From assembly GCF_031195445.1 (NCBI RefSeq), contig NZ_CP133480.1, positions 744,001-808,000 of the forward strand: a stretch of 64,000 nt of DNA, read 5' to 3'. Source of the DNA: Acuticoccus sp. MNP-M23 (GTDB lineage: Bacteria > Pseudomonadota > Alphaproteobacteria > Rhizobiales > Amorphaceae). Shown here piece after piece: positions 1-64,000 of this stretch. A program made the position numbers and the translations under genes. The notes below the pieces were generated by a model that did no database searches, was not told where the DNA came from, and was given only the letters and a program-made list of their open reading frames with translations. Numbering within the stretch: position 1 is the first letter of the stretch; each line of letters opens with the position of its first letter.

Positions 1-184
1 GCCCGAGGAACCAGCGCGCTCAAGCGCCTTGCTGCGGCGTGACAGCTCCCGGTAGAGCGCTTCGGGGCTGGCCGGCAGTTCATCAACTCCTCGCGCCGCA
101 CCCGTCCGCGCTTACGGCAAAAACATCTGGCGCAGGATTTGCGTTTGGGGGGACACGGCCAACTCCGGCTCCAGGCGGTCCCAT
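1..184. other. Left-edge flank upstream of nasT, no gene assigned
   Basis: No complete gene can be supported here. On the + strand a frame entering from the left edge reads to a TGA at 40-42 and could be the last 13 codons of an upstream gene. On the - strand an open frame over roughly positions 1-75 has natural-looking codons (ends in ERAGSSG at the edge) but lacks a convincing start. Both are too short to decide. The rest of the stretch looks like the nasT promoter region. Confidence 0.3.
128..142 (+). promoter_or_regulatory. Candidate sigma-54 (-24/-12) promoter of nasT
   Basis: The sequence TGGCGC-AGGAT-TTGC matches the RpoN consensus TGGCAC-N5-TTGC with one change and has the required 12-nt distance between the GG and GC elements. 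It lies 43 bp before the nasT start. RpoN/NtrC control of nitrate assimilation genes is well known, so the placement makes sense. I see no clear NtrC-binding palindrome upstream, partly because the window begins only 127 bp earlier. Confidence 0.45.
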
Positions 185-766
185 TTGCGCGTACTCGTTA
201 TCGATGAAACCCCGCTGCGCGCGTCGATCCTTGAGGAGGGCCTCCGCGAGGCGGGGCTGGAGGACGTCACGATCCTCTCCGAGACGCGCCTTCTGATGCG
301 CCAGATCGTCGAGATCGACCCTGACGTCATCCTCATCGACCTCGAAAACCCGAGCCGCGACGTTCTGGAAAGCATGTTCCAGGTCTCGCGCACGGTGGAG
401 CGCCCTATCGGCATGTTCGTCGACCAGTCCGACGCCGGGATGATCGAGCGGGCGGTGGAAGCCGGCGTCTCCACCTACATCGTCGACGGGCTGCGCAAGG
501 AGCGGGTGAAGGCAATCGTCGAGATGACCGTCTCGCGCTTCAACGCCTTCAACCGGCTCAAAAGGGAGCTGGCCGACACCAAGCGCGCGCTCGCCGACCG
601 CACATCCATCGACCGCGCCAAGGCGATCCTGATGCGGCGCCACACTATCGACGAGCCCGCCGCCTACGCCATGCTGCGACGCGCGGCGATGGATCAGCAC
701 CAGACCATCGCCGATGTGGCGCGGGCGCTGGTCTCCGCGTCCCAGCTTCTGGAGAAACGACCGTGA
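185..766 (+). CDS. nasT: NasT-type ANTAR response regulator (antiterminator)
   Basis: 193 aa. The N-terminal half (about residues 1-120) is a receiver-like domain starting MRVLVIDETPLRASIL. The C-terminal about 60 residues are an ANTAR RNA-binding domain (LADRTSIDRAKAILMRR ... AYAMLRRAAMDQ). In the NasS-NasT family, NasT binds a two-hairpin leader RNA and prevents termination when NasS releases it in the presence of nitrate or nitrite. The start is a TTG with an AGGCGG ribosome-binding site 6 nt upstream; no in-frame ATG lies upstream in the window. The stop overlaps the nasS GTG by 4 bp, consistent with a co-translated sensor/antiterminator pair. The target leader is probably the one at 1996-2248. 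Confidence 0.9.
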   Translation: MRVLVIDETPLRASILEEGLREAGLEDVTILSETRLLMRQIVEIDPDVILIDLENPSRDVLESMFQVSRTVERPIGMFVDQSDAGMIERAVEAGVSTYIVDGLRKERVKAIVEMTVSRFNAFNRLKRELADTKRALADRTSIDRAKAILMRRHTIDEPAAYAMLRRAAMDQHQTIADVARALVSASQLLEKRP

Positions 767-1995
767 CCCCCGTGCGTATCGGCTTCATCCCGCTCATCGA
801 TTGCGCCGGCCTCGTCGCCGCCGTGGGACTCGGCTTCGCGGACGCAGAAGGCCTCGATGTGGCGCTGACGCGTGAAACCTCGTGGGCGACGCTGCGCGAC
901 AAGCTTGCCGTCGGCGCGATCGACGCTGCGCATCTTCTGGCGCCGATCGCGGTCGCCTCCAAGGTCGGCATCGGCAACCCCAAGCCGCCATTTTCGGCCC
1001 TGATGAGCCTTTCGATGAATGGCAACGCCATCTCCGTCTCCCGCGCGCTGTATGGCGAGATGGCCGAGAGCCGTGAGTTTGCCGCGCCGGACGATCTTGC
1101 CGGCAAGGGCCGCGCCATTGCGAAGGTCATCGCCGCGCGCAAGGCGGCGGGCGCGCCGCGGCTGACGTTCGCGGTGGTCCACCCGTTCTCGCCGCACAAT
1201 TACGAACTTCGCTATGTGCTGGGCGCTGCCGGCATCGACCCCGACGAGGACGTCGATCTGGTGGTCGTGCCCCCTCCTTTCGTGGTCGATCATCTGCGCG
1301 GCGGCCTGATCGACGGTTTCTGCGTCGGTGCACCGTGGACAAGTATCGGTCTTCAGGAGGGGCTGACGCGCGTGATCGCGGTCAAGCCGCAGATCTGGCG
1401 CTTCGGCCCGGAAAAGGTGCTTGCAGTGCGTGAGGATTTTGCCGCGGACCGGGAGGACGTGGCGCTGCGCCTCATCCGCGCGGTCAAGGCCGGCGGGGCG
1501 TGGGCGGACGATCCGGCCAACCGGCAACGCCTCGCCGCGATGATGGCCGAGCCCGCACTCCTCGACATGGCGGCGGACACCATCGCCGGATCGCTGGCCG
1601 GCCGCGTGCCGCTGGACGACGGCCCGGCCGAAACCATTGCCGACTATGTGGTGTTCGACCGCGACGGGGCGAGCTTTCCCTGGCGCAGCCACGCGCTGTG
1701 GTTCTATTCGCAGATGCTGCGCTGGGGCCAGGTGAAGCATTCTGCGGAGGCGATGCGCGCCGCGGCCGGCGCCTACCGGCCGGATCTTTTCCGCCGCGCC
1801 TTTGCCGGCACCGACGTCACCCTGCCGGGCGCCAACGCGAAGGTTGAGGGCGCGCTTGCCGCCCCGCAGCCGGCGGGGTCGACCACCGGCCGCCTCGTTC
1901 TGCCGCGCGATGGCTTCTTCGACGGCCGCATTTTCGACCCGGACGATGTTGCCGGATACGCGTCCGCCTTCGAAGTGGGCAAAGCGCTGCGGTGA
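763..1995 (+). CDS. nasS: NasS nitrate/nitrite sensor (NrtA-like, cytoplasmic)
   Basis: 410 aa, related to the periplasmic nitrate-binding protein NrtA/CmpA, but it starts directly with the ligand domain (MTPVRIGFIPLIDCAGL) and has no signal peptide. That is the hallmark of NasS, the soluble partner that holds NasT inactive until it binds nitrate or nitrite. It shares with the downstream NrtA the blocks around HNYELRY, YCVGxPW and Y-S-x-M-x-RWGQ. The GTG start overlaps the nasT stop (GTGA). It is followed by a 253-bp non-coding leader before nrtA. Confidence 0.88.
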   Translation: MTPVRIGFIPLIDCAGLVAAVGLGFADAEGLDVALTRETSWATLRDKLAVGAIDAAHLLAPIAVASKVGIGNPKPPFSALMSLSMNGNAISVSRALYGEMAESREFAAPDDLAGKGRAIAKVIAARKAAGAPRLTFAVVHPFSPHNYELRYVLGAAGIDPDEDVDLVVVPPPFVVDHLRGGLIDGFCVGAPWTSIGLQEGLTRVIAVKPQIWRFGPEKVLAVREDFAADREDVALRLIRAVKAGGAWADDPANRQRLAAMMAEPALLDMAADTIAGSLAGRVPLDDGPAETIADYVVFDRDGASFPWRSHALWFYSQMLRWGQVKHSAEAMRAAAGAYRPDLFRRAFAGTDVTLPGANAKVEGALAAPQPAGSTTGRLVLPRDGFFDGRIFDPDDVAGYASAFEVGKALR

Positions 1996-2076
1996 ACGGC
2001 AAAAGCCGCTGCCTGCAACCTGTGCACGTTATGGCCTTTATTTGGGCTTTCAAATCGGAGGGATTTGTTTAGAAAT

Positions 2077-2102
2077 CTTCCCATCGGATTGGACCGATAA
2101 AG
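2077..2102 (+). promoter_or_regulatory. Possible NasT/ANTAR-binding hairpin in the nrtA leader
   Basis: The stem ATCGG/CCGAT (2083-2087 with 2094-2098) closes a six-base loop ATTGGA, with A at loop position 1 and G at position 4, the known ANTAR hexaloop rule. A second helix TCTT/AAGA extends it. A neighbouring hairpin (CAAATC/GATTTG, 2051-2067) has a five-base loop and one at 2113-2128 (CGTCG/CGACG) has a T-rich six-base loop, so the second half of the usual two-hairpin motif is not clear. An intrinsic terminator follows at 2147-2203. Confidence 0.5.
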
Positions 2103-2146
2103 AGTTTCGCCCCGTCGTTTTCACGACGCGATGGCAACGGCAACGT

Positions 2147-2203
2147 CGCCGGCCCCTCGACCTCCCTTTGGGAGAGCATCGAGGTTCGCCAGCGGCGTTT
2201 TTT
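2147..2203 (+). terminator. Leader terminator upstream of nrtA (regulated attenuator)
   Basis: The arm CGCCG (2147-2151) can pair with CGGCG (2193-2197), followed at once by a T6 run. Inside, CCTCGA/TCGAGG and CTCCC/GGGAG form a further stem-loop. A strong intrinsic terminator 45 bp before a structural gene, just after a possible ANTAR hairpin, is the layout expected for NasT-controlled antitermination of nitrate assimilation genes. Confidence 0.6.
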
Positions 2204-2248
2204 ATTGTGCTTTTTCTGGCCCAGCGGGCCGATGACGGAGATTGAACG

Positions 2249-3643
2249 ATGGCTGTCAAGCTGACGCGCCGTTTCACAACAGCACTTCTTGCCTCCAGCA
2301 TCCTTGTTGCGGCCGGCGCCGCACAGGCGCAGGAGACCGTCTGGCTGGATGTGGAGAAGGACGAACTCACCTTCGGTTTCATCAAGCTGACGGACATGGC
2401 CCCGCTCGCCATCGCCTACGAGAAGGGCTATTTCGAGGACGAGGGCCTGTTCGTCACGCTGGAAGCGCAGGCGAACTGGAAGGTGCTGCTCGACGGGGTG
2501 ATCACCGGCGAGCTTGACGGGGCGCACATGCTGGCCGGTCAGCCGCTCGCCGCCACCATCGGCTACGGCACCGAAGCCCACATCGTCACCCCGTTCTCCA
2601 TGGACCTCAACGGCAACGGCATCACCGTGTCCAACGAGGTGTGGGAGCGCATGAAGCCGAACATCCCGACCGATGCCGACGGCAAGCCGCAGCACCCCAT
2701 CAAGGCCGACGCGCTGAAGCCGGTGGTCGACGAATTTCGGGCCGAGGGCCGGCGCTTCGACATGGGCATGGTCTTCCCCGTCTCCACCCACAACTACGAA
2801 CTGCGCTACTGGCTGGCCGCCGGCGGCATCCACCCCGGCTACTATTCGCCGTCCGATACCTCCGGGCAGATCATGGCGGACGCGTTCCTGTCGGTGACGC
2901 CGCCGCCGCAGATGCCCTCCACGCTGGAGGCCGGCACCATCTACGGCTACTGCGTCGGCGAGCCGTGGAACCAGCAGGCGGTCGCCATGGGGATCGGCGT
3001 CCCGGTCATCACCGACTACGAGATCTGGAAGAACAACCCCGAAAAAGTCTTCGGCATGACCAGGGACTTTATCGACGAGAACCCCAACACCACGCTCGCC
3101 GTGGTCAAGGCGCTGATCCGCGCCGCCAAGTGGCTGGACGAGAACGACAACGCCAACCGCATGGAAGCGGCGGAGATCCTGTCGCAGCCCAATTATGTCG
3201 GCGCCGATGTCGAGGTCATCGCCAACTCGATGACGGGCACCTTCGAATACGAGAAGGGCGACAAACGCGACGTGCCGGACTTCAACGTCTTCTACCGTTA
3301 CTTCGCGACCTACCCCTATTATTCGGATGCCGTCTGGTATCTCACCCAGATGCGGCGCTGGGGGCAGATTGCCGAACCGCAGGCGGACAGCTGGTACGAC
3401 GAAGTCGCGAAGTCGGTCTACCGGCCGGACATCTACGAGCAGGCCGCCAAGCTCCTCATCGAGGAAGGCTTCGTCGACGAAGCCGATTTCCCCTTCGGCA
3501 CCGACGGTTACCGCGATCCGCAGGGCGACTTCATCGACGGCGTGACGTTCGATGGCCGCAAGCCCGCCGAATACCTCGAAAACTTCTCCATCGGCCTCAA
3601 GGGCGAGCAGCGCGTCGAAGGCGCCTCGGTCGTCGGCGGCTGA
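2249..3643 (+). CDS. nrtA: Nitrate ABC transporter substrate-binding protein
   Basis: 464 aa with an N-terminal signal peptide ([19 protein letters not shown]... cleaved near AQAQ). The mature part is the CmpA/NrtA nitrate-bicarbonate binding fold, with [23 protein letters not shown] and [10 protein letters not shown] blocks. It captures nitrate (or nitrite) in the periplasm and hands it to the permease encoded just downstream. A GGAG ribosome-binding site precedes the ATG. Its paralogue nasS lies upstream without a signal peptide. A small GC-rich stem-loop around 3659-3678 between this gene and the permease could lower downstream expression relative to the binding protein. Confidence 0.9.
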
Positions 3644-3710
3644 CCCTCCCCGTCCCGCCGCGCTCCGGAGAGGGCGCGACGCCCCGTCCCTTCGCTGGAG
3701 CATAAGGTCC

Positions 3711-4796
3711 ATGGCCATCACCACTGGAACCGACCCCGACGTCATGCGCGCCAGAGAGGCGCGCCGGGAAAAGCGGTTCGCGCTCATCACCCGGTCCGCC
3801 GGCTGGTTTTCCGTACTCGGTCTGGGGTTTGTCACGCCTCTTCTGAAGATCGCAGCGGGCGACAGCTTCAGGGCGCAGCGCGGCGAAATCGTGCAGAGCC
3901 TCGTGATCCCGCTTGTCGGCATCGGCCTGTTCATTGCGGCGTGGGCGATCCTTGCGCCGCAGGTGCAGACCTCGCTCGGCGCCATCCCTGGCCCCGCTGC
4001 GGTGTGGAGCCAGGCCGGCCAGCTCCTTGATGACCATGCAAGGGAGCGCGGCAAGGCTGACGCCTTCTACGCACGGCAGGAGGAGCGCAACGCAAAGCTC
4101 ACCGAAACGGGCAAGGCCGACCGCGTGAAATGGCGCACCTATACCGGCGCGCCGACCTACGTGGACCAGATCGTCACCTCGCTGAAAACCGTGGTGCTCG
4201 GCTTCGTGTTCGCCACCGTGGTGGCAGTGCCTCTCGGCATTGCGGCGGGGCTTTCGCGCTCGGTCGGCGGGGCAATCAACCCGCTGATCCAGATCTTCAA
4301 GCCCGTGTCGCCGCTGGCGTGGCTGCCGATCGTGACAATGGTGGTCTCGGCGACCTACATGGACGCGTCCGAGGCGATGCCGAAATCCATGCTGATCTCG
4401 GCCATCGTCGTCACGCTCTGCTCGCTGTGGCCGACGCTGATCAACACCTCGCTCGGGGTGGCGAGCGTCGACAAGGACCTGACCAATGTCGGCCGCGTCC
4501 TGCAGCTTCCGACGAGGCGGATGATCTCCAAGATCGTGCTGCCATCGTCGCTGCCGCTGATCTTCACGGGGCTGCGCCTGTCGCTGGGGGTCGGCTGGAT
4601 GGTGCTGATTGCCGCCGAGATGCTGTCGCAGAACCCGGGTCTCGGCAAGTTCGTCTGGGACGAGTTCCAGAACGGATCGTCCGACAGTCTTGCCCGCATC
4701 ATGGTCGCCGTCCTGACCATCGGCATCGTCGGCTTCATGCTCGACCGGCTGATGTACGCGCTCCAGGCCGCCTTCACCTTCTCCAAGCAGCGCTGA
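3711..4796 (+). CDS. nrtB: Nitrate ABC transporter permease
   Basis: 361 aa. The ATG at 3711 is chosen because GGAG lies 11 nt upstream and the open frame further upstream has no homology-like content. The N-terminal third carries membrane segments and a charged periplasmic/linker stretch (about residues 100-150). The C-terminal two thirds are a BPD_transp_1 permease core with the EAA-like loop ([15 protein letters not shown]...) and late signature [14 protein letters not shown]. It forms the inner-membrane channel for nitrate and works with NrtA and the NrtCD ATPase, whose gene starts 11 bp downstream. Confidence 0.88.
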
Positions 4797-4807
4797 GGGA
4801 ACGGACC

Positions 4808-6544
4808 ATGGCGTACCTCACACTGAAAAACCTCTCCAAGCACTACGGCGACGGGCCAGACCGTACCGAGGTCCTGAAAGACGTGAACCTCGACGTCGAG
4901 AAGGGCGAATTCGTCGCCATCGTCGGCTTCTCCGGGTCCGGCAAGACGACGCTGGTCTCGCTGCTTGCCGGCCTCATTGCGCCGGAAAGCGGCTCGGTCA
5001 CGCTGAATGGCGCCGAGATTACCGGCCCCGGCCCGGACCGCGGCGTCGTCTTCCAGTCCTATTCGCTGATGCCGTGGCTTTCGGTCGAAAAGAACATTGC
5101 GCTTTCGGTGGATCAGGTGTTCCCGAAGGAGAGCCGCAAGGCGCGCAGGGCGCGGGTGAAAAGCGCTGTCGAGATGGTCGGCCTCGGCCACGCCACGGAC
5201 CGCAAGCCGGCCGAACTCTCCGGCGGCATGCGCCAGCGCGTGGCGGTGGCAAGGGCGCTCGCCATGAGCCCCGAGATTTTGCTCCTCGACGAGCCGCTCT
5301 CCGCGCTCGATGCACTGACGCGCGGCAAGCTGCAGGACGAGATCGAGGCGATCTGGGAGAATGACCGCAAGACCGTGATCCTCATAACCAACGATGTGGA
5401 CGAGGCGATCCTGCTGGCGGACCGGATCATCCCGCTGACGCCCGCCCCGGCCGCAACGCTGGGTCCGGAATTTTGCGTCGATCTTCCCCGCCCGCGTGAC
5501 CGGGCGGCGGTCAACTCCGATCCGGCATTCACCAGCCTTCGGCGCGAGATCACCGGCTATCTGATGGGCGTCGGCCAGGAGCGAAAGGCGGATGCAGCGG
5601 ACAAGTCGCTCCCCAACGTCACGCCGATCACGCAGCTCCCCAGCGCCTACCGCGCGGCCGCCGCAAGCCCGGTGGAGCGGCGCTATCTGGAGTTCGCCGG
5701 CGTCAAGAAGGTCTACCCGACGCCCAAGGGCCCGCTCACCGTGGTGGACGGGTTCGACCTCAAGATGGACAAGGGCGAGTTCGTCACCCTCATCGGCCAT
5801 TCGGGCTGCGGCAAGTCCACCGTCCTGTCGATGACGGCAGGCCTCACCGACATTTCCGCCGGTGGCATCGTCCTCGACAATCGCGAGATCGACGGTGCCG
5901 GACCCGAGCGCGCCGTCGTCTTCCAGGCCCCGTCGCTGATGCCGTGGCTGACCGCCTACGACAACGTCGCCATCGGGGTCGACAAGGTCTATCCGCGCGC
6001 CTCCCGCGCCGAGAAGAACGAGATCGTCGAATATTATCTCGCCCGCGTCGGCCTTTTGGACGCGGCGGGCCGGCGGGCGGCGGACCTGTCCAATGGCATG
6101 AAGCAGCGCGTCGGCATTGCCCGCGCCTTCGCCCTCTCGCCCAAGCTCCTGCTGCTCGACGAGCCGTTCGGGATGCTGGACTCGCTGACCCGCTGGGAGC
6201 TTCAGGACGTTTTGATGGAGGTGTGGAAGCGCACCAGGGTCACGGCGGTCTGCATCACCCACGACGTTGACGAGGCAATCCTGCTGGCCGACCGCGTGGT
6301 GATGATGACCAACGGCCCCAACGCCCGCATCGGTCACATCATGAAGGTGGACCTGCCGCGCCCGCGCACCCGCAAGGCGCTGCTCGAACACCCCGACTAT
6401 TACCGCTACCGCCAGACCCTCCTCGACTTCCTGGAGGCCTACGAAGGCGGCGCGACCCCCGACCCCGAGCGCCTTGCCACCATGGCGGCGACGGCGGACG
6501 GCCGGGACGAGACCCCAACCAGCAAAAAGGCGGAGGCGGCGTGA
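4808..6544 (+). CDS. Nitrate ABC transporter, two fused ATPase domains (NrtC-NrtD type)
   Basis: 578 aa holding two complete ABC ATPase domains, about residues 1-255 and 295-540. Domain 1 has Walker [10 protein letters not shown], signature LSGGMRQRV and Walker B ILLLDEP, but its switch position reads ITNDVDEA, with Asn in place of the usual His. Domain 2 has Walker [10 protein letters not shown], a signature altered to LSNGMKQRV and a normal ITHDVDEA. Cyanobacterial transporters use separate NrtC (with a binding-protein-like tail) and NrtD; here the two ATPases are fused and no tail is present. The ATG at 4808 follows nrtB closely; the stop overlaps the next gene (TGATG). Confidence 0.87.
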
Positions 6545-7512
6545 TGGCCATCGACACGGCAGTGCGTTCCGAACGTGACGTCCTTTCCGGCAAGCGCCCG
6601 TTCATCCGCGTCACCGAGGTCTGGGTGCCCGGTGCCGATGGCAAACTTTCCCTGAAGGACGGCCTTTATGGCGGGCTCGCCGAGTTCGAGAAGGTTGCCC
6701 GCGAGACCCGCTTTGCACGCGACGAGGGCCTTCCCGGCAAGGCCTGGGCACAGGCGCGGCCGATCGTGCTGAAGGATCTCGTCGGGTCCTACTTCAAGCG
6801 CGGGGCGGCGGCGGAAGCGGCCGGTCTCACCTGTGCCCTCGCCGTTCCCGTCTTCGAGGGCGAAACCCTCAATGCCGTCCTCGTCCTCTTCTGCGGCGAG
6901 GACAGGGATCATGTGGGCGCCATCGAGCTGTGGCACACGCCCGAAGGCTCCTACGAGATGGCCCTTGCCGATGGTTATTACGGCACGGCCGACGTGTTCG
7001 AGTGGACCGCACGGCACGTCAATTTCATGAAGGGCAGCGGGCTTCCGGGCCAGACGTGGGAGGCGGAGCGGCCCGTCGTGTTCGCCGACCTGCGCGCCCC
7101 GCGCTTCGTGCGCTGGGAGAAGGCGCAGGAGGTCGGCATCTCGCGCGGGATCGGCATTCCGGTCGCAACGCCCGAGCCCGGCGTCTTCGTCCTCACGCTT
7201 CTCTCGGCGCTCGCCACCCCCATCGCCCGCCGGTTCGAGGTGTGGTCGCTGGAGGCGGACGGCGGCCTGACGCTCACCGACGGTTTTTGCGAGCGGGCGG
7301 GCCTTCTCGGCGCAGCACCGCTGAGGCTCGGCGCCGGCGAGGGCGCCGTCGGCGCGGCGGCCGCAACCGGCATCCCTGCCGTCAGCGCCGACCTTTCGGG
7401 CGAGCCGGACGTCATCGCATCCGCGGCCCGGATCGCGGGCCTTGCCACCCTCGTCGCCCTTCCCGTCTACCGCGACACCGGCCTTGCCGCCGTCGCCGTG
7501 TGGTATCTGTGA
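6544..7512 (+). CDS. Triple GAF-like repeat protein in the nitrate operon
   Basis: 322 aa, cytoplasmic, no signal or membrane segment. Three GAF-like units follow each other (about residues 15-120, 125-215 and 220-322). Each has a ligand-pocket stretch of the same pattern: GLPGKAWAQARPIVLKDL, GLPGQTWEAERPVVFADL, and a degenerate GEGAVGAAAATGIPAVSADL, followed by a hydrophobic strand (ALAVPVF, GIGIPVA, LVALPVY). GAF domains bind small ligands and are used in sensing. Position between transporter and nitrite reductase suggests a nitrate/nitrite or redox sensing role, but no effector domain is present. ATG 6544 is preferred over the GTG three bases earlier because it gives the tight TGATG overlap. 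Confidence 0.7.
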   Translation: MAIDTAVRSERDVLSGKRPFIRVTEVWVPGADGKLSLKDGLYGGLAEFEKVARETRFARDEGLPGKAWAQARPIVLKDLVGSYFKRGAAAEAAGLTCALAVPVFEGETLNAVLVLFCGEDRDHVGAIELWHTPEGSYEMALADGYYGTADVFEWTARHVNFMKGSGLPGQTWEAERPVVFADLRAPRFVRWEKAQEVGISRGIGIPVATPEPGVFVLTLLSALATPIARRFEVWSLEADGGLTLTDGFCERAGLLGAAPLRLGAGEGAVGAAAATGIPAVSADLSGEPDVIASAARIAGLATLVALPVYRDTGLAAVAVWYL

Positions 7513-7523
7513 GGATCGCCCCC

Positions 7524-10004
7524 ATGCCCGACAAGCAGCGCCTCGTCGTCATCGGCAACGGCATGGCCCCCGGCCGCGTGCTGGAGCGCCTCTTCGAAGC
7601 CGCGCCCGATGCCTACGACGTCACCATCTTCAACGCCGAACCGAGGGTAAACTACGACCGCATCATGCTGTCCCCGGTCCTCTCCGGCGAGAAGACCTAC
7701 GAAGACATCATCATCCACGACGACACCTGGTATTCCGACCGCGCCATCACGCTCCACCAGGGCAAGCGCGTCGATGAGATCGACCGCGATGCGAAGCGGG
7801 TGACCGCAGCGGACGGCACGGTTGCCGACTACGACACGCTGCTGATCGCGACCGGCTCCAGCCCATTCATCATCCCCGTGCCGGGCCATGACCTCGAAGG
7901 CGTCGTCACCTACCGCGACCTTGAGGACGTGGAGAAGATGATCACCGCCGCCATGCCCGGCGGGCGCCGCGCGGTGGTGATCGGCGGCGGCCTCCTAGGC
8001 CTTGAAGCCGCCGCAGGGCTCGCGATGCGCGGCATGCGCGTCACCGTCATCCACCTTGCCGACACGCTGATGGAGCGCCAGCTCGACCCGGCCGCCGGCT
8101 ATCTGCTGGAGCGGGAGATCGTCGCGCGCGGCATCGAGGTGATCACCGGGGCAAACACCGAGGCCATCCACGGCGAGACCCACGTCACCGCCGTGAAGCT
8201 GAAGGACGGGCGCGAAATCCCCGCCGACATGGTTGTGATGGCCGTCGGCATCCGCCCCGCCACCGGCGTTGCCAAGGCCGCGGGGCTCGAAGTCGGCCGC
8301 GGGATTGTGGTGGACGATACGCTGCGCACCTCCGACCCCGCGATCTTCGCGGTCGGCGAGTGCGTCGAGCACCGGGGCACCTGCTACGGCCTCGTCGCGC
8401 CGCTCTACGAGATGGCGGCGGTGATTGCCGACCAGCTCACCGGCGGTGCGCGCACCTACCAGGGCTCGGTCACCTCCACCAAGCTGAAGGTCACCGGCAT
8501 CAACCTCTTCTCCGCAGGCGACTTTGCCGAGGGCGAGGGGCGCGAAGACATCGTCCTGCGCGACGCCGCATCCGGCGTCTACAAGCGCCTGGTGCTGAAG
8601 GAGAACAAGGTGCAAGGCGTCGTCCTTTACGGCGACACCGCAGACGGCGCCTGGTATTTCCAGATGCTGAAGGACCATGCCGACATTGCCGAGCTGCGCG
8701 AAACGCTGATCTTCGGCCAGGCCTACGCGGGGGCCGGCCCGCTGGACCCTATGGCGGCCGTTGCAGCCTTACCGGCTGACGCCGAGATCTGCGGCTGCAA
8801 CGGCGTCTCGAAGGGGCGGATCGAACAGGCCATTGCCGACAGGAAGCTCGGCTCGGTGGACGAGGTGCGCGCCCACACCAAGGCGTCCGCAAGCTGCGGC
8901 ACCTGCACAGGGCTCGTCGAACAGCTCCTCAAGCTGACGCTTGGCGAGGGCTACAACCCGCTTGCCGTGCAGCCGATGTGCGGCTGCACCCGGCTCGGCC
9001 ACGACGACGTGCGCCGCCTCATCAAGGCAAAGGCGCTGAAGACTATTCCGGCCGTGATGCAGGAGCTGGAGTGGACGACGCCCAACGGCTGCGCCAAGTG
9101 CCGCCCGGCGCTCAACTACTACCTCATCGCCGACTGGCCGGAAGAATACGTCGACGACTTCCAGTCCCGCTTCATCAACGAGCGCGCGCACGCCAACATC
9201 CAGAAGGACGGCACCTATTCGGTCGTCCCGCGGATGTGGGGCGGGCAGACCTCCTCCAAGGAGCTGCGCGCCATTGCCGACGTGGTCGACAAGTTCGAGA
9301 TCCCCACCGTGAAGGTAACCGGCGGGCAGCGCATCGACATGCTGGGCATCCGCAAGGAAGACCTCCCCGCCGTCTGGGCGGATCTCGGCAAGGCCGGCTT
9401 CGTCTCCGGCCACGCCTACGCCAAGGGGCTTCGCACGGTGAAGACGTGCGTCGGCACCGACTGGTGCCGTTTCGGCACGCAGGATTCCACAGGCTTTGGC
9501 GTCCGGATCGAGAAGTTCATGTGGGGCTCGTGGACGCCGGCGAAGGTCAAGATGGCCGTCTCCGGCTGCCCGCGGAACTGCGCTGAGGCCACCTGCAAGG
9601 ACGTCGGCGTGGTGTGCGTGGACTCCGGCTACGAGATCCACTTCGCCGGCGCTGCGGGGCTCGACATCAAGGGCACCGAGGTCCTCACGCTGGTCGCGAC
9701 CGAGGACGCGGCGCTGGAGCACATCGTGGCGCTCACCCAGATGTACCGCGAGACCGGGCATTATCTGGAGCGCATTTACAAGTGGGCCAAGCGCCTCGGC
9801 CTCGACACCGTGCGCAAGCAGATCGTGGACGATGCCGAGGGGCGCCGCGCCTATTTCGAGCGCTTCGTGCTCAGCCAGAAATACGCGCAGCTCGACCCCT
9901 GGGCCGAGCGCGCCAAGGACGAGCCGACAGAGGGCCACGTCAGCGAATTCAAGCACTTCGAGCCGAAGCCGCCGTCCTCCAAGGTGCTGGAGCCGGCCGA
10001 ATGA
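7524..10004 (+). CDS. nirB: Assimilatory nitrite reductase NAD(P)H, large subunit
   Basis: 826 aa. In order: FAD/NAD(P)H pyridine nucleotide oxidoreductase domain (VVIGNGMAPGR near the N-terminus, a second VVIGGGLLGLEAA about residue 150), a BFD-like [2Fe-2S] domain (CGCNGVSKGRIEQAI), and the siroheme/[4Fe-4S] nitrite-sulfite reductase half-domains with cluster cysteines CVGTDWC...SGCPRNCAEATC. It reduces nitrite to ammonium in the cytoplasm with six electrons from NAD(P)H. The ATG at 7524 has a GAGG site upstream. The stop overlaps nirD by 4 bp (ATGA). Confidence 0.95.
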   Translation: MPDKQRLVVIGNGMAPGRVLERLFEAAPDAYDVTIFNAEPRVNYDRIMLSPVLSGEKTYEDIIIHDDTWYSDRAITLHQGKRVDEIDRDAKRVTAADGTVADYDTLLIATGSSPFIIPVPGHDLEGVVTYRDLEDVEKMITAAMPGGRRAVVIGGGLLGLEAAAGLAMRGMRVTVIHLADTLMERQLDPAAGYLLEREIVARGIEVITGANTEAIHGETHVTAVKLKDGREIPADMVVMAVGIRPATGVAKAAGLEVGRGIVVDDTLRTSDPAIFAVGECVEHRGTCYGLVAPLYEMAAVIADQLTGGARTYQGSVTSTKLKVTGINLFSAGDFAEGEGREDIVLRDAASGVYKRLVLKENKVQGVVLYGDTADGAWYFQMLKDHADIAELRETLIFGQAYAGAGPLDPMAAVAALPADAEICGCNGVSKGRIEQAIADRKLGSVDEVRAHTKASASCGTCTGLVEQLLKLTLGEGYNPLAVQPMCGCTRLGHDDVRRLIKAKALKTIPAVMQELEWTTPNGCAKCRPALNYYLIADWPEEYVDDFQSRFINERAHANIQKDGTYSVVPRMWGGQTSSKELRAIADVVDKFEIPTVKVTGGQRIDMLGIRKEDLPAVWADLGKAGFVSGHAYAKGLRTVKTCVGTDWCRFGTQDSTGFGVRIEKFMWGSWTPAKVKMAVSGCPRNCAEATCKDVGVVCVDSGYEIHFAGAAGLDIKGTEVLTLVATEDAALEHIVALTQMYRETGHYLERIYKWAKRLGLDTVRKQIVDDAEGRRAYFERFVLSQKYAQLDPWAERAKDEPTEGHVSEFKHFEPKPPSSKVLEPAE

Positions 10005-10459
10005 GCGGCGAATATGTCCGGATCGGCCGGGTTGCCGACATTCCGCCGCTCGGCGGGCGCTGCGTGAAGACAGCGCGCGGTCCTGTGGGCGTCTTCCGTA
10101 CGGCGGCAGACGAAATATTCGCCATCGACAACCGCTGCCCCCACCGCGGCGGACCGCTGTCGGAGGGGATCGTTCACGGCACGGCGGTGACCTGCCCCCT
10201 CCACAACACGGTGATCAGCCTCGAAACCGGCCTGGTCGTCGGGCCCGACGAGGGCCGCGTCGACACCATCCCCGTGCGCGTGGTGGACGGCGACATCCTG
10301 ATCGCCCTGCCGGCGGAAATCACCCGCCACCCGGTCGCCGCAAATGCGTCAGACGCAGACATCGCCGCCAGCGCGGGGGCGGTTGTGGCGGAGGGCGCGG
10401 CCCCGGAGACGATCCCGAACACCGCCGCCCGGCGCGTCGCGCCGAAGGAAAGCGTGTGA
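10001..10459 (+). CDS. nirD: Nitrite reductase small subunit, Rieske-type
   Basis: 152 aa. A Rieske-fold domain with both ligand pairs intact: CPH in NRCPHRGGPLSEG and CPLH in VTCPLHNTVISLETG. Some NirD proteins of the E. coli type lack these ligands, so this one should be able to hold a [2Fe-2S] cluster and may pass electrons within the NirBD complex. After about residue 115 there is an Ala-rich, low-complexity tail of about 40 residues. Start and stop overlap the neighbours (ATGA with nirB, TGATG with nasA). Confidence 0.9.
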   Translation: MSGEYVRIGRVADIPPLGGRCVKTARGPVGVFRTAADEIFAIDNRCPHRGGPLSEGIVHGTAVTCPLHNTVISLETGLVVGPDEGRVDTIPVRVVDGDILIALPAEITRHPVAANASDADIAASAGAVVAEGAAPETIPNTAARRVAPKESV

Positions 10460-13128
10460 TGGACAGCGCCGTGCCGCCGCCGGCCGTCGCCACCACCTGC
10501 CCCTACTGCGGCGTCGGCTGCGGGGTGCTGGCGCGCGCCGCCAGCGGCCGCGTCAGCATAAAGGGCGACCCTGCGCATCCGGCAAACTTCGGCCGGCTCT
10601 GCTCCAAGGGGACCGCCCTTGGCGAGACCGTCGGCCTCGAGGGCCGCCTGCTGCACCCATCATCAGACGGTCGCCACGTGAGCTGGGACGAGGCGCTGAC
10701 CCGCACCGCCGATGCCTTCTCCGCCGCGGTGCGGGAGCACGGGCCGGACGCCGTCGCATTCTACGTGTCGGGCCAGCTCCTCACCGAGGACTACTACGTC
10801 GCCAACAAGCTGATGAAGGGGTTCATCGGGTCGGCCAACATCGACACCAATTCGCGCCTTTGCATGGCCTCCTCGGTGGCCGGCCACAAACGCGCGTTCG
10901 GGTCCGACACGGCGCCCGGCACCTACGAGGATTTCGAGGAGGCCGATCTCGTCGTCCTCGTCGGCTCCAACCTTGCCTGGTGCCATCCCGTGCTCTTCCA
11001 GCGCCTCGTCTCAGCCAGGGCGGCGCGGCCTCTGCAAATCGTCGCGATCGACCCCAGGGAGACCGCCACGACAGCTGCCGCAGACCTGCACCTGGCGTTG
11101 AAACCCGAGACCGACGTCGCCCTGTTCAACGGCCTCATCAACCACCTGTCGGCAACCGGCCGGATCGACCACACCTACCTTGGCCGGCACACCGAAGGGC
11201 CGGAGGCAGCACTCGCCGAAGCCAGAGGCTGGAACGCCGAAAACGTCGCCACCGCAACGGGGCTGGACCGCGGTGCCATCACCGACTTCTACGACATGTT
11301 CGCGAAGACGCGCCGCGTCGTCACCGTCTACAGCCAGGGCGTCAACCAGTCCGCCTCGGGGACGGACAAGGTGAACGCGATCATCAACGCGCACCTCCTC
11401 ACGGGGCGGATCGGCTCGCCGGGCATGGGGCCGTTCTCCGTCACCGGCCAGCCGAACGCCATGGGCGGGCGCGAGGTCGGCGGCCTTGCCAACACGCTCG
11501 CCTGCCACATGGACCTCGAAGATGCCGGACACCGCGCCATCGTGCGCCGGCACTGGGGCGCACCGCGGGTTGCCGACCGGCCGGGCCTCAAGGCGGTGGA
11601 TCTGTTCGAGGCGATCCATGACGGCCGCATCAAGGCGCTGTGGGTGATGGCGACCAACCCGTCGGCGTCGATGCCAGACGCGTCGCGGGTGGATGCCGCC
11701 CTCGCCAAGGTGCCGTTCCTCGCCGTCTCCGACGTTGTCTCGGACACCGACACGCTGCGCCATGCCGACGTTGCGCTTCCGGCCGCCGCGTGGGGCGAGA
11801 AGGACGGCACCGTCACCAACTCGGAGCGCCGGATCTCCCGCCAGCGCGCCTTCCTTCCCCTCCCCGGCGAGGCCCGGCCGGACTGGGCGATCGTTGCGGA
11901 CGTTGCCCGGCGCATGGGTTTCGATGGCTTCGACTATGCGAGCCCCGCCGAAATTTTCGCCGAACACGCCGCGCTCTCGGCCGCCGGCAACGAGGGGCAG
12001 CGCGACTTCGACATCGGCGGTCTCGCCGACCTTGGCGCCAGCGGCTACGCGCGGCTTCAGCCCCAGCAGTGGCCCATACCCGTACACGGGCCGCGTCAGA
12101 CGCGCTTCTTTGCCGCCGGCGGCTTCTATCGAAAGGGTCACCGCGCCCGCCTCGTGCCGACGCCCTTCGTGGCGCCCGAGCCGCGCCAGCCGCGCTATCC
12201 CTTCATTCTCAACACGGGCCGCGTGCGCGACCAGTGGCACACCATGACGCGCACCGGCCGCTCGCCAACCCTGTCGGCCCACCTTGCCGAACCCTTCGCC
12301 GAGCTTCACCCGGACGATGCCGCGGCGCTCGGGATCACCGCGGCAAGCCTCGTTTGCGTGGAAAGCCCCCTCGGCATGGTGACGGTGCGGGCGCTCCTCA
12401 CGCCGCGGCAGCAGCGCGGCGGCGTGTTCGTGCCGATCCACTGGACCGATGCCACCAGCGCCAACGCGCGTGTGGACAATCTCGTCACCCCGCACACCGA
12501 CCCGGTCTCCGGCCAGCCTGCGCTGAAGTCGGCGCGGGTCGCCGTGCGCCCTTTCCCGGCAGTCTTTTATGGCTACGCCGTCTCCACCCGGCCCCTGTCG
12601 CCCGGGACCGACTACTTCGCCCGCGCCACGCTCAAGTGCGGCGAAGCGGTGGAGTTCGCAGCGCTTGAGGCTCCGGCCGACCTCAGCGCCTTCGCAGCTT
12701 CGCTCCTGAAGCGCGATGATCTGTCCGGCGTTGTGGACAGCGTCGCGGGAACCGCGGCCTTCGCAGCCTTCGACGGTGACCGGCTGGCGGGCGCCGTCTA
12801 CCTCGCGCCGCGGCCGGTTGGCGTGTCGCGGGCATTCGTGGCGCGACTGCTCGGCCAGCCGGCAGGGCGCGCCGCTGTGCTGGCCGGCCGGCCGGGTGCG
12901 GACCAGCCCGACCCCGGCCCCACCGTCTGCGCCTGCTTCCAGGTCGGCGCCAACCAGATCCGCGCCGCAGCGCTTGCCGGCGCCGGCACGGTGGCCGCCA
13001 TCGGCGAGACCCTGTCAGCCGGCACAAACTGCGGCTCCTGCCGCACGGAAATCGCTGCAATCCTCAAGACCGCCACCCCCACCAAGGAAGACCGCCATGA
13101 CGCTGACGCCCGTGCGCTCGCCCGCTGA
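10459..13128 (+). CDS. nasA: Assimilatory nitrate reductase, molybdopterin catalytic subunit
   Basis: 889 aa. The N-terminus has the [4Fe-4S] motif CPYCGVGCGV...CSKG. The centre is the bis-MGD molybdopterin oxidoreductase domain and its dinucleotide-binding domain follows (about residues 570-690). The last about 70 residues form a BFD-like [2Fe-2S] domain with CACFQV and CGSC, as in NasA proteins that take electrons through a C-terminal cluster. There is no Tat signal, fitting a cytoplasmic assimilatory enzyme. It reduces nitrate to nitrite for NirBD. Its end overlaps the cysG start by 32 bp, which suggests translational coupling with siroheme supply. Confidence 0.95.
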   Translation: MDSAVPPPAVATTCPYCGVGCGVLARAASGRVSIKGDPAHPANFGRLCSKGTALGETVGLEGRLLHPSSDGRHVSWDEALTRTADAFSAAVREHGPDAVAFYVSGQLLTEDYYVANKLMKGFIGSANIDTNSRLCMASSVAGHKRAFGSDTAPGTYEDFEEADLVVLVGSNLAWCHPVLFQRLVSARAARPLQIVAIDPRETATTAAADLHLALKPETDVALFNGLINHLSATGRIDHTYLGRHTEGPEAALAEARGWNAENVATATGLDRGAITDFYDMFAKTRRVVTVYSQGVNQSASGTDKVNAIINAHLLTGRIGSPGMGPFSVTGQPNAMGGREVGGLANTLACHMDLEDAGHRAIVRRHWGAPRVADRPGLKAVDLFEAIHDGRIKALWVMATNPSASMPDASRVDAALAKVPFLAVSDVVSDTDTLRHADVALPAAAWGEKDGTVTNSERRISRQRAFLPLPGEARPDWAIVADVARRMGFDGFDYASPAEIFAEHAALSAAGNEGQRDFDIGGLADLGASGYARLQPQQWPIPVHGPRQTRFFAAGGFYRKGHRARLVPTPFVAPEPRQPRYPFILNTGRVRDQWHTMTRTGRSPTLSAHLAEPFAELHPDDAAALGITAASLVCVESPLGMVTVRALLTPRQQRGGVFVPIHWTDATSANARVDNLVTPHTDPVSGQPALKSARVAVRPFPAVFYGYAVSTRPLSPGTDYFARATLKCGEAVEFAALEAPADLSAFAASLLKRDDLSGVVDSVAGTAAFAAFDGDRLAGAVYLAPRPVGVSRAFVARLLGQPAGRAAVLAGRPGADQPDPGPTVCACFQVGANQIRAAALAGAGTVAAIGETLSAGTNCGSCRTEIAAILKTATPTKEDRHDADARALAR

Positions 13129-14641
13129 GGCAAAGCTGCGCCGCCTCGACGCGCTGACGACGCTGCCGATCTTCGTCGACCTTCGCGGCAAGGGGGCCGT
13201 CGTCGCCGGCGGCACGGAGGCCGCTGCCTGGAAGGCCGAGCTTTTGGCCGCCGCCGGCGCGGATGTCATGGTCTACGCAGAGAACGCCAGCCCCGAAATG
13301 CACGCCCTTGTCGAGCGGGGCGCCGCCGCGGGCTCCCTCGTGCTCATTCCGCGCAATTGGGACGCCGCCGCGCTGGAGGGCGCCGCGCTCGCCATCGCGG
13401 ACGCCGACACCGAGGCTGAGGCCGCCCGCTTCGCCGCCGCAGCGCGCGCAGCGGGTGTGCCCGCCAACGTCATCGACAAGCCGGCATATTGCGCGTTCCA
13501 GTTCGGCTCCATCGTGAACCGCTCGCCGGTGGTGGTCGGGATTTCCACCACCGGCGCCGCACCAATCCTCGGACAGGCGATCCGCCGCCGCATCGAGACG
13601 CTGCTGCCACCGGTCCTTTCCGACTGGGCCGCTCTCGCCGAGCGGATGCGCAGCGTGGTCATCTCCCGGCTCGAACCGGGGCTCCCCCGGCGCACCTTCT
13701 GGGAACGCTTCGTCGACCGCGCATTCTCCGGCGCTGCTCCCGCCGCGGCGGACGCTGAAACGATAATTGCAGAGACCGCGCCGAATGCTGCCGGCAAGGT
13801 CGTCCTTGTCGGCGCGGGACCGGGGGATGCCTCTCTCCTCACCCTGGCCGCGGTGCGGGCGCTTCAGGCGTCCGACGTGATCCTGTTCGACGATCTCGTC
13901 TCCGACGATGTGCTGGAGCTTGCCCGGCGCGAGGCGAGACGCATTGCCGTCGGCAAACGCGGCGCACGGGAATCCTGCCGGCAGGAAGACATCACCGAAC
14001 TCATGATCAAGCTTGCCAAGGCAGGGCGCAGCGTGGTGCGGCTGAAGGCCGGCGACCCCTCCGTGTTCGGCCGCTCCGGCGAGGAGATCGCATCCCTCAA
14101 CGCCGAAGGCATTCCAGTGGAGGTGGTGCCCGGAATCACCAGCGCCTCCGCCATGGCCGCGCGGCTCGGCATGTCCCTCACCCACCGCGACCACGCACAG
14201 TCGCTGACCTTCTTCACCGGCCACTCGAAGAAAGGCGTGCTGCCCGACAACCTCGACCTTGCCGCGCTCCTCGGCCCCGGTCGCACCGCAATCGTCTACA
14301 TGGGCGCCCGTACCGCGCACGCGTGGGTCGCTCGTGCGCTGGCCGCCGGCGTCGCCCCATCCCTCCCCGCAGTCGCCGCGGCATCGGTTTCACGCGCCGA
14401 CGAGACCGTCTGGTCCGGCTCTCTGGCCGCGTTGCCGAATGCTGTCGCGCAACTCGGCGACAAGCCTGTGCTGATTGGCGTCGGCCCGGTGTTCGCCGAA
14501 GTCCGGTCCAGCGCGCCAGCCACCGCGCCGCTGTCGACATCTTCGGCGGCATCGACGCCAGCGCAGAGGCGGCCGCACGGGGCCACCCGGAGGTCTCCGA
14601 CCACAAGACAGCCCGCCAATTTGCGAACCGCCGGACACTGA
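13097..14641 (+). CDS. cysG: Siroheme synthase (CysG), C-terminus possibly frameshifted
   Basis: 514 aa. The N-terminal part (residues 20-160) is precorrin-2 dehydrogenase/ferrochelatase with the NAD-binding region VVAGGTEAAAWK; the C-terminal part (from about 235) is uroporphyrinogen-III methyltransferase with VGAGPGDASLLT and the RLKAGDPSVFGR motif. It makes siroheme, the cofactor of NirB. After GPVFAEV the last 45 residues are Ser/Thr/Pro/Arg rich with rare codons, while the next forward frame over the same DNA has native-looking codons (AAVDIFGGIDASAEAAARG...) and ends at 14667. A frameshift near 14500-14520, or a sequencing error, would explain this; catalytic parts are unaffected. Confidence 0.9.
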   Translation: MTLTPVRSPAEAKLRRLDALTTLPIFVDLRGKGAVVAGGTEAAAWKAELLAAAGADVMVYAENASPEMHALVERGAAAGSLVLIPRNWDAAALEGAALAIADADTEAEAARFAAAARAAGVPANVIDKPAYCAFQFGSIVNRSPVVVGISTTGAAPILGQAIRRRIETLLPPVLSDWAALAERMRSVVISRLEPGLPRRTFWERFVDRAFSGAAPAAADAETIIAETAPNAAGKVVLVGAGPGDASLLTLAAVRALQASDVILFDDLVSDDVLELARREARRIAVGKRGARESCRQEDITELMIKLAKAGRSVVRLKAGDPSVFGRSGEEIASLNAEGIPVEVVPGITSASAMAARLGMSLTHRDHAQSLTFFTGHSKKGVLPDNLDLAALLGPGRTAIVYMGARTAHAWVARALAAGVAPSLPAVAAASVSRADETVWSGSLAALPNAVAQLGDKPVLIGVGPVFAEVRSSAPATAPLSTSSAASTPAQRRPHGATRRSPTTRQPANLRTAGH

Positions 14642-14751
14642 CGCTGCTGGCCAAGGGTCGAAAATGAGCGGACAGGGTTCGGAACGCGCCATTCAAATAT
14701 TGAACACCGCGAAGATAAGTGGCTGGTTTTAGGAATGATTCTTCAGGGTAG

Positions 14752-14828
14752 TGGTAGGCCCGGAGGGACTCGAACCCCCAACCAAACCGTTATGAGCGGT
14801 CGGCTCTAACCAATTGAGCTACAGGCCC
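14752..14828 (-). tRNA. tRNA with anticodon CAT (probably tRNA-Ile2, otherwise tRNA-Met)
   Basis: On the - strand the 77-nt sequence folds into a full cloverleaf: acceptor GGGCCTG with CGGGCCT, D-stem GCTC/GAGC, anticodon stem GACCG/CGGTT with loop CTCATAA (anticodon CAT), T-arm GGGGG-TTCGAGT-CCCTC, and encoded CCA. The variable loop and anticodon arm resemble the isoleucine tRNA whose C34 is modified to lysidine, but sequence alone does not settle Ile against elongator Met. It lies 76 bp downstream of ggt, same strand. Confidence 0.92.
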
Positions 14829-14904
14829 TGACGGTGCAACATTTGCCTGTCTGGAGGCGCGCTGGCAAGTCCGGCACGGGGCGGCGGCCATCAGCTTGAG
14901 GGGT

Positions 14905-16668
14905 TCAGTGCGAGGCCTCGCCGACGGGTCCCGCGTTGCGCGGGGGTTTGGCTTCGGAAAGCGGTTCCCCCTGGTCAGGCGAGCGGCCGGGCCAGAAGCG
15001 CACGCCGGGGCGGGCAAGGCCGCCGCCAATGGCGCCAACCGTTCCGTCCGCGCGCCAGCACGCCGCCCCCGTCGCCACACCGTCCGGGCCAAAGGACACC
15101 GCGTTCATGCCGCCGCCAATGTGGGGCACCACCTTTAGCGCATGGCCGCCGGAACGCAGCGCATCGGCTGCCGGCTCGCCATAGAGCGCCTCGACCTCCA
15201 CCTCATGGCCGTCGGTCCACAGGCGCGGCGCCTCCACCGCCTCCTGCACGGACATGCGGTGGTCCAGAAGATTGAGGATCGACTGGAAGGCGGATGGAAA
15301 GATGCGCACGCCGCCCGGCAACCCCAGCGCAAAGACCGGTTTGCCGTTCTGCCGCACGATCATCGGCGCCATGGACGTGGGGACGCGCTTGCCCGGTGCC
15401 ACCGACAGCGCACGACCCGGATGCGGATCGAAATTCATCATGTAATTGTTGGGGATGAAGCCGGCTTCCGGCACCATGAAACGGGCGCCGAAGATGCCGT
15501 TGATGGTGTGGGTCGCCGTGACGATCATCCCGTCCCGGTCGGCCACGGTGATGTGGGTGGTGTTGGCCGATTCGGGCGTGTGGGCCATCGTCTGCTCGCG
15601 CGCCCCGGCTTTGATCTGCGCCCAGCATTGCGCGGCATATTCTTTGGAGATGAGCCGTTCCACCGGCACGTCCACAAACGCCGGATCGCCGCTGAAGGCC
15701 GCACGGTCCGCCATCGCAACGCCCAGCACGCTGACCAGGGCGGAAAGAGCCGCTGGCGTGCCGAAACCTTCGCCTCTCACGTCAAAATGCTCAATCATGT
15801 TGAGCATCTGGGCGACGTGCACACCGGACGACGCGGGCGGCGGCGGGCCGACCACCTCGAAGCCGCGATAGTTGCCGACGATGGGCGTGCGCACGACCGC
15901 TTCATAATTGTAGAGGTCTTCCTCGCGCAGCCACCCGTCGGTCTCGTCGTCGTTATGGATTCTGGACACCAGAGCGTCGCCGAGCGGGCCGTCGTGCAGC
16001 GCGCAGGCGCCCATGGTCTGGATGAGGCGCAGGCTCTCCGCGTAGTCGTTCTGGACGATGCGGGTGCCGGCCGAAGGCAATTGGCCATCGGGCATGAAGA
16101 CGCTGGCCATCGCCTCGTCGGCGGCAATGTCGGCAGCGCACTCGCCAACCGCCCCGGCCAGATAATGCGTCGCCTGAAAGCCGCGCCGCGCAAGCCGGAT
16201 CGCAGGCTCCAGCAGGTCGGAGAAGGGGAGCTTGCCGTAGGTGCCGTGCAGTTTGGTCCAGCCGACCAGATTGCCAGGCACGGCCACCGCACTCGGGCCG
16301 TAAGCGGAGCGGCGGTTCACCGTTTCCATCCGGCGGGCCGGCTCGTCCGACACTGGCTCGAAGATTGCGGGATGCGTGTCGGCAGGGCTGACACTCATCG
16401 CATCGATCACGTGATGGCGCCCGTCAGGCAGGCGCACGTGCGACAGGCCGCCGCCCGCAATGCCAACCATCATCGGCTCGACAACCGTCAGCGCAAACAG
16501 CGTTGCGACCGCAGCGTCCACGGCGTTGCCGCCGGCAGCCAGCATTTCAACGCCAGCCGCCGTGCCCAGCGGATGGTTTGCAACCACCACCGAGCGCCCG
16601 GATGCTGCCGCCTTCTCGCAGTCAAACGACACAGGTGAGTGCGCCCTCCAGCCGTCATGCGTGCTCAC
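14905..16668 (-). CDS. Gamma-glutamyltransferase family protein
   Basis: 587 aa. Ntn-hydrolase of the Ggt family: N-terminal GNAVDAAVATLFALTVVEPMMVGIAGGG block, the autocleavage site in SANTTHITVADRDG (the Thr of TTH would become the new N-terminal nucleophile of the small subunit, about residue 390), and the later GxPGG block (LGLPGGVRIFPS). No signal peptide is evident, so a cytoplasmic member is likely; many such proteins act on gamma-glutamyl or related amides other than glutathione. It is transcribed away from the TRAP operon at 16883, so the 214-bp gap between them probably carries both promoters. Confidence 0.85.
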   Translation of the reverse strand: MSTHDGWRAHSPVSFDCEKAAASGRSVVVANHPLGTAAGVEMLAAGGNAVDAAVATLFALTVVEPMMVGIAGGGLSHVRLPDGRHHVIDAMSVSPADTHPAIFEPVSDEPARRMETVNRRSAYGPSAVAVPGNLVGWTKLHGTYGKLPFSDLLEPAIRLARRGFQATHYLAGAVGECAADIAADEAMASVFMPDGQLPSAGTRIVQNDYAESLRLIQTMGACALHDGPLGDALVSRIHNDDETDGWLREEDLYNYEAVVRTPIVGNYRGFEVVGPPPPASSGVHVAQMLNMIEHFDVRGEGFGTPAALSALVSVLGVAMADRAAFSGDPAFVDVPVERLISKEYAAQCWAQIKAGAREQTMAHTPESANTTHITVADRDGMIVTATHTINGIFGARFMVPEAGFIPNNYMMNFDPHPGRALSVAPGKRVPTSMAPMIVRQNGKPVFALGLPGGVRIFPSAFQSILNLLDHRMSVQEAVEAPRLWTDGHEVEVEALYGEPAADALRSGGHALKVVPHIGGGMNAVSFGPDGVATGAACWRADGTVGAIGGGLARPGVRFWPGRSPDQGEPLSEAKPPRNAGPVGEASH

Positions 16669-16882
16669 GTCATCTCCTCAGGCTGTCATCAAAATCACTG
16701 CCTGCGGTCTAGGCAGTGCGCACGATATATGCAAACGAGCCATTTCAAATGTTGCATTGCTGCATTCTAGTTCGCACTATCCCGCTTTCAACGCGTCAAC
16801 ACCCTGAGGAGCCCGCTTTGAATTTCCATATCCGTGCTTCCAGGCAGGGCGCCTTGCGCCAGAGCGGTTTCGAGCCTGCCCG

Positions 16883-17410
16883 ATGACAGACACCAGCGCG
16901 CCAGCGAAACAGGGCCGCCCGGCGCTCGATCTGTTCATGCCGCTGCGCATTGCGATCACCCTCGGGCTCATCGTCGTCGTCATTCTGACGTTAGCGCAGA
17001 TCTTCTTTCGCTTCGTGCTCGACAGTCCGCTGATCTGGAGTGAGGAGCTGGCGCGGCTTCTGATCGTGTGGATCACGTTCATCGGCGCTGCCGTCGCCTG
17101 CTGGGACGGCCGCCATCTCAACATCGACGTTGGCTTCGGCGCGTTGCCTCTGGTGGCGCGGAGCGTCGTGCGGTTGATCAATGCCGCGCTCTCGGTGGGG
17201 TTCTGCATCCTTCTCATCTCGCCCACCCTGCGGCTGGTGAAGATCGAGAATTTTTCCGAAATGGGGGCGCTTGAGCTTCCGTCCGGCATCGTCCGGCTGC
17301 CGGTTGCAGTGGGGGCCGTGTTCATGGCGCTCGCCATCGTGCTGCGCCTCGTCTATCGCCGCCGCCGCACTGCCCGCACCCGCGAAAATTTCCTGAAGGA
17401 CGCGATGTGA
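16883..17410 (+). CDS. TRAP transporter small membrane subunit (DctQ)
   Basis: 175 aa with about four hydrophobic segments and the DctQ-family pattern (FFRFVLDSPLIWSEELARLLIVWITFIGAA). It forms the membrane part of a tripartite ATP-independent periplasmic transporter with the next gene. First of a four-gene operon: DctQ, DctM, creatininase-like enzyme, DctP. The substrate is unknown; the enzyme set inside the operon suggests an amide or organic acid. Confidence 0.85.
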   Translation: MTDTSAPAKQGRPALDLFMPLRIAITLGLIVVVILTLAQIFFRFVLDSPLIWSEELARLLIVWITFIGAAVACWDGRHLNIDVGFGALPLVARSVVRLINAALSVGFCILLISPTLRLVKIENFSEMGALELPSGIVRLPVAVGAVFMALAIVLRLVYRRRRTARTRENFLKDAM

Positions 17411-17444
17411 CCCGCACCGTCCCCAGCCTGCAGATCACCCGCCC

Positions 17445-18722
17445 ATGACAACCGGCCTCATTCTCGCACTCCTGGCAGTGCTTCTCGCCTTCGGAATGCC
17501 GCTCTTCTTTGCGCTCGGCATCGCCTCCGCTGCATATTTCTGGGCGGTCGGCATCGACCTTGCGCTGCTTGCCCAGCGGATGACCGCGTCGGTCGACAGC
17601 TTTCTGATCCTCGCAATTCCCTTCTTCTACCTTGCCGGCGAGCTGATGAACGCCTGCCGGCTGACGGAGCGGATCGTCGACATGTCCAAGGCGCTGGTGG
17701 GGCACATCCACGGCGGCCTCGGTCAGGTCAACATTCTGGCCAGCATGATCTTTTCGGGCATGTCCGGCTCGGCGACGGCGGACACCACCGCACTTGGTTC
17801 GGTCCTCATTCCGGCCATGAAAAAGGAGGGCTACCCCGCCCCCTTCTCCGCTGCGGTCACCGTTGCCTCGGCCATGGTCGGCCCGATCATTCCGCCATCG
17901 GTGGCGCTGGTCATCTACGGGGCGCTCGCCAACGTCTCCATCGGCCGGCTGCTTCTGGCCGGCATCATCCCGGGCCTCGTCATCATCCTCTCGCAGATGG
18001 TGTTCACCTACTTCTATGCCCGCGCAAAAGGCTTCCCGCGCTACCCCCGTGCCGATTTTCCGACCGTGGTGCGCGCCACCAAACGGGGCGCTGCGGCGAT
18101 CCTGTTTCCGGTCATCATCGTCGGCGGCATCCTCTCCGGTGTGTTCACGCCCACCGAGGCGGCCGCGGTTGCGGTCGCCTACGCGCTGTTCCTCTCGGCG
18201 TTCGTCTACCGCAACGTGTCGGCGGGCGAGATCTGGCGCGTCTTCCAGAGCGTTTCGCTGGGGTCGGTGCGCATTCTCGTCATCATTGCGGTGGCGTCGG
18301 CATTCTCGTGGATCATGGTGCGCGAGCAGGTCCCCCAGGTGATTGCCACGGGGCTCGGCACCGTGTCCGACAGCAGCATCGTGGTGCTCTTCATCATCAT
18401 CGGGATGCTGTTGGTGGTGGGCCTCTTCATGGTGGCCTCCTCGGCGGAAATCGTGCTGACGCCGATCCTCGTGCCGGTCATCCTCGCCTTCGGGATCGAT
18501 CCCGTGCACTTCGGCGTCCTGATGGTGTTCTCGCTGATTATCGGCGGCGGCACGCCACCGGTCGGCGTGCTTCTCTTCATCGCGCAGGACATTGCCGAAA
18601 TATCGTTCGGGCAGATGGTTCGTGCGATGCTGCCCTTCTACATCCCGCTGTTCGCCGCGGTGGCACTGCTGGCTCTCTTCCCGCAGCTCACCCTCTTCCT
18701 GCCCAACCTCGTTTTCGGCTGA
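17445..18722 (+). CDS. TRAP transporter large permease subunit (DctM)
   Basis: 425 aa, about 12 hydrophobic segments, DctM family (GMSGSATADTTALGSVLIPAMKKEGYP; GGTPPVGVLLFIAQDIAE near the end). It catalyses sodium or proton driven uptake together with DctQ and the periplasmic DctP at 19542. The ATG is 35 bp after dctQ. The next gene starts 4 bp after its stop, so all are probably on one message. Confidence 0.88.
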   Translation: MTTGLILALLAVLLAFGMPLFFALGIASAAYFWAVGIDLALLAQRMTASVDSFLILAIPFFYLAGELMNACRLTERIVDMSKALVGHIHGGLGQVNILASMIFSGMSGSATADTTALGSVLIPAMKKEGYPAPFSAAVTVASAMVGPIIPPSVALVIYGALANVSIGRLLLAGIIPGLVIILSQMVFTYFYARAKGFPRYPRADFPTVVRATKRGAAAILFPVIIVGGILSGVFTPTEAAAVAVAYALFLSAFVYRNVSAGEIWRVFQSVSLGSVRILVIIAVASAFSWIMVREQVPQVIATGLGTVSDSSIVVLFIIIGMLLVVGLFMVASSAEIVLTPILVPVILAFGIDPVHFGVLMVFSLIIGGGTPPVGVLLFIAQDIAEISFGQMVRAMLPFYIPLFAAVALLALFPQLTLFLPNLVFG

Positions 18723-18726
18723 CCCC

Positions 18727-19536
18727 ATGACCACGCAAAAACACCGCCTCGCAGAAATGACCTTCCGCGAGTTCGAAGCCCGCCTTCCGGAAAAGCCGGT
18801 CATCATCATCCCGCTCGGCTCGCAGGAAGAGCAGGGGCCGAGCTGCCCCATGGGCGACTACCAGCTCACCGAGGTGATCGCCGACCGCGTCGCCGAACAG
18901 GCCGGCGCGGTTGTCGCGCCGATCATGCCCTTCGGCTACGCGGACTATTTCCGCACCGTGCCCGGCGGCATTGCCCTGCGGCCGGAAACGTTCTCCGCCG
19001 TGCTGGAAGACATGATCGTCAACTTCCTCGACCATGACCTCGTCAAGGTCGTGATCCTCAACGGCCACAGCGGCAATGCGGCGCTGATCGACATGACGGT
19101 CCGCCGGATCAAGAAGGAGCGCGGCATTCTGGTGCCCGCCATCCACCTGTGGCGCTCGGTGCCGGACAGCGTCTTCAACCCGCTCTACGGTGACGACGCA
19201 CCCCGCGCCAAGGGCCACGGCGCCGACCCGCTGACCTCCGTCTACAAGCACCTCTTCCCGGACATGATGCGCCCGGACCTCGAGGAGCGCCCCGGTGAGT
19301 TCGGCACCATGATCGGGCTGCCGACAGCCGGCCTCGGTGCGGTAAAATTCAAGGGCGTGGACGTGACCATGCCCGTCGACGTGACGGACCGCTGCGCCAA
19401 CGGCATTGCAGGCGGCGACCCTGCCGTCGCCTCCGCCGACAAGGGCGAGGCGATCGTCAATTATCTGGTGACCTTCTGCGCCGACTTCGTCGCGCACCTC
19501 GAAGGCGCCGACACACGAACACACAAGGGAGAGTGA
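18727..19536 (+). CDS. Creatininase-family amidohydrolase, ligand His replaced
   Basis: 269 aa. Creatininase-type fold: strand IIIPLGSQEEQGPSCPMGDY near residue 26-45 and the LNGHSGN motif (His114). In creatininase the metal ligands are Glu34, His36, Asp45 and a later His/Glu; here the position of His36 is Gln36 and the usual second His before FPGT is absent (DYFRTVPGG). It may be a subfamily with another metal geometry rather than a dead enzyme. Members hydrolyse cyclic or linear amides. Its place inside a TRAP operon suggests it acts on the imported compound. Confidence 0.78.
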   Translation: MTTQKHRLAEMTFREFEARLPEKPVIIIPLGSQEEQGPSCPMGDYQLTEVIADRVAEQAGAVVAPIMPFGYADYFRTVPGGIALRPETFSAVLEDMIVNFLDHDLVKVVILNGHSGNAALIDMTVRRIKKERGILVPAIHLWRSVPDSVFNPLYGDDAPRAKGHGADPLTSVYKHLFPDMMRPDLEERPGEFGTMIGLPTAGLGAVKFKGVDVTMPVDVTDRCANGIAGGDPAVASADKGEAIVNYLVTFCADFVAHLEGADTRTHKGE

Positions 19537-19541
19537 GACCT

Positions 19542-20513
19542 ATGAAGCACTTCACACTCAAGCTCACGGCACTTGCCATGGTGGCAACGTTTGCCGGCAG
19601 CGCGGCTGCCACGGCGGACGAGATCCGCTACGGCCTCTGGGCCAAGGAAGGCGAAGCCCAGTACGAAGGCGCCGTCGAGTTCAAGCGCGTGGTCGAAGAG
19701 GGTTCGGACCACACGGTCACCATCTTCCCGGCCAACCAGCTCGGCACCCCGCGCGAGATGATTGCCCAGCTGGCACTCGGCACCACGCAGGTGATGGCGT
19801 CCGGCGACCCCGGCATTAAGGAGATCGAGTATCTCGCCCTCCCCTACCTGATGAAGGACATGGCGAACTACGAGGCCGTGATCGGCAGCGACGTGGGCGC
19901 CGCCTGGAACGACAAGCTGATCAACGAGCGCCAGATCCGCCTGCTCGGCTTCATGCCGCGCAATCCGCGCCAGATCAGCGCCAACAAGCCCATCAATGCC
20001 ATGGCTGACCTTGAAGGCCTGAAACTGCGCGCGCCGGAACGGGACTACTACGTGAAGTCGCTGGCAGCGCTCGGTGCCAACCCGACGCCGATGGCGTTCA
20101 AGGAAGTCTACACCGCACTGCAGACCGGCGTTGTCGACGGCCAGGAAAACCCTATCGAAACCATCTACGCCCAGAAGTTCTACGAGGTGCAGAAGGGCGT
20201 TGCGATGGTCGATTACATCGTGAAACCGGCCTATGTGATGGTTGGCGAAAGCTTCTGGTCCGGCCTCAGCGACGATGACAAGGCGCTCCTGCAGGAAGCC
20301 AACGACGCCTCCACCACCCGCGTTCTGGAACTGCTGCCCGAGCAGCAGAAGCAGTACATCGCCGACATGGAAGCCGCCGGCGTCGCCATCACCTATCCGG
20401 ACAAGGCCGAGTGGGTCGAAGCCACCCAGGCCGTCCGCGACGAGCTGGGCACCGAAGTGTGGGGCGAAGCCGACTACAAGACCATCGCCGAGATGGGCCA
20501 GAAAGACATGTAA
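19542..20513 (+). CDS. TRAP transporter substrate-binding protein (DctP)
   Basis: 323 aa with a signal peptide (MKHFTLKLTALAMVATFAGSAAATA). DctP/SBP_bac_7 fold: FPANQLGTPREMIAQLALGTTQVMASG, then LRAPERDYYVKSL with the conserved Arg that contacts a carboxylate, and TGVVDGQENPIETI. This predicts a carboxylated ligand. The ATG at 19542 follows GGGAGAGTGAG; a GTG nine bases upstream is less likely. Last gene of the operon, followed by two hairpins. Confidence 0.87.
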   Translation: MKHFTLKLTALAMVATFAGSAAATADEIRYGLWAKEGEAQYEGAVEFKRVVEEGSDHTVTIFPANQLGTPREMIAQLALGTTQVMASGDPGIKEIEYLALPYLMKDMANYEAVIGSDVGAAWNDKLINERQIRLLGFMPRNPRQISANKPINAMADLEGLKLRAPERDYYVKSLAALGANPTPMAFKEVYTALQTGVVDGQENPIETIYAQKFYEVQKGVAMVDYIVKPAYVMVGESFWSGLSDDDKALLQEANDASTTRVLELLPEQQKQYIADMEAAGVAITYPDKAEWVEATQAVRDELGTEVWGEADYKTIAEMGQKDM

Positions 20514-20520
20514 GCGACCC

Positions 20521-20586
20521 GCCGCCCCCTTTTACGGGGCGGCACCACACGAAGGGCGGCGCCGGGCACATCCGGCGCCGCCCTTT
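20521..20586 (+). terminator. Twin hairpins ending the TRAP/creatininase operon
   Basis: Hairpin one pairs GCCGCCCC (20521-20528) with GGGGCGGC (20536-20543). Hairpin two is a near perfect 14-bp stem, AAGGGCGGCGCCGG (20552-20565) with CCGGCGCCGCCCTTT ending at 20586, loop GCACAT. The tail after it is only weakly T-rich, so it may end transcription or protect the 3' end of the message. Confidence 0.6.
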
Positions 20587-20667
20587 CCTTGCGTAGGTCG
20601 CGCCGCCTTGCAGCCGCGCCCGCAACACCAGCCTTCACGCCAGATACGCCTCTCAGGAGAGACACCC

Positions 20668-21597
20668 ATGACGCTCGTCATCCGCGTCGGACCGGCCCGC
20701 CAAACCTGGTGGCTGGAGCACATGACCACCCTCCTGCCGGAGCTCGACGTCCGCCTCTGGGACGACCCCGGCCCCCTCGAGGCGGTGAAATATGCCGTGG
20801 TCTGGAAGCCCCCCGCAGGCGGGCTGAAGCAGTTCCCGAACCTTGAGGTGATCCACTCCATCGGCGCCGGGATCGACCACATTCTGGAGGACCCGGAACT
20901 GCCCGCCGGCGTCCCGATCATCCGTGCCACCGGCGACGACCTCACCCAGCGGATGCGCGAATACGTGGCGCTGCATGTCCTGCGCTTCCACCGCAACCTC
21001 CCTGCTCTCGAAGAGGCGATGCCGCTGCGCGAATGGCGCCAGAGCGTCAACCCGCCGGCCTACGAGCGCAAGGTCGGCATCATGGGCCTCGGCAACCTCG
21101 GTGCCGATTGTGCGAAGGCTCTCAGCGTGCTCGGCTTCGATGTTGCCGGCTGGTCCCGCAGCGAGAAGACCATTGATGGCGTGACCACCTTCCACGCCCC
21201 CGAGGGACTGGATGCCTTCCTCGCCCGCACCGAGATCCTCGTCTGCCTCTTGCCGCTGACGGAGGAGACGCGCGGCATCCTCAATACGTCTCTGTTCGAC
21301 AGGTTGCCGAAGGGCGCGTCGATCATCAACGCTGCCCGCGGCCAGCATCTGGTGGACGACGACCTTCTGGACGCTCTCGCCCGCAACCAGATCGACGGCG
21401 CCACGCTCGACGTCTTCCACACCGAACCGCTGCCGGCGAAGCACCCCTTCTGGGAACACCCCAAGGTGCTGGTGACACCGCACGTCGCCTCGCTGATTGA
21501 CCCCGACGCGGGGGGAAAGCGGATCGCCGCCAATCTCCGCCGCTTCATCGCCGGCGAAGACGTGCCGGACATGGTGGATCTTTCGCGGGGGTATTGA
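20668..21597 (+). CDS. 2-hydroxyacid dehydrogenase, glyoxylate/hydroxypyruvate reductase A type
   Basis: 309 aa. NAD(P)-binding motif GIMGLGNLGADCAKAL about residue 136, then the catalytic set Arg (NAARGQHLVDDDLL), Glu (DVFHTEPLP) and His (VTPHVAS), the order expected for D-2-hydroxyacid dehydrogenases. The short lid and C-terminus resemble GhrA. It would reduce glyoxylate or hydroxypyruvate to glycolate or glycerate. A GGAGA site precedes the ATG. Alone between terminators; glyoxylate may arise from the amide and ring breakdown suggested by neighbours, but that is inference. Confidence 0.82.
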   Translation: MTLVIRVGPARQTWWLEHMTTLLPELDVRLWDDPGPLEAVKYAVVWKPPAGGLKQFPNLEVIHSIGAGIDHILEDPELPAGVPIIRATGDDLTQRMREYVALHVLRFHRNLPALEEAMPLREWRQSVNPPAYERKVGIMGLGNLGADCAKALSVLGFDVAGWSRSEKTIDGVTTFHAPEGLDAFLARTEILVCLLPLTEETRGILNTSLFDRLPKGASIINAARGQHLVDDDLLDALARNQIDGATLDVFHTEPLPAKHPFWEHPKVLVTPHVASLIDPDAGGKRIAANLRRFIAGEDVPDMVDLSRGY

Positions 21598-21647
21598 ACC
21601 TCACATTCAGCTGCGGGGGCACTGCGCGCCCGGCTGTGCGTGGCTCC

Positions 21648-21680
21648 GGGCGGGGCCTTGACCCCGCCCCTGCCCTTTTT
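21648..21680 (+). terminator. Intrinsic terminator after the 2-hydroxyacid dehydrogenase
   Basis: GGGCGGGG (21648-21655) pairs with CCCCGCCC (21662-21669) over a six-base loop, and a T5 run follows at 21676-21680. It sits between two convergent genes and abuts the end of the amidohydrolase on the other strand. Confidence 0.7.
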
Positions 21681-21682
21681 CG

Positions 21683-23122
21683 TCAGTAGTGGGTGTGGCC
21701 GAAAAAAGTGTCCGGCGTCTTCAGAAGGTCGCGGTAGCCGGTGCGGTCGAACATCAGCTCGGTTTCGGCAGCGGCTTCGTCCAGCACCCTGGTCTCGTCT
21801 ACCGTCAGCACCTTGCGGCCCTTCATCAGAACCTTGCCATCGCAGATGGTGGTGTCGACGTCCGCACCGTTGGCAAAGCACGCGATGCGGTAGAGCGGCA
21901 TGTTGGGCGGGTAAAGGTGCGGCGCGGCGAGGTTGATGAGGATCACGTCGGCCTTCTTGCCGGGCTCCAGCGAGCCGATCTCCTTTTCCATGCCGAGCGC
22001 CTTTGCAGCGTCGATGGTCGCCATCTCCATCACCTTGCCGGGGGGCATGGCGGACCCGTCCTGGAAGTGGCGGCGGTGGTAGTGCATGCACTGCTGCATG
22101 TGGCGGAACATGTCGCCGGAGCGGTCGGGCGCCGTGCCGTCCGAGCCAAGGCCGACGACAATGCCGGCGTCGATCATTTCGGGCGCACGGCAGCGGCCCA
22201 TGACGGACGCGATGGCGCTGGGGTTGTGCGCGATCTTGGTGCCGGTGTCGGCGCAGATCTTGATTTCCTCGTCGGTGAAATCGGTGGAGTGTGACAGCAG
22301 CGCCTCGGGGCCGAGGATGCCCAGCTCGTCGAACGCGAACTGGACGGTGCCCTGGCGGTGGCCGTCCTGCGTGAAGATGAGGCCATGCTCGCGCGCGACG
22401 GCTGAAGCCTTTTTGGCCTGCTCCACCATGGTCGCCTTGTCCTCGGCGCTGGCGTTGCCGAGGTGCTCCTTGCGCAAGGTCGGCGAGAGCATCGCGATGT
22501 TGAGCCGGCCGCCCTCGGTGTTGTGGCGGTCGCGAATCAGCGTTTCGCAGGTGGCAATCTGCTGCTCGAACGTCACCTCGTAGTCGGTGCGCACGCCGTC
22601 TTTCCAGGTGCCGTAGGTCCACGGAAACGGGGGCCGCGTCGGGCCGATGGCCATCTGCACGCGGATGCCGAGATCTTTCACGGCGTCGAGGTGGGCATCG
22701 CCGCCGTCGCGGGTGTCGGTGCGCATCACGCTGTCGCCGCCGCCCAGGAGCGAGACGCCGGTGGTGACGCCGCCCTTGAGGCGCTCGAGGCCCGCGAGCG
22801 CGGCTTCGGCATGCCAGAAGCCGGGGTCGGACGCGAGGGTGTAGACCACGCGGCAGGCGTCGAACCAGGCGTTGCTGTCGCCGCCAGCCAGCGTCTTGAT
22901 GAGGCCGTGGCCGGCGTGGGCATGAACGTCGATCAGGCCCGGCATCGCGGCCATGCCCTTGGCGTCGATCACCTCGCCGGCGGGGTGCGCGGCGGCAATC
23001 TCCGCCGTCGGCCCGACGGCCACGATGCGGTCCGCCGTGATGGCGATCGAGCCGTTGTCGATCACCTGACGCGTTCCGTCCATGGTGACGACAACGGCGT
23101 TGTCGATCCGCAGGTCAGCCAT
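21683..23122 (-). CDS. Metal-dependent amidohydrolase (cytosine deaminase/chlorohydrolase group)
   Basis: 479 aa. Beta-sandwich start (MADLRIDNAVVVTMDG), metal motif HAH at residues 67/69 (LIDVHAHAGHG), further metal-site regions FTQDGHRQG and SHSTDF, and the Asp loop VGLGSDGTAPDRSGD. This subgroup deaminates or dehalogenates aminated N-heterocycles (SAH, guanine, triazines). The C-terminal LEPGKKADVILINL is typical. The start overlaps the upstream ABC ATPase by 8 bp, so it is the last gene of a five-gene transporter operon and probably acts on the imported compound. Confidence 0.82.
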   Translation of the reverse strand: MADLRIDNAVVVTMDGTRQVIDNGSIAITADRIVAVGPTAEIAAAHPAGEVIDAKGMAAMPGLIDVHAHAGHGLIKTLAGGDSNAWFDACRVVYTLASDPGFWHAEAALAGLERLKGGVTTGVSLLGGGDSVMRTDTRDGGDAHLDAVKDLGIRVQMAIGPTRPPFPWTYGTWKDGVRTDYEVTFEQQIATCETLIRDRHNTEGGRLNIAMLSPTLRKEHLGNASAEDKATMVEQAKKASAVAREHGLIFTQDGHRQGTVQFAFDELGILGPEALLSHSTDFTDEEIKICADTGTKIAHNPSAIASVMGRCRAPEMIDAGIVVGLGSDGTAPDRSGDMFRHMQQCMHYHRRHFQDGSAMPPGKVMEMATIDAAKALGMEKEIGSLEPGKKADVILINLAAPHLYPPNMPLYRIACFANGADVDTTICDGKVLMKGRKVLTVDETRVLDEAAAETELMFDRTGYRDLLKTPDTFFGHTHY

Positions 23123-24854
23123 TCAGTGCTCCTTGGTGTTGATTGTTGCGATGGCGGTGCGGAAGTTCGTCGATCAGCGCCGTCGTGTAGGAATTCTGGG
23201 GGTCGTCGAACAGGGCGTCGGAACCCTGCTCCTCCACCAGCTTGCCGCGCTGGAGGACGCCGATCCGGTCCGCCACCTGCCGCACGACCGGCAGGTCGTG
23301 GGTGATGAACAGCATCGCGAGGCCGAGGTCGTCCTTGAGGTCCATCAACAGATTGAGGAGCTGTGCCTGGATGGAAACGTCGAGCGCGGAGGTGGGCTCG
23401 TCGCAGATGAGGAGGCGCGGGCGGCCGGCCAATGCGCGCGCGACGGCGATGCGCTGGCGCTGGCCGCCGGAGAACGCATGCGGGTGGCGGTGCATGGCGT
23501 CGCCGGGGAGGCCGACGCGCTCCAGCAGTGCCTCGACGATCTTGCGCATGGTCGCCTTGTCCTCCGTGCCTGCGGTGACGATGGGCTCGGCCACCGCATC
23601 GCCGACCCGCAGGCGCCGGTTGAGCGAGGAGAACGGGTCCTGAAAGATCATCTGAAGCCCGCGGCGATATTCGCGGATCTCGACCTCCCGCGCCCCCGGC
23701 TCCAGCGCGTGCGGGCCGAATGCGATGTGCCCCTTGTCCGGCGTGTAAAGCCCCGCCACCAGCTGCGCGAGGGTGGATTTGCCGGAGCCCGACTCGCCGA
23801 CCAGCCCGTAGGCCTCGCCGGTGTGGACGGAGAATGACACGTCGTCCACCGCGGTGAACCGTTTGCGCCCGCCGCCGAAGAGGCCCGCCGAAAGCGCGAA
23901 TGTCTTCGTCACGCCCTCAACTCTCAGGAGCTTTTCGCCCGGCCGGTCGGCACCGCCGGCGCGCAGCCACGTGTCCAGAGAGAAACCGTGCACGGCGGGG
24001 GCGGCCACGTCGGCGAGCGGCGGCACCTCAAAGCGATGGATGGTGCGTTCGCCGGGCGGGACCGCCGCAATCAGCATCTTGGAGTAGGCGTGCTGCGGGC
24101 GGGTGAGCAGCGCCTCGGTCGGAGCGGTCTCGACGATCTCACCATTCTTCATCACCGCCACCGTGTCGGCGATGCGGGAGACCGCCGCCATGTCGTGGGT
24201 GATGAGGAGAACCGCCGTGCCGCGCTCGCGCGCCAGCGCGCGGATGAGGTCGAGCACCTGGCCGCGCACCGACACGTCGAGTGCGGAGGTCGGCTCGTCG
24301 GCGATGACGAGGCGCGGGTTGCACGCGATGGCAAGCGCGATGACGACGCGCTGGCGCATCCCGCCGGAAAACTGGTGCGGGTATTGTTTCACGCGCTCGG
24401 CCGGGTCGGGGATGCCGACGGCCTCCAGCATTTCCACCGCACGGTCCTGCGCGGCGCGGCCTGAGAGGCCTTCGTGGTGACGCACCATGTGGACGAGCTG
24501 CTGCTCGACGGTGAAGAGTGGGTTCAGCGCCGTCTGCGGGTCCTGGAAGATGACGCTGACGTCGCGGCCACGGGTGTGGGTGGTGCGGTAGTCGATCGGC
24601 GCGCCATCCAGCGCGATGGTGTCCGCATGCCAGTGGCCGGGCTTGTCGACGAGGTCGAGCAGCGCCGCGCCGATTGACGACTTGCCGGCACCGGACTCGC
24701 CGACGATGGCGACGATCTCGCCCGCCTTCGCTTCGATGTCGATGCCATCGACAGCCGGCTTGCCCGCACGCCCGTAAGCGACGGTGAGGCCGCGCACGAG
24801 GAGGCGCGGTTCAGTCGATCCGGGGATTGAGGGCATCGCGGAGCCAATCGCCAA
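23115..24854 (-). CDS. Fused dipeptide/oligopeptide-type ABC ATPase (DppD-DppF)
   Basis: 579 aa with two ABC ATPase domains. The first (about 20-260) has [18 protein letters not shown] and VIADEPTSALD; the second (about 300-545) has GESGSGKST, FSGGQRQRI and LICDEPTSALD. Both have the His switch (LITHDMAAV, FITHDLPVV) and look active. It powers the permease pair encoded upstream. The start may be 24854 or Met7 (24836); either overlaps the permease gene. Fusing DppD and DppF in one chain is common in alphaproteobacteria. Confidence 0.88.
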   Translation of the reverse strand: MAIGSAMPSIPGSTEPRLLVRGLTVAYGRAGKPAVDGIDIEAKAGEIVAIVGESGAGKSSIGAALLDLVDKPGHWHADTIALDGAPIDYRTTHTRGRDVSVIFQDPQTALNPLFTVEQQLVHMVRHHEGLSGRAAQDRAVEMLEAVGIPDPAERVKQYPHQFSGGMRQRVVIALAIACNPRLVIADEPTSALDVSVRGQVLDLIRALARERGTAVLLITHDMAAVSRIADTVAVMKNGEIVETAPTEALLTRPQHAYSKMLIAAVPPGERTIHRFEVPPLADVAAPAVHGFSLDTWLRAGGADRPGEKLLRVEGVTKTFALSAGLFGGGRKRFTAVDDVSFSVHTGEAYGLVGESGSGKSTLAQLVAGLYTPDKGHIAFGPHALEPGAREVEIREYRRGLQMIFQDPFSSLNRRLRVGDAVAEPIVTAGTEDKATMRKIVEALLERVGLPGDAMHRHPHAFSGGQRQRIAVARALAGRPRLLICDEPTSALDVSIQAQLLNLLMDLKDDLGLAMLFITHDLPVVRQVADRIGVLQRGKLVEEQGSDALFDDPQNSYTTALIDELPHRHRNNQHQGALNG

Positions 24855-25707
24855 AGAGGTTTACGAAGAGGACCAGCAGAACCAGTGCCACCGCCGGGAA
24901 GACGACCACCCACCAGACGCCGGAGAAGAGATTCTCGTTGCCGATGCGGATGAGGGTCCCCAGCGACGGCGAGGTTGCCGGCATTCCAACGCCGAGGAAG
25001 GAAAGCGTCGCTTCCGCAAGCACCGCCAGCGCCAGGTTGATGGTGGCAATCACGATCACCGGCGACAGGATGTTGGGCAGGATGTGGCGGGACAGGATCC
25101 TGCCCTCGGCAACGCCGGTCACGCGCGCCGCCTTCACATAATCGAGGCCTTTTTCCACCATCGTCTGGCCGCGCACGGTGCGTGCGTACTGCGTCCATTC
25201 GTTGATGGCGATGGCGAAGATCAGGATGAGGATCGCCCCCTCTCCGCCCGCCGTCTGCGGCGCGACGGACCGCGCGATGCCAGCCACCAGCAACGCAATG
25301 AGGATAGTTGGAAAGGAGAGCACCACGTCGGCAAGGCGCATCAGCGCGCTGTCCAGAAATCCGCCGTAAAAGCCGGCGAAAAGGCCGATCAGCGTGCCGA
25401 TGCCGGCCGAGATTGCAACGGCGGCAATGCCGACGGTGAGCGAGATGCGCATCCCGAAAAGGATGGCGGAGAACACGTCCCGCCCCTGCATGTCGGTGCC
25501 CAGAAGGAAGCGCGGGTCGCCGCCTTCCATGAAGGACGGCGGAAGTTCCGAATCCATCAGGTTGAAGGTGCCAAGCTCGAATGGCGAGTGGGGCGCGAGG
25601 ACGGGCGCAAGAAAGGCTGCGCCGATCAGCAGCAGCGCGCCGACGGCCGAGATGATTGCCTTGGGCGAGCGCAGGAAATCGCGCCAGAGCGAGGGGGAAC
25701 CGCTCAT
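24811..25707 (-). CDS. Dipeptide-type ABC permease (DppC-like)
   Basis: 298 aa. N-terminal helix, periplasmic stretch ending in FLLGTDMQGRDVFSAILFG (the DppC-family GTDxxGRD motif), then five transmembrane segments with the EAA loop (YVKAARVTGVAEGRILSRHILPN). It pairs with the DppB-like protein. The ATG at 25707 overlaps the dppB stop by 4 bp. Confidence 0.88.
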   Translation of the reverse strand: MSGSPSLWRDFLRSPKAIISAVGALLLIGAAFLAPVLAPHSPFELGTFNLMDSELPPSFMEGGDPRFLLGTDMQGRDVFSAILFGMRISLTVGIAAVAISAGIGTLIGLFAGFYGGFLDSALMRLADVVLSFPTILIALLVAGIARSVAPQTAGGEGAILILIFAIAINEWTQYARTVRGQTMVEKGLDYVKAARVTGVAEGRILSRHILPNILSPVIVIATINLALAVLAEATLSFLGVGMPATSPSLGTLIRIGNENLFSGVWWVVVFPAVALVLLVLFVNLFGDWLRDALNPRID

Positions 25708-26675
25708 GGTCTGGAGGTCCTGAGGCGCGGGTCGACAATGAGATAGGTGATGTCGACAAGGGCGTTGAGGGTCACGAACAGGAGGCCGACGAAGAGGAGA
25801 TAGGCCGCCATCACCGGCACGTCCGCGAACGACACGGCCTGAATGAACAGAAGCCCGAGGCCCGGCCACTGGAACACGGTTTCAGTCACCACCGCGAAAG
25901 CGATCAGGCCGCCGATCTGCATCCCCGTGATGGTGATGACCGGCATCAGCCCGTTCTTCAGCGCAAGACGATAGTGGATCGACCGGGATGGCAGGCCGCG
26001 CGAGCGTGCAAAGCGGATGTAGTCCGACGAAAGGATCTCGATCATCTCGGCACGGACGAGGCGCATGATGAGGGTCATCTGGTAAAGGGCGAGGGTGACG
26101 GACGGGAGGATCAGCGCCTTGAGGCCGGTGACCGTGAGGAGGCCGGTGGTCCACCAGCCAAGGTCGACCGTTTCGCCGCGCCCGAACGAGGGCAGCCAGC
26201 GCAGCGTCACCGAAAAGACAAGAATGAGCATGATGCCGGTCACGAACGTGGGCACCGAGATGCCCACCAGAGAGACCGACTGGACGGTGGTCGCGAGCCA
26301 TCCCGTGCGGTGGACGGCGGTGATGACGCCGAGCGGAATGCCGATGGCGAGCGACAACAGCGTTGCCACCAGAACCAGCTCCAGCGTGGCGGGCAGCCGT
26401 TCGGCGATCATGTCCGCCACCGGGCGCTGGTTGCGGTAGGAAATGCCGAGATCGCCGCGCGACAGGCGCGAGACGAAATCACCGAACTGGACGATTACGG
26501 GCTGATCGAGCCCCAGTCTGGCCCGCAGTTCGGCGCGTTCGGTGACAGACGCGTCCTCACGCGACATGGTGGCGACGGGGTCGCCGACGTACCGGAACAT
26601 CACGAAGGAGATGATGGCGATCGCGAAGATTACCACCAGCGCCTGCGCAAGGCGGCGGACTATGAAGACGAGCAT
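25704..26675 (-). CDS. Dipeptide-type ABC permease (DppB-like)
   Basis: 323 aa, six transmembrane segments, starting MLVFIVRRLAQALVVIFAI as usual for DppB/OppB. It contains GDLGISYRNQRPV and the EAA loop (YIRFARSRGLPSRSIHYRLALKN). The start at 26675 is chosen because it gives the canonical N-terminus and lies 17 bp after the binding-protein gene. Confidence 0.88.
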   Translation of the reverse strand: MLVFIVRRLAQALVVIFAIAIISFVMFRYVGDPVATMSREDASVTERAELRARLGLDQPVIVQFGDFVSRLSRGDLGISYRNQRPVADMIAERLPATLELVLVATLLSLAIGIPLGVITAVHRTGWLATTVQSVSLVGISVPTFVTGIMLILVFSVTLRWLPSFGRGETVDLGWWTTGLLTVTGLKALILPSVTLALYQMTLIMRLVRAEMIEILSSDYIRFARSRGLPSRSIHYRLALKNGLMPVITITGMQIGGLIAFAVVTETVFQWPGLGLLFIQAVSFADVPVMAAYLLFVGLLFVTLNALVDITYLIVDPRLRTSRP

Positions 26676-26692
26676 GCCCGCCGCCCCTTCGC

Positions 26693-28267
26693 TCAGTTGA
26701 CCTTGTAGTGCCAGGCCCGGAAGTAGTTGTCCGGGAACTGGATCAGCTCGACATTGTCGCGCGCAGCCCAAGCCAGCGGCTGCTGGTGGAGCGGGATGAA
26801 GGCGATCTCGTCGCGCGCGATGCGGATGGCTTCGGAGATCATCGCAAGGCGCTTCTCGTCGTCGGTTTCCTCGCCGGCGAGCTTGGCGATCTCGTCGACC
26901 CGCGCGTTGGAGTAGCCGTTGGGGTTGTTGCCGCCCATCTCGCCGTCACGGGTGGCGAGCATGGCGCGCACGGGGCTGTAGCCGTCCATGGCCGGCAGCG
27001 TCGCCCAGCCGATCATGTAAGCGTCGGTCTCGCCATTATCGACCTTGGGGAAGTGGTTGCCCTTGGTCTGGGTGGTGAGCTTCACGTCCACGCCGAGATT
27101 CTTCCACATGGACGCAATGGCGAGGCAGATTTCCTCGTCGTTGACGTAGCGGTCGTTGGGGCAGTCGAGGCCCATGGTGAAGCCGTCTTCATAGCCGGCG
27201 TCGGCCAGAAGCTTCTTGGCGGCGTCCATGTCGTATTCCGGCTTCACGTCGTCTTCGGCAACGTAGCCGGCAATCTGCGGGGCGATCATCAGGCCGGCGA
27301 CGCGGGCCTTGCCGCGCATCACCTTGGCGGCGATGGCGTCCATGTCGATGGCCTGCCACAGCGCCTTGCGGACCTTCACGTCCTTCAGGGGGTTGAAGCC
27401 GGAGCCGGGGGCAGCGTCCAGCTCGTCGTCGCCCACGTTGAGGCCGAGCATGATGGTGCGCAGGGACGGGTTCTGGATGGCCGAAACGCCGTCCGCCCCG
27501 TCGATCCGCGCGGTGTCCTGCAACGGCGCGGGCGTGATCACGTCCACTTCGCCGGACAGCAGCGCGGCAACGCGCGTGGCGTCGGAGCCGATGGGCGTGA
27601 ATTCGATGGTGTCGATGTTGTGGATCGGCGTGTCCCACCAGTCATCGAAGGCGGTGAGAACGGTCTTCGCGTCCGGCGTGCGGCTTTCGAGCTTGAAGGG
27701 GCCCGTGCCGTTGGCGTGATCGGACGCGTAGGTGACGGTGCCGGTGGTGGTGTTGCCCGGCGTCAGCGCGTCGTGCTCCTCCATCCACTCCTTGTCCATC
27801 ATGAACACGCCGGAAAGGTCGTTGAGAAGAAGCGGCGTCGGGCCGGTGAGGATGAGGTCGACGGTGAGATCGTCCACCTTCTCTGCGGCGGTGACGGCGG
27901 ACAGGTTGCCGCGCGCACGCGAATCCGGGTCGATCATCCGCGTGATGGAGGCCACCACGTCATCGGCCGTGAAGGGGTTGCCGTTGTGGAAGGTCACGCC
28001 TTCGCGAAGCTTGAAGCGGGCGCGGGTCGGCTCGATCAGCTCCCATTCGGTGGCCAGCGCCGGCTCGAAGCCGAGGTCGGCGTTGCGGCGCACCAGCGGC
28101 TCATAAAGGTGATGCAGGAACGAGGACGTCAGGCTTTCGGTGTGGGCATAAGGATCGAGGGTCAGAACATCGCCATCGTTCGCCCAGCGCAGGGTTTCAG
28201 CCGACACCGCACTGGCGGCAAGCAGCGCAACCGCTGCTGTCGAAAGGTTGAGGATCGTTCGTTTCAT
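26693..28267 (-). CDS. Peptide/opine-type ABC substrate-binding protein (SBP_bac_5)
   Basis: 524 aa with signal peptide (MKRTILNLSTAAVALLAASAVSA). The SBP_bac_5 fold is shown by DGDVLTLDPYAHTES, LREGVTFHNGNPFTADDVV and KDVKVRKALWQAIDMDAIA. These proteins bind peptides, glutathione, opines or other amides. First gene of a - strand operon: binding protein, two permeases, double ATPase, amidohydrolase. An AGGAG site precedes the ATG. The 210-bp gap to the divergent ring-opening amidohydrolase gene at 28478 probably holds both promoters. Confidence 0.87.
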   Translation of the reverse strand: MKRTILNLSTAAVALLAASAVSAETLRWANDGDVLTLDPYAHTESLTSSFLHHLYEPLVRRNADLGFEPALATEWELIEPTRARFKLREGVTFHNGNPFTADDVVASITRMIDPDSRARGNLSAVTAAEKVDDLTVDLILTGPTPLLLNDLSGVFMMDKEWMEEHDALTPGNTTTGTVTYASDHANGTGPFKLESRTPDAKTVLTAFDDWWDTPIHNIDTIEFTPIGSDATRVAALLSGEVDVITPAPLQDTARIDGADGVSAIQNPSLRTIMLGLNVGDDELDAAPGSGFNPLKDVKVRKALWQAIDMDAIAAKVMRGKARVAGLMIAPQIAGYVAEDDVKPEYDMDAAKKLLADAGYEDGFTMGLDCPNDRYVNDEEICLAIASMWKNLGVDVKLTTQTKGNHFPKVDNGETDAYMIGWATLPAMDGYSPVRAMLATRDGEMGGNNPNGYSNARVDEIAKLAGEETDDEKRLAMISEAIRIARDEIAFIPLHQQPLAWAARDNVELIQFPDNYFRAWHYKVN

Positions 28268-28477
28268 GCTCCGCCCACTCCTTTGAATAGTCATGACCAT
28301 TGGGCCGGATCATAGCCAGCCATTTGGCAAACTGTATACCGCCGGAATTCAATTTGTTTGAACCGTCAGTAAGTTTTTTGCTTCGGCACGCTTCATGCCG
28401 CGCATGAAACCGACCGCAGACCCTTGGCGCGAAGCAAGACGCGCGCCGGATTCGCACAATGGGAGAATTTTGGATTT

Positions 28478-29563
28478 ATGCCACGAGCAAGGGTGACCCG
28501 CCTGTCCATGGCCGCGCCGGATGACACGGCCCCCATCCGCGCGGCCATCGCCGGAGGCGAGATCGACCCCGGCGCCATCAGGGCGATCTTCGCCAAGACG
28601 GAGGGCAATGGCTGCGTCAACGACTTCACGCGGGCCTTTGCCGTCCAGTCGCTGCGGCTGATGCTGGGCGCGCACCTTCCGGCCGATGCCGTCGCCGAAA
28701 TTGCGATGGTGATGTCCGGTGGCACGGAAGGCGCCCTCGCCCCGCACTGGCTGGTGTTCGAGGCGCTGCCCGACGATGGTCCGGGCGAAAACGCACTCGC
28801 CGTCGGCGTCCACACCACACGCGATCTGGCGCCGGAGGAGATCGGCCGCAACGCGCAGGTGGCGCTGGTTGCCAGCGGCGTGCGCGCCGCCATGGCAACC
28901 GCCGGTATCGAGAACGCCGAGGACGTCCACTTCGTACAGGTGAAATGCCCGCTGATCACAGCGGAACGCACGGCTGCAGCGGTAGCCCGCGGGGCAACGG
29001 TAGCAACAGGCGACACGCTGAAATCCATGGGGTTTTCCCGCGGCGCCGCATCGCTCGGCGTGGCACTGGCGCTGGGCGAGATCGACACGCCAAGCGATGA
29101 CGCCATCACCACCGACCGGACGCTGTTCAGCGGGCGGGCCAGCGCCTCGGCGGGGATAGAGCTGATGGCCAACGAGATTGTCGTCCTCGGCCACGCGCCG
29201 TCGTGGCGCGGACCGTGCCGGATCGACCATGCGGTGATGGCGGACGCTGCCGACGGCCGCGCCCTCGCCGGCATTTTCGCCCGCACCGGCCTTAGCGATG
29301 ATGCATTTCTCAGCAGCGCTGCCCGCGAACGCGTCATCTGCGTGCTGGCGAAGGCGGAGCCGTCATCCACAGGCCGGCTGCGCGGCCACCGCCACACGAT
29401 GCTCGACGATTCCGATATTTCGCCGACCCGGCATGCGCGCGGCTTTGTCGCGGGCGTGCTGGCGGGCCTCGTCGGCCACGCGGAGCTGTTCGTGTCCGGC
29501 GGCGCGGAACACCAGGGGCCGGACGGCGGCGGGCCGGTCGCCGTCATCTACCGCACGGCATGA
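28478..29563 (+). CDS. Ring-opening amidohydrolase (cyanuric acid hydrolase/barbiturase family)
   Basis: 361 aa. Family built from three similar domains, each giving a Lys and a Ser to the active site. The three Lys positions appear in FAKTEGNG (Lys40), VQVKCPLIT and VLAKAEPSS; the three Ser positions in MSGGTEGAL, GRASASAGIELM and VSGGAEHQG. The enzymes hydrolyse cyanuric acid to carboxybiuret/biuret or barbiturate to ureidomalonate. Which substrate is used cannot be told from sequence by eye. ATG 28478 has GGGAG 12 nt upstream. The stop overlaps the LysR gene by 4 bp. Confidence 0.85.
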   Translation: MPRARVTRLSMAAPDDTAPIRAAIAGGEIDPGAIRAIFAKTEGNGCVNDFTRAFAVQSLRLMLGAHLPADAVAEIAMVMSGGTEGALAPHWLVFEALPDDGPGENALAVGVHTTRDLAPEEIGRNAQVALVASGVRAAMATAGIENAEDVHFVQVKCPLITAERTAAAVARGATVATGDTLKSMGFSRGAASLGVALALGEIDTPSDDAITTDRTLFSGRASASAGIELMANEIVVLGHAPSWRGPCRIDHAVMADAADGRALAGIFARTGLSDDAFLSSAARERVICVLAKAEPSSTGRLRGHRHTMLDDSDISPTRHARGFVAGVLAGLVGHAELFVSGGAEHQGPDGGGPVAVIYRTA

Positions 29564-30519
29564 AGGCGTCCAATCTCACCCTCCGGCAGCTGCGCCTCTT
29601 CATTGCCGTGGCCGAGAATGGCAGCTTCGTCGCGGCGGCTGGGTCGCTCGGCCTCTCTCAGCCGGCACTCAGCCAGAGCGTCCGCCAGCTGGAAGCGGAG
29701 GTGGGGGCCCCCCTTTTCGTGCGGACCACACGCAAGGTGCAGCTGACCGCCGTGGGCCTCAGCCTCTTGCCGCAGGCCCGCGCGCTTCTCGCCAGCCTCG
29801 ACACCATGGCCCACGACATCGAGGACCTTGTGGCCCGCCGCCGGGGCCGCGTTGTGGTGGCGTGCGTGCCATCGCTGGCCTGGCGCCTGATGCCCCCGGT
29901 GCTCGCCATGATCACCGACATGTACCCCGGCATCACCATCGAGGTGCGCGACATGCGGATGCGGCAGATCAAGGATGCCGTGCGCAGCGGCGAGGCCGAC
30001 CTCGGGCTCGGCAGCACCCCTGGCCCCGGTGAGGAGCTGGCCTTTGTGGAAATGGCACGGGACCGTTTCCATGCCGTGTTTCCGCGCGGCCATCCGCTCG
30101 AAACGGCCCCCCGGATGACGTGGCATGAACTCGCCCGCCACCCGTTCATCATGATGAGCGCCGACACCGCCATTCGCGACATCGTCGACGAGATGGGCGG
30201 ACCCGGCCAGGTCGATTTCAAGATCGTGGCGGAACTGTCCAACCTTGCAACGGTCAATGGCTACATCCAGCAGGGCGTCGGCGTGACGGCGCTTCCGGGC
30301 ATTGCGCTGCCGCGAGACGATCATTCGCGGCTTGCCCACAGGCTGCTGGTGGAGCCGGAGATCGGCCGCACCATTGCAGCACTTTGGCGCGAAGAGGTCG
30401 GCCTCTCACCTGCCGCGGCGACGATCGTGCGATCCATCGCCGCGTGCGGCGCGGCCGGCACAATCGCCGGCTCCGGCACCAACCTCGACTGGCTGGAGTT
30501 CGCGCTGCCGGAGCCGTGA
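29560..30519 (+). CDS. LysR-family transcriptional regulator
   Basis: 319 aa. The N-terminal winged helix-turn-helix (LTLRQLRLFIAVAENGSFVAAAGSLGLSQPALSQSVRQLE) is typical LysR, followed by a periplasmic-binding-like effector domain (VVVACVPSLAWRLMPPVL...). It is translationally coupled (ATGA) to the ring-opening amidohydrolase, so it likely controls that gene and perhaps the divergent ABC-amidohydrolase operon, as AtzR does for cyanuric acid genes in Pseudomonas. The effector is unknown. Confidence 0.88.
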   Translation: MKASNLTLRQLRLFIAVAENGSFVAAAGSLGLSQPALSQSVRQLEAEVGAPLFVRTTRKVQLTAVGLSLLPQARALLASLDTMAHDIEDLVARRRGRVVVACVPSLAWRLMPPVLAMITDMYPGITIEVRDMRMRQIKDAVRSGEADLGLGSTPGPGEELAFVEMARDRFHAVFPRGHPLETAPRMTWHELARHPFIMMSADTAIRDIVDEMGGPGQVDFKIVAELSNLATVNGYIQQGVGVTALPGIALPRDDHSRLAHRLLVEPEIGRTIAALWREEVGLSPAAATIVRSIAACGAAGTIAGSGTNLDWLEFALPEP

Positions 30520-30525
30520 GCGGGC

Positions 30526-32226
30526 CTACGCCGCCGCCATGGCCGCGCGCAGCCTTGCGGTTTCCGCCTCATCGATGGCGAGTGATTTGGGGTCGATCGC
30601 AACGCCGTAGTCCGACCGCGCGCGCTCGGCCGACACATAGCCTGCCTCCACATCCGCGCGCACGCTGTCCGCAGGCCGCTCGTGCGGGTTGCCGTAGCCG
30701 CCGCCGCCGGGAAGCTCCAGCGTCACCTCCTCGTCGCCGGGGAGCGTGTTGCGGGTTTTGGCGCGCAGCGGGTCGCCGGAGCGGGTGGTGATCTTGCCCA
30801 CCGCACCCGGCTGGCCGCCGGCAAGCCCGGCCGCGGCATGGTGCATCCGGTCGTAAAGGCCGGAAAAGGTGAACGGCTTGCCGCCGCGCACACCCAGCGT
30901 GAACGACTGCGCCAGACCCCCGCGCCAGCGCCCTGCCCCGCCGGAATCGGCAACAAGCTCGCGCTTGGCGATGAAGATCGGCACCAGCGCCTCGATCATC
31001 TCGGACTGGATGCCCGCGATGGCCGAGGGAAACGCCGTCGCCGACATTCCGTCCCGCCCGTGGATCGCGCCGACGCCGCCAGCTGCAAACCACACATAGG
31101 CAAAGCGCCCGCCTTCCGGCCGGTCGCCGTAGACCTGCGAATCCCAGAGGGCATCGAAGCTCGCTGCCATCACCTTTTCGGGCAGGATTTCCTCCAGCGC
31201 GCCGAAGACGAGGCTGGGGAGGAAATGGCCGACCAGATGCCGGCCCGCCACCGGGCTCGGGTGCTGGCAGTTGAGGATGGAGCCCAGGGGGGCCGTCACC
31301 TTCACGGGCCGAAAGCTCCCCTCGTTGTTGGGAATGTCCGGCGAGATGGCGCACTTGATGCCGTAGGTGGTGTAGGCGGCGCTGTAGTTGAGCGCCACGT
31401 TGATGCCCCGGTCCACCGCGTCCGACGTGCCTTCGTAGTCCACCGTCAGCTCGGTGCCGGCGATGGTGACGGTGCAGACGAGCTTGATCGGCGTGTCGAA
31501 GCCGTCCGTCATCATCTCGAAGCCGTAGGTGCCGTCGGGCAGCGCGGCAATCCGGTCGCGCATGGCGGCCTCGGAACGCTCGACGATGGCGTCGGCCACC
31601 TCCTCGATATCGTCGAGGCCAAAGTCGGCCATGAAGGCGAGGAGCTGCCGCGCGCCGACCTCGTTGCCGACCACCTGGCTGTGGAGGTCGCCCATCACCT
31701 CTTCCGGCGTGCGCACGTTGGCCTTGAGCAGCGCATACAGCGTCTCGTTGGGCTTGCCGGCGTCGTAGAGCTTCAGGATCGGAATCTGGAGGCCTTCTTC
31801 AAAGATCTCGCGGCTGTCGGCGGAGAGGCCGCGGCCGCCGATGTCGAGCGCATGGCAGCAATTGCCGAAGAAGCCGACGCAGCGTCCGTTCTTGAAGACC
31901 GGCGTGACGATGGTGATGTCGTTGAGCTGGCCGGCCGTCATCCACGGGTCGTTGGTGATGAGGACGTCGCCCTCGTTCAGCGTGTCTACCGGGTACGCAC
32001 CCAGAAGGTGATGCATGCAGGTGGCCATGGCGTTGATGTGGCCGGGCGTGCCGGTGACGGCCTGCGCCACCATCCGCCCGCGCCGGTCGAACACGCCGGC
32101 GGAGAGGTCGCCCGCCTCGCGCACGATGGAGGTGAAGGACGTGCGCATCAACGCGGCGGCCTGCTCGTTGACGGTGGCGATCAGCCGGTTCCACAGGACT
32201 TCGAGCTTGAGCTGGTCGAGGGCCAT
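30526..32226 (-). CDS. hyuB: Hydantoinase B/oxoprolinase family subunit
   Basis: 566 aa. HyuB family: LEVLWNRLIATVNEQAAALMRTSFTSIVREAGDLS at the start, TNDPWMTAGQLNDI, and GGGGYGNPHERP near the C-terminus. With HyuA it forms an ATP-dependent amidase for 5-membered cyclic amides such as N-methylhydantoin or 5-oxoproline. The start overlaps the hyuA stop by one base. Last gene of a long - strand operon that begins at the SDR near 41653. It ends 6 bp from the convergent LysR gene. Confidence 0.9.
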   Translation of the reverse strand: MALDQLKLEVLWNRLIATVNEQAAALMRTSFTSIVREAGDLSAGVFDRRGRMVAQAVTGTPGHINAMATCMHHLLGAYPVDTLNEGDVLITNDPWMTAGQLNDITIVTPVFKNGRCVGFFGNCCHALDIGGRGLSADSREIFEEGLQIPILKLYDAGKPNETLYALLKANVRTPEEVMGDLHSQVVGNEVGARQLLAFMADFGLDDIEEVADAIVERSEAAMRDRIAALPDGTYGFEMMTDGFDTPIKLVCTVTIAGTELTVDYEGTSDAVDRGINVALNYSAAYTTYGIKCAISPDIPNNEGSFRPVKVTAPLGSILNCQHPSPVAGRHLVGHFLPSLVFGALEEILPEKVMAASFDALWDSQVYGDRPEGGRFAYVWFAAGGVGAIHGRDGMSATAFPSAIAGIQSEMIEALVPIFIAKRELVADSGGAGRWRGGLAQSFTLGVRGGKPFTFSGLYDRMHHAAAGLAGGQPGAVGKITTRSGDPLRAKTRNTLPGDEEVTLELPGGGGYGNPHERPADSVRADVEAGYVSAERARSDYGVAIDPKSLAIDEAETARLRAAMAAA

Positions 32227-34325
32227 CAGGCGTCTCCCTTGGCGCTGGTCGGCATGTCGACGATAAGGTTGGCGTGAGTGTCGACGGTGGCGCGGCAGGG
32301 GCCGTTCAGCACCACGGTGCTTTCCCGCTCCTCCACGATGGCCGGCCCCTTGAAGGTGGCGCCGACGCCCAGCGCATAGCGGTCGTAGACGGCGACCTCT
32401 TCCATCGTCTCGCTGTCGGCGCGGAAGATTTTTCTGTGACCCTTGATGGCGGCGGTGGCGTCGCCCGCCGCGGTGGCGGCGCTTGGGAGGACCAGACGCG
32501 GCGTGGGGCCTGCGGCAACGACGCGCCACGAGATCACGTCCAGCTCCACGTTGGTGGGGGTCTGGCCGTAGATGGCGCGGTAGGCGTCTTCGAAGGCGGC
32601 CTGGATCGTGGCGGCGCTGTCTTCGCCGAGCGTCCCGCCCGGCACCTGGACGGTGAGGTCGTAGCCCTGGCGGCGGTAGCGCACGTCTGCGGTGCGGCGG
32701 TAGGTGATGGCGTCTTCCGGCACCGAGCGGCCGATGACCTTGCGGCCGGCGGCTTCCATCTCGGTGAGCGCATTGTTGATGGCGGCCCAGTCCATCGCCT
32801 CAAGCCCGGCGGGCATCGTGCGCACGAAGTCGAACGACAGCGGCGCCGCGAGAAGCCCTGCGGCGGACATCACACCCGCGCCGAGCGGATAGACCACCTG
32901 CGGCGAGCCGAGGATGGTCGCAACGCCGAAGGCGTGGACAGGCCCCGCGCCGCCGAACGCGAACAGCGGCAGCTTGTCGGCCTCCTTGCCGCGCTCCACG
33001 GCGTGGATACGGGCGGCGGACGCCATGTTCTCGTTGACGAGGCGGTGGACGCCCCATGCGGCAGCTTCCGCGCCGATGCCGAGCGGCTCGCCGACGGTTT
33101 TGCGCAGCGCCTCGCGCGCGCCGTCCACGTCAAGCGCCATGGTGCCGCCGAGGAAGAAGGCAGGGTCGAGGTAGCCGAGCACCAGGTCGGCGTCGGTCAC
33201 GGTGGGCTGGGTGCCGCCGCGGTTGTAGCTGACCGGCCCCGGCACGGCGCCTGCGCTCTGCGGGCCGACCTGCAGGCGGCCCAGCGCGTCGCGGGTGACG
33301 AGGCTGCCGCCGCCCGCGCCAATCTCGATCATCTCGATCACCGGCACCTTTACCGGCAGGCCCGAACCCTTCTTGAAGCGGTATTTGCGGTCGACCTCGA
33401 ATTCCGGTGCGATCAGCGGTTCGCCATCCAGAATGAGGCACGCCTTGGCGGTGGTGCCGCCCATGTCGAACGACAACAGGTCGCTGGCGCCGATCAGCTT
33501 GCCGTAGGCGGCGGCGGCCAGCGCCCCCGCTGCAGGGCCGGACTCCACGAGGCGGATGGGGAGCGAGGTTGCCGTCGCGATATCGCACGCGCCGCCCTGG
33601 CTCTGCATCACGTAAAGCGCGCCGGGGACGCCCTTCTCGCGCAGCCGCTCTTCCAGCCGGTGCAGATACTCGTCGGCGATCTTCTTGACGTAGACGTTGG
33701 CGAGCGTGGTGGACGCGCGGTCGTATTCGCGGATCTCGGGGTTCACCTCGGACGACAGCGACACGGCGACCTCGGGCAGCTTTTCGGCGAGAATCTCGCC
33801 GATGCGCTGTTCGTGCGCAGCGTTGCGGTAGGCGTGGAGAAGGCAGACCGCCACGGCCTCGACGCCGGCCTCGCGAAGGCCCGGGATCAGCGCTTCGACC
33901 GAGGCTTCGTCGAGTTCGGTCTTGACCGTGCCGTCGGCGAGGATGCGCTCGTCGACCTCAAGGCGAAGGTGGCGGGGGGCGATGGGGTCGGGCCGCTCCA
34001 TCCAGAGGTCGTACATGTCGAAGCGGTACTCGCGGGCGATCTCCACCGCGTCGCGGAAGCCGCGGGTTGTGATCAGCGCCGTCTTCGCGCCCTTGCGCTC
34101 GATCAGCGCGTTGGTGAACAGCGTGGTGCCGTGGATGAGGTGGCCGACGGCTTCGGCCGAAACGCCGTTGCCCGCGAGCAGGGTGTCGACGCCGTCCAGC
34201 ACCGCGCGGTCGGGCTCGGCGGGCGTCGTCAGCACCTTGGCGACATGGAAGGCGGTGCCGGCATCGTCGACCATCACGAGGTCGGTGAAGGTGCCGCCGA
34301 TGTCCGCGCCGATGCGATAGCTCAT
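32226..34325 (-). CDS. hyuA: Hydantoinase A/oxoprolinase family subunit
   Basis: 699 aa. The N-terminus MSYRIGADIGGTFTDLVMVDD is the actin-like ATP-binding start of HyuA; the middle has LLSFDMGGTTAKACLI and AFGGAGPVHAFGVA. It couples ATP hydrolysis to ring opening with HyuB. The acetone carboxylase beta subunit is a related family, but the paired HyuB and gene order favour a hydantoinase/oxoprolinase-type enzyme. Starts 66 bp after the ABC ATPase gene. Confidence 0.9.
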   Translation of the reverse strand: MSYRIGADIGGTFTDLVMVDDAGTAFHVAKVLTTPAEPDRAVLDGVDTLLAGNGVSAEAVGHLIHGTTLFTNALIERKGAKTALITTRGFRDAVEIAREYRFDMYDLWMERPDPIAPRHLRLEVDERILADGTVKTELDEASVEALIPGLREAGVEAVAVCLLHAYRNAAHEQRIGEILAEKLPEVAVSLSSEVNPEIREYDRASTTLANVYVKKIADEYLHRLEERLREKGVPGALYVMQSQGGACDIATATSLPIRLVESGPAAGALAAAAYGKLIGASDLLSFDMGGTTAKACLILDGEPLIAPEFEVDRKYRFKKGSGLPVKVPVIEMIEIGAGGGSLVTRDALGRLQVGPQSAGAVPGPVSYNRGGTQPTVTDADLVLGYLDPAFFLGGTMALDVDGAREALRKTVGEPLGIGAEAAAWGVHRLVNENMASAARIHAVERGKEADKLPLFAFGGAGPVHAFGVATILGSPQVVYPLGAGVMSAAGLLAAPLSFDFVRTMPAGLEAMDWAAINNALTEMEAAGRKVIGRSVPEDAITYRRTADVRYRRQGYDLTVQVPGGTLGEDSAATIQAAFEDAYRAIYGQTPTNVELDVISWRVVAAGPTPRLVLPSAATAAGDATAAIKGHRKIFRADSETMEEVAVYDRYALGVGATFKGPAIVEERESTVVLNGPCRATVDTHANLIVDMPTSAKGDA

Positions 34326-34391
34326 GAAGGTCCGTCCTTGGGGTCGTCAGGCGCCTTGTCGGGGCCGGGTGTCAGCGTACCAGCCGCGGGG

Positions 34392-35365
34392 TCATCGGTG
34401 CCAGCAGGCGGCGAGATGGCCGGGCGCCTTTTCGGTCAGCGGTGGCGCCTCCCTGCGGCACTGGTCGGTCGCCAGCGGGCATCGCATTGCATAAAGGCAG
34501 CCGGGCGGCGGGTTCGCAAGATCCGGCAGCTCGGCGGGGGCAGCGCCATGGTCGCGCTCCGCACGGACGACGGACGGGTCCGCCACCGGCACCGCGGCCA
34601 GCAGCGCCTCGGTGTAGGGGTGGCGCGGCGCCGTGTAGATGGCGTCGCGCGCCGCAATCTCGACGAGGCGGCCGGCGTAGAGGATCGCGATGCGGTGCGA
34701 GATATGGCGCACGATGGCAAGGTCGTGCGCAATGAAGAGGTAGGAGAGGCCGAGCCGCTCCTGCAGGTCCTGCATCAGGTTGATGACCTGCGCGCGGACC
34801 GACACGTCCAGCGCCGAAACCGGCTCGTCGGCCACAATCAGCTGCGGCTCCAGCGCCAGCGCTCGCGCAATGCCGATGCGCTGCCGCTGCCCGCCCGAAA
34901 AGGCATGCGGAAAGCGCGCATGGGCATCGTCCGGCAGGCCAACAAGGCGCAGGATGTCCGCCACCCGCGCATTCGCCTCCGCGCGGGATTTTACCCGGCG
35001 GTGGACGATAAGCGGTTCGGCGACAATTTCGGCCACGCGCATCCGTGGGTTGAGGCTGGCGTAGGGGTCCTGGAGCACCAGCTGCATCTTTCCGCGCAGA
35101 CGCTGGAGCGCGCGGCCCCTTGTGTGGGTGATGTCCTCGCCGTCCAGAAGGACGCGGCCTTCGGCGAGCGGCGTGCGGCGGAGGATCGCGCGGCCAACCG
35201 TGGATTTGCCGGAGCCGGACTCGCCCACCAACCCCAGCGTCTCCCCCTTGGCGATGGCGAAGCTGACGCCCTCCACAGCGCGGATTTTGCGCGCGGGGCC
35301 GAGAAGGGTGGCGGCCGCCGCGGCGTAGTCGACAGCCAGGTTCTGGGCGGTGACGGCAGGCTGGC

Positions 35366-35369
<4 letters not shown>
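34392..35369 (-). CDS. Oligopeptide-type ABC ATPase (DppF/OppF-like)
   Basis: 325 aa. Single ABC domain with GESGSGKST, FSGGQRQRI, LIVADEPVSALD and IAHDLAIV, plus the C-terminal oligo_HPY region with Cys residues (GCLYAMRCPLATDQC) that marks this family. ATG 35369 overlaps the stop of the partner ATPase gene by 4 bp. Works with the ATPase at 35366-36355 and the permeases encoded upstream. Confidence 0.88.
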
Positions 35370-36351
<982 letters not shown>

Positions 36352-36355
<4 letters not shown>

Positions 36356-37290
36356 GGCGCAATCCGGCGGGCGAGCGGCCGCTTGCGCTGGCGCCGGGTC
36401 TCATGCCGGGCGAACCGCTTTTCGCGCTCCTGCGGGTCGTTGGTGACACGCAGCCAGCCGGCGAAGAGGTTGATGGAGAGGACCGTGAAGACGATGGCAA
36501 GGCCGGGAAAGGTGACCAGCCACCACGCGATGAACACATAATCACGCCCGCCGGCCACATCGAGGCCCCAGCTCGTCGCCGGCGGCTGCACGCCAAGCCC
36601 GAGGAAAGAGACGGCGGCTTCGGCCAGCACAATGTTGGTGAATTCGAGGATCGCCAAAGTGAGAAGCGGCGCAGTGAGGTTGGGCAGGATGTGCCGGCCG
36701 ATGACGCGCAACGGGCCGCAGCCGATCACTTCGGCCGCTTCCACGTAGGCGCTCTGCCGGCTCGCCAGCACAATCCCGCGCACGATGCGGGCGTAGATCA
36801 TCCAGTTGGTGGCGGCGAGCACCACAACCAGGGTGACAACGCCCGGCCCGATCACAGACACGATGAGAAGGATGAGCAGAATGCCCGGAAAGGAGATCTG
36901 CACGTCCACGGCGCGCATCAGCCAGCCATCGGCCCGCCCGCCGAGATAGCCCGCCAGAAGCCCGATCAGGACACCGAACGAGCCGGCAAGCAGGACCACA
37001 GTTGCCGCAATGGCCAGCGTGATGCGCGAGCCATAGATGAGGCGGGAGAGAACATCGCGGCCCAGATGGTCGGTGCCGAGCAGATGGTCGATGCTGCCGC
37101 GGGCGGCCCATGCCGGGGGCTTCAGCCGCGCCAGCACGTCCTGCGCCGCAGGATCGTAGGGGGCCAGCAGCGGGGCGAACACCGCCACCAGCACAACGGT
37201 CACCACGCCGACGAGACCGAGGAGTGCGGCCTTGTCGTGGCGCAGTTCGCGCAGCCATGCCGCGCTGGAAAGGGCACGGAGGGCAGCCAT
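36352..37290 (-). CDS. Oligopeptide-type ABC permease (DppC-like)
   Basis: 312 aa. N-terminal helix, the GTDHLGRDVLSRLIYG motif, five further membrane segments and the EAA loop (YVEAAEVIGCGPLRVIGRHILPN). The tail after about residue 290 is highly basic (KRFARHETRRQRKRPLARR), unlike most relatives. Start 37290 shares one base with the stop of the other permease. Confidence 0.87.
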
Positions 37291-38210
37291 CAGCGCACGT
37301 CGATCCGCGGGTCGATCAGCTTGAAGGCAAGATCGAGCGCAAGGTTGATGATGACGATCAGCGCCGCAATGACGAAGACGATGGCCTGCACCAGAAAGAG
37401 GTCGCCGCGCTGGATTGCCTGGATGGCGGTCAGTCCCAGCCCCGGCCACGCGAACACGGTTTCCACCACAACCGTATAGCCGGAAAGGGCGAGGATCAGC
37501 TCCCAGCCGGCCAGCGTAAGGACGCCGATCAGCACGTTGCGCAGCGCATGGATGCCGAGAACACGGTGCGCCGGCATCCCCTTGGCGCGGGCTGTCTTCA
37601 CGTAGGGCTTGTTGAGTTCGTCGATCACGGCGGAGCGGGTGAGCATGGTCAGCCGCGCAAGCGGTGCGAGGCCGAGGGTGACGGCGGGCAAGATGAGGTG
37701 GGCCCAGGTGGTGGCGCCGGAGGTGGGCAGCCATTTGAGGTTTACCGCAAAGATGGTGATGAGGATCAGCCCGACCCAGAATTGCGGCATGGACAGACCC
37801 AGAAGCCCGGCGCTGACGATCAGCCGGTCCACCGGCCCGTCCGGCCGGGTGGCGGCGATGATGCCCAGCGGCAGCGCCAGCAGAAGCGCTGCGCCGAGAC
37901 CGGCTGCAATGAGGAGCATGGTGTTGGGCAGGCGCTCGAACACCACTTCGGCGGCCGGACGGCGCTGCCACACGCTTTCGCCGAAATCGAGCGTGACGAG
38001 ATCGCCCACGAAACGGGCGAACTGGAGGGGGAGCGGCTGGTCGAGGCCGATCTGCTGGGCGAAGGCGGCACGCTGTTCAGCCGTGGCCGAAAGCGGCAGC
38101 ATCAGGTCGACCGGGTTGCCGACCACGCGCGTCACCACAAAGACGACGAGCGTCACCCCGAGGACGACGAGCAGCCCCTGCCAGAGCCGCGCCAGGATGT
38201 AACGTGCCAC
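37290..38210 (-). CDS. Oligopeptide-type ABC permease (DppB-like)
   Basis: 306 aa, six membrane segments, standard start (MARYILARLWQGLLVVLGVT) and EAA loop (YVKTARAKGMPAHRVLGIHALRN). Pairs with the DppC-like permease. Lies 45 bp downstream of the binding-protein gene. Confidence 0.88.
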   Translation of the reverse strand: MARYILARLWQGLLVVLGVTLVVFVVTRVVGNPVDLMLPLSATAEQRAAFAQQIGLDQPLPLQFARFVGDLVTLDFGESVWQRRPAAEVVFERLPNTMLLIAAGLGAALLLALPLGIIAATRPDGPVDRLIVSAGLLGLSMPQFWVGLILITIFAVNLKWLPTSGATTWAHLILPAVTLGLAPLARLTMLTRSAVIDELNKPYVKTARAKGMPAHRVLGIHALRNVLIGVLTLAGWELILALSGYTVVVETVFAWPGLGLTAIQAIQRGDLFLVQAIVFVIAALIVIINLALDLAFKLIDPRIDVR

Positions 38211-38255
38211 AAACTACCCTTCAGGCCGGGCGCCACGCGGGCGCCCGAACGATTG

Positions 38256-39740
38256 TCACTCGCTGACCGACATTTCCTTGATGAGGAGCTTCTGGTCGGT
38301 GCGGGGCTGCCAGCTCATCCGCTCGGACATGCCATAGATGTCCTGCAGGTTGAAGAGCGGCGCAGTGTAGTTGAGGTCCCGCCCTTTCTGGAAGATGGCG
38401 TGATAGAGCGCCTCGCGCTCGCCGGTGTCGGTGGTGACGCGCGCATCGTCGATCATCTTCGCCATTTCGGCGTCCGAGTTGGAGGCGGCGGCCCCCTCCA
38501 TGTGGTAGATGAACGAGGACTCGCGGTCGGCGTCCATCAGCTCGTTGGAGTTGGCGACGAAGATGGCATCCGGGCGCGGTCCGTCGCCCATCAGGCTCTT
38601 CAGGTACTGAGAGAATTCCTGCACCTCGATCTCCACGTTGAGGCCGATCTCGGTCCAGTACTGCGCAACGGTCTCGATCTGCTCGCGGCTCTTCAGCCAG
38701 CGGCCGGATTCTCCCACGAGGCGGATGGTCTTGCCCTTGGCACCGGCTTCCTCGATCAGCTCACGCGCCTTTTCCGGATCGTAGGCGTAGGGCTCCAGGT
38801 CGGCGTTGAAGCCGAAGGCGCGCGGGTTGATGTGGTGGCCGCCGGCAACCGTGGCATAGCCCTGGAACAGGCCCTCGACCATGGCGTCGCGGTCGATGGC
38901 AAGGTTCAGCGCCTCACGCACCTTCGGGTCGCTCATGGGCCCTTCATTGTCGGTGCCGAGGATGAGAACGGAGGTCTCCAGCCCGTCCACCGCGGCGGCG
39001 TTGGGAACCGTGGACACGAACTCGGGGAGAAGGTTCGTGATGACGTCGAACTCGCCCGCCATCAGGCCGGACAGGCGCGTGCCGGACTCTCCGACGAAGC
39101 GATACGTCACCTTGTCGACAGCCGGTTCGCCGTCCCAATAATCGGCGTTGGCTTCGAGGACGATGTCGTTGCCGCGGTCCCAGGAGACGAACTTGTAGGG
39201 GCCGGTGCCCACGGGCTCTTCGCCGATGTTGCCGGTCTTGCCGTATTCGGCCGGGATCATCTTCATCCAGTACATGCGCGACGGCAGGATGGGGTCGGGC
39301 CCGGTGGTGGTGATGCGAACGGTGTCGTCATCCACCTTCTCAGCGCCGGAGATGGTGTTGAGGTAGCCCATCTGCTCGGAGTTGTTGGCGGGGTCGATGA
39401 TCCGCTCCACGCTCGTCACCACGGAATCGGCGTTGAACGGCTCGCCATTGTGGAAGGTGACGCCGTCCCGCAGCTCGAATTCCCAGGTGGTTTCGTCGAT
39501 CTGCGTGGGTGCAGCCTCGGCAAGGCCCGGCATCAGCTCGCCGGTGGCGGAGCGGGCCATCAGCGTTTCGTAGATATTGTCGTTGACCTGGCGTTCGCCG
39601 CCATCGTCGCGCAGCTGCGGGTCCAGCGTCGACGGCTCCGAGCCGATCGCGATGGTGATGTCCTGCGCAACGGCCGGGACGGCAAGGCCTGCGGTGCCAA
39701 GCGCCACGGCGCCGGCAAGGCATAGTCTTGGAAGAAGCAT
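38256..39740 (-). CDS. ABC substrate-binding protein (SBP_bac_5)
   Basis: 494 aa with signal peptide (MLLPRLCLAGAVALGTAGLAV, cleavage near AVAQ). SBP_bac_5 blocks: IGSEPSTLDPQLRDD, LRDGVTFHNGEPFNADSVV and DPKVREALNLAIDRDAMV. Binds a peptide-like or amide ligand in the periplasm for the two permeases and two ATPases downstream. The operon also carries an aldolase-family enzyme, an SDR and hyuAB, so the ligand is probably degraded by them. Confidence 0.87.
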   Translation of the reverse strand: MLLPRLCLAGAVALGTAGLAVPAVAQDITIAIGSEPSTLDPQLRDDGGERQVNDNIYETLMARSATGELMPGLAEAAPTQIDETTWEFELRDGVTFHNGEPFNADSVVTSVERIIDPANNSEQMGYLNTISGAEKVDDDTVRITTTGPDPILPSRMYWMKMIPAEYGKTGNIGEEPVGTGPYKFVSWDRGNDIVLEANADYWDGEPAVDKVTYRFVGESGTRLSGLMAGEFDVITNLLPEFVSTVPNAAAVDGLETSVLILGTDNEGPMSDPKVREALNLAIDRDAMVEGLFQGYATVAGGHHINPRAFGFNADLEPYAYDPEKARELIEEAGAKGKTIRLVGESGRWLKSREQIETVAQYWTEIGLNVEIEVQEFSQYLKSLMGDGPRPDAIFVANSNELMDADRESSFIYHMEGAAASNSDAEMAKMIDDARVTTDTGEREALYHAIFQKGRDLNYTAPLFNLQDIYGMSERMSWQPRTDQKLLIKEMSVSE

Positions 39741-39827
39741 GGTCCACCCTTGATCTTCGGCCCTCGCATCCGGGGCCTGTTGTCTGCTGCGAAAAAGCAA
39801 TTTTCTTGCCGCTTTGCGCCGCCTTGT

Positions 39828-40775
39828 TCAGGCGGCCGCTGCGGTGATGGCGTCGGGCCCGGTACGGAACCCGTATTTCCGGTCGAGACCCAGTTTGCGC
39901 ACGATGTCGAGGCCCCTGGAGAGCGCATCGGGTGCAAGCGGCTGGAGCGGTTTGCGCAGCGGCCCCGCCGGCAGGCCGACGGCACGCATCAGCGACTTGA
40001 CGGCCACCGGGTTGATGGCGCTGTAGGCAAAATGGAGCATGTCGAGATTGTCGAGCCATGCCTCGCGGCAGGCAAACGCGTCCTCACCCGTGCGCCACGG
40101 CGTTGAAATCACCGCCATTTCCTGCGGGATGAGGTTGCCCGTCATGTTGGCGGTGCCATGGCCGCCCAGCGCCATCGTCGGAATGACGAGGCCGAGATTG
40201 GGCGAGCAGCAGCACATGATCGCAATGTCAGGCTTTGCCGCACAGACCTTGGCCACCTGACCGACCCGCGTGGTGGATTCCTTGAGAACCACCATGTTCT
40301 CGTGGCGCGCGAGACGCAGGATATCGTCCCAGCCAAGGTCGGTCTTCACGCGGGGCGGGTTGTTGTAGAAGCCCACGGCAAGGCTGGTGGAGTCACACAC
40401 TTCCAGCGCGTAATCGGTGATGGCGGCATTGTCGGCGCAGATGTAGGCGGGCGCGGCGATGATGACGCCATCCGCGCCTTCAGCCTCCGCATGCGCGACG
40501 TAGCCGATGGTGGTTTCGGTGTTGTTGCCGGTGGACCCGTAATACATTGCAACACCCGGCGGTTTCATCCGCGTCGTGCGCGAGACGATCTCACGGCGTT
40601 CTTCCGGCGACAGCATGGAAACTTCGCCGGTCGACCCCATGATGAGCAGCGCCGTGGTTCCGTTTTCGGCGTGCCAGTCGATCAATGTCTTGAAGCCGGC
40701 ATAGTCCACCGACCCGTCTGCGTTCATCGGCGTGATGAGGGCGACGAAAGACCCTTCGGGTTTGGTGTGGGCCAT
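39828..40775 (-). CDS. Dihydrodipicolinate synthase/N-acetylneuraminate lyase family aldolase
   Basis: 315 aa. TIM-barrel DapA family: ALITPMNADGSVDYAGF start, MGSTGEVSMLSPEER (pyruvate carboxylate site), GFYNNPP (active-site Tyr) and VVLKEST with the Schiff-base Lys. Placement in a catabolic transport operon argues against lysine synthesis and for cleavage or formation of a keto acid. ATG 40775 is chosen because AAGGA lies 9 nt upstream; an ATG three codons earlier would sit directly on that site. Confidence 0.85.
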   Translation of the reverse strand: MAHTKPEGSFVALITPMNADGSVDYAGFKTLIDWHAENGTTALLIMGSTGEVSMLSPEERREIVSRTTRMKPPGVAMYYGSTGNNTETTIGYVAHAEAEGADGVIIAAPAYICADNAAITDYALEVCDSTSLAVGFYNNPPRVKTDLGWDDILRLARHENMVVLKESTTRVGQVAKVCAAKPDIAIMCCCSPNLGLVIPTMALGGHGTANMTGNLIPQEMAVISTPWRTGEDAFACREAWLDNLDMLHFAYSAINPVAVKSLMRAVGLPAGPLRKPLQPLAPDALSRGLDIVRKLGLDRKYGFRTGPDAITAAAA

Positions 40776-40873
40776 CGGTTCCATTCCTTGGCTGCGCTTT
40801 TGCTTATTTGAACATCGGTTTGGAATGACAGGCAAACCTTTCCTGCCGTTTTCATGCAGGCTTCGTGCCGGCC

Positions 40874-41653
40874 CTAGAACGTGCCTGGATAACTTCCGCC
40901 GTCGATGAGCAGGGATTGGCCGGTGATGTATCCGGCGTGGGCGGACGCCAGAAAGGCGAAATAGGCGCCAATCTCTTCCGGCCGGCCGTAGCGCCGGGCC
41001 GGGTTCTTTGCGCCGCGCTCGGCCCAGATCTCGTCATAGGTGGGGCCGCCGGGGGTGACGAGGCCTGCCACATGCTGGCGCTGGCCATCGCTGTCGAAGA
41101 TGCCGGGAAGCAGCGTGTTGATGGTCACGTCCCGCGAAATGCCCTCGCGGGCAAGGCCTGCACAAAACCCGACGAGACCGGTGCGCGCACCGTTGGACAA
41201 ACCGAGTTCGGCGGCCGGAATTTTCACCGAGCGCGAGGCGATGTTGACGATCCGCCCGAAGCCTCGGTCGACCATCCCGTCAAACGTGGCGCGGATCATG
41301 GCGATGGGCGAAAGCATCATCATGTCCAGCGCCTCGATCCAGTGTTCGCGCTCCCAGTCGCGAAAGTTGCCGGGGGGAAAGCCGCCGGCATTGTTGAGGA
41401 GAATGTCGGGCTCGGGGCATGCGGCGAGCGCTGCGGCACGGCCTTCTGCGGTCGTGATGTCGGCCACCACGGGGTGGACCGTCGCACCGGTCGTGGCGGC
41501 AATGTCGGCCGCGGTGCGGTGGAGCGCGTCGGCGCCTCGGGCGACGATGGTGAGCGAAACGCCCTCGCCGCCCAGTGCCATGGCGCACGCGCGGCCCATC
41601 CCCTTGCTTGCGCCCGTCAGAAGTGCGCGCCGTCCCTTGATGCCCAGATTCAC
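40874..41653 (-). CDS. SDR-family protein lacking the YxxxK motif
   Basis: 259 aa. Rossmann start with TGASKGMGRA (cofactor glycines present) and NNAGGFPPG. At the place of the catalytic Tyr-x-x-x-Lys the sequence is LGLSNGARTGLVGF, so both catalytic residues are absent although the rest of the domain is normal. I recall a recurrent SDR subgroup with this LSNGAR pattern, which would suggest another mechanism or a binding role. The start is a GTG at 41653 with GAGGGGAAA upstream. First gene of the - strand operon running to hyuB. Confidence 0.82.
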   Translation of the reverse strand: MNLGIKGRRALLTGASKGMGRACAMALGGEGVSLTIVARGADALHRTAADIAATTGATVHPVVADITTAEGRAAALAACPEPDILLNNAGGFPPGNFRDWEREHWIEALDMMMLSPIAMIRATFDGMVDRGFGRIVNIASRSVKIPAAELGLSNGARTGLVGFCAGLAREGISRDVTINTLLPGIFDSDGQRQHVAGLVTPGGPTYDEIWAERGAKNPARRYGRPEEIGAYFAFLASAHAGYITGQSLLIDGGSYPGTF

Positions 41654-41742
41654 CGCAGATTTCCCCTCTTTTGCAAAGATGTAGAGGGGGTGCGGGTGGC
41701 ATGCCAACCTTCGCCGGGAAATGAGTTCCAGAGAAGGTGTCC

Positions 41743-42201
41743 TCAGTCCGTCCGCCGGGCCATTTGGGCGATGTAGGCCTTGTCCTGCGGGCCCGGCGGG
41801 CTGTTGCTCCCGGCGTGCGACGGTGCGTCGGAGTCGAGCGCCGCGATAAAGTCTTTCGGGTCGATGGGTTTGATGAGCACGTTGAAGGCGCCGACGGCAT
41901 CAAGACGGCGCAGGGTGTCGGGCGTCGCCGAGCCGGTGGCAAAGATGATTTTTGTGGCGATCTCGTTCTGGCGGACGGCAGCGGCCACATGCACACCGTC
42001 AGCGCCGCCCGCAAGGTTCAGGTCCAGCACGGCGAACGTCGGCTGGTGGGCGGCAATGGCGGCGATCCCGGCCGCCGCGGTATCGCAGACATCCAGAACC
42101 TTGATGCCGACCTCCTCAGCCATGGTCCGGTAAGCCGCAGCGATGAGAAAATCGTCCTCGACGATGACGACGGTCGGCACCCTATGCCTGTCTTGTTGCA
42201 C
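41743..42201 (-). CDS. Single-domain response regulator (receiver only)
   Basis: 152 aa. CheY-like receiver: acidic pair in VVIVEDDFLIAAAY, phospho-acceptor Asp60 (AVLDLNLAGG), conserved Thr/Ser (FATGSA) and Lys (LIKPIDP). The last 35 residues are an unstructured-looking tail with no output domain. GTG start with AGAGG 7 nt upstream. Downstream of a second receiver and a HisKA_2 kinase on the same strand, its probable phosphate donor. Confidence 0.85.
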   Translation of the reverse strand: MQQDRHRVPTVVIVEDDFLIAAAYRTMAEEVGIKVLDVCDTAAAGIAAIAAHQPTFAVLDLNLAGGADGVHVAAAVRQNEIATKIIFATGSATPDTLRRLDAVGAFNVLIKPIDPKDFIAALDSDAPSHAGSNSPPGPQDKAYIAQMARRTD

Positions 42202-42371
42202 CAGAACACCTCTTTCGGTGGATCATGAGAGAACGCTGGGAGCGGTCGTGCATTGTGGTGGGCCGATCGCCTGAATCTGCTCCCATTATTTTCCCGTCAT
42301 CCTGCGCCAGGCTGTGGTTTGGCGCAGCGGCCGCAGCGCCCCCTGGAAGGCCAGCGCAAATTGCGGTCGGC

Positions 42372-42734
42372 CTATGACAGAAGCGAGTTCTTGAGTTCTT
42401 CGGATTCGATGGGTTTGCGCAGGATCCGGCGCGGTTGAAGCTCGTTGAGCTTGCGAAGAGTGTTCGCCTCGGTCGACCCTGTCGCAAAGATGACCACCGT
42501 ATCGAGGCCCTTCGCCTTGATTTCGCTGGCGACGTAGACCCCGTCCCGAACGCCCGCAAGGCGCACGTCGATCAAGGCAAAGGTGGGCTTCAGGCGGCAA
42601 ATCGTTTCCACCGCCTCTTCGCCGGTATCACAGATGCCCAGCACCTCAATGCCGGCATCCTCGCAGGTGCACTGATGGGCTGCCGCGATCAGAAAATCGT
42701 CTTCGACAATTACGACTGTTCCCAGAGTGCTCAT
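42372..42734 (-). CDS. Single-domain response regulator (receiver only)
   Basis: 120 aa, a bare receiver: VVIVEDDFLIAAAHQ, Asp56 (ALIDVRLAG), FATGST and RKPIES. Closely similar to the receiver at 41743-42201, so the pair looks like a duplication. Its ATG overlaps the stop of the kinase gene by 4 bp, so the two are co-translated. With no DNA-binding domain, it should act by protein contact, for example as a phosphate sink or on a partner outside the window. Confidence 0.87.
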   Translation of the reverse strand: MSTLGTVVIVEDDFLIAAAHQCTCEDAGIEVLGICDTGEEAVETICRLKPTFALIDVRLAGVRDGVYVASEIKAKGLDTVVIFATGSTEANTLRKLNELQPRRILRKPIESEELKNSLLS

Positions 42735-44305
42735 TTCCGTTCGCCGCCCTGTGCGTTGATGGGAAAATGCACCACAGCGGTGGTCCCCCCACTGGTTTGA
42801 ATATTAACTTCGCCCCGGAGCTGGTTGACCAACCCCTTGATAATCATGGTGCCGAGGCCGCGCTCGTTCGGCACCGCCCCGTCAGCGAGGCCAACGCCGT
42901 CGTCCGCCACGCTGAGCTCAAGACCGCCTCGGACAGCGTGATATCCCACCGTGATCAGGCCAGCGCGCCCGTCCGGGAATGCGTGCTTGATCGCGTTGGT
43001 GACCAGTTCGTTGACGAGCAGACCGATGGGCACTGCCACGTCGATCGGCAGCGTGAGATCGTCAGCGTCCATCTTCAGCGCAATATCGCGCTGCTTGAGG
43101 TTGTAGCCCGTGGCAAGCCCATCCACGAGTTCGCCCAGGAAGTGCGCAACTTCCACGCGGGACGGCGACTTCGAGCCTACCAGCATCTGATGCACCACGC
43201 CGACGGAGCGGATCCGGTAGAGGATCTTGTCCAGCCGCTCGCGTTCGTCGGTGTCGGTCACCTTTGACCGCTCCAGCTGAATCATCGCCGACATCTGCTG
43301 AAGGTTGTTTTTTACCCGGTGGTAGACCTCGGCAAGCAGCACCTGTTTGTCGTCGTTCAGCGCGCGCAGCTCGACGATGGTGCGGCGAAGCTGCTCGGCA
43401 TTTCCGAGCGACGCGGTGCGCACCAGCGCAACCATGGACGTGACGACGAATACGACGGCAAGGAGGGAGAAGGCGAAACCGACATCGATCTTCCCCTGCT
43501 GGACGAGTTTGAGCGCCACGAGGCAGAAGACCGGCGGCACGACCACCATGATCAGAAACAACCGCCTTGCGGCCCGCCCGCCGGAGTGGGCCGACGTGAT
43601 GTGCCGCAACCAGGTTTCCTGTCGCCGGACGAGCAGGAAGACGAGAAAGATCAGCCCGAACGCTGTGGCTGTGGGGAGCGACATGGAGTTGAAGAAGCTG
43701 ATGCCGAACAACGCGTCTCGCTCGAACGCGTAGCAAACGACGGCAAGGAGCGAAAAGATGAGGCCAGCCGTGGCCGCCGCTTCGTAGCTCCGCCTTGCAG
43801 CAGGTGTGGGAATGTTGAGGCAGGCAAGGCAGTACCCGGCAATCACCATGCCGGCGGCCGTGGCGACCGCCGTCCCCTCCGAACCGATGGTTCCGGGCAC
43901 GAGAAAGCTGCTCAAGCCGTTGAAGCCGGTGACGTTCCTGAGGATGATGCTTGCCACCCCCATTCCGATCAGCGTGGCGCCGGACCAGAAGCAGACCGCG
44001 CCGCAATTGCGGTCCGGATAGCGTGTGTCGAGGAAGAGCGCACCGGACACGAGAAGCAGCGCCAGCGACGTTGTGGGGACAATGGCTGCCGAATCAGGAA
44101 GGAGGCGCTTGGCCAAGTCTATGCCCGCGCCCCAGCCAAGAACCAGCGGCAGCGCGGCGATGAGCGCAACCACAAGGCAGAGCGCCTGTTTCGTCGCCCG
44201 CAACCGCCTGCCGGATTGCTCCGCATCGTCGGCTGGCGACATGACGTCCGCCAGCTTTCGGTCAGCCAACGTGAAGTTGCTTTCTGCACCCAACGCATTT
44301 TGCAC
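42731..44305 (-). CDS. Membrane histidine kinase, HisKA_2/HATPase type
   Basis: 524 aa. Residues about 35-280 form roughly eight hydrophobic segments (a MASE-like integral membrane sensor, no periplasmic domain of size). Then a HisKA_2 dimerisation domain with His329 in LAEVYHRVKNNLQQM, and an HATPase with N-box ELVTNAIKHAF, G1 ADDGVGL and G2 GLGTMII. The GTG at 44305 is chosen because AGGAGG lies 5 nt upstream; the frame is open for 29 more codons. Signal unknown. Coupled to a receiver by a 4-bp overlap and located just after a TRAP transporter. Confidence 0.85.
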   Translation of the reverse strand: MQNALGAESNFTLADRKLADVMSPADDAEQSGRRLRATKQALCLVVALIAALPLVLGWGAGIDLAKRLLPDSAAIVPTTSLALLLVSGALFLDTRYPDRNCGAVCFWSGATLIGMGVASIILRNVTGFNGLSSFLVPGTIGSEGTAVATAAGMVIAGYCLACLNIPTPAARRSYEAAATAGLIFSLLAVVCYAFERDALFGISFFNSMSLPTATAFGLIFLVFLLVRRQETWLRHITSAHSGGRAARRLFLIMVVVPPVFCLVALKLVQQGKIDVGFAFSLLAVVFVVTSMVALVRTASLGNAEQLRRTIVELRALNDDKQVLLAEVYHRVKNNLQQMSAMIQLERSKVTDTDERERLDKILYRIRSVGVVHQMLVGSKSPSRVEVAHFLGELVDGLATGYNLKQRDIALKMDADDLTLPIDVAVPIGLLVNELVTNAIKHAFPDGRAGLITVGYHAVRGGLELSVADDGVGLADGAVPNERGLGTMIIKGLVNQLRGEVNIQTSGGTTAVVHFPINAQGGERK

Positions 44306-44398
44306 ACTGACCTCCTCATCAATCCACAGTCGATCTGTAGTTAAAGAGGAGATTGCTGGTGCGGGGCTGTCGCCGGCACGCCCCACCCGCATCGGCCT

Positions 44399-45757
44399 TT
44401 AGCCCGACAAAAGCCCCGGCAGCCACAGCACCAGCGCCGGACAGGCCAGAAGCAGCGCCACCCGCAGGAGCTCCGCGCAGAAAAACGGTATCACCCCGCG
44501 GAATGTCTCGCTCATGGGCGTACCCTTGGCGAGGCTTGAAATAACGAAAACGTTCATCCCCACCGGCGGTGTGATCAGCCCCAGCTCCACGACAATCAGC
44601 GCCAGGATGCCGAACCAGATCTTGAGATCTTCGGTGCTCATGCCGAAGCCAGCGCCATCGGTTCCCATGTACAGCCCGCCATTGAGGTCGACGAGAACGG
44701 GCCAGAAGAATGGGATGACGAGGAGGATCATCGAGAGGCTGTCCATCAGGCAGCCAAGAACGATGAGTGCGATCAGGAGCAGCAGCAGCACCGTCATCGG
44801 CGCGTACCCAGACGCAACGATCCACTGCGCCGTGGCTTGCGGCAGGCCAAGGCGCGAGACGTAGATCTTCATCAGCTCCGCACCCAGAAGGATGAGGTAG
44901 ATCATCCCGGCGCTGGATGCGGTCTCCTTCAAGGCATCCACAAGCCCGGCGAGGCTCAACTGCCGGGTGACCGCGCCGTAGAGCGCCACCAGCGCCACGC
45001 CGACGGCAGCCGCCGGCGTCGGGTTGTAGAACCCGGCATAGATCCCGCCCAGCACCAGCGTGAAAATGACGAGAACAGGCAGGACGCCCAGCGTGGCGGC
45101 CCGAAATTCGGCAGAGCCCGGAAAGGGACGGCGGGGCCCTGCCTCCGGCCGCACGGCGGTGTAGAGCGCAACCACCACCAAAAAGAGCAGCACCGCGAGG
45201 ATGCCCGGCAAGAGCGCCGCGGCAAACATGGTGACGACGTTCGCTTCCACGAGAATGGCGTAGATGATGAGAACGACGGATGGCGGAATGAGGATACCGA
45301 GAACCCCGCCCGCCGCCAGCGATCCTGTTGCCAGCGCGCCGCTATAATCCTGCCGCCGGAGTTCCGGCAGGGCGACGCGCCCCATGGTGGACGCGGTGGC
45401 GAGCGAGGACCCGCAGACCGCGCCAAACCCCGCACACCCCGCAATGGCCGCCATCGCCGCCCCGCCGCGCATCCACCCGAGCCACGCGCTGGCGGCGCGA
45501 AACAGGGCCTGGCTCAGTCCGGTGCGGGCCGCCAGCGCCCCCATCAGAATGAACATCGGGACGACCGAAAGATCGTAGATGGCGAACTGGCCGTAGGCGA
45601 GCGTCTTCAGCTGGTTGAGCACCAGCGCCGGGCCGTTGACCGACGCGATGCCGACCCCGCCGACAAGGATCATCGCATAGGCGATGGGCATCCTGAGCAC
45701 GATGAGAACAACGAGCACACCGAAAGAGACGAGCCCGAGGACGATCGGATCAGACAT
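44399..45757 (-). CDS. TRAP transporter large permease subunit (DctM)
   Basis: 452 aa, about 12 membrane segments; DctM patterns GFGAVCGSSLATASTMGRVALPE, GGVLGILIPPSV and ITPPVGMNVFVISSLAKG. It overlaps the dctQ gene by 8 bp. With dctP and dctQ upstream it makes a second TRAP transporter in this window, here next to protocatechuate genes, so an aromatic or dicarboxylic acid is a plausible substrate. Confidence 0.87.
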   Translation of the reverse strand: MSDPIVLGLVSFGVLVVLIVLRMPIAYAMILVGGVGIASVNGPALVLNQLKTLAYGQFAIYDLSVVPMFILMGALAARTGLSQALFRAASAWLGWMRGGAAMAAIAGCAGFGAVCGSSLATASTMGRVALPELRRQDYSGALATGSLAAGGVLGILIPPSVVLIIYAILVEANVVTMFAAALLPGILAVLLFLVVVALYTAVRPEAGPRRPFPGSAEFRAATLGVLPVLVIFTLVLGGIYAGFYNPTPAAAVGVALVALYGAVTRQLSLAGLVDALKETASSAGMIYLILLGAELMKIYVSRLGLPQATAQWIVASGYAPMTVLLLLLIALIVLGCLMDSLSMILLVIPFFWPVLVDLNGGLYMGTDGAGFGMSTEDLKIWFGILALIVVELGLITPPVGMNVFVISSLAKGTPMSETFRGVIPFFCAELLRVALLLACPALVLWLPGLLSG

Positions 45758-46259
45758 GCGCCCGCCCGGCCTCCCTTGCGTGCGCGCCAAGCGTGAAAAG
45801 CGCTGCCAGCGCAAGCAGCGCCAGCGATACGAGAATGGGGATGAAGGCAACCCAGACCGGCACCTGGAGGATGGCCGTGGTGTAATTGTAGGCCCGCTGG
45901 TCGATCGCACCCGCCGACATCCGCCACAAAAGGACGAGGCTGAAGACGAACGCAGCAAGCGAACCCATCAGCGCCAGCCCTGCCCGCGCGCGAGGCTTGA
46001 GGCGGGTGGTGAAGATGTCGGCACTGACATTGGCGCCGGTCAGCTCGCAATAGGGCAGGAACGCGAACACCGCGACCGCAACGCCCATCTCGGTCAGCTC
46101 GAAATCACCCTGCAGCGGCAGCCCGGCAATGCCGCCGACAACCGCCGCCACGTTGATCGCAACCACCGCCAGAAGAAGGACGCCGCCCAAGATCGCCCAT
46201 GCGGTGATGACACCGCCAACAAGGCGGCGGACGGGCGAACCCGTCCCCGGCGCCCCCAT
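45750..46259 (-). CDS. TRAP transporter small membrane subunit (DctQ)
   Basis: 169 aa with four hydrophobic segments and the DctQ pattern (FELTEMGVAVAVFAFLPYCELTGANVSADIF). Directly adjoins the dctP stop and overlaps dctM by 8 bp. Confidence 0.84.
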   Translation of the reverse strand: MGAPGTGSPVRRLVGGVITAWAILGGVLLLAVVAINVAAVVGGIAGLPLQGDFELTEMGVAVAVFAFLPYCELTGANVSADIFTTRLKPRARAGLALMGSLAAFVFSLVLLWRMSAGAIDQRAYNYTTAILQVPVWVAFIPILVSLALLALAALFTLGAHAREAGRAHV

Positions 46260-47315
46260 TCAGCGCGGCGCGGCGTTGGCTTGGATGGCGGCGCGAGCGC
46301 TGTCCACCAGCGCGGCGCCGTCGATCCCCTTTTGCGCCATGTCCTCGACCCAGCGTCCGACAACCGGCGTCAGCGCATCGCGAAACGCGTCGGTCTCAGC
46401 CTCGGACCAGACGATATGCTCGTTGCCGCCATCGGTGGCGAACCTGATGCCGAATGCATCGGACGCCAGCCAGATCGACCCCACTTCGGCAAGCCAATCC
46501 GGACCGGAGGCGTCGCGGAATGCCTGCTGGATCTCAGCCGGCAGACCGTCCCAGCGCGCCTTGTTCATGGAGACCTGAAACGTGGTATTTCCGAGACGCC
46601 AGCCATCTGCGCCCTCCATCTGGTAGTCGGTCTGCTCCTGAATGCGCAGGGGCGGAATGATCTCGAACGGAATGAGCGCGCCGTCGACCACACCTTTCTG
46701 GAGTGCGGGCGGCAGCTCGGGGACCGGCATGGACACCGGCGTTGCGTCCAGCGCCTCGATCACCCACGCACCGGTGCGGGTGGGAATGCGCAAGCGCGCG
46801 CCCGAAAGGTCGGCGGGCGTGCGCACCGGCCGGTCCCGCATCTGGATTGCCTGCCCGGCGTGGACGTGCAGGAACATCACCTCCAGCCCCTGATAATCGT
46901 CCGCCAGATCGCTCGCGAACATCTGCGCGATCGCGAGATTTGTGGCGGCGGGGTCGTTCCCGTAAACGGTCGGCAGCTCGAACACTTCGGTGCGCGGGAA
47001 AAGGCCGGGGGTGTAGCCGTTCACGGTCCAGATGAGATCGACCACGCCGTCGCGTGCTTGCTGGACCAGTTCGGGCGGACGGCCGCCCAGCGTCATCGAG
47101 GGGAAGATTTCGATCTTGACCTGACCGCCGGAATTTTCCTCCACCTGCCTTGCCCAGGGTTCCAGCATCCGGGCTTGCGCCGGCGCCTTGGCTCCCAGGA
47201 AATGGTGCAGCTTGAAGGTGTAGTCCTGAGCACTGGCAAGGGAGGCGAACCCCAATGTGGCCGCAAGTACGGTGGCAACCGCGAGCGGTGACGGGCGCAT
47301 GGTGCGTTTGGGCAT
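46260..47315 (-). CDS. TRAP transporter substrate-binding protein (DctP)
   Basis: 351 aa with signal peptide (MPKRTMRPSPLAVATVLAATL, cleavage near SASAQ). DctP fold: KIEIFPSMTLGGRPPELVQQARDG, LRIPTRTGAWVIEAL with the carboxylate-binding Arg, and LQKGVVDGALIPFEI. ATG 47315 has AGGAAA 8 nt upstream. Follows pcaB by 124 bp on the same strand. Confidence 0.86.
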   Translation of the reverse strand: MPKRTMRPSPLAVATVLAATLGFASLASAQDYTFKLHHFLGAKAPAQARMLEPWARQVEENSGGQVKIEIFPSMTLGGRPPELVQQARDGVVDLIWTVNGYTPGLFPRTEVFELPTVYGNDPAATNLAIAQMFASDLADDYQGLEVMFLHVHAGQAIQMRDRPVRTPADLSGARLRIPTRTGAWVIEALDATPVSMPVPELPPALQKGVVDGALIPFEIIPPLRIQEQTDYQMEGADGWRLGNTTFQVSMNKARWDGLPAEIQQAFRDASGPDWLAEVGSIWLASDAFGIRFATDGGNEHIVWSEAETDAFRDALTPVVGRWVEDMAQKGIDGAALVDSARAAIQANAAPR

Positions 47316-47439
47316 CTGGCGTTTCCTGGAAGACCGGCTGAGCCGCTTTTTTTTGCATTCGGGCAGACCAAAGCGGGTGGATGCACGGAACGCAAGACTA
47401 GCCAGCGCGCAATCAATTTCGCGCAGCGTCCTGCGATCC

Positions 47440-48489
47440 CTATTCGATCTGGCCGATTGACGTCACGGCGCCGGCAAGCTCGGTGGCGGCGGTCAGCGCG
47501 CGGCCCGCGGCAACCGTCATCGGCGGAAGGGTCAGCCACTCCAGCGTCCAGGCCGCACCGGACCGCTCCTGCTCATGGACAAGCGCTGAATGCATGGCGC
47601 CCACCTGCGCCGCATTGTAACGCGCAAGCGTCACGAGCAGCTCGGCATGGACGGGGTTCTGCTTGTGCGGCATGGCCGACGATCCGCCGCCACCTGCCAG
47701 CCTGATCTCGTCCACGCCCTGCTGCGCCATCAGCGTGACGTCGGCACCGAACTTGCCGAGCGTGCCCGTCAGCACCGACAGCGCAGACGCGAACTCAGCA
47801 ATGGCCGTCCGGTCGGTGTGCCAGGCGGCTGGCGCACGGGAAAGGCCGAGGCGGTCCGCCACCCCGTCGGCAATCTCCGCCGCGGCCGGGCCGAACCGGT
47901 GCCGGTCGCCCACCGCGCCGCCCAGCTGCACCCGTGCCACCCGCGGGCGCATCGCCTCAAGCTGCGCCCTGACGTGCGCCACCGGGTCGATCCAGGTGCG
48001 GATCCGGCTGCCTGCCAGTATGGGAAGCGCCGCCTGCATCCGCGTTCGCCCCATCAGGCGCCGGGTCCCGTGCTCGGTTTGCAGCGCGCGAAAGGCATCG
48101 GACAGCTTATCGAGCCGGCCGAGATACAGGCCAATGAGGCGGTCGAGCGTCATCGCCAGGGCGCTGTCCAGCACATCCTGCGAGGTGGCGCCGGTGTGGA
48201 TGATCTCCGGCACCGGTGCCCCCTCGCGGATCATCCGCGCGAAGGCCGGGACGACGAGGCCGTCTGCCGCAACGCCGCCGGCCAGCAGTTCAAAATCCGG
48301 CGTCCAGGCGACCAGATGGGCATCGGCGGCCAACGCATCGGCCGGGCTGATCTGCCCGACCGCCGCCCGTGCCGCAACAAGCGCCCTCTCGAACGCGACC
48401 ATATGGGCAAGCTGCGCCGACGGCGACCACAGGGCTGCCACCGCATCGTCACCGAAGAAGGCCGCCAGCAGCGGGTCGTCGAAGGTCAC
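47440..48489 (-). CDS. pcaB: 3-carboxy-cis,cis-muconate cycloisomerase
   Basis: 349 aa, fumarase/aspartase superfamily with signature GGSSAMPHKQNPVHAE and the TGATSQDVLDSA block. PcaB converts 3-carboxymuconate to 4-carboxymuconolactone in the protocatechuate branch of the beta-ketoadipate pathway. Length is typical for short alphaproteobacterial PcaB. The GTG at 48489 (FDDPLLAAFFGD start) with GAAGG upstream avoids running into pcaD. Adenylosuccinate lyase is related but the flanking pcaD and pcaC settle the call. Confidence 0.87.
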   Translation of the reverse strand: MTFDDPLLAAFFGDDAVAALWSPSAQLAHMVAFERALVAARAAVGQISPADALAADAHLVAWTPDFELLAGGVAADGLVVPAFARMIREGAPVPEIIHTGATSQDVLDSALAMTLDRLIGLYLGRLDKLSDAFRALQTEHGTRRLMGRTRMQAALPILAGSRIRTWIDPVAHVRAQLEAMRPRVARVQLGGAVGDRHRFGPAAAEIADGVADRLGLSRAPAAWHTDRTAIAEFASALSVLTGTLGKFGADVTLMAQQGVDEIRLAGGGGSSAMPHKQNPVHAELLVTLARYNAAQVGAMHSALVHEQERSGAAWTLEWLTLPPMTVAAGRALTAATELAGAVTSIGQIE

Positions 48490-48529
48490 GGCGCACGCCT
48501 TCGGGCTGGTTGACGCGGCAGTCTTCGCA

Positions 48530-49315
48530 TCAGTCGAGCGCTCCGAGCGACGCAATGGCATCGAACACGATTTTCGGCGTCTCGATGCACGGCAGGTGGC
48601 CCACCGCCGGAACCACGGTGAGCGCGGCGTCCGGCAGCGCCTCGGACAGCGCCGTCACCATCGCGACGGGGGTGGACGCATCCGTCTCACCGGCAATGCA
48701 GACGGTGCGCTGGTGCAGCTTGCCCGCATCCGCGGTGAGGTCCGCATCGCGGATGGCCTCGCTCACGCGCGCATAACCCTCGGCGGGGGTGCGCGTCAGC
48801 ATGGCGCGGTAGCCGGCAAGGTCGGTCGCCTGCCCGGCGACATAGCCGGGGCTGAACCAGCGGGTGATGATGGCGTCGGCCATGGCCTCAAGGCCCCTGG
48901 TGCGCGCAATCTCGATGCGCTCGTTCCACATTGCATCGTTACCGATCTTCAAGCCCGTGTTGGACAGCACGGCGGTCGCCACCAGATCCGGTCGCGACGC
49001 CGCCAGTGCCTGCACGATCAGCCCGCCCACCGACACGCCGCAGGCGCATGCCGCAGTGAGGCCGAAATGCGCCATGGCCGCTGCCATATCCTCCGCCAGC
49101 GCCGCAATGGTGACCGGCCCCATGGCGCTCAACCCGTGGCCGCGCTTGTCGAGCCGCAGGATCGGCGTTTGCGCCGGCAACAGCGCCACAACCCCATCCC
49201 AGATCCGCAAATCGGTGCCGAGCGAATTGGAAAAGACCACCGGCGTGCGACCGGCCGCGCCGGGCCTGAATTCACAATGCAGCGCGCGACCGTCGATCTC
49301 GATGAAGTGGGGCAT
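48530..49315 (-). CDS. pcaD: 3-oxoadipate enol-lactonase
   Basis: 261 aa alpha/beta hydrolase: oxyanion region FSNSLGTDLRIWD, nucleophile elbow CGVSVGG, acid in GETDASTP and His in VGHLPCIETP. It hydrolyses the enol-lactone to 3-oxoadipate. Between pcaC and pcaB, 42 and 40 bp apart, in one operon. Confidence 0.9.
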   Translation of the reverse strand: MPHFIEIDGRALHCEFRPGAAGRTPVVFSNSLGTDLRIWDGVVALLPAQTPILRLDKRGHGLSAMGPVTIAALAEDMAAAMAHFGLTAACACGVSVGGLIVQALAASRPDLVATAVLSNTGLKIGNDAMWNERIEIARTRGLEAMADAIITRWFSPGYVAGQATDLAGYRAMLTRTPAEGYARVSEAIRDADLTADAGKLHQRTVCIAGETDASTPVAMVTALSEALPDAALTVVPAVGHLPCIETPKIVFDAIASLGALD

Positions 49316-49357
49316 CGCCTTCTCCCGTTTATGATTGTTGCCTGCCGGAAGCGCCTG

Positions 49358-49741
49358 TCACGACAGCTCGACACCCATCTCCCGGTACGTTTCCTTGATG
49401 ATCTTTATCGCGTGATTGGCCTTCGGCACACCGCAATAGACCGCAACGTGAAGCATCGACTCGATCAGGTCCTGCGGCGTTGCCCCGGTGCTTTCGGTCG
49501 CGCGCACATGCATGGCGATCTCGTCGAAATTGCCGGCGGCGGCGAGGAGCGCCAGCGTCAGCATGGAGCGTTCGCGGTGGGACAGGTGCGGCCGTGACCA
49601 GACCGTGCCCCAGGCGCCCTCGGTGATCAGCGTCTGAAATGATTCGTCGAACGCGGTCTTGGCTTTTTCCGCGCGGTCCACGTGGGCATCGCCGAGAACG
49701 GCTCTTCGCGTTCGCATTCCCTCGTCGAAACGGTCGGTCAT
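49358..49741 (-). CDS. pcaC: 4-carboxymuconolactone decarboxylase
   Basis: 127 aa, the full length of a stand-alone PcaC of the CMD/AhpD-like fold: MRTRRAVLGDAHVDRA, FQTLITEGAWGTVWSRP, and the helix ATESTGATPQDLIESMLH. It decarboxylates 4-carboxymuconolactone between PcaB and PcaD. Protocatechuate dioxygenase genes pcaG/pcaH are not in the window, so the operon is partial here. Confidence 0.9.
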   Translation of the reverse strand: MTDRFDEGMRTRRAVLGDAHVDRAEKAKTAFDESFQTLITEGAWGTVWSRPHLSHRERSMLTLALLAAAGNFDEIAMHVRATESTGATPQDLIESMLHVAVYCGVPKANHAIKIIKETYREMGVELS

Positions 49742-49867
49742 GGGGATCTTTCTGTCCGGGTTTTGAGGCTGTGGGGCTTGTGCCCGCGCCTTTCCTGCCA
49801 CCGCACCACGGTGGGCGAAAGGCGCCCCTCCCCGGCAAAGCGATGCCAGACCGCGCGGTGCGCGCGC

Positions 49868-51079
49868 CTAACGTGTGGCCAGTGCCATGGTGTCGCCGTT
49901 GCCCGGTGTCGTGTCCCGGCCTTCGGCCCAGCGGCGCTGGCGGGCAACGGCGACACGGTGGACGCCGACGATCGCCGCGACACTCACCGCCATCACCAGC
50001 ATTGCCCCCCACCGCACCCAGGCCGGCGATCCCAGCGACAGGAGAGCAGCGCCCACCAGCGGCCCGGCTGCCACACCGGCAAGGCCCATAGTGGGGATCA
50101 TCCGCTTGACGAAGGGGCTGCCGACCCTTGCAACCTCGGCCATGGCCGCGGAACCGCCGATGTTGAGCGCAATTTCAAACGCCACCAGAATGACCAGCGA
50201 GATGGCAACGCCTGCCGCGCCGTCCAGCAATCCCATGGAAATGATGAGCGCCGTTGCCGTGACGAGAAGGCGCGCGGTGCTGTCCCGCCCCCAGAGCGCC
50301 ACGGTAAGCGAGAGGATCACCCCGGCAGCAATCTTGGACAGGCCGACCGAACCGGCAGTCCGGTCGATGAGGCTCTGGCCGGCATCCAGAAACGTGCCTA
50401 TATTGGAGACGAACATCAGCGCCGCCATGAAAAAACCGAGGAGACCCGCAAGCGCAACATATTGCTCGCCCCGGTTACTGGCGATTTCCGGCCGGGAGGG
50501 AATCTCTGCCGAAAGGATACGCCCGTCCGGCCTCAGGATCAGAGCGACGGCCAGAATGACGACGGCATACGCCACGCAAAGGCGGGTGTAGGGCACGCTG
50601 GCGTCGATCCACTGCACGGCCATGGCGATGATTCCTGCCAGAACCATGGCCGCCGACAGGCGCGCCATGAAGCCGAGAAACTTGCTCGCCCCGCTGGCCG
50701 CTGCCACCATACCGTTGAACATGTAGATGCCGCTGATCCAGCCCACCGCAAACCAACCGGCCAGCGAGAGCGGGCCGGTCAGGAAAGGCAGGGCCAGCAG
50801 AACGCCGACATGAAGGCTGATGGTGACGAACGGATGGCGCACGATGGAGCGCAATTCGTCAGCCCAGAGGCGCCAGAACCGCTCGACGACCCCGAAAGAG
50901 CGCAGGCTGGATGATGCGAACAGGCCGAGAAGCGCGGCACTGGCGAGAACACCGGGGGCGACGCCGCCAACCCCGCTGGCGGTGCTGGCCAGAACTGCCG
51001 TCAGATGCAGCGGCAGCGAGCCCACGGCCGAAAAGAGGACGACCCGCGATTCAGCCGAGAACCAGACTGCGCGGGCCAC
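49868..51079 (-). CDS. MFS-like 12-TM membrane protein, last gene of the repeat-peptide cassette
   Basis: 403 aa with about 12 hydrophobic segments arranged as two sets of six, a long basic loop near residue 70-85 and another near 190-205, and a charged C-terminal tail. The layout fits the major facilitator superfamily, but I see no strong family motif, so the substrate and direction are unknown. It starts 3 bp after the DUF6065-like gene and is third in the cassette with the tandem-repeat protein. Export of a product made from that protein is a reasonable guess, not shown. Confidence 0.65.
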   Translation of the reverse strand: MARAVWFSAESRVVLFSAVGSLPLHLTAVLASTASGVGGVAPGVLASAALLGLFASSSLRSFGVVERFWRLWADELRSIVRHPFVTISLHVGVLLALPFLTGPLSLAGWFAVGWISGIYMFNGMVAAASGASKFLGFMARLSAAMVLAGIIAMAVQWIDASVPYTRLCVAYAVVILAVALILRPDGRILSAEIPSRPEIASNRGEQYVALAGLLGFFMAALMFVSNIGTFLDAGQSLIDRTAGSVGLSKIAAGVILSLTVALWGRDSTARLLVTATALIISMGLLDGAAGVAISLVILVAFEIALNIGGSAAMAEVARVGSPFVKRMIPTMGLAGVAAGPLVGAALLSLGSPAWVRWGAMLVMAVSVAAIVGVHRVAVARQRRWAEGRDTTPGNGDTMALATR

Positions 51080-51082
51080 GGA

Positions 51083-51844
51083 TCAGGCGATCTTTCGTCT
51101 GTCGGCCGCGTAGCGTCCCGGACGGCGCTGATCCCGTTCACTGGACTTGCGCATGATCCCGCCGAGGCCTTCCCAGTCGAACGGGGCGCCGGGGTCGTTC
51201 ATGTCGCTGACCACATCAAGCTCGCGATCACCGTCAGTGTAGGACGCGCGCAGGATCGGCTGCATCTGAAACAGCGGCCGGTCGCGCGGCAGGAAGATTT
51301 CCGTGTCCGTCTTGACGATCTTGAAGTTGATGAACAGGGGGCAGGGCTTGAAATCGGCGGTCTCGATAATTCCCTCGTAGTGGGAAATCGAGCTTCTGAT
51401 GTCGTAATTCACCGGCGAGCGGACACCGAGGCTCCACCCCGGCGCGGTCTCGACAAAATAGCCGGACCAGATCTGGATCCCGCCGGGCACGAAAAGTTCG
51501 GTGATGAAAGGGGGGTTCAGAAAGGCGAGGTCGTCGGGCGCCTGCTCGTTCCACTCGGCCTGAAAATCGGGACCGAACTGGGTCGACTTGACCGGGAACC
51601 ACTGGTCGTCTTCGTAAAAATAGCTCTCGCGCCCGTCAAAATAGAGCGACATGTCCTTGGGCGGGTAGATGTACCAGCCGAAACCGGAGGCGACGCGCAT
51701 CGCCTCGCAATACTGGAACGCGCCGGCCGGCATGATACCGGCTGCACTTTTCTGGGCTTTCAGAATATCCGGCGCCGGCTTGTAGGCCTTCCAGATCCGC
51801 ACGGGGGGCTTTTCAGCCGGCGCAATCGCCGCTTCTGCCGTCAT
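51083..51844 (-). CDS. DUF6065-like protein next to the tandem-repeat gene
   Basis: 253 aa, soluble, no signal peptide. Blocks such as MRVASGFGWYIYPPKD, FFVPGG-like FVPGGIQIWSGYFVETAPGWSL, SHYEGIIETADF and FLPRDRPLFQMQPI recall the DUF6065 family from memory; I could not check this by search. Mostly beta-strand with aromatic residues; scattered His/Asp but no metal motif I can name. The start has AAGG about 10 nt upstream. It lies 89 bp after the repeat gene and 3 bp before the membrane protein, so a role in processing or binding the repeat product is inferred from context only. Confidence 0.6.
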   Translation of the reverse strand: MTAEAAIAPAEKPPVRIWKAYKPAPDILKAQKSAAGIMPAGAFQYCEAMRVASGFGWYIYPPKDMSLYFDGRESYFYEDDQWFPVKSTQFGPDFQAEWNEQAPDDLAFLNPPFITELFVPGGIQIWSGYFVETAPGWSLGVRSPVNYDIRSSISHYEGIIETADFKPCPLFINFKIVKTDTEIFLPRDRPLFQMQPILRASYTDGDRELDVVSDMNDPGAPFDWEGLGGIMRKSSERDQRRPGRYAADRRKIA

Positions 51845-51933
51845 AGTCTTCGACCTTTTTTGTACCGCTCCCGGCGGAGACGTATCGACGCCGAGAGATG
51901 CACCGAAAGGACGTTCTGTCGAGGGTCAGCTCT

Positions 51934-52527
51934 TCAGGCAGCAAGGAGCGGCTTCACGCGGGGCGGGTTCATGCCACCGGCGATTTCGATCTTGGACACC
52001 GGCTTCACGCGCGGCGGGTTCATGCCGCCGGCGATCTCGATCTTGGACACCGGCTTCACGCGGGGCGGGTTCATGCCGCCGGCGATCTCGATCTTGGACA
52101 CCGGCTTCACGCGCGGCGGGTTCATGCCGCCCGCGATTTCGATCTTCGACACCGGCTTCACGCGGGGCGGGTTCATGCCGCCGGCGATCTCGATCTTGGA
52201 CACCGGCTTCACGCGGGGCGGGTTCATGCCACCGGCGATCTCGATCTTGGACACCGGCTTCACGCGCGGCGGGTTCATGCCACCGGCGATTTCGATCTTG
52301 GACACCGGCTTCACGCGGGGCGGGTTCATGCCGCCTGCGATTTCGATCTTGGACACCGGCTTCACGCGGGGCGGGTTCATGCCGCCTGCGATCTCGATCT
52401 TGGACACCGGCTTCACGCGGGGCGGGTTCATGCCGCCTGCGATCTCGATCTTGGACACCGGCTTCACGCGGGGGACCGTCAGCGAGCCATCAACTACAGC
52501 CTGAAGTTTAAGGTTTGCGTTCGACAT
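51934..52527 (-). CDS. Leader plus ten identical 17-residue repeats (possible multi-core peptide precursor)
   Basis: 197 aa. An 18-residue leader (MSNANLKLQAVVDGSLTV), ten perfect copies of PRVKPVSKIEIAGGMNP, and a tail PRVKPLLAA. There is no signal peptide, membrane segment or cysteine. The protein is basic and Pro/Gly rich. An AGAGGA site 6 nt before the ATG supports the start. The ten units differ in DNA only at synonymous third positions of Pro, Ser, Glu, Ala and Gly codons, which marks this as the coding frame and the peptide as selected. Each unit holds a Gly-Gly, a possible cleavage site. A ribosomally made peptide precursor with many cores is the favoured idea; a structural or binding repeat protein is the alternative. 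Confidence 0.75.
   Translation of the reverse strand: MSNANLKLQAVVDGSLTVPRVKPVSKIEIAGGMNPPRVKPVSKIEIAGGMNPPRVKPVSKIEIAGGMNPPRVKPVSKIEIAGGMNPPRVKPVSKIEIAGGMNPPRVKPVSKIEIAGGMNPPRVKPVSKIEIAGGMNPPRVKPVSKIEIAGGMNPPRVKPVSKIEIAGGMNPPRVKPVSKIEIAGGMNPPRVKPLLAA
51964..52473 (-). repeat. Ten tandem 51-bp units inside the repeat gene
   Basis: Ten directly repeated 51-bp units with no spacers. Five positions vary among units (Pro CCG/CCC, Ser TCC/TCG, Glu GAG/GAA, Ala GCC/GCG/GCA, Gly GGC/GGT), all silent in the - strand frame. In the main + strand frame the same changes include a Leu to Phe change in the fourth unit from the left. Confidence 0.95.
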
Positions 52528-52725
52528 ACGTGTTCCTCTTGAATTCGAATTACGCGACGCCGCTTCAGGCGATTTCGAGTAAAACTATTCGAAATTTTTT
52601 GAACACTGACGTGAAAAGCCCGGAAAAAAAGCGTGAATCACGCCTAATTCGCACCGCACCTCGATTCCGATTGTTATTTCTTGGTTGTTCTCCGGCGTAA
52701 CTCAAGTAATTATCAGGATAAAATC

Positions 52726-53193
52726 ATGAACCATTGTAGGTCTATCAGGTCAGATATTAGCGTGGCGACCAATCCTCTCCGCGTTGCGCTAATTCCATTC
52801 ACGGGAATCGACCCTGAAAATGATGGATCTTCATTCGGGTCAAAAATTGCACGACGGGCGACTAATTTTTTGAATTCATCGCCGATTCTGGACATTGTTG
52901 TTCACGGATCGTGCAACAATGTCTGTATGCGCTACCTCAGCATGGAAGAAATACAGCGAAAAGCCAGCCTCGACTATATCATCGACGGGACCGTCCGCGT
53001 TTCATCGACTCACTATATTATCGATGTCGACTTCACGGATTGCACAACAGGTGGACTGATCTTTTCAGAACGGTTCAAGCACGCGAAGGACGATCCGGAT
53101 ATCGACGGTCTTGCCGAAGAAATCATCAATCAACTGATGATCACCTTCAATTTCCTGTTCATTGCGCAGATGCCGGATCGACTTCACGCCTGA
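52726..53193 (+). CDS. Stand-alone TolB/FlgO-like domain protein, AT-rich
   Basis: 155 aa. From residue 14 it follows the pattern of the TolB-like N-terminal domain found beside adenylate cyclases and winged-helix regulators: LRVALIPFTGIDPENDG, a middle LDYIIDGTVRVSSTHYIIDVDF and the TGGLIFSERF block. The usual partner domains are absent, so it is a single-domain version. Its DNA is much poorer in GC (about 45%) than the surroundings, as is the 198-bp gap on its left, which suggests recent arrival. Weak AGGAT site before ATG 52726. Divergent from the repeat-peptide cassette, so the two may share a control region. Confidence 0.6.
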   Translation: MNHCRSIRSDISVATNPLRVALIPFTGIDPENDGSSFGSKIARRATNFLNSSPILDIVVHGSCNNVCMRYLSMEEIQRKASLDYIIDGTVRVSSTHYIIDVDFTDCTTGGLIFSERFKHAKDDPDIDGLAEEIINQLMITFNFLFIAQMPDRLHA

Positions 53194-53240
53194 ACGTGAC
53201 CGCTTGGGATCGAGCGCAATTGGTGCTGTGTTCACCCGCA

Positions 53241-53293
53241 AACCGGTGATGCCTTGCAATAATAAAAGTCCGTGAAAGCGAGGCATGCCGGTT
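53241..53293 (+). terminator. Imperfect inverted repeat after the TolB-like gene
   Basis: AACCGGTGATGCCTTGC (53241-53257) can pair with GCGAGGCATGCCGGTT (53278-53293) with a small bulge, over an A-rich 20-nt loop. It could end the TolB-like transcript, though no T-run follows. The rest of the gap up to 53430 shows nothing else I can name. Confidence 0.35.
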
Positions 53294-53430
53294 CGTCGTT
53301 GGATTTTCGCCCGTGAATGCCGCGGTCAGCGGCCCCCTTCAGGCCACCCGCAATGAAAGCTTCATTCGACCCGATAAAATTCCAATGTATGGTGGGGCGC
53401 CAAACGAAGGCTCATTCTGGAGGACCGCCA

Positions 53431-53877
53431 ATGACGACGTTTCGCGTGTTTACCGCTGCCCTTTTGACCACCTGCGCAGTTTCGGTCGCCGCCGCTCAAT
53501 CCGACTCGCCGCAGGCCCAGCGCCACATGCTGATGGAAGAGATCGGTGACAGCACCAAGGTGCTCGGCGCCATGGTGAAGGGTGAAACGCCCTACGACAC
53601 CGCAAAGGCGCAAGCCGCGCTGGATGTTCTCATCGCCAACGGCAAGGAATTCGTCACCCTGTTCCCCGAAGGTTCGGAAACCGGCGAAGACACCCGCGCC
53701 CTGCCCGCGATCTGGGAAAACTGGGCCGACTTTGAGGCCCACGCCGCCGCCATGGTGGACAACGCGGAAGCGGCAAAGGTGGCGGCCGATGAGGGGCAGG
53801 AGCCCTTCAGCGTGGCATTTCGCGAAGTGGGCGGCACCTGCCGCGCCTGCCACACCGATTACCGCGCAGAAAAATGA
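53431..53877 (+). CDS. Cytochrome c' family protein
   Basis: 148 aa with signal peptide (MTTFRVFTAALLTTCAVSVAAAQ). Four-helix cytochrome c' pattern: RHMLMEEIGDSTKVLGAMVKGE, ALPAIWENWADFEAHAAAM, and the C-terminal heme site CRACHTDYR. A periplasmic heme protein of this family binds NO or CO and may protect against nitric oxide, which would suit a nitrate and nitrite user. GGAGG lies just upstream of ATG 53431. Confidence 0.88.
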   Translation: MTTFRVFTAALLTTCAVSVAAAQSDSPQAQRHMLMEEIGDSTKVLGAMVKGETPYDTAKAQAALDVLIANGKEFVTLFPEGSETGEDTRALPAIWENWADFEAHAAAMVDNAEAAKVAADEGQEPFSVAFREVGGTCRACHTDYRAEK

Positions 53878-53886
53878 CGCATCACA

Positions 53887-53915
53887 GCGGGGCTGGCGGC
53901 TGAAGCCAGCCCCGC
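53887..53915 (+). terminator. Strong hairpin between the two cytochrome genes
   Basis: Perfect 11-bp stem GCGGGGCTGGC (53887-53897) with GCCAGCCCCGC (53905-53915), loop GGCTGAA. No T-run follows, so it may be an attenuator or a message-stabilising element rather than a full terminator. Confidence 0.5.
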
Positions 53916-53976
53916 ACCGAATGGCGGCCGGGCGACGGACCCCGGCCGCAGTGAACCGCCTTGCACGGATTGGCCC

Positions 53977-54897
53977 ATGACTTCACGCATCGTCATTGTT
54001 CTTGCTGCCATCGTCGTCGGTCTTGGCGGTCTTTTCCGGTGGCTGAGCGCACCGGACCGGGTGGACGCCGCAACCCTTCCCGCGCACACGCCGGATGCCG
54101 GAAACGGGGAAATCCTGTTCAACGAAGCCGGCTGCGGGTCCTGTCATGGGGCCAAAGCCGCAGGCGATGCCGCGAACCCGGAGGGCGGCCCGATTCTGGC
54201 GGGCGGCCTGGCGCTCGAAACGCCGCTGGGGTCGATCACGGTCCCCAACATCTCGCCGGATCCGGCCCACGGGATCGGCGCCTGGTCCGCTGCCGACTTC
54301 GTGACCGCCATGAAGGAAGGCGTTTCCCCAGATGGCACCTACTTCACGCCCGCGTTTCCGTGGACGTCCTATCGCGGCATGACGGTGCCCGATATTCTGG
54401 ACCTGAAGGCCTATCTCGACACGCTGCCTGCCTCGGACAATGCGGCGGCAGCCACCGGGTTGCCCTTCCCGTTCTCGTGGCGCCGCCCCATCGGCATCTG
54501 GAAAAGATTTCTGCTGCCGGATTTGCCCGCAGCGCCGGACGGCGCCAGTGCGGAGGTCGAGCGCGGGCACTACCTCACCGTGGCGCTTGGCCATTGCGGC
54601 GAGTGCCACACCCCGCGCACGCTGGCGTTTGCGCCTGACCCTTCGCGCTGGCTCGCAGGTGCCCCGGCGCTGGAGGGGGACGGCGGCGTTCCCAACATCA
54701 CCCCCTCCGCGGATGGCATTGGCGACTGGAGCGCAGCGGACATTGCCTACCTGCTCGAAAGCGGGTTCACGCCGGACTACGATTCCATCGGCGGTTCGAT
54801 GGGACCCATCGTCGACCATTGGTCCAAGGTGCCTGATGCCGATCGCGCCGCGGTCGCCGCCTATCTGAAGGCAATCCCGGCACTGCCCGACCCCTGA
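53977..54897 (+). CDS. Diheme cytochrome c
   Basis: 306 aa. N-terminal membrane anchor or signal (MTSRIVIVLAAIVVGLGGLF) followed by two class I cytochrome c domains with CGSCH (about residue 53) and CGECH (about 200), each followed by a Met-region (GVSPDGTYFTPAF, GGSMGPI). Similar proteins serve as electron acceptors of membrane dehydrogenases for alcohols, aldehydes or sugar acids. It may form a redox pair with the cytochrome c' gene upstream. Confidence 0.85.
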   Translation: MTSRIVIVLAAIVVGLGGLFRWLSAPDRVDAATLPAHTPDAGNGEILFNEAGCGSCHGAKAAGDAANPEGGPILAGGLALETPLGSITVPNISPDPAHGIGAWSAADFVTAMKEGVSPDGTYFTPAFPWTSYRGMTVPDILDLKAYLDTLPASDNAAAATGLPFPFSWRRPIGIWKRFLLPDLPAAPDGASAEVERGHYLTVALGHCGECHTPRTLAFAPDPSRWLAGAPALEGDGGVPNITPSADGIGDWSAADIAYLLESGFTPDYDSIGGSMGPIVDHWSKVPDADRAAVAAYLKAIPALPDP

Positions 54898-55268
54898 GGC
54901 TTTGCAGCGTCCCTCGGGGCATCCCGCGCTGCTGCGATGCTCAGTCGGCCGCGTAGCGGGCGATAAGCTCGGGGTCCGGCGTCACACCGTGGCCGGGGCG
55001 GCGCGGCACTTTGGTGCGGCCCGTCCTTGCCACCTCCGCGGCAATGGGCAGCCCCTCCAGCGCAAGATCGTCGCGGAAGGCGTTGTGCGTCGTGTCGAAT
55101 TCCAGCATCGGCTCGTCCGGGTGAAGGCCGCCGGGCAGCGGCGGCATGGCGGCCAGCAGCTGCAGGTTGGTGGCCACCGCCACCGCCGAACCCCAGACGT
55201 GGTTCACCATGACGTTGCCCCTTGGAATGTCCTCGGTCTGAACTGGACTCCGTCAGAAGGAGACGGAG

Positions 55269-55535
55269 ATGAAGAAGAGCCGCTTCAGCGAAGAGCAGAT
55301 CATCGCGGTCCTGAAGGAGCATGCCGCGGGGATCGGTGTGTCGGAGCTGTGCCGCAAGCACGGGATCAGCGACGCGACGTTCTACACGTGGCGCAAGCGC
55401 TACGGCGGAATGGAAGTGTCTGAAGCCAGGCGGCTGAAGGCGCTGGAAGATGAGAACGGCCGCCTGAAGAAGCTTCTCGCCGAACAGATGCTCGATGTGG
55501 CGACGCTGCGGGACGCTCTGGGAAAAAACTTCTGA
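55269..55535 (+). CDS. IS3-family transposase OrfA
   Basis: 88 aa. Helix-turn-helix ([19 protein letters not shown]... [15 protein letters not shown]) and leucine-zipper-like helix ([20 protein letters not shown]) for binding the element ends and multimerising. The end of the gene holds an A6 run (55523-55528) where a -1 slip joins it to OrfB. Confidence 0.92.
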
Positions 55536-55558
55536 CGCCCAGCGCACGGAGAGGCTTC

Positions 55559-56380
55559 GTGAGTTGGGCGATTGAAAAGAAGGGGTATTCCCAGCGGCGC
55601 GCCTGTGCCCTGATCGGGATGCATCCAAGGACTTACCGCTACCGGTCGCAGCGGCCGGACGATGCGACGGTGCGCCAACGCCTGAAAACGCTGGCGAACG
55701 AACGGCGCCGGTTCGGCTATCGGCGGCTGCATATCCTTTTGCGGCGCGAGGGTATCGAGGTGAACCACAAGAAGCTGTTCCGCCTATACCGCGAGGAGAG
55801 GCTGAGTGTACGACGGCGCGGCGGCCGAAAACGTGCCATCGGAACGCGGGCGCCAATGACCTTGCCGCGAGGACCAAACCAGCGCTGGAGCCTCGACTTT
55901 GTCTCCGACCAGCTCAGCGACGGGCGCCGCTTCCGTGTGCTGGTGGTGCTCGACGACTTCACCCGCCAGTGCCTGACGCTCGTTGTCGACACATCACTGT
56001 CGGGGGCTCGCGTGGCACGGGAACTCGACCGCCTGATCGTCAGTCGCGGCAAGCCGCTCACGATCGTCAGCGACAACGGCACCGAGCTGACCTCCCATGC
56101 CATCCTCGAATGGCAGGAGGACCGCCGCGTCAATTGGCACTACATCGCGCCCGGCAAGCCGATGCAGAACGGCTTCGTAGAGAGCCTGAACGGTCGCTTC
56201 CGCGATGAGTGCCTCAACGAGCATCTCTTCCGCAGCCTTCCGGGCGCTCGCCGCATCATTGAGGAATGGCGCACCGACTACAACCACGACAGGCCGCACA
56301 CCAGCCTGGGCGGCCTCACCCCGAACGAGTTTGCAACCCGGTCCCGATGGGACCACAACACGAACAGAGTCCAGCTATGA
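55559..56380 (+). CDS. IS3-family transposase OrfB (DDE integrase)
   Basis: 273 aa from a GTG at 55559, but the frame is open upstream and reads [19 protein letters not shown] across the A6 slip site, so the working product is probably the OrfAB fusion. rve-type catalytic core with Asp ([11 protein letters not shown]), Asp ([11 protein letters not shown]) and Glu ([18 protein letters not shown]) all present and a C-terminal [13 protein letters not shown] block. It appears intact. Confidence 0.92.
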
Positions 56381-57317
56381 GCGGGGACACTTCTGGGGCA
56401 ACGTCAACCACCGGCGTGAAGTGCGCGTGGCAAAGCGCCAGCACCTTCAGATATTCGCTGATACCGCCCAGCGCGCAGACTTCGGGCTGCGCGATGTCGA
56501 GCGCCCGCGCCTCCAGGAGCCGCCGCCAGCCCCAGCGCGTAAACTCCGCCTCCCCGCCCGATATGTTGACGGTGAGCCCTGCGCGCAGTTCGCGGTAGCC
56601 CTCAAGGTCCTCAGGCACCACGGGCTCCTCGAACCAGTGGACGCCGAGGCCGCCAAGCGCCCGGCCCACGGCGAACGCATCGGCGGTGTGGTAGGCATGG
56701 TTGGCGTCCACCATCAGCCGCGTGTCATCCCGCAACGCGCCGCGCACCGCCTCCACCAGCGCGATGTCCGCGCGCACGCCAAGGCCCACTTTCATCTTGA
56801 GCGCCGCAAATCCACGGGCCTCCAGCATCGCAGCCTTCTCGGCAAAGCGGGCGGCAAGGTCCGGCACCGGGCGCAGCATCATCCCGTAGCCATAGACGGG
56901 CACGGTGTCGCGGCAGCGGCCGCCGATGAGATCGGCAATCGGCCGGCCAAGGATCCGGCCGGCCAGGTCCCACAGCGCGATGTCGATGCCGGACAACGCC
57001 TGCAACGGCATCCCCTTCTGGCCGTGGTCGCGCATCCTGTTGTAGGCGTCGTGCCAGAAGGCTTCGCGCGCAAACGGGTCACGGCCGATCAGAAGCGGCG
57101 CCAGCACGGTCTCGATGATGGTGCGGTTGACCCGTGCAACCCCGCCGGGACCGAAGCACTCGCCCCATCCGACGGCGCCATCGTCGGTCCGCACTTCCAC
57201 CAGATGGGCGGTGCGCTTTGAATAATATTGCTGCGAGTAGCCGAGCTGCTCCGGCAATTCATATTCAAGGACGTGGCTGGTGACGCTTTCGATCTTCATC
57301 CCGCTCTCTCTTCGAAG

Positions 57318-58751
57318 CTACCGGAATTCGGCCGCCCAGCCGCGCGTGTGAAAATTGCTCTCGATCAGCCATTCGCGCAGCACGTCCAGCATCTCTGCCT
57401 TGATGGGCGCATGGTCGGCGCTGTCCCACAGCGAGTTCACCTCACGGGGATCTTCCTCAAGGTCAAACAGCTGACCTTCATCCAGCCCGCGGAAATGAAC
57501 CAGCTTGTAGCGGCTTGACCGCACCATGGTGATGAACGACGCACCGGTCAGGTTCACGTCGCCGCCCTGCTCGCAGAACACATGGTCGCGCGGAACGAAC
57601 TCACCGTCCGGCAACAGCGCGCCCATCAGGCTTTTCGCCTCGAAGCTCGCCGGCACCTCGCACTCGGCAAGCTCCAGAATGGTCGGCCCGATGTCGAAGA
57701 GCTGGCACAGATCGTCCACCGTCCGCCCTTCGGCAAACCGTCCGGGCGACCACACGATCAGCGGCACGCGGACAATCTCCTCATACATCGACCATTTCTG
57801 GATGAGGCCGTGGTCGCCGAGGCAGTCGCCATGGTCGGACGTGAACATGACGACGGCGTTTTCGAGGTAGCCGCGGTTCTTCAGCGACGTCAGCAGCGCG
57901 CCGATCTTCTCGTCGATCATGGTCACGTTGGCGAGGTAGTGGGCCCACAGGCGCTTCATCTGCTCTGGTGTCGGGTCGAGCGACCAGGCGACGGAATCGT
58001 GGTCCACCTCCACATCGTGCTGGCGCTTTTCCTTGAACGGGCCTGGCAGACGGTCCAGCTCGTCCTCTGTCGGGTTCGGCAGCGGAATGTCGTCGCGCGC
58101 CATGTACCGCTCGGCCATTTCGGGCGTGGGGTCGTAGGGCGGGTGCGGGCCGGGAAAGCCCACCTGCAAGAACAGCGGCTCGGTCGGCGGGTAGGTGTCC
58201 ACCCACCACTTGGCCAGATTGCCCACGAAATTGTCGGACTGAAGGTGCGCCGGCAGCTCCCACTCAAAGGCACCGAGGCGCTCCTTGTAGTCGTCCCGCA
58301 GGCGGTAGAGTTCGCGCTGCTGCTTGACGAGGCCGTTGGCAGCAAGCGCCTTGTCCCACTCGTCGAAATAGTAGCGGCCTTCCATGTAGCGGTCCTTGTT
58401 CTCGACCACGTAGCGCTCATGGAAGCCGGAGTCCGACTCGTAGGGGATGGTGTGCATCTTGCCGATGTTCACGCAGTGGTAGCCGGACGTGTTGAGCTTT
58501 TCGACCCAGGTGCGCTGCCACGGCTGCCCGTTGGCGACCACGCCGGTGGTGTGCGGGTAGTAGCCCTTGAAGAGGCTTGCCCGGCACGGCACGCACGACG
58601 CCGCGGTGATGTGGCAGTTGGAAAAGCTGGTGCCCTCGCGGGCCAGCCGGTCGAGGTTCGGGGTTTCGACATGCGGGTAACCCAGCGCGGCAATGGTGTC
58701 GTAGCGCTGCTGATCGGTCATGATGAGGATGATGTTTGGGCGCTCGGTCAT
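57318..58751 (-). CDS. Sulfatase (type I, formylglycine-dependent)
   Basis: 477 aa, no signal peptide. N-terminal metal site IILIMTDQQRYD and the modification motif CVPCR (Cys53-x-Pro-x-Arg57) that a formylglycine-generating enzyme would convert. Later blocks MFTSDHGDCLGDHGL and NLTGASFITM. It would cleave a sulfate ester, or possibly a phosphonate ester, in the cytoplasm. The maturation enzyme is not in the window. Its ATG overlaps the tctA stop by 4 bp, so the TctABC transporter probably brings in its substrate. Confidence 0.87.
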   Translation of the reverse strand: MTERPNIILIMTDQQRYDTIAALGYPHVETPNLDRLAREGTSFSNCHITAASCVPCRASLFKGYYPHTTGVVANGQPWQRTWVEKLNTSGYHCVNIGKMHTIPYESDSGFHERYVVENKDRYMEGRYYFDEWDKALAANGLVKQQRELYRLRDDYKERLGAFEWELPAHLQSDNFVGNLAKWWVDTYPPTEPLFLQVGFPGPHPPYDPTPEMAERYMARDDIPLPNPTEDELDRLPGPFKEKRQHDVEVDHDSVAWSLDPTPEQMKRLWAHYLANVTMIDEKIGALLTSLKNRGYLENAVVMFTSDHGDCLGDHGLIQKWSMYEEIVRVPLIVWSPGRFAEGRTVDDLCQLFDIGPTILELAECEVPASFEAKSLMGALLPDGEFVPRDHVFCEQGGDVNLTGASFITMVRSSRYKLVHFRGLDEGQLFDLEEDPREVNSLWDSADHAPIKAEMLDVLREWLIESNFHTRGWAAEFR

Positions 58752-60235
58752 TGCGGGTCCTGGGTTGCGCGGCTGGCCTGGCGGCGGGCAGCCACGAAGG
58801 GCCACACCAGCGTTGCCAGCGAGATGATGAGAAAGGTTGTCGCGAATGGCCGCGTGAAGATCGCGGTGAAGTCCCCGCCCGACGACATGGCGGCGGAGCG
58901 CAGCTGTTCTTCGGCGATGGGCGACAGGACGAAGCCGATGACGAACGGGCCCAGCGGCACCTTCACCCGTTCCAGCAGATAGCCGATGGCGCCGAACGCC
59001 AGCATCACCCACACATCGAAGAAGCGGTTGTTGAGCGCGAACGTGCCGACCACGCAAAAGAGCAGGATTGCGGTGAGAAGGTAGGCCCGCGGCAGATACA
59101 TCAACCGAGCGATGTACGAGATGGAGGCCAGCATCATCACCACCATCACCACGTTGGCAGCGAGGTAGGACGCGATCACCCCGTAGGCGACTTCCGGGTT
59201 GGTGATGAAAAGGAGCGGGCCCGGTTGCAGGTTGTGGATGATGAGGGCGCCGATCAGGATCGCCTCCGTCACCGAGCCTGGAATCCCCATGGTGATGAGC
59301 GGGATCAGCGCCCCGCCGATGGAGGCGTTGTTTGCGGTTTCGGCCGCCACCACGCCCGGCTCGTGCCCCGTGCCGAACCTTTCCGGCGTTCTGGAGACCT
59401 GGCGCGCGGTGGCGTAGGACATCATGGCGGCGATATTACCGCCAATGCCCGGCAACAGGCCGATCCACGTGCCGATGACGCCGGAGCGCGCAAGGTTGCC
59501 GCCGTGCATCCGGATGTCGGACCAGCGCAAGGCAACACCCCTGCGCGAAACCGTCACCCTTGGCAGCTTCTTCTCGATGGTGAGCACGTCCTTGATGATC
59601 TGGCTCACCGCGAAGGTTCCGATCAGCACCGGCAGGAGGCTGAGGCCGCCGGTCATGTCGTTGAAGCCGAACGTCAGCCGGAGCTGGCCGATGGACGGGT
59701 CGATCCCCGGCATGGCGAGCAGAACGCCGAGACAGGCGGCAATCAGCCCCTTCAGCATCGACCCCTGAGACAGCGAGGCGAGCATGACCAGCGCCATCAG
59801 CACCAGCGTGAAATATTCCCACGGGCCGAAGGTGAGCGCGAGGCGCGCCAGCGGCGGCGACAGCAGCGCCAGAAAGCCCCACGAGATGAGCCCGCCGATG
59901 AACGAGGCCATCACGCCGAGGCTCAGCGCCCGTTCGCCCGCGCCGCGCTGGGCCATGGGAAAACCGTCGAACGTGGTCATGATGGACGCGGGCGTGCCCG
60001 GCATCCGCATGAGGGTTGCCGCAATCAGGCCGCCGGAGATCCCGCCGACATATTCGCCGATGAGCAGCGTCATCGCGTTGGTCGGGCTCATGGAAAAGGT
60101 GAGCGGCAGGGTCAGCGCAATCAGCATCGAGGCGGTAAGGCCCGGTATGGACCCGACAACGATGCCGAGCGCCGTGCCGATGATGAGATAGAAGACCGGC
60201 CAGGGCGCGGCGAGCGCGAGGAAGGCATCAAGCAT
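58748..60235 (-). CDS. tctA: Tripartite tricarboxylate transporter large subunit TctA
   Basis: 495 aa, about 12 membrane segments. TctA-family motifs: GIVVGSIPGLTASMLIAL near the start and WIGLLPGIGGNIAAMMSYATARQ with the second G-rich loop, IPGSVTEAIL. Forms the channel with TctB, fed by the periplasmic TctC. Confidence 0.9.
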   Translation of the reverse strand: MLDAFLALAAPWPVFYLIIGTALGIVVGSIPGLTASMLIALTLPLTFSMSPTNAMTLLIGEYVGGISGGLIAATLMRMPGTPASIMTTFDGFPMAQRGAGERALSLGVMASFIGGLISWGFLALLSPPLARLALTFGPWEYFTLVLMALVMLASLSQGSMLKGLIAACLGVLLAMPGIDPSIGQLRLTFGFNDMTGGLSLLPVLIGTFAVSQIIKDVLTIEKKLPRVTVSRRGVALRWSDIRMHGGNLARSGVIGTWIGLLPGIGGNIAAMMSYATARQVSRTPERFGTGHEPGVVAAETANNASIGGALIPLITMGIPGSVTEAILIGALIIHNLQPGPLLFITNPEVAYGVIASYLAANVVMVVMMLASISYIARLMYLPRAYLLTAILLFCVVGTFALNNRFFDVWVMLAFGAIGYLLERVKVPLGPFVIGFVLSPIAEEQLRSAAMSSGGDFTAIFTRPFATTFLIISLATLVWPFVAARRQASRATQDPQ

Positions 60236-60250
60236 GGGGGTGCCGTCCGG

Positions 60251-60754
60251 TCATGGCAGGTCGATGTAGAAAAGCTGCGTGAAGATGAAGTGCAGCGCGA
60301 AGGTGAGGATGGCGGCAAAGACCAACGCGATCAGGGCGTTGCGCCAGTTGAGCCCGCCGAGAAGCACGCCGCACAGCGTGAGGAACGGAACCGTGGCAAG
60401 GCGGAAGCCGGCAATGCCCGCATCCATCAGCGCCACATAAAGAAGCGTCGCCGCCATCAGCACCACGGTGGTCGCCAGCGCGCGGCGCGACACCGCATCC
60501 CCGCTTGCCGAGGATGCAGCGCCGGTGCGCAGCGCGCGAACGCCGACGATGAGCGCAAGGCAGGCCATGATGAGGGCGACGCCGCGCGGGATCGCGGCCG
60601 AGCCGATCGGCTCGTAGCGCGGCGGCGGCAGACCTGCGGTCCCGACCCACACCACCGCGGCCAGCGCGATGATGATGCCGGAAAAGACGAGATCGCCCGT
60701 TGCCGGCGCCCTTTGGGGGGCGCCGGTGTCTTGAGGGTTGGCGTTGTGTGACAT
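60251..60754 (-). CDS. tctB: Tripartite tricarboxylate transporter small subunit TctB
   Basis: 167 aa with four hydrophobic segments (GDLVFSGIIIALAAVVWVG; ALIALVFAAILTFALHFIF). Position between tctC and tctA and size agree with TctB; the family has little sequence conservation. Confidence 0.85.
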   Translation of the reverse strand: MSHNANPQDTGAPQRAPATGDLVFSGIIIALAAVVWVGTAGLPPPRYEPIGSAAIPRGVALIMACLALIVGVRALRTGAASSASGDAVSRRALATTVVLMAATLLYVALMDAGIAGFRLATVPFLTLCGVLLGGLNWRNALIALVFAAILTFALHFIFTQLFYIDLP

Positions 60755-60764
60755 TGGCTGCGGT

Positions 60765-61748
60765 TCAGCGAATGTCTTTGGCGACAGCCTGCAGCTCCGT
60801 CAGCAGCGCGTCGGACTGCGCCTGCGCGTCCGCACCATCGGTCCAGTAAAGGTCCAGCGCGTTCTGCGCGAAATAGGTCTGGACGCTTTCGTCCTCCATT
60901 GCCGTCTTCAAGGCAGTGGCGAGCTTCTCGACGTTTTCGTCCGGCATGCTGGCGGGGGCGAGCCACCAGTTGGGGTTGGCCCAGGTCACGTCGTAGCCAA
61001 GCTCTTTGGCAGTGGGCACGTCCTTGATGTTGTCGATCCGGTTGGGGCCGAAGAACACCAGCGCGTCGAGGCCGGAGCCCACGTCCTTCATGTTGAGATA
61101 TTCGGATGCGGCAAACAGCGCGATGTCGGCGTTGTTGCCGGCAATCATCTTCAACCGGTCGGCGCCGGAGTTGGCTTGCACCTTCCGCGTTTCGAAGCCG
61201 GCCTTGTCGGCAAGCAGCGCGCCGACGAAGTGCGGGATCGAGCCGATGCCGATGACCTCGACCATGGAGTTGGGCTCCGCCTTCAGCTTGGTCACCAGCG
61301 TTTCCAGGCTGTCGATGCCGGCATCGCTGCGCACCACCCACACGGGGCTGCCGCCGCCGGTGAAGCCGATGGACTTGAAGTTTTCCGGGCCGAACTGGAT
61401 GACGCCCATGGCATTGGCGATCAGCATCTGGTGATGCCAGTGGGCAATCGTGTGGTTGTCGTCCGAATCCAGCACCGCCTGTCCGGCGATCGCGCCGCCG
61501 CCGCCCGGCATGTTCACGATGATAAGCGGCTGCCCGAGAAGATCCTTCTCCTCGATCACCTTGGCGGCAAGGCGAGCGACCGTATCGGTTCGCCCGCCGG
61601 GCTTGAACGGCACGATGACACGGACCGGTTTTGTGGGCCAGGCCTCCTCGGCCTGCGCGGCCGGCGCGCTCAGCGTGGCGACGCAGGCAACGGCGCCGGC
61701 AATGGTCAGCGCCGCAGCGCGGCCCAGAAGAGTTCGACGTGTGGTCAT
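60765..61748 (-). CDS. tctC: Tripartite tricarboxylate transporter binding protein TctC
   Basis: 327 aa. Signal peptide with twin arginines (TTRRTLLGRAAALTIAG) so Tat export is possible; cleavage near AQAEE. The mature part begins WPTKPVRVIVPFKPGGRTDTVAR, the classic TctC/Bug start, and includes LIIVNMPGGGGAIAG. Binds carboxylated compounds in the periplasm. The same operon has a sulfatase and two enolase-superfamily enzymes, so a sugar acid is a likely ligand. Confidence 0.9.
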   Translation of the reverse strand: MTTRRTLLGRAAALTIAGAVACVATLSAPAAQAEEAWPTKPVRVIVPFKPGGRTDTVARLAAKVIEEKDLLGQPLIIVNMPGGGGAIAGQAVLDSDDNHTIAHWHHQMLIANAMGVIQFGPENFKSIGFTGGGSPVWVVRSDAGIDSLETLVTKLKAEPNSMVEVIGIGSIPHFVGALLADKAGFETRKVQANSGADRLKMIAGNNADIALFAASEYLNMKDVGSGLDALVFFGPNRIDNIKDVPTAKELGYDVTWANPNWWLAPASMPDENVEKLATALKTAMEDESVQTYFAQNALDLYWTDGADAQAQSDALLTELQAVAKDIR

Positions 61749-61914
61749 GGTGTTTCCTCGATTTTATTGTTTTGGGGAACGCATTTTACAAACCTCATCG
61801 TCCGCAAGCCGGCCGTATGTTCGCGGGTGAACCCACGGCGGCCGGTTATTCAGCCATCGCGCACTCCCCCTGAGAGACGCGGCGCCTGCTGCGCGCGGAC
61901 GGACAAGAACCCGG

Positions 61915-63039
61915 TCACAGGCTGACCGCGTGGCTTGCCTGCCAGACCAGCGCAGGGTGGCTGAAGTCGAGCCGGATCCCGAGACCCGGCGCGTCGGTCA
62001 TGCCGATCGCGCCGTCTTGAAAATTGTGTGCACGGGCGGCGACGATCTCGTCGTAAAGGGCGGATTCGTCGAACTGGCGTTCCAGCGAAACCAGCGTCGG
62101 CATCGCGGCTGCGGTGTTGGCGCTCGCCATGTCCATCACCGGCCCGCACGGGTTGTGAAGGCTGGCGCCCACGCCGAACGCGGCTGCAAGATGGCCGATC
62201 CGCACCACCTCGCGCGGGCCGCCGGCCAGAATGATGTCGGGCATGACGATGTCGTAGGTGCCGCCCACCACAAAGGGCAGGAACTCGGCAAGGTTCCCGG
62301 CGCTTTCGGCGCCTGCCGTCACCACGCCGAGCGCGCTCGCCTGCGGGCGAAGTGCTGCCAGCGCCGGCCGGTTGGCCGCCGTCTCGGCCACCGGCTCCTC
62401 GAACCAGCTCACCCCGCACCCGGCGGCCGCCTCCAGCATGGCCGCCGCCTCGTCAGCGCGGAAGCGGGAATGGCAGTCGATCTGTACGCCAACGCCGGAA
62501 GGCACGGCCTGCGTTACGGCCCTGATGCGCGAAAGCCCGTCCGCCAGCAGCGCCTCGCGGGCCGCATCATCGGTTGCCGCCGCAGTCACCGCGTCGAACG
62601 GGGCAAGTTTCACGGCGGTGTAGCCGGCGGAAGCCGCCTTTCGCGCGCGGGCGGCAAATTCCTGCGGCGTGCGGGACAGCGTGCCACGATTGATGTTGGC
62701 ATAGGCCGGCACCTTGTGCCGGAACGCGCCACCAAGGAGCGCGTGGACCGGCAGGCCGGTCCGCCGGCCGGAAAGATCGAGAGCGGCCTGTTCCAGTCCG
62801 CTGGCAATGGCCCGGCCGACCGCACCGTCGATCGCCGCGATCACCGCCATCCGCGCAGCCTCGGCGGACGTTGCGCCCGCCGCAGCCGCAGCGGCAGGTT
62901 CGACCGCCGCCAGCACGGCAGCAGTTTCGCGGTTGAGTGTCGCCTCGCCGATGCCGACCCAGCCGTCCGGCCCGGTCAGGCGCAGCACGATCCAGTCTGT
63001 CTTGTCCGAAACGTGGACTGTGAAGACATCGAGCTGCAT
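61915..63039 (-). CDS. Enolase-superfamily dehydratase/racemase, KxK site altered
   Basis: 374 aa from Met at 63039. Metal ligands are visible as Asp (VQIDCHSRF), Glu (SWFEEPV) and Glu (VTAGAESAGN), with the partner loop DIILAGGPREV and C-terminal His region (GASLHNPCGP). The usual catalytic Lys-x-Lys is VKLAPFD, so only the first Lys is kept; subgroups with this KxAPFD pattern exist and probably act as acid-sugar dehydratases. First gene of the - strand operon leading to tctCBA, sulfatase and the IS-broken relative; divergent from the uxaA-like genes. Confidence 0.82.
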   Translation of the reverse strand: MQLDVFTVHVSDKTDWIVLRLTGPDGWVGIGEATLNRETAAVLAAVEPAAAAAAGATSAEAARMAVIAAIDGAVGRAIASGLEQAALDLSGRRTGLPVHALLGGAFRHKVPAYANINRGTLSRTPQEFAARARKAASAGYTAVKLAPFDAVTAAATDDAAREALLADGLSRIRAVTQAVPSGVGVQIDCHSRFRADEAAAMLEAAAGCGVSWFEEPVAETAANRPALAALRPQASALGVVTAGAESAGNLAEFLPFVVGGTYDIVMPDIILAGGPREVVRIGHLAAAFGVGASLHNPCGPVMDMASANTAAAMPTLVSLERQFDESALYDEIVAARAHNFQDGAIGMTDAPGLGIRLDFSHPALVWQASHAVSL

Positions 63040-63070
63040 CGCGGCGCCTTTGCGGTCTGCGGGCATTCTT

Positions 63071-63085
63071 GCAAGCATTGCTTGC
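63071..63085. promoter_or_regulatory. Candidate operator: GCAAGC-ATT-GCTTGC palindrome
   Basis: A perfect 6-bp inverted repeat with a 3-bp spacer in the 108-bp space between the divergent enolase-superfamily gene and the uxaA-like genes. The 10-mer CTTGCGAGGA next to it (63081-63090) recurs exactly 50 bp to the right (63131-63140), where it also forms the ribosome-binding site of the + strand gene. A shared repressor site is plausible; the regulator is not in the window. Confidence 0.4.
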
Positions 63086-63147
63086 GAGGACCTCTATTGA
63101 GGCACAATGCTTCGCATCTGTGCAACATGTCTTGCGAGGAACAGCCT

Positions 63148-63498
63148 GTGACTCACGCCACCACCACGCCGAAAGCCCCGCAGTGGGATGCCATCCGCCT
63201 CACGCGGGCGGACACCGTGGCCACCGCGCTGCGACCGCTGGGGGCCGGAGACCAGCCCCGCGTGGTGGACGAAGCCGGCACGGCGGTGGCCGCACCAATG
63301 CTGATTTCGGCCATCCCGCGCGGCCACAAATTTGCCCTCGGTCCCATTGCCGCCGGCGAAACCGTGCTGAAATATGGGGCGCCCATCGGCGCAGCCACCG
63401 CCGCCATTGCAGCAGGCGCCCACGTCCACCTGCACAATCTGGAAGGCTTTGCCGGCCGCGCCGCGCGCCGTTCCGCGGCCGGAGCAGACGCCGCATGA
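63148..63498 (+). CDS. UxaA N-terminal/SAF-domain protein (altronate dehydratase small part)
   Basis: 116 aa. SAF domain of the UxaA family: AIPRGHKFALGPIAAGETVLKYG followed by PIGAATAAIAAGAHVHLHNLEG. It is the small subunit or domain of sugar-acid dehydratases such as altronate or galactarate dehydratase. GTG 63148 has AGGA 7 nt upstream; an ATG at 63127 is an alternative that adds seven residues. The stop overlaps the next gene by 4 bp. Confidence 0.83.
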   Translation: MTHATTTPKAPQWDAIRLTRADTVATALRPLGAGDQPRVVDEAGTAVAAPMLISAIPRGHKFALGPIAAGETVLKYGAPIGAATAAIAAGAHVHLHNLEGFAGRAARRSAAGADAA

Positions 63499-64000
63499 GC
63501 GCACCGGACACCGCATTTCTCGGCTACACGCGGGCCACAACGCCGCCCGGCGTGCGCAACCATGTTGTCATCCTGTCGCTCAGCGGGCTGGAGCACGGGG
63601 CCGCACGCGCCCTTCACAGGCTGTTTCCGCAAACGGTGCTGGTGGCCTCCACCTACGGGCGCGGCCATGTGGGCGACGATCGCACCTTTCAGCGGCAGAC
63701 CATGGCGGCCCTCGCAACCCACCCCAATACCGGCGCCTGTCTCGTCCTCGGGGCGGACAACGCGATGGTGGCGGACGTGGCCGCTGCACTGGCGCGCGCC
63801 GGCCGCCCGCACGCTGCCCTCTCGCTTCAGGGGATTGGCGAGGACCGGTTCCGCCTGATCGACGAAGGGGCGCGGGCGCTGACGGCGCTCATCCGCACCG
63901 CATCACAGGCGCGGCGCAGCGCGCATCCCGTGTCGGCGCTGTCCATTGCGGTGGAATGTGGCCATTCGGACGCCACCTCCGGCCTTGTCGCCAACCGGCT
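63495..64000 (+). CDS. UxaA-family dehydratase large part, cut by the window edge
   Basis: At least 168 aa, with no stop before the right edge. It starts MSAPDTAFLGYTRATTPPGVRN, the usual opening of the UxaA C-terminal catalytic domain (FxGYxRxDGRxGTRN), and continues with TGACLVLGADN and AVECGHSDATSGLVANR near the edge; the full protein should be about 390-400 aa. Together with the small part it should dehydrate a sugar acid to a 2-keto-3-deoxy acid using iron. Confidence 0.85.
   Translation, partial: MSAPDTAFLGYTRATTPPGVRNHVVILSLSGLEHGAARALHRLFPQTVLVASTYGRGHVGDDRTFQRQTMAALATHPNTGACLVLGADNAMVADVAAALARAGRPHAALSLQGIGEDRFRLIDEGARALTALIRTASQARRSAHPVSALSIAVECGHSDATSGLVANR

Follow-up and report, generated by a model that had tools for sequence, protein, structure and literature searches.

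Results

A repeat gene paired with a DUF6065 gene

The gene of ten identical 17-residue repeats in the window (the whole stretch of 64,000 nucleotides analysed here) and the DUF6065 gene that follows it almost certainly belong to a real, recurring two-gene unit, in which a repeat peptide is paired with a protein from one clade of the DUF6065 family (PF19541). An orphan repeat gene thus becomes part of a defined two-gene family, a peptide with 1 to about 15 motifs together with a testable partner, and part of the uncharacterised DUF6065 family gains a first lead to its role. The DUF6065 protein probably processes or binds the repeat peptides, and the pair may represent a new kind of bacterial peptide-making system. 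The features of the locus are given in Table 1.

Table 1. Features of the repeat locus in the window.
Feature	Position	Strand	Basis
Hydrophobic membrane protein P0003 (by eye), with MFS-like kin in other loci	49868..51079	-	Protein clustering
DUF6065 protein (PF19541) of 253 aa with a dUTPase-like fold by prediction; candidate partner or enzyme	51083..51844	-	Pfam, predicted structure
Gap between repeat gene and DUF6065 gene, 89 bp, with a modest RNA stem-loop	51845..51933	-	Folding compared with shuffles
Repeat protein of 197 aa, a putative precursor of multi-copy peptides	51934..52527	-	ORF and repeat count by script
Nine-residue tail PRVKPLLAA, a partial eleventh unit and the end	51937..51963	-	Translation
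Ten 51-bp units, each encoding PRVKPVSKIEIAGGMNP; five variable codons, all synonymous	51964..52473	-	Tandem Repeats Finder and codon comparison
N-terminal segment, 18 residues, unconserved in relatives	52474..52527	-	Sequence comparison
Divergent gene with TolB-like domain; candidate regulator or remnant of one	52726..53193	+	Related to part of larger TPR proteins

Structure and coding frame of the repeat gene

Translation, a script count and Tandem Repeats Finder all bore out the architecture described in the earlier note, namely a start of 18 residues, ten perfect 17-residue repeats and a nine-residue tail. When the whole window was searched with Tandem Repeats Finder, this array (period 51, 10.3 copies, score 945) came top of five rows. 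The absence of Cys, also claimed in that note, was confirmed by a residue count by script, which also found no Trp, Tyr, Phe or His in the protein. By eye, a Shine-Dalgarno-like stretch (AAGAGGA) was recognised ahead of the ATG.

At the five codons that vary across the ten units, every change is a synonymous one in the third position. Since 38 silent and 115 replacing single changes are possible in each unit, chance would not be expected to leave only silent variation. Nine near-identical units, PRVRPVSK(I/V)EIAGGMNP, occupy the equivalent place in a separate MAG from the genus (G005), so the repeat is no assembly accident; in G005, third positions make up eight of the nine variable sites, and one codon alters a residue (I/V). 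Variation in both arrays falls wholly or mostly at third positions, which identifies the minus frame as coding; the 499-aa and 214-aa open frames opposite it are the antisense of the window array. From this pattern of substitutions, selection appears to hold the repeat unit constant, and homogenisation by recombination may have made an added contribution to the identity of the units.

Matches of the window repeat protein to known families were all below cut-off, and the only two PDB sequence matches, both VirB11-type with E about 0.6, were taken as chance. Among the relatives, L039, L054 and L061 exceeded the curated cut-offs of a few unrelated families as whole-protein sums, with no single stretch passing; these matches, including one of L061 to YlcI/YnfO, were read as sums over repeats. 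The one or two passing stretches for LiaG and Bflower_3 (L039) and auto_Ata (L054), each under the family's own cut-off, were read in the same way.

Repeat ORFs precede DUF6065 in one clade

A profile of the unit was built from 27 repeat units and run on 7002 ORFs from 70 loci, and the ORFs lying directly before DUF6065 took ranks 1-34. By this profile, a repeat ORF stands before DUF6065 in 34/40 clade loci, which come from alpha-, beta- and gammaproteobacteria, and in 0/30 ordinary DUF6065 loci (best E 3.5). The multi-core precursor reading of the earlier note is supported in part by this layout, a repeated peptide beside a constant partner and, in the window, a transporter-like gene. Each locus was counted once among the 40 (L035 is G005 contig C92, L038 is G006 contig C382, L039 is G040 contig C187, and L130 is L055), and the only gene cluster found in all of them was DUF6065.

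Training loci make up 27 of the 34 ranked loci. Among the seven non-training matches, L035, L033, L058 and L060 have near relatives among the training loci, while L049, L048 and L050 are distinct, single-copy members with E values of 0.018-0.16, at a thin border (L050, the last winner, at E 0.16 and the next ORF at E 0.17). The end of the repeat ORF lies at -9 to -198 relative to the DUF6065 start, with the exception of L041 (+214), where the DUF6065 frame is over-extended. In the six clade loci missed by the profile, single-copy peptides were found by eye in L026 (N-masked), L043 and L062, and short basic ORFs only, without a clear motif, in L029, L030 and L031.

Ten loci were fetched later, comprising three new clade members, six weak DUF6065 matches outside the clade and one training locus again (L130). 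The repeat gene was present in all three new members (L128, L129 and L131; E 7e-14, 1.5e-7 and 9.5e-16) and in 0/6 of the weak matches, two of which were unmatched by the clade profile. A motif-free test gave an upstream ORF with a self-repeat z >10 in 28/33 clade loci and in 2/30 ordinary loci, both of the latter being low-complexity ORFs that end 380 and 640 bp upstream. Distances between units and between DUF6065 proteins were correlated across 27 loci (Mantel r 0.63, 0/2000 permutations), a correlation also expected from simple co-inheritance of a pair travelling together.

Core, period and copy number of the units

The units of the relatives are diverse in sequence and have periods of 14-38 residues, with a consensus core of about (V/I)x(M/L/I)GxGxxxPx(V/F). 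This core reads IEIAGGMNPPRV in the window unit, VRMGSGELPPRV in L039, VQMGNGLISPAV in L052, VKLGMMAPAF in L055, VEMGGLSPLF in L057, VRLGNMSPAF in L131 and VGMGYGGNMPVRI in the single-copy L048 (Bradyrhizobium). Repeat number proved variable across relatives, from one (L048, L049 and L050) through 12 (L039) to about 15 (L052; 15 profile domains, 14 by regex), with one to three units only in many of them, and the variation within the window array is silent.

In the gene of L052 (4019-4933, Polaromonas), about 15 units alternate between kinds (MGNGLISPAVKAHLQKK, MGGGLITPTLAVHLAKK and MGTGWISPVVKSHLQKK), which looks as if several different products were encoded together.

The DUF6065 partner has a predicted dUTPase fold

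The window DUF6065 protein scores 38.6 bits against PF19541, over the gathering cut-off of 26.6, and the clade profile matches ordinary DUF6065 members at E 2.5e-16. Cys46, Trp57, Asn146 and Asn173 never vary across 31 clade and 21 ordinary members. What distinguishes the clade from ordinary DUF6065 is the repeat-unit ORF upstream, found in none of the 30 ordinary loci examined. The clade alignment (A3) held 30 of the 31 loci and the window (L062, for which no full open frame was found, was left out), and the profile comparison left out 9/30 ordinary DUF6065 loci and 1/20 dUTPase loci.

An AlphaFold2 model of DUF6065 from 31 sequences was confident (pLDDT 85.7, pTM 0.78). Among the best 50 Foldseek rows listed, 48 were titled dUTPase and two came from a differently titled entry, 6h4c; the best E was 1.4e-4, and TM in these rows was 0.51-0.75 by target and about 0.4 by query. 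VIA-align of the model to dUTPases gave Z 10.2-11.0, with 2.6 A over 119 residues for 2py4. The model thus predicts a dUTPase fold for DUF6065. Its predicted overall fold is like that of trimeric dUTPases (PF00692), whereas the protein is about 100 residues longer, lacks a significant sequence or profile match and has Glu in register with Asp. No PF00692 match was found in the window DUF6065 protein at E 1, and profile-profile comparison of the clade with 19 dUTPases (P 0.55) and with dCTP deaminase (P 0.18) was not significant. Within the non-significant dUTPase alignment, motifs II-IV (as conventionally named) were in register with DUF6065; in this rough register GIIET falls close to the Asp motif of dUTPases and PLFQ close to RIAQ, and the position facing Asp is Glu in 28/31 clade members. 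The genome of the window also has an ordinary dUTPase gene at another site. We found no literature naming DUF6065 or PF19541.

Organisation of the locus

The repeat protein, DUF6065 and the MFS-like transporter likely form one operon with the repeat gene first. The gene for P0003 begins 3 bp past the DUF6065 gene on the same strand. P0003 had no Pfam match in a scan of eight window proteins; it clusters with MFS-like proteins of other loci, and its homologue in L039 exceeds the MFS_1 cut-off (34.6 vs 33.4), which just 3/9 MFS-like proteins scanned passed. A transporter-like gene lies within 300 bp downstream of DUF6065 on the same strand in 14/40 loci, MFS-like in 12 (window included) and EamA in two. 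The stem-loop between the repeat and DUF6065 genes (51840-51940) had z -2.09, with equal or better folding in 6/200 shuffles, and scanning for promoters and terminators gave numbers close to chance (1 vs 1.1 expected and 4 vs 3.8).

The divergently encoded TolB-like protein had no Pfam match. Larger relatives of it occur in the fetched flanks of 20/39 other DUF6065 loci; among seven scanned, BTAD was found in L053 and L050, a cyclase domain in L042 and L044, and TPR or weaker matches only in L039, L040 and L051. By this sequence relationship, the TolB/TPR protein may be linked to the DUF6065 loci, if weakly.

The minus-strand stretch directly downstream of the repeat operon (44399-49801) contains what by eye are TRAP-type transporter genes and then genes resembling those of protocatechuate breakdown (lyase, alpha/beta hydrolase and carboxymuconolactone decarboxylase). 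Beyond the TolB-like gene on the plus strand lie a Cytochrome c-prime gene (PF01322) and then a gene in which two CxxCH haem motifs can be recognised by eye (53317-54897). An IS3-type transposase pair (55269-56380, plus strand, by eye) seems to sit within an enolase-superfamily gene, parts of which are at 56316-57299 and 54941-55210.

No conserved leader

The earlier note had read the 18-residue start as a leader, a reading that comparison did not support. The start differs even within the genus (MSNANLKLQAVVDGSLTV in the window and MKMLATVSVRNAMNSQSVSSTGGA in G005, from its most upstream start), and 10 or fewer residues precede the first motif in L044, L045, L052, L053, L054 and L058 (L036, cut by the contig end, was set aside). 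With no conserved leader and so few residues before the motif in these six loci, the recognition signal most likely lies inside the unit. Scans of eight window proteins and, among the neighbours in relatives, of transporters and regulators revealed no known RiPP enzyme and no clear protease. The alpha/beta hydrolase at 48530-49315 had Abhydrolase_1 as its best match and Hydrolase_4, S33, as a secondary one.

Multi-core RiPP precursors are exemplified by the cyanobactin and fungal dikaritin types, and by analogy the repeat gene may work like such a precursor. The shared features are a gene-encoded core in many short copies beside a constant, adjacent partner gene, a variable copy number and, in 14/40 loci here, an adjoining transporter-like gene. 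Unlike in those precursors, the constant partner is DUF6065, a conserved leader was sought and is absent, and no protease or known RiPP enzyme occurs among the neighbours scanned. Given the absent leader and the lack of a known RiPP enzyme among the neighbours scanned, we did not file the system as a RiPP.

Microcin C-type systems consist of a short ribosomal peptide, one tailoring protein and an MFS exporter. The present locus is similar in its peptide, single partner and MFS-type gene, and a nucleotide-related fold would fit; it differs in that the microcin C-type peptide is single-copy and its modifying enzyme belongs to another family. Peptide-nucleotide systems of this type are the subject of PMC9239234. 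Nothing on the repeat/DUF6065 family was found in the available portions of the literature that covers multi-core precursors or links dUTPase and RiPP.

Proposed explanation and its rivals

We propose that the window gene would provide a multi-copy peptide substrate, each repeat being one recognition or core motif (IEIAGGMNPPRV here), so that the recognition signal would lie inside each repeat instead of in a leader. DUF6065, with its predicted dUTPase fold, would bind and probably modify the motif of each unit, host proteases would then free small peptides, and the adjacent MFS-type, elsewhere EamA-type, transporter would export them. The explanation builds on the repeat with its purely synonymous variation, the order of the genes, the specific pairing with one DUF6065 clade, the copy number of 1 to about 15 and the fold as predicted. 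By analogy with multi-core peptide pathways, we see about an even chance that the repeats are DUF6065 substrates yielding a small, exported product. This substrate-export reading is weakened because the transporter is found in 14/40 loci only, no leader is conserved and neither a RiPP enzyme nor a protease appeared among the neighbours scanned. The chief rival to it is that the uncleaved repeat protein acts as a multivalent ligand or scaffold, each unit binding one DUF6065 molecule or trimer and thereby gathering or regulating DUF6065, a serious possibility although we incline against it. The pairing, the varying valency and the absent leader fit this as well, the dUTPase fold is usually trimeric, and no cleavage site was identified, nor a protease among the neighbours scanned. 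However, multivalency is ruled out in the single-copy members (L048, L049 and L050, and by eye L043, L062 and L026), the downstream transporter-like gene in 14/40 loci speaks against it, and the zero residue differences among the window units seem stricter than avidity would need.

It is improbable that DUF6065 retains a nucleotide-hydrolysing or -binding activity with the peptide as its inhibitor or regulator. dUTPases are the best structural matches of the model, and GIIET and PLFQ fall near the Asp and RIAQ motifs in the rough, non-significant register, but sequence similarity to dUTPase is not detectable (P 0.55), Glu replaces Asp in nearly all clade members (28/31), the genome has its ordinary dUTPase gene, and ten copies would seem superfluous for an inhibitor. 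Strongly disfavoured, and the least probable of all, is a structural repeat protein (a solenoid or surface protein) that lies beside DUF6065 by chance. AlphaFold2 does place about one strand per repeat in the window protein, yet with low confidence (pLDDT 52.5, pTM 0.37), and the pairing recurs in alpha-, beta- and gammaproteobacteria. As to the folded solenoid that the earlier note had named as counting against its reading, the repeat protein has no confident fold, and the single-copy members, like the many with one to three units, argue against several stacked units. Returning to the substrate reading, we consider it rather unlikely that its specific form is a new type of leader-independent ribosomal peptide pathway, in which a repurposed dUTPase-fold protein would modify the motif GxGxxxP, perhaps transferring a nucleotidyl group as in the dUTPase reaction but with the peptide replacing water, the yield being multiplied by up to about 15 motif copies per gene. 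We know of no dUTPase-type fold in peptide pathways. If DUF6065 does modify the motif, it would be a leader-free peptide-tailoring enzyme, useful for peptide engineering.

Distribution of the clade

When the DUF6065 protein was searched across the order, clear members were found in 9/397 genomes, at 10 places, and weak matches only in seven further genomes. A contig scan with a four-sequence alignment yielded 31 clade loci, including Palleronia, Amylibacter, Hydrogenophaga, Variovorax, Polaromonas, Bradyrhizobium, Reyranella, Vineibacter, Roseibium and Anianabacter. The clade was present in at least 5/385 genomes of a class sample, counting the window's own and one training locus again, and in 1/398 genomes of a phylum sample (E 1e-20, with part of the first-look candidates scored); the latter was the window's own genome, so the clade is rare. 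No clade member was found in phage records. Two Rhizobium plasmids carry the clade in the order hypothetical protein, DUF6065, MFS transporter, the hypothetical protein being a three-unit repeat and the transporter frame being split in one of the two.

PF19541 as a whole was matched in 46/385 genomes of the class sample, 42 over cut-off and at least five being the repeat-paired clade. Plasmid records with a match number 63, of which 61 are Sinorhizobium. None of the 30 ordinary loci examined (L065-L094) had a repeat gene. The same-genus genome G005 has a second, distant DUF6065 unit (L028, contig C198), in which the repeat peptide has two copies and the transporter is EamA-type. In the Reyranella-like loci L053-L055 and L057-L060, a large TPR protein (with BTAD in L053) precedes the pair and no transporter was seen directly downstream; acyl-CoA carboxylase-like genes (by eye) follow the pairs of L057-L060. 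L056 differs from the other Reyranella-like loci in having EamA downstream.
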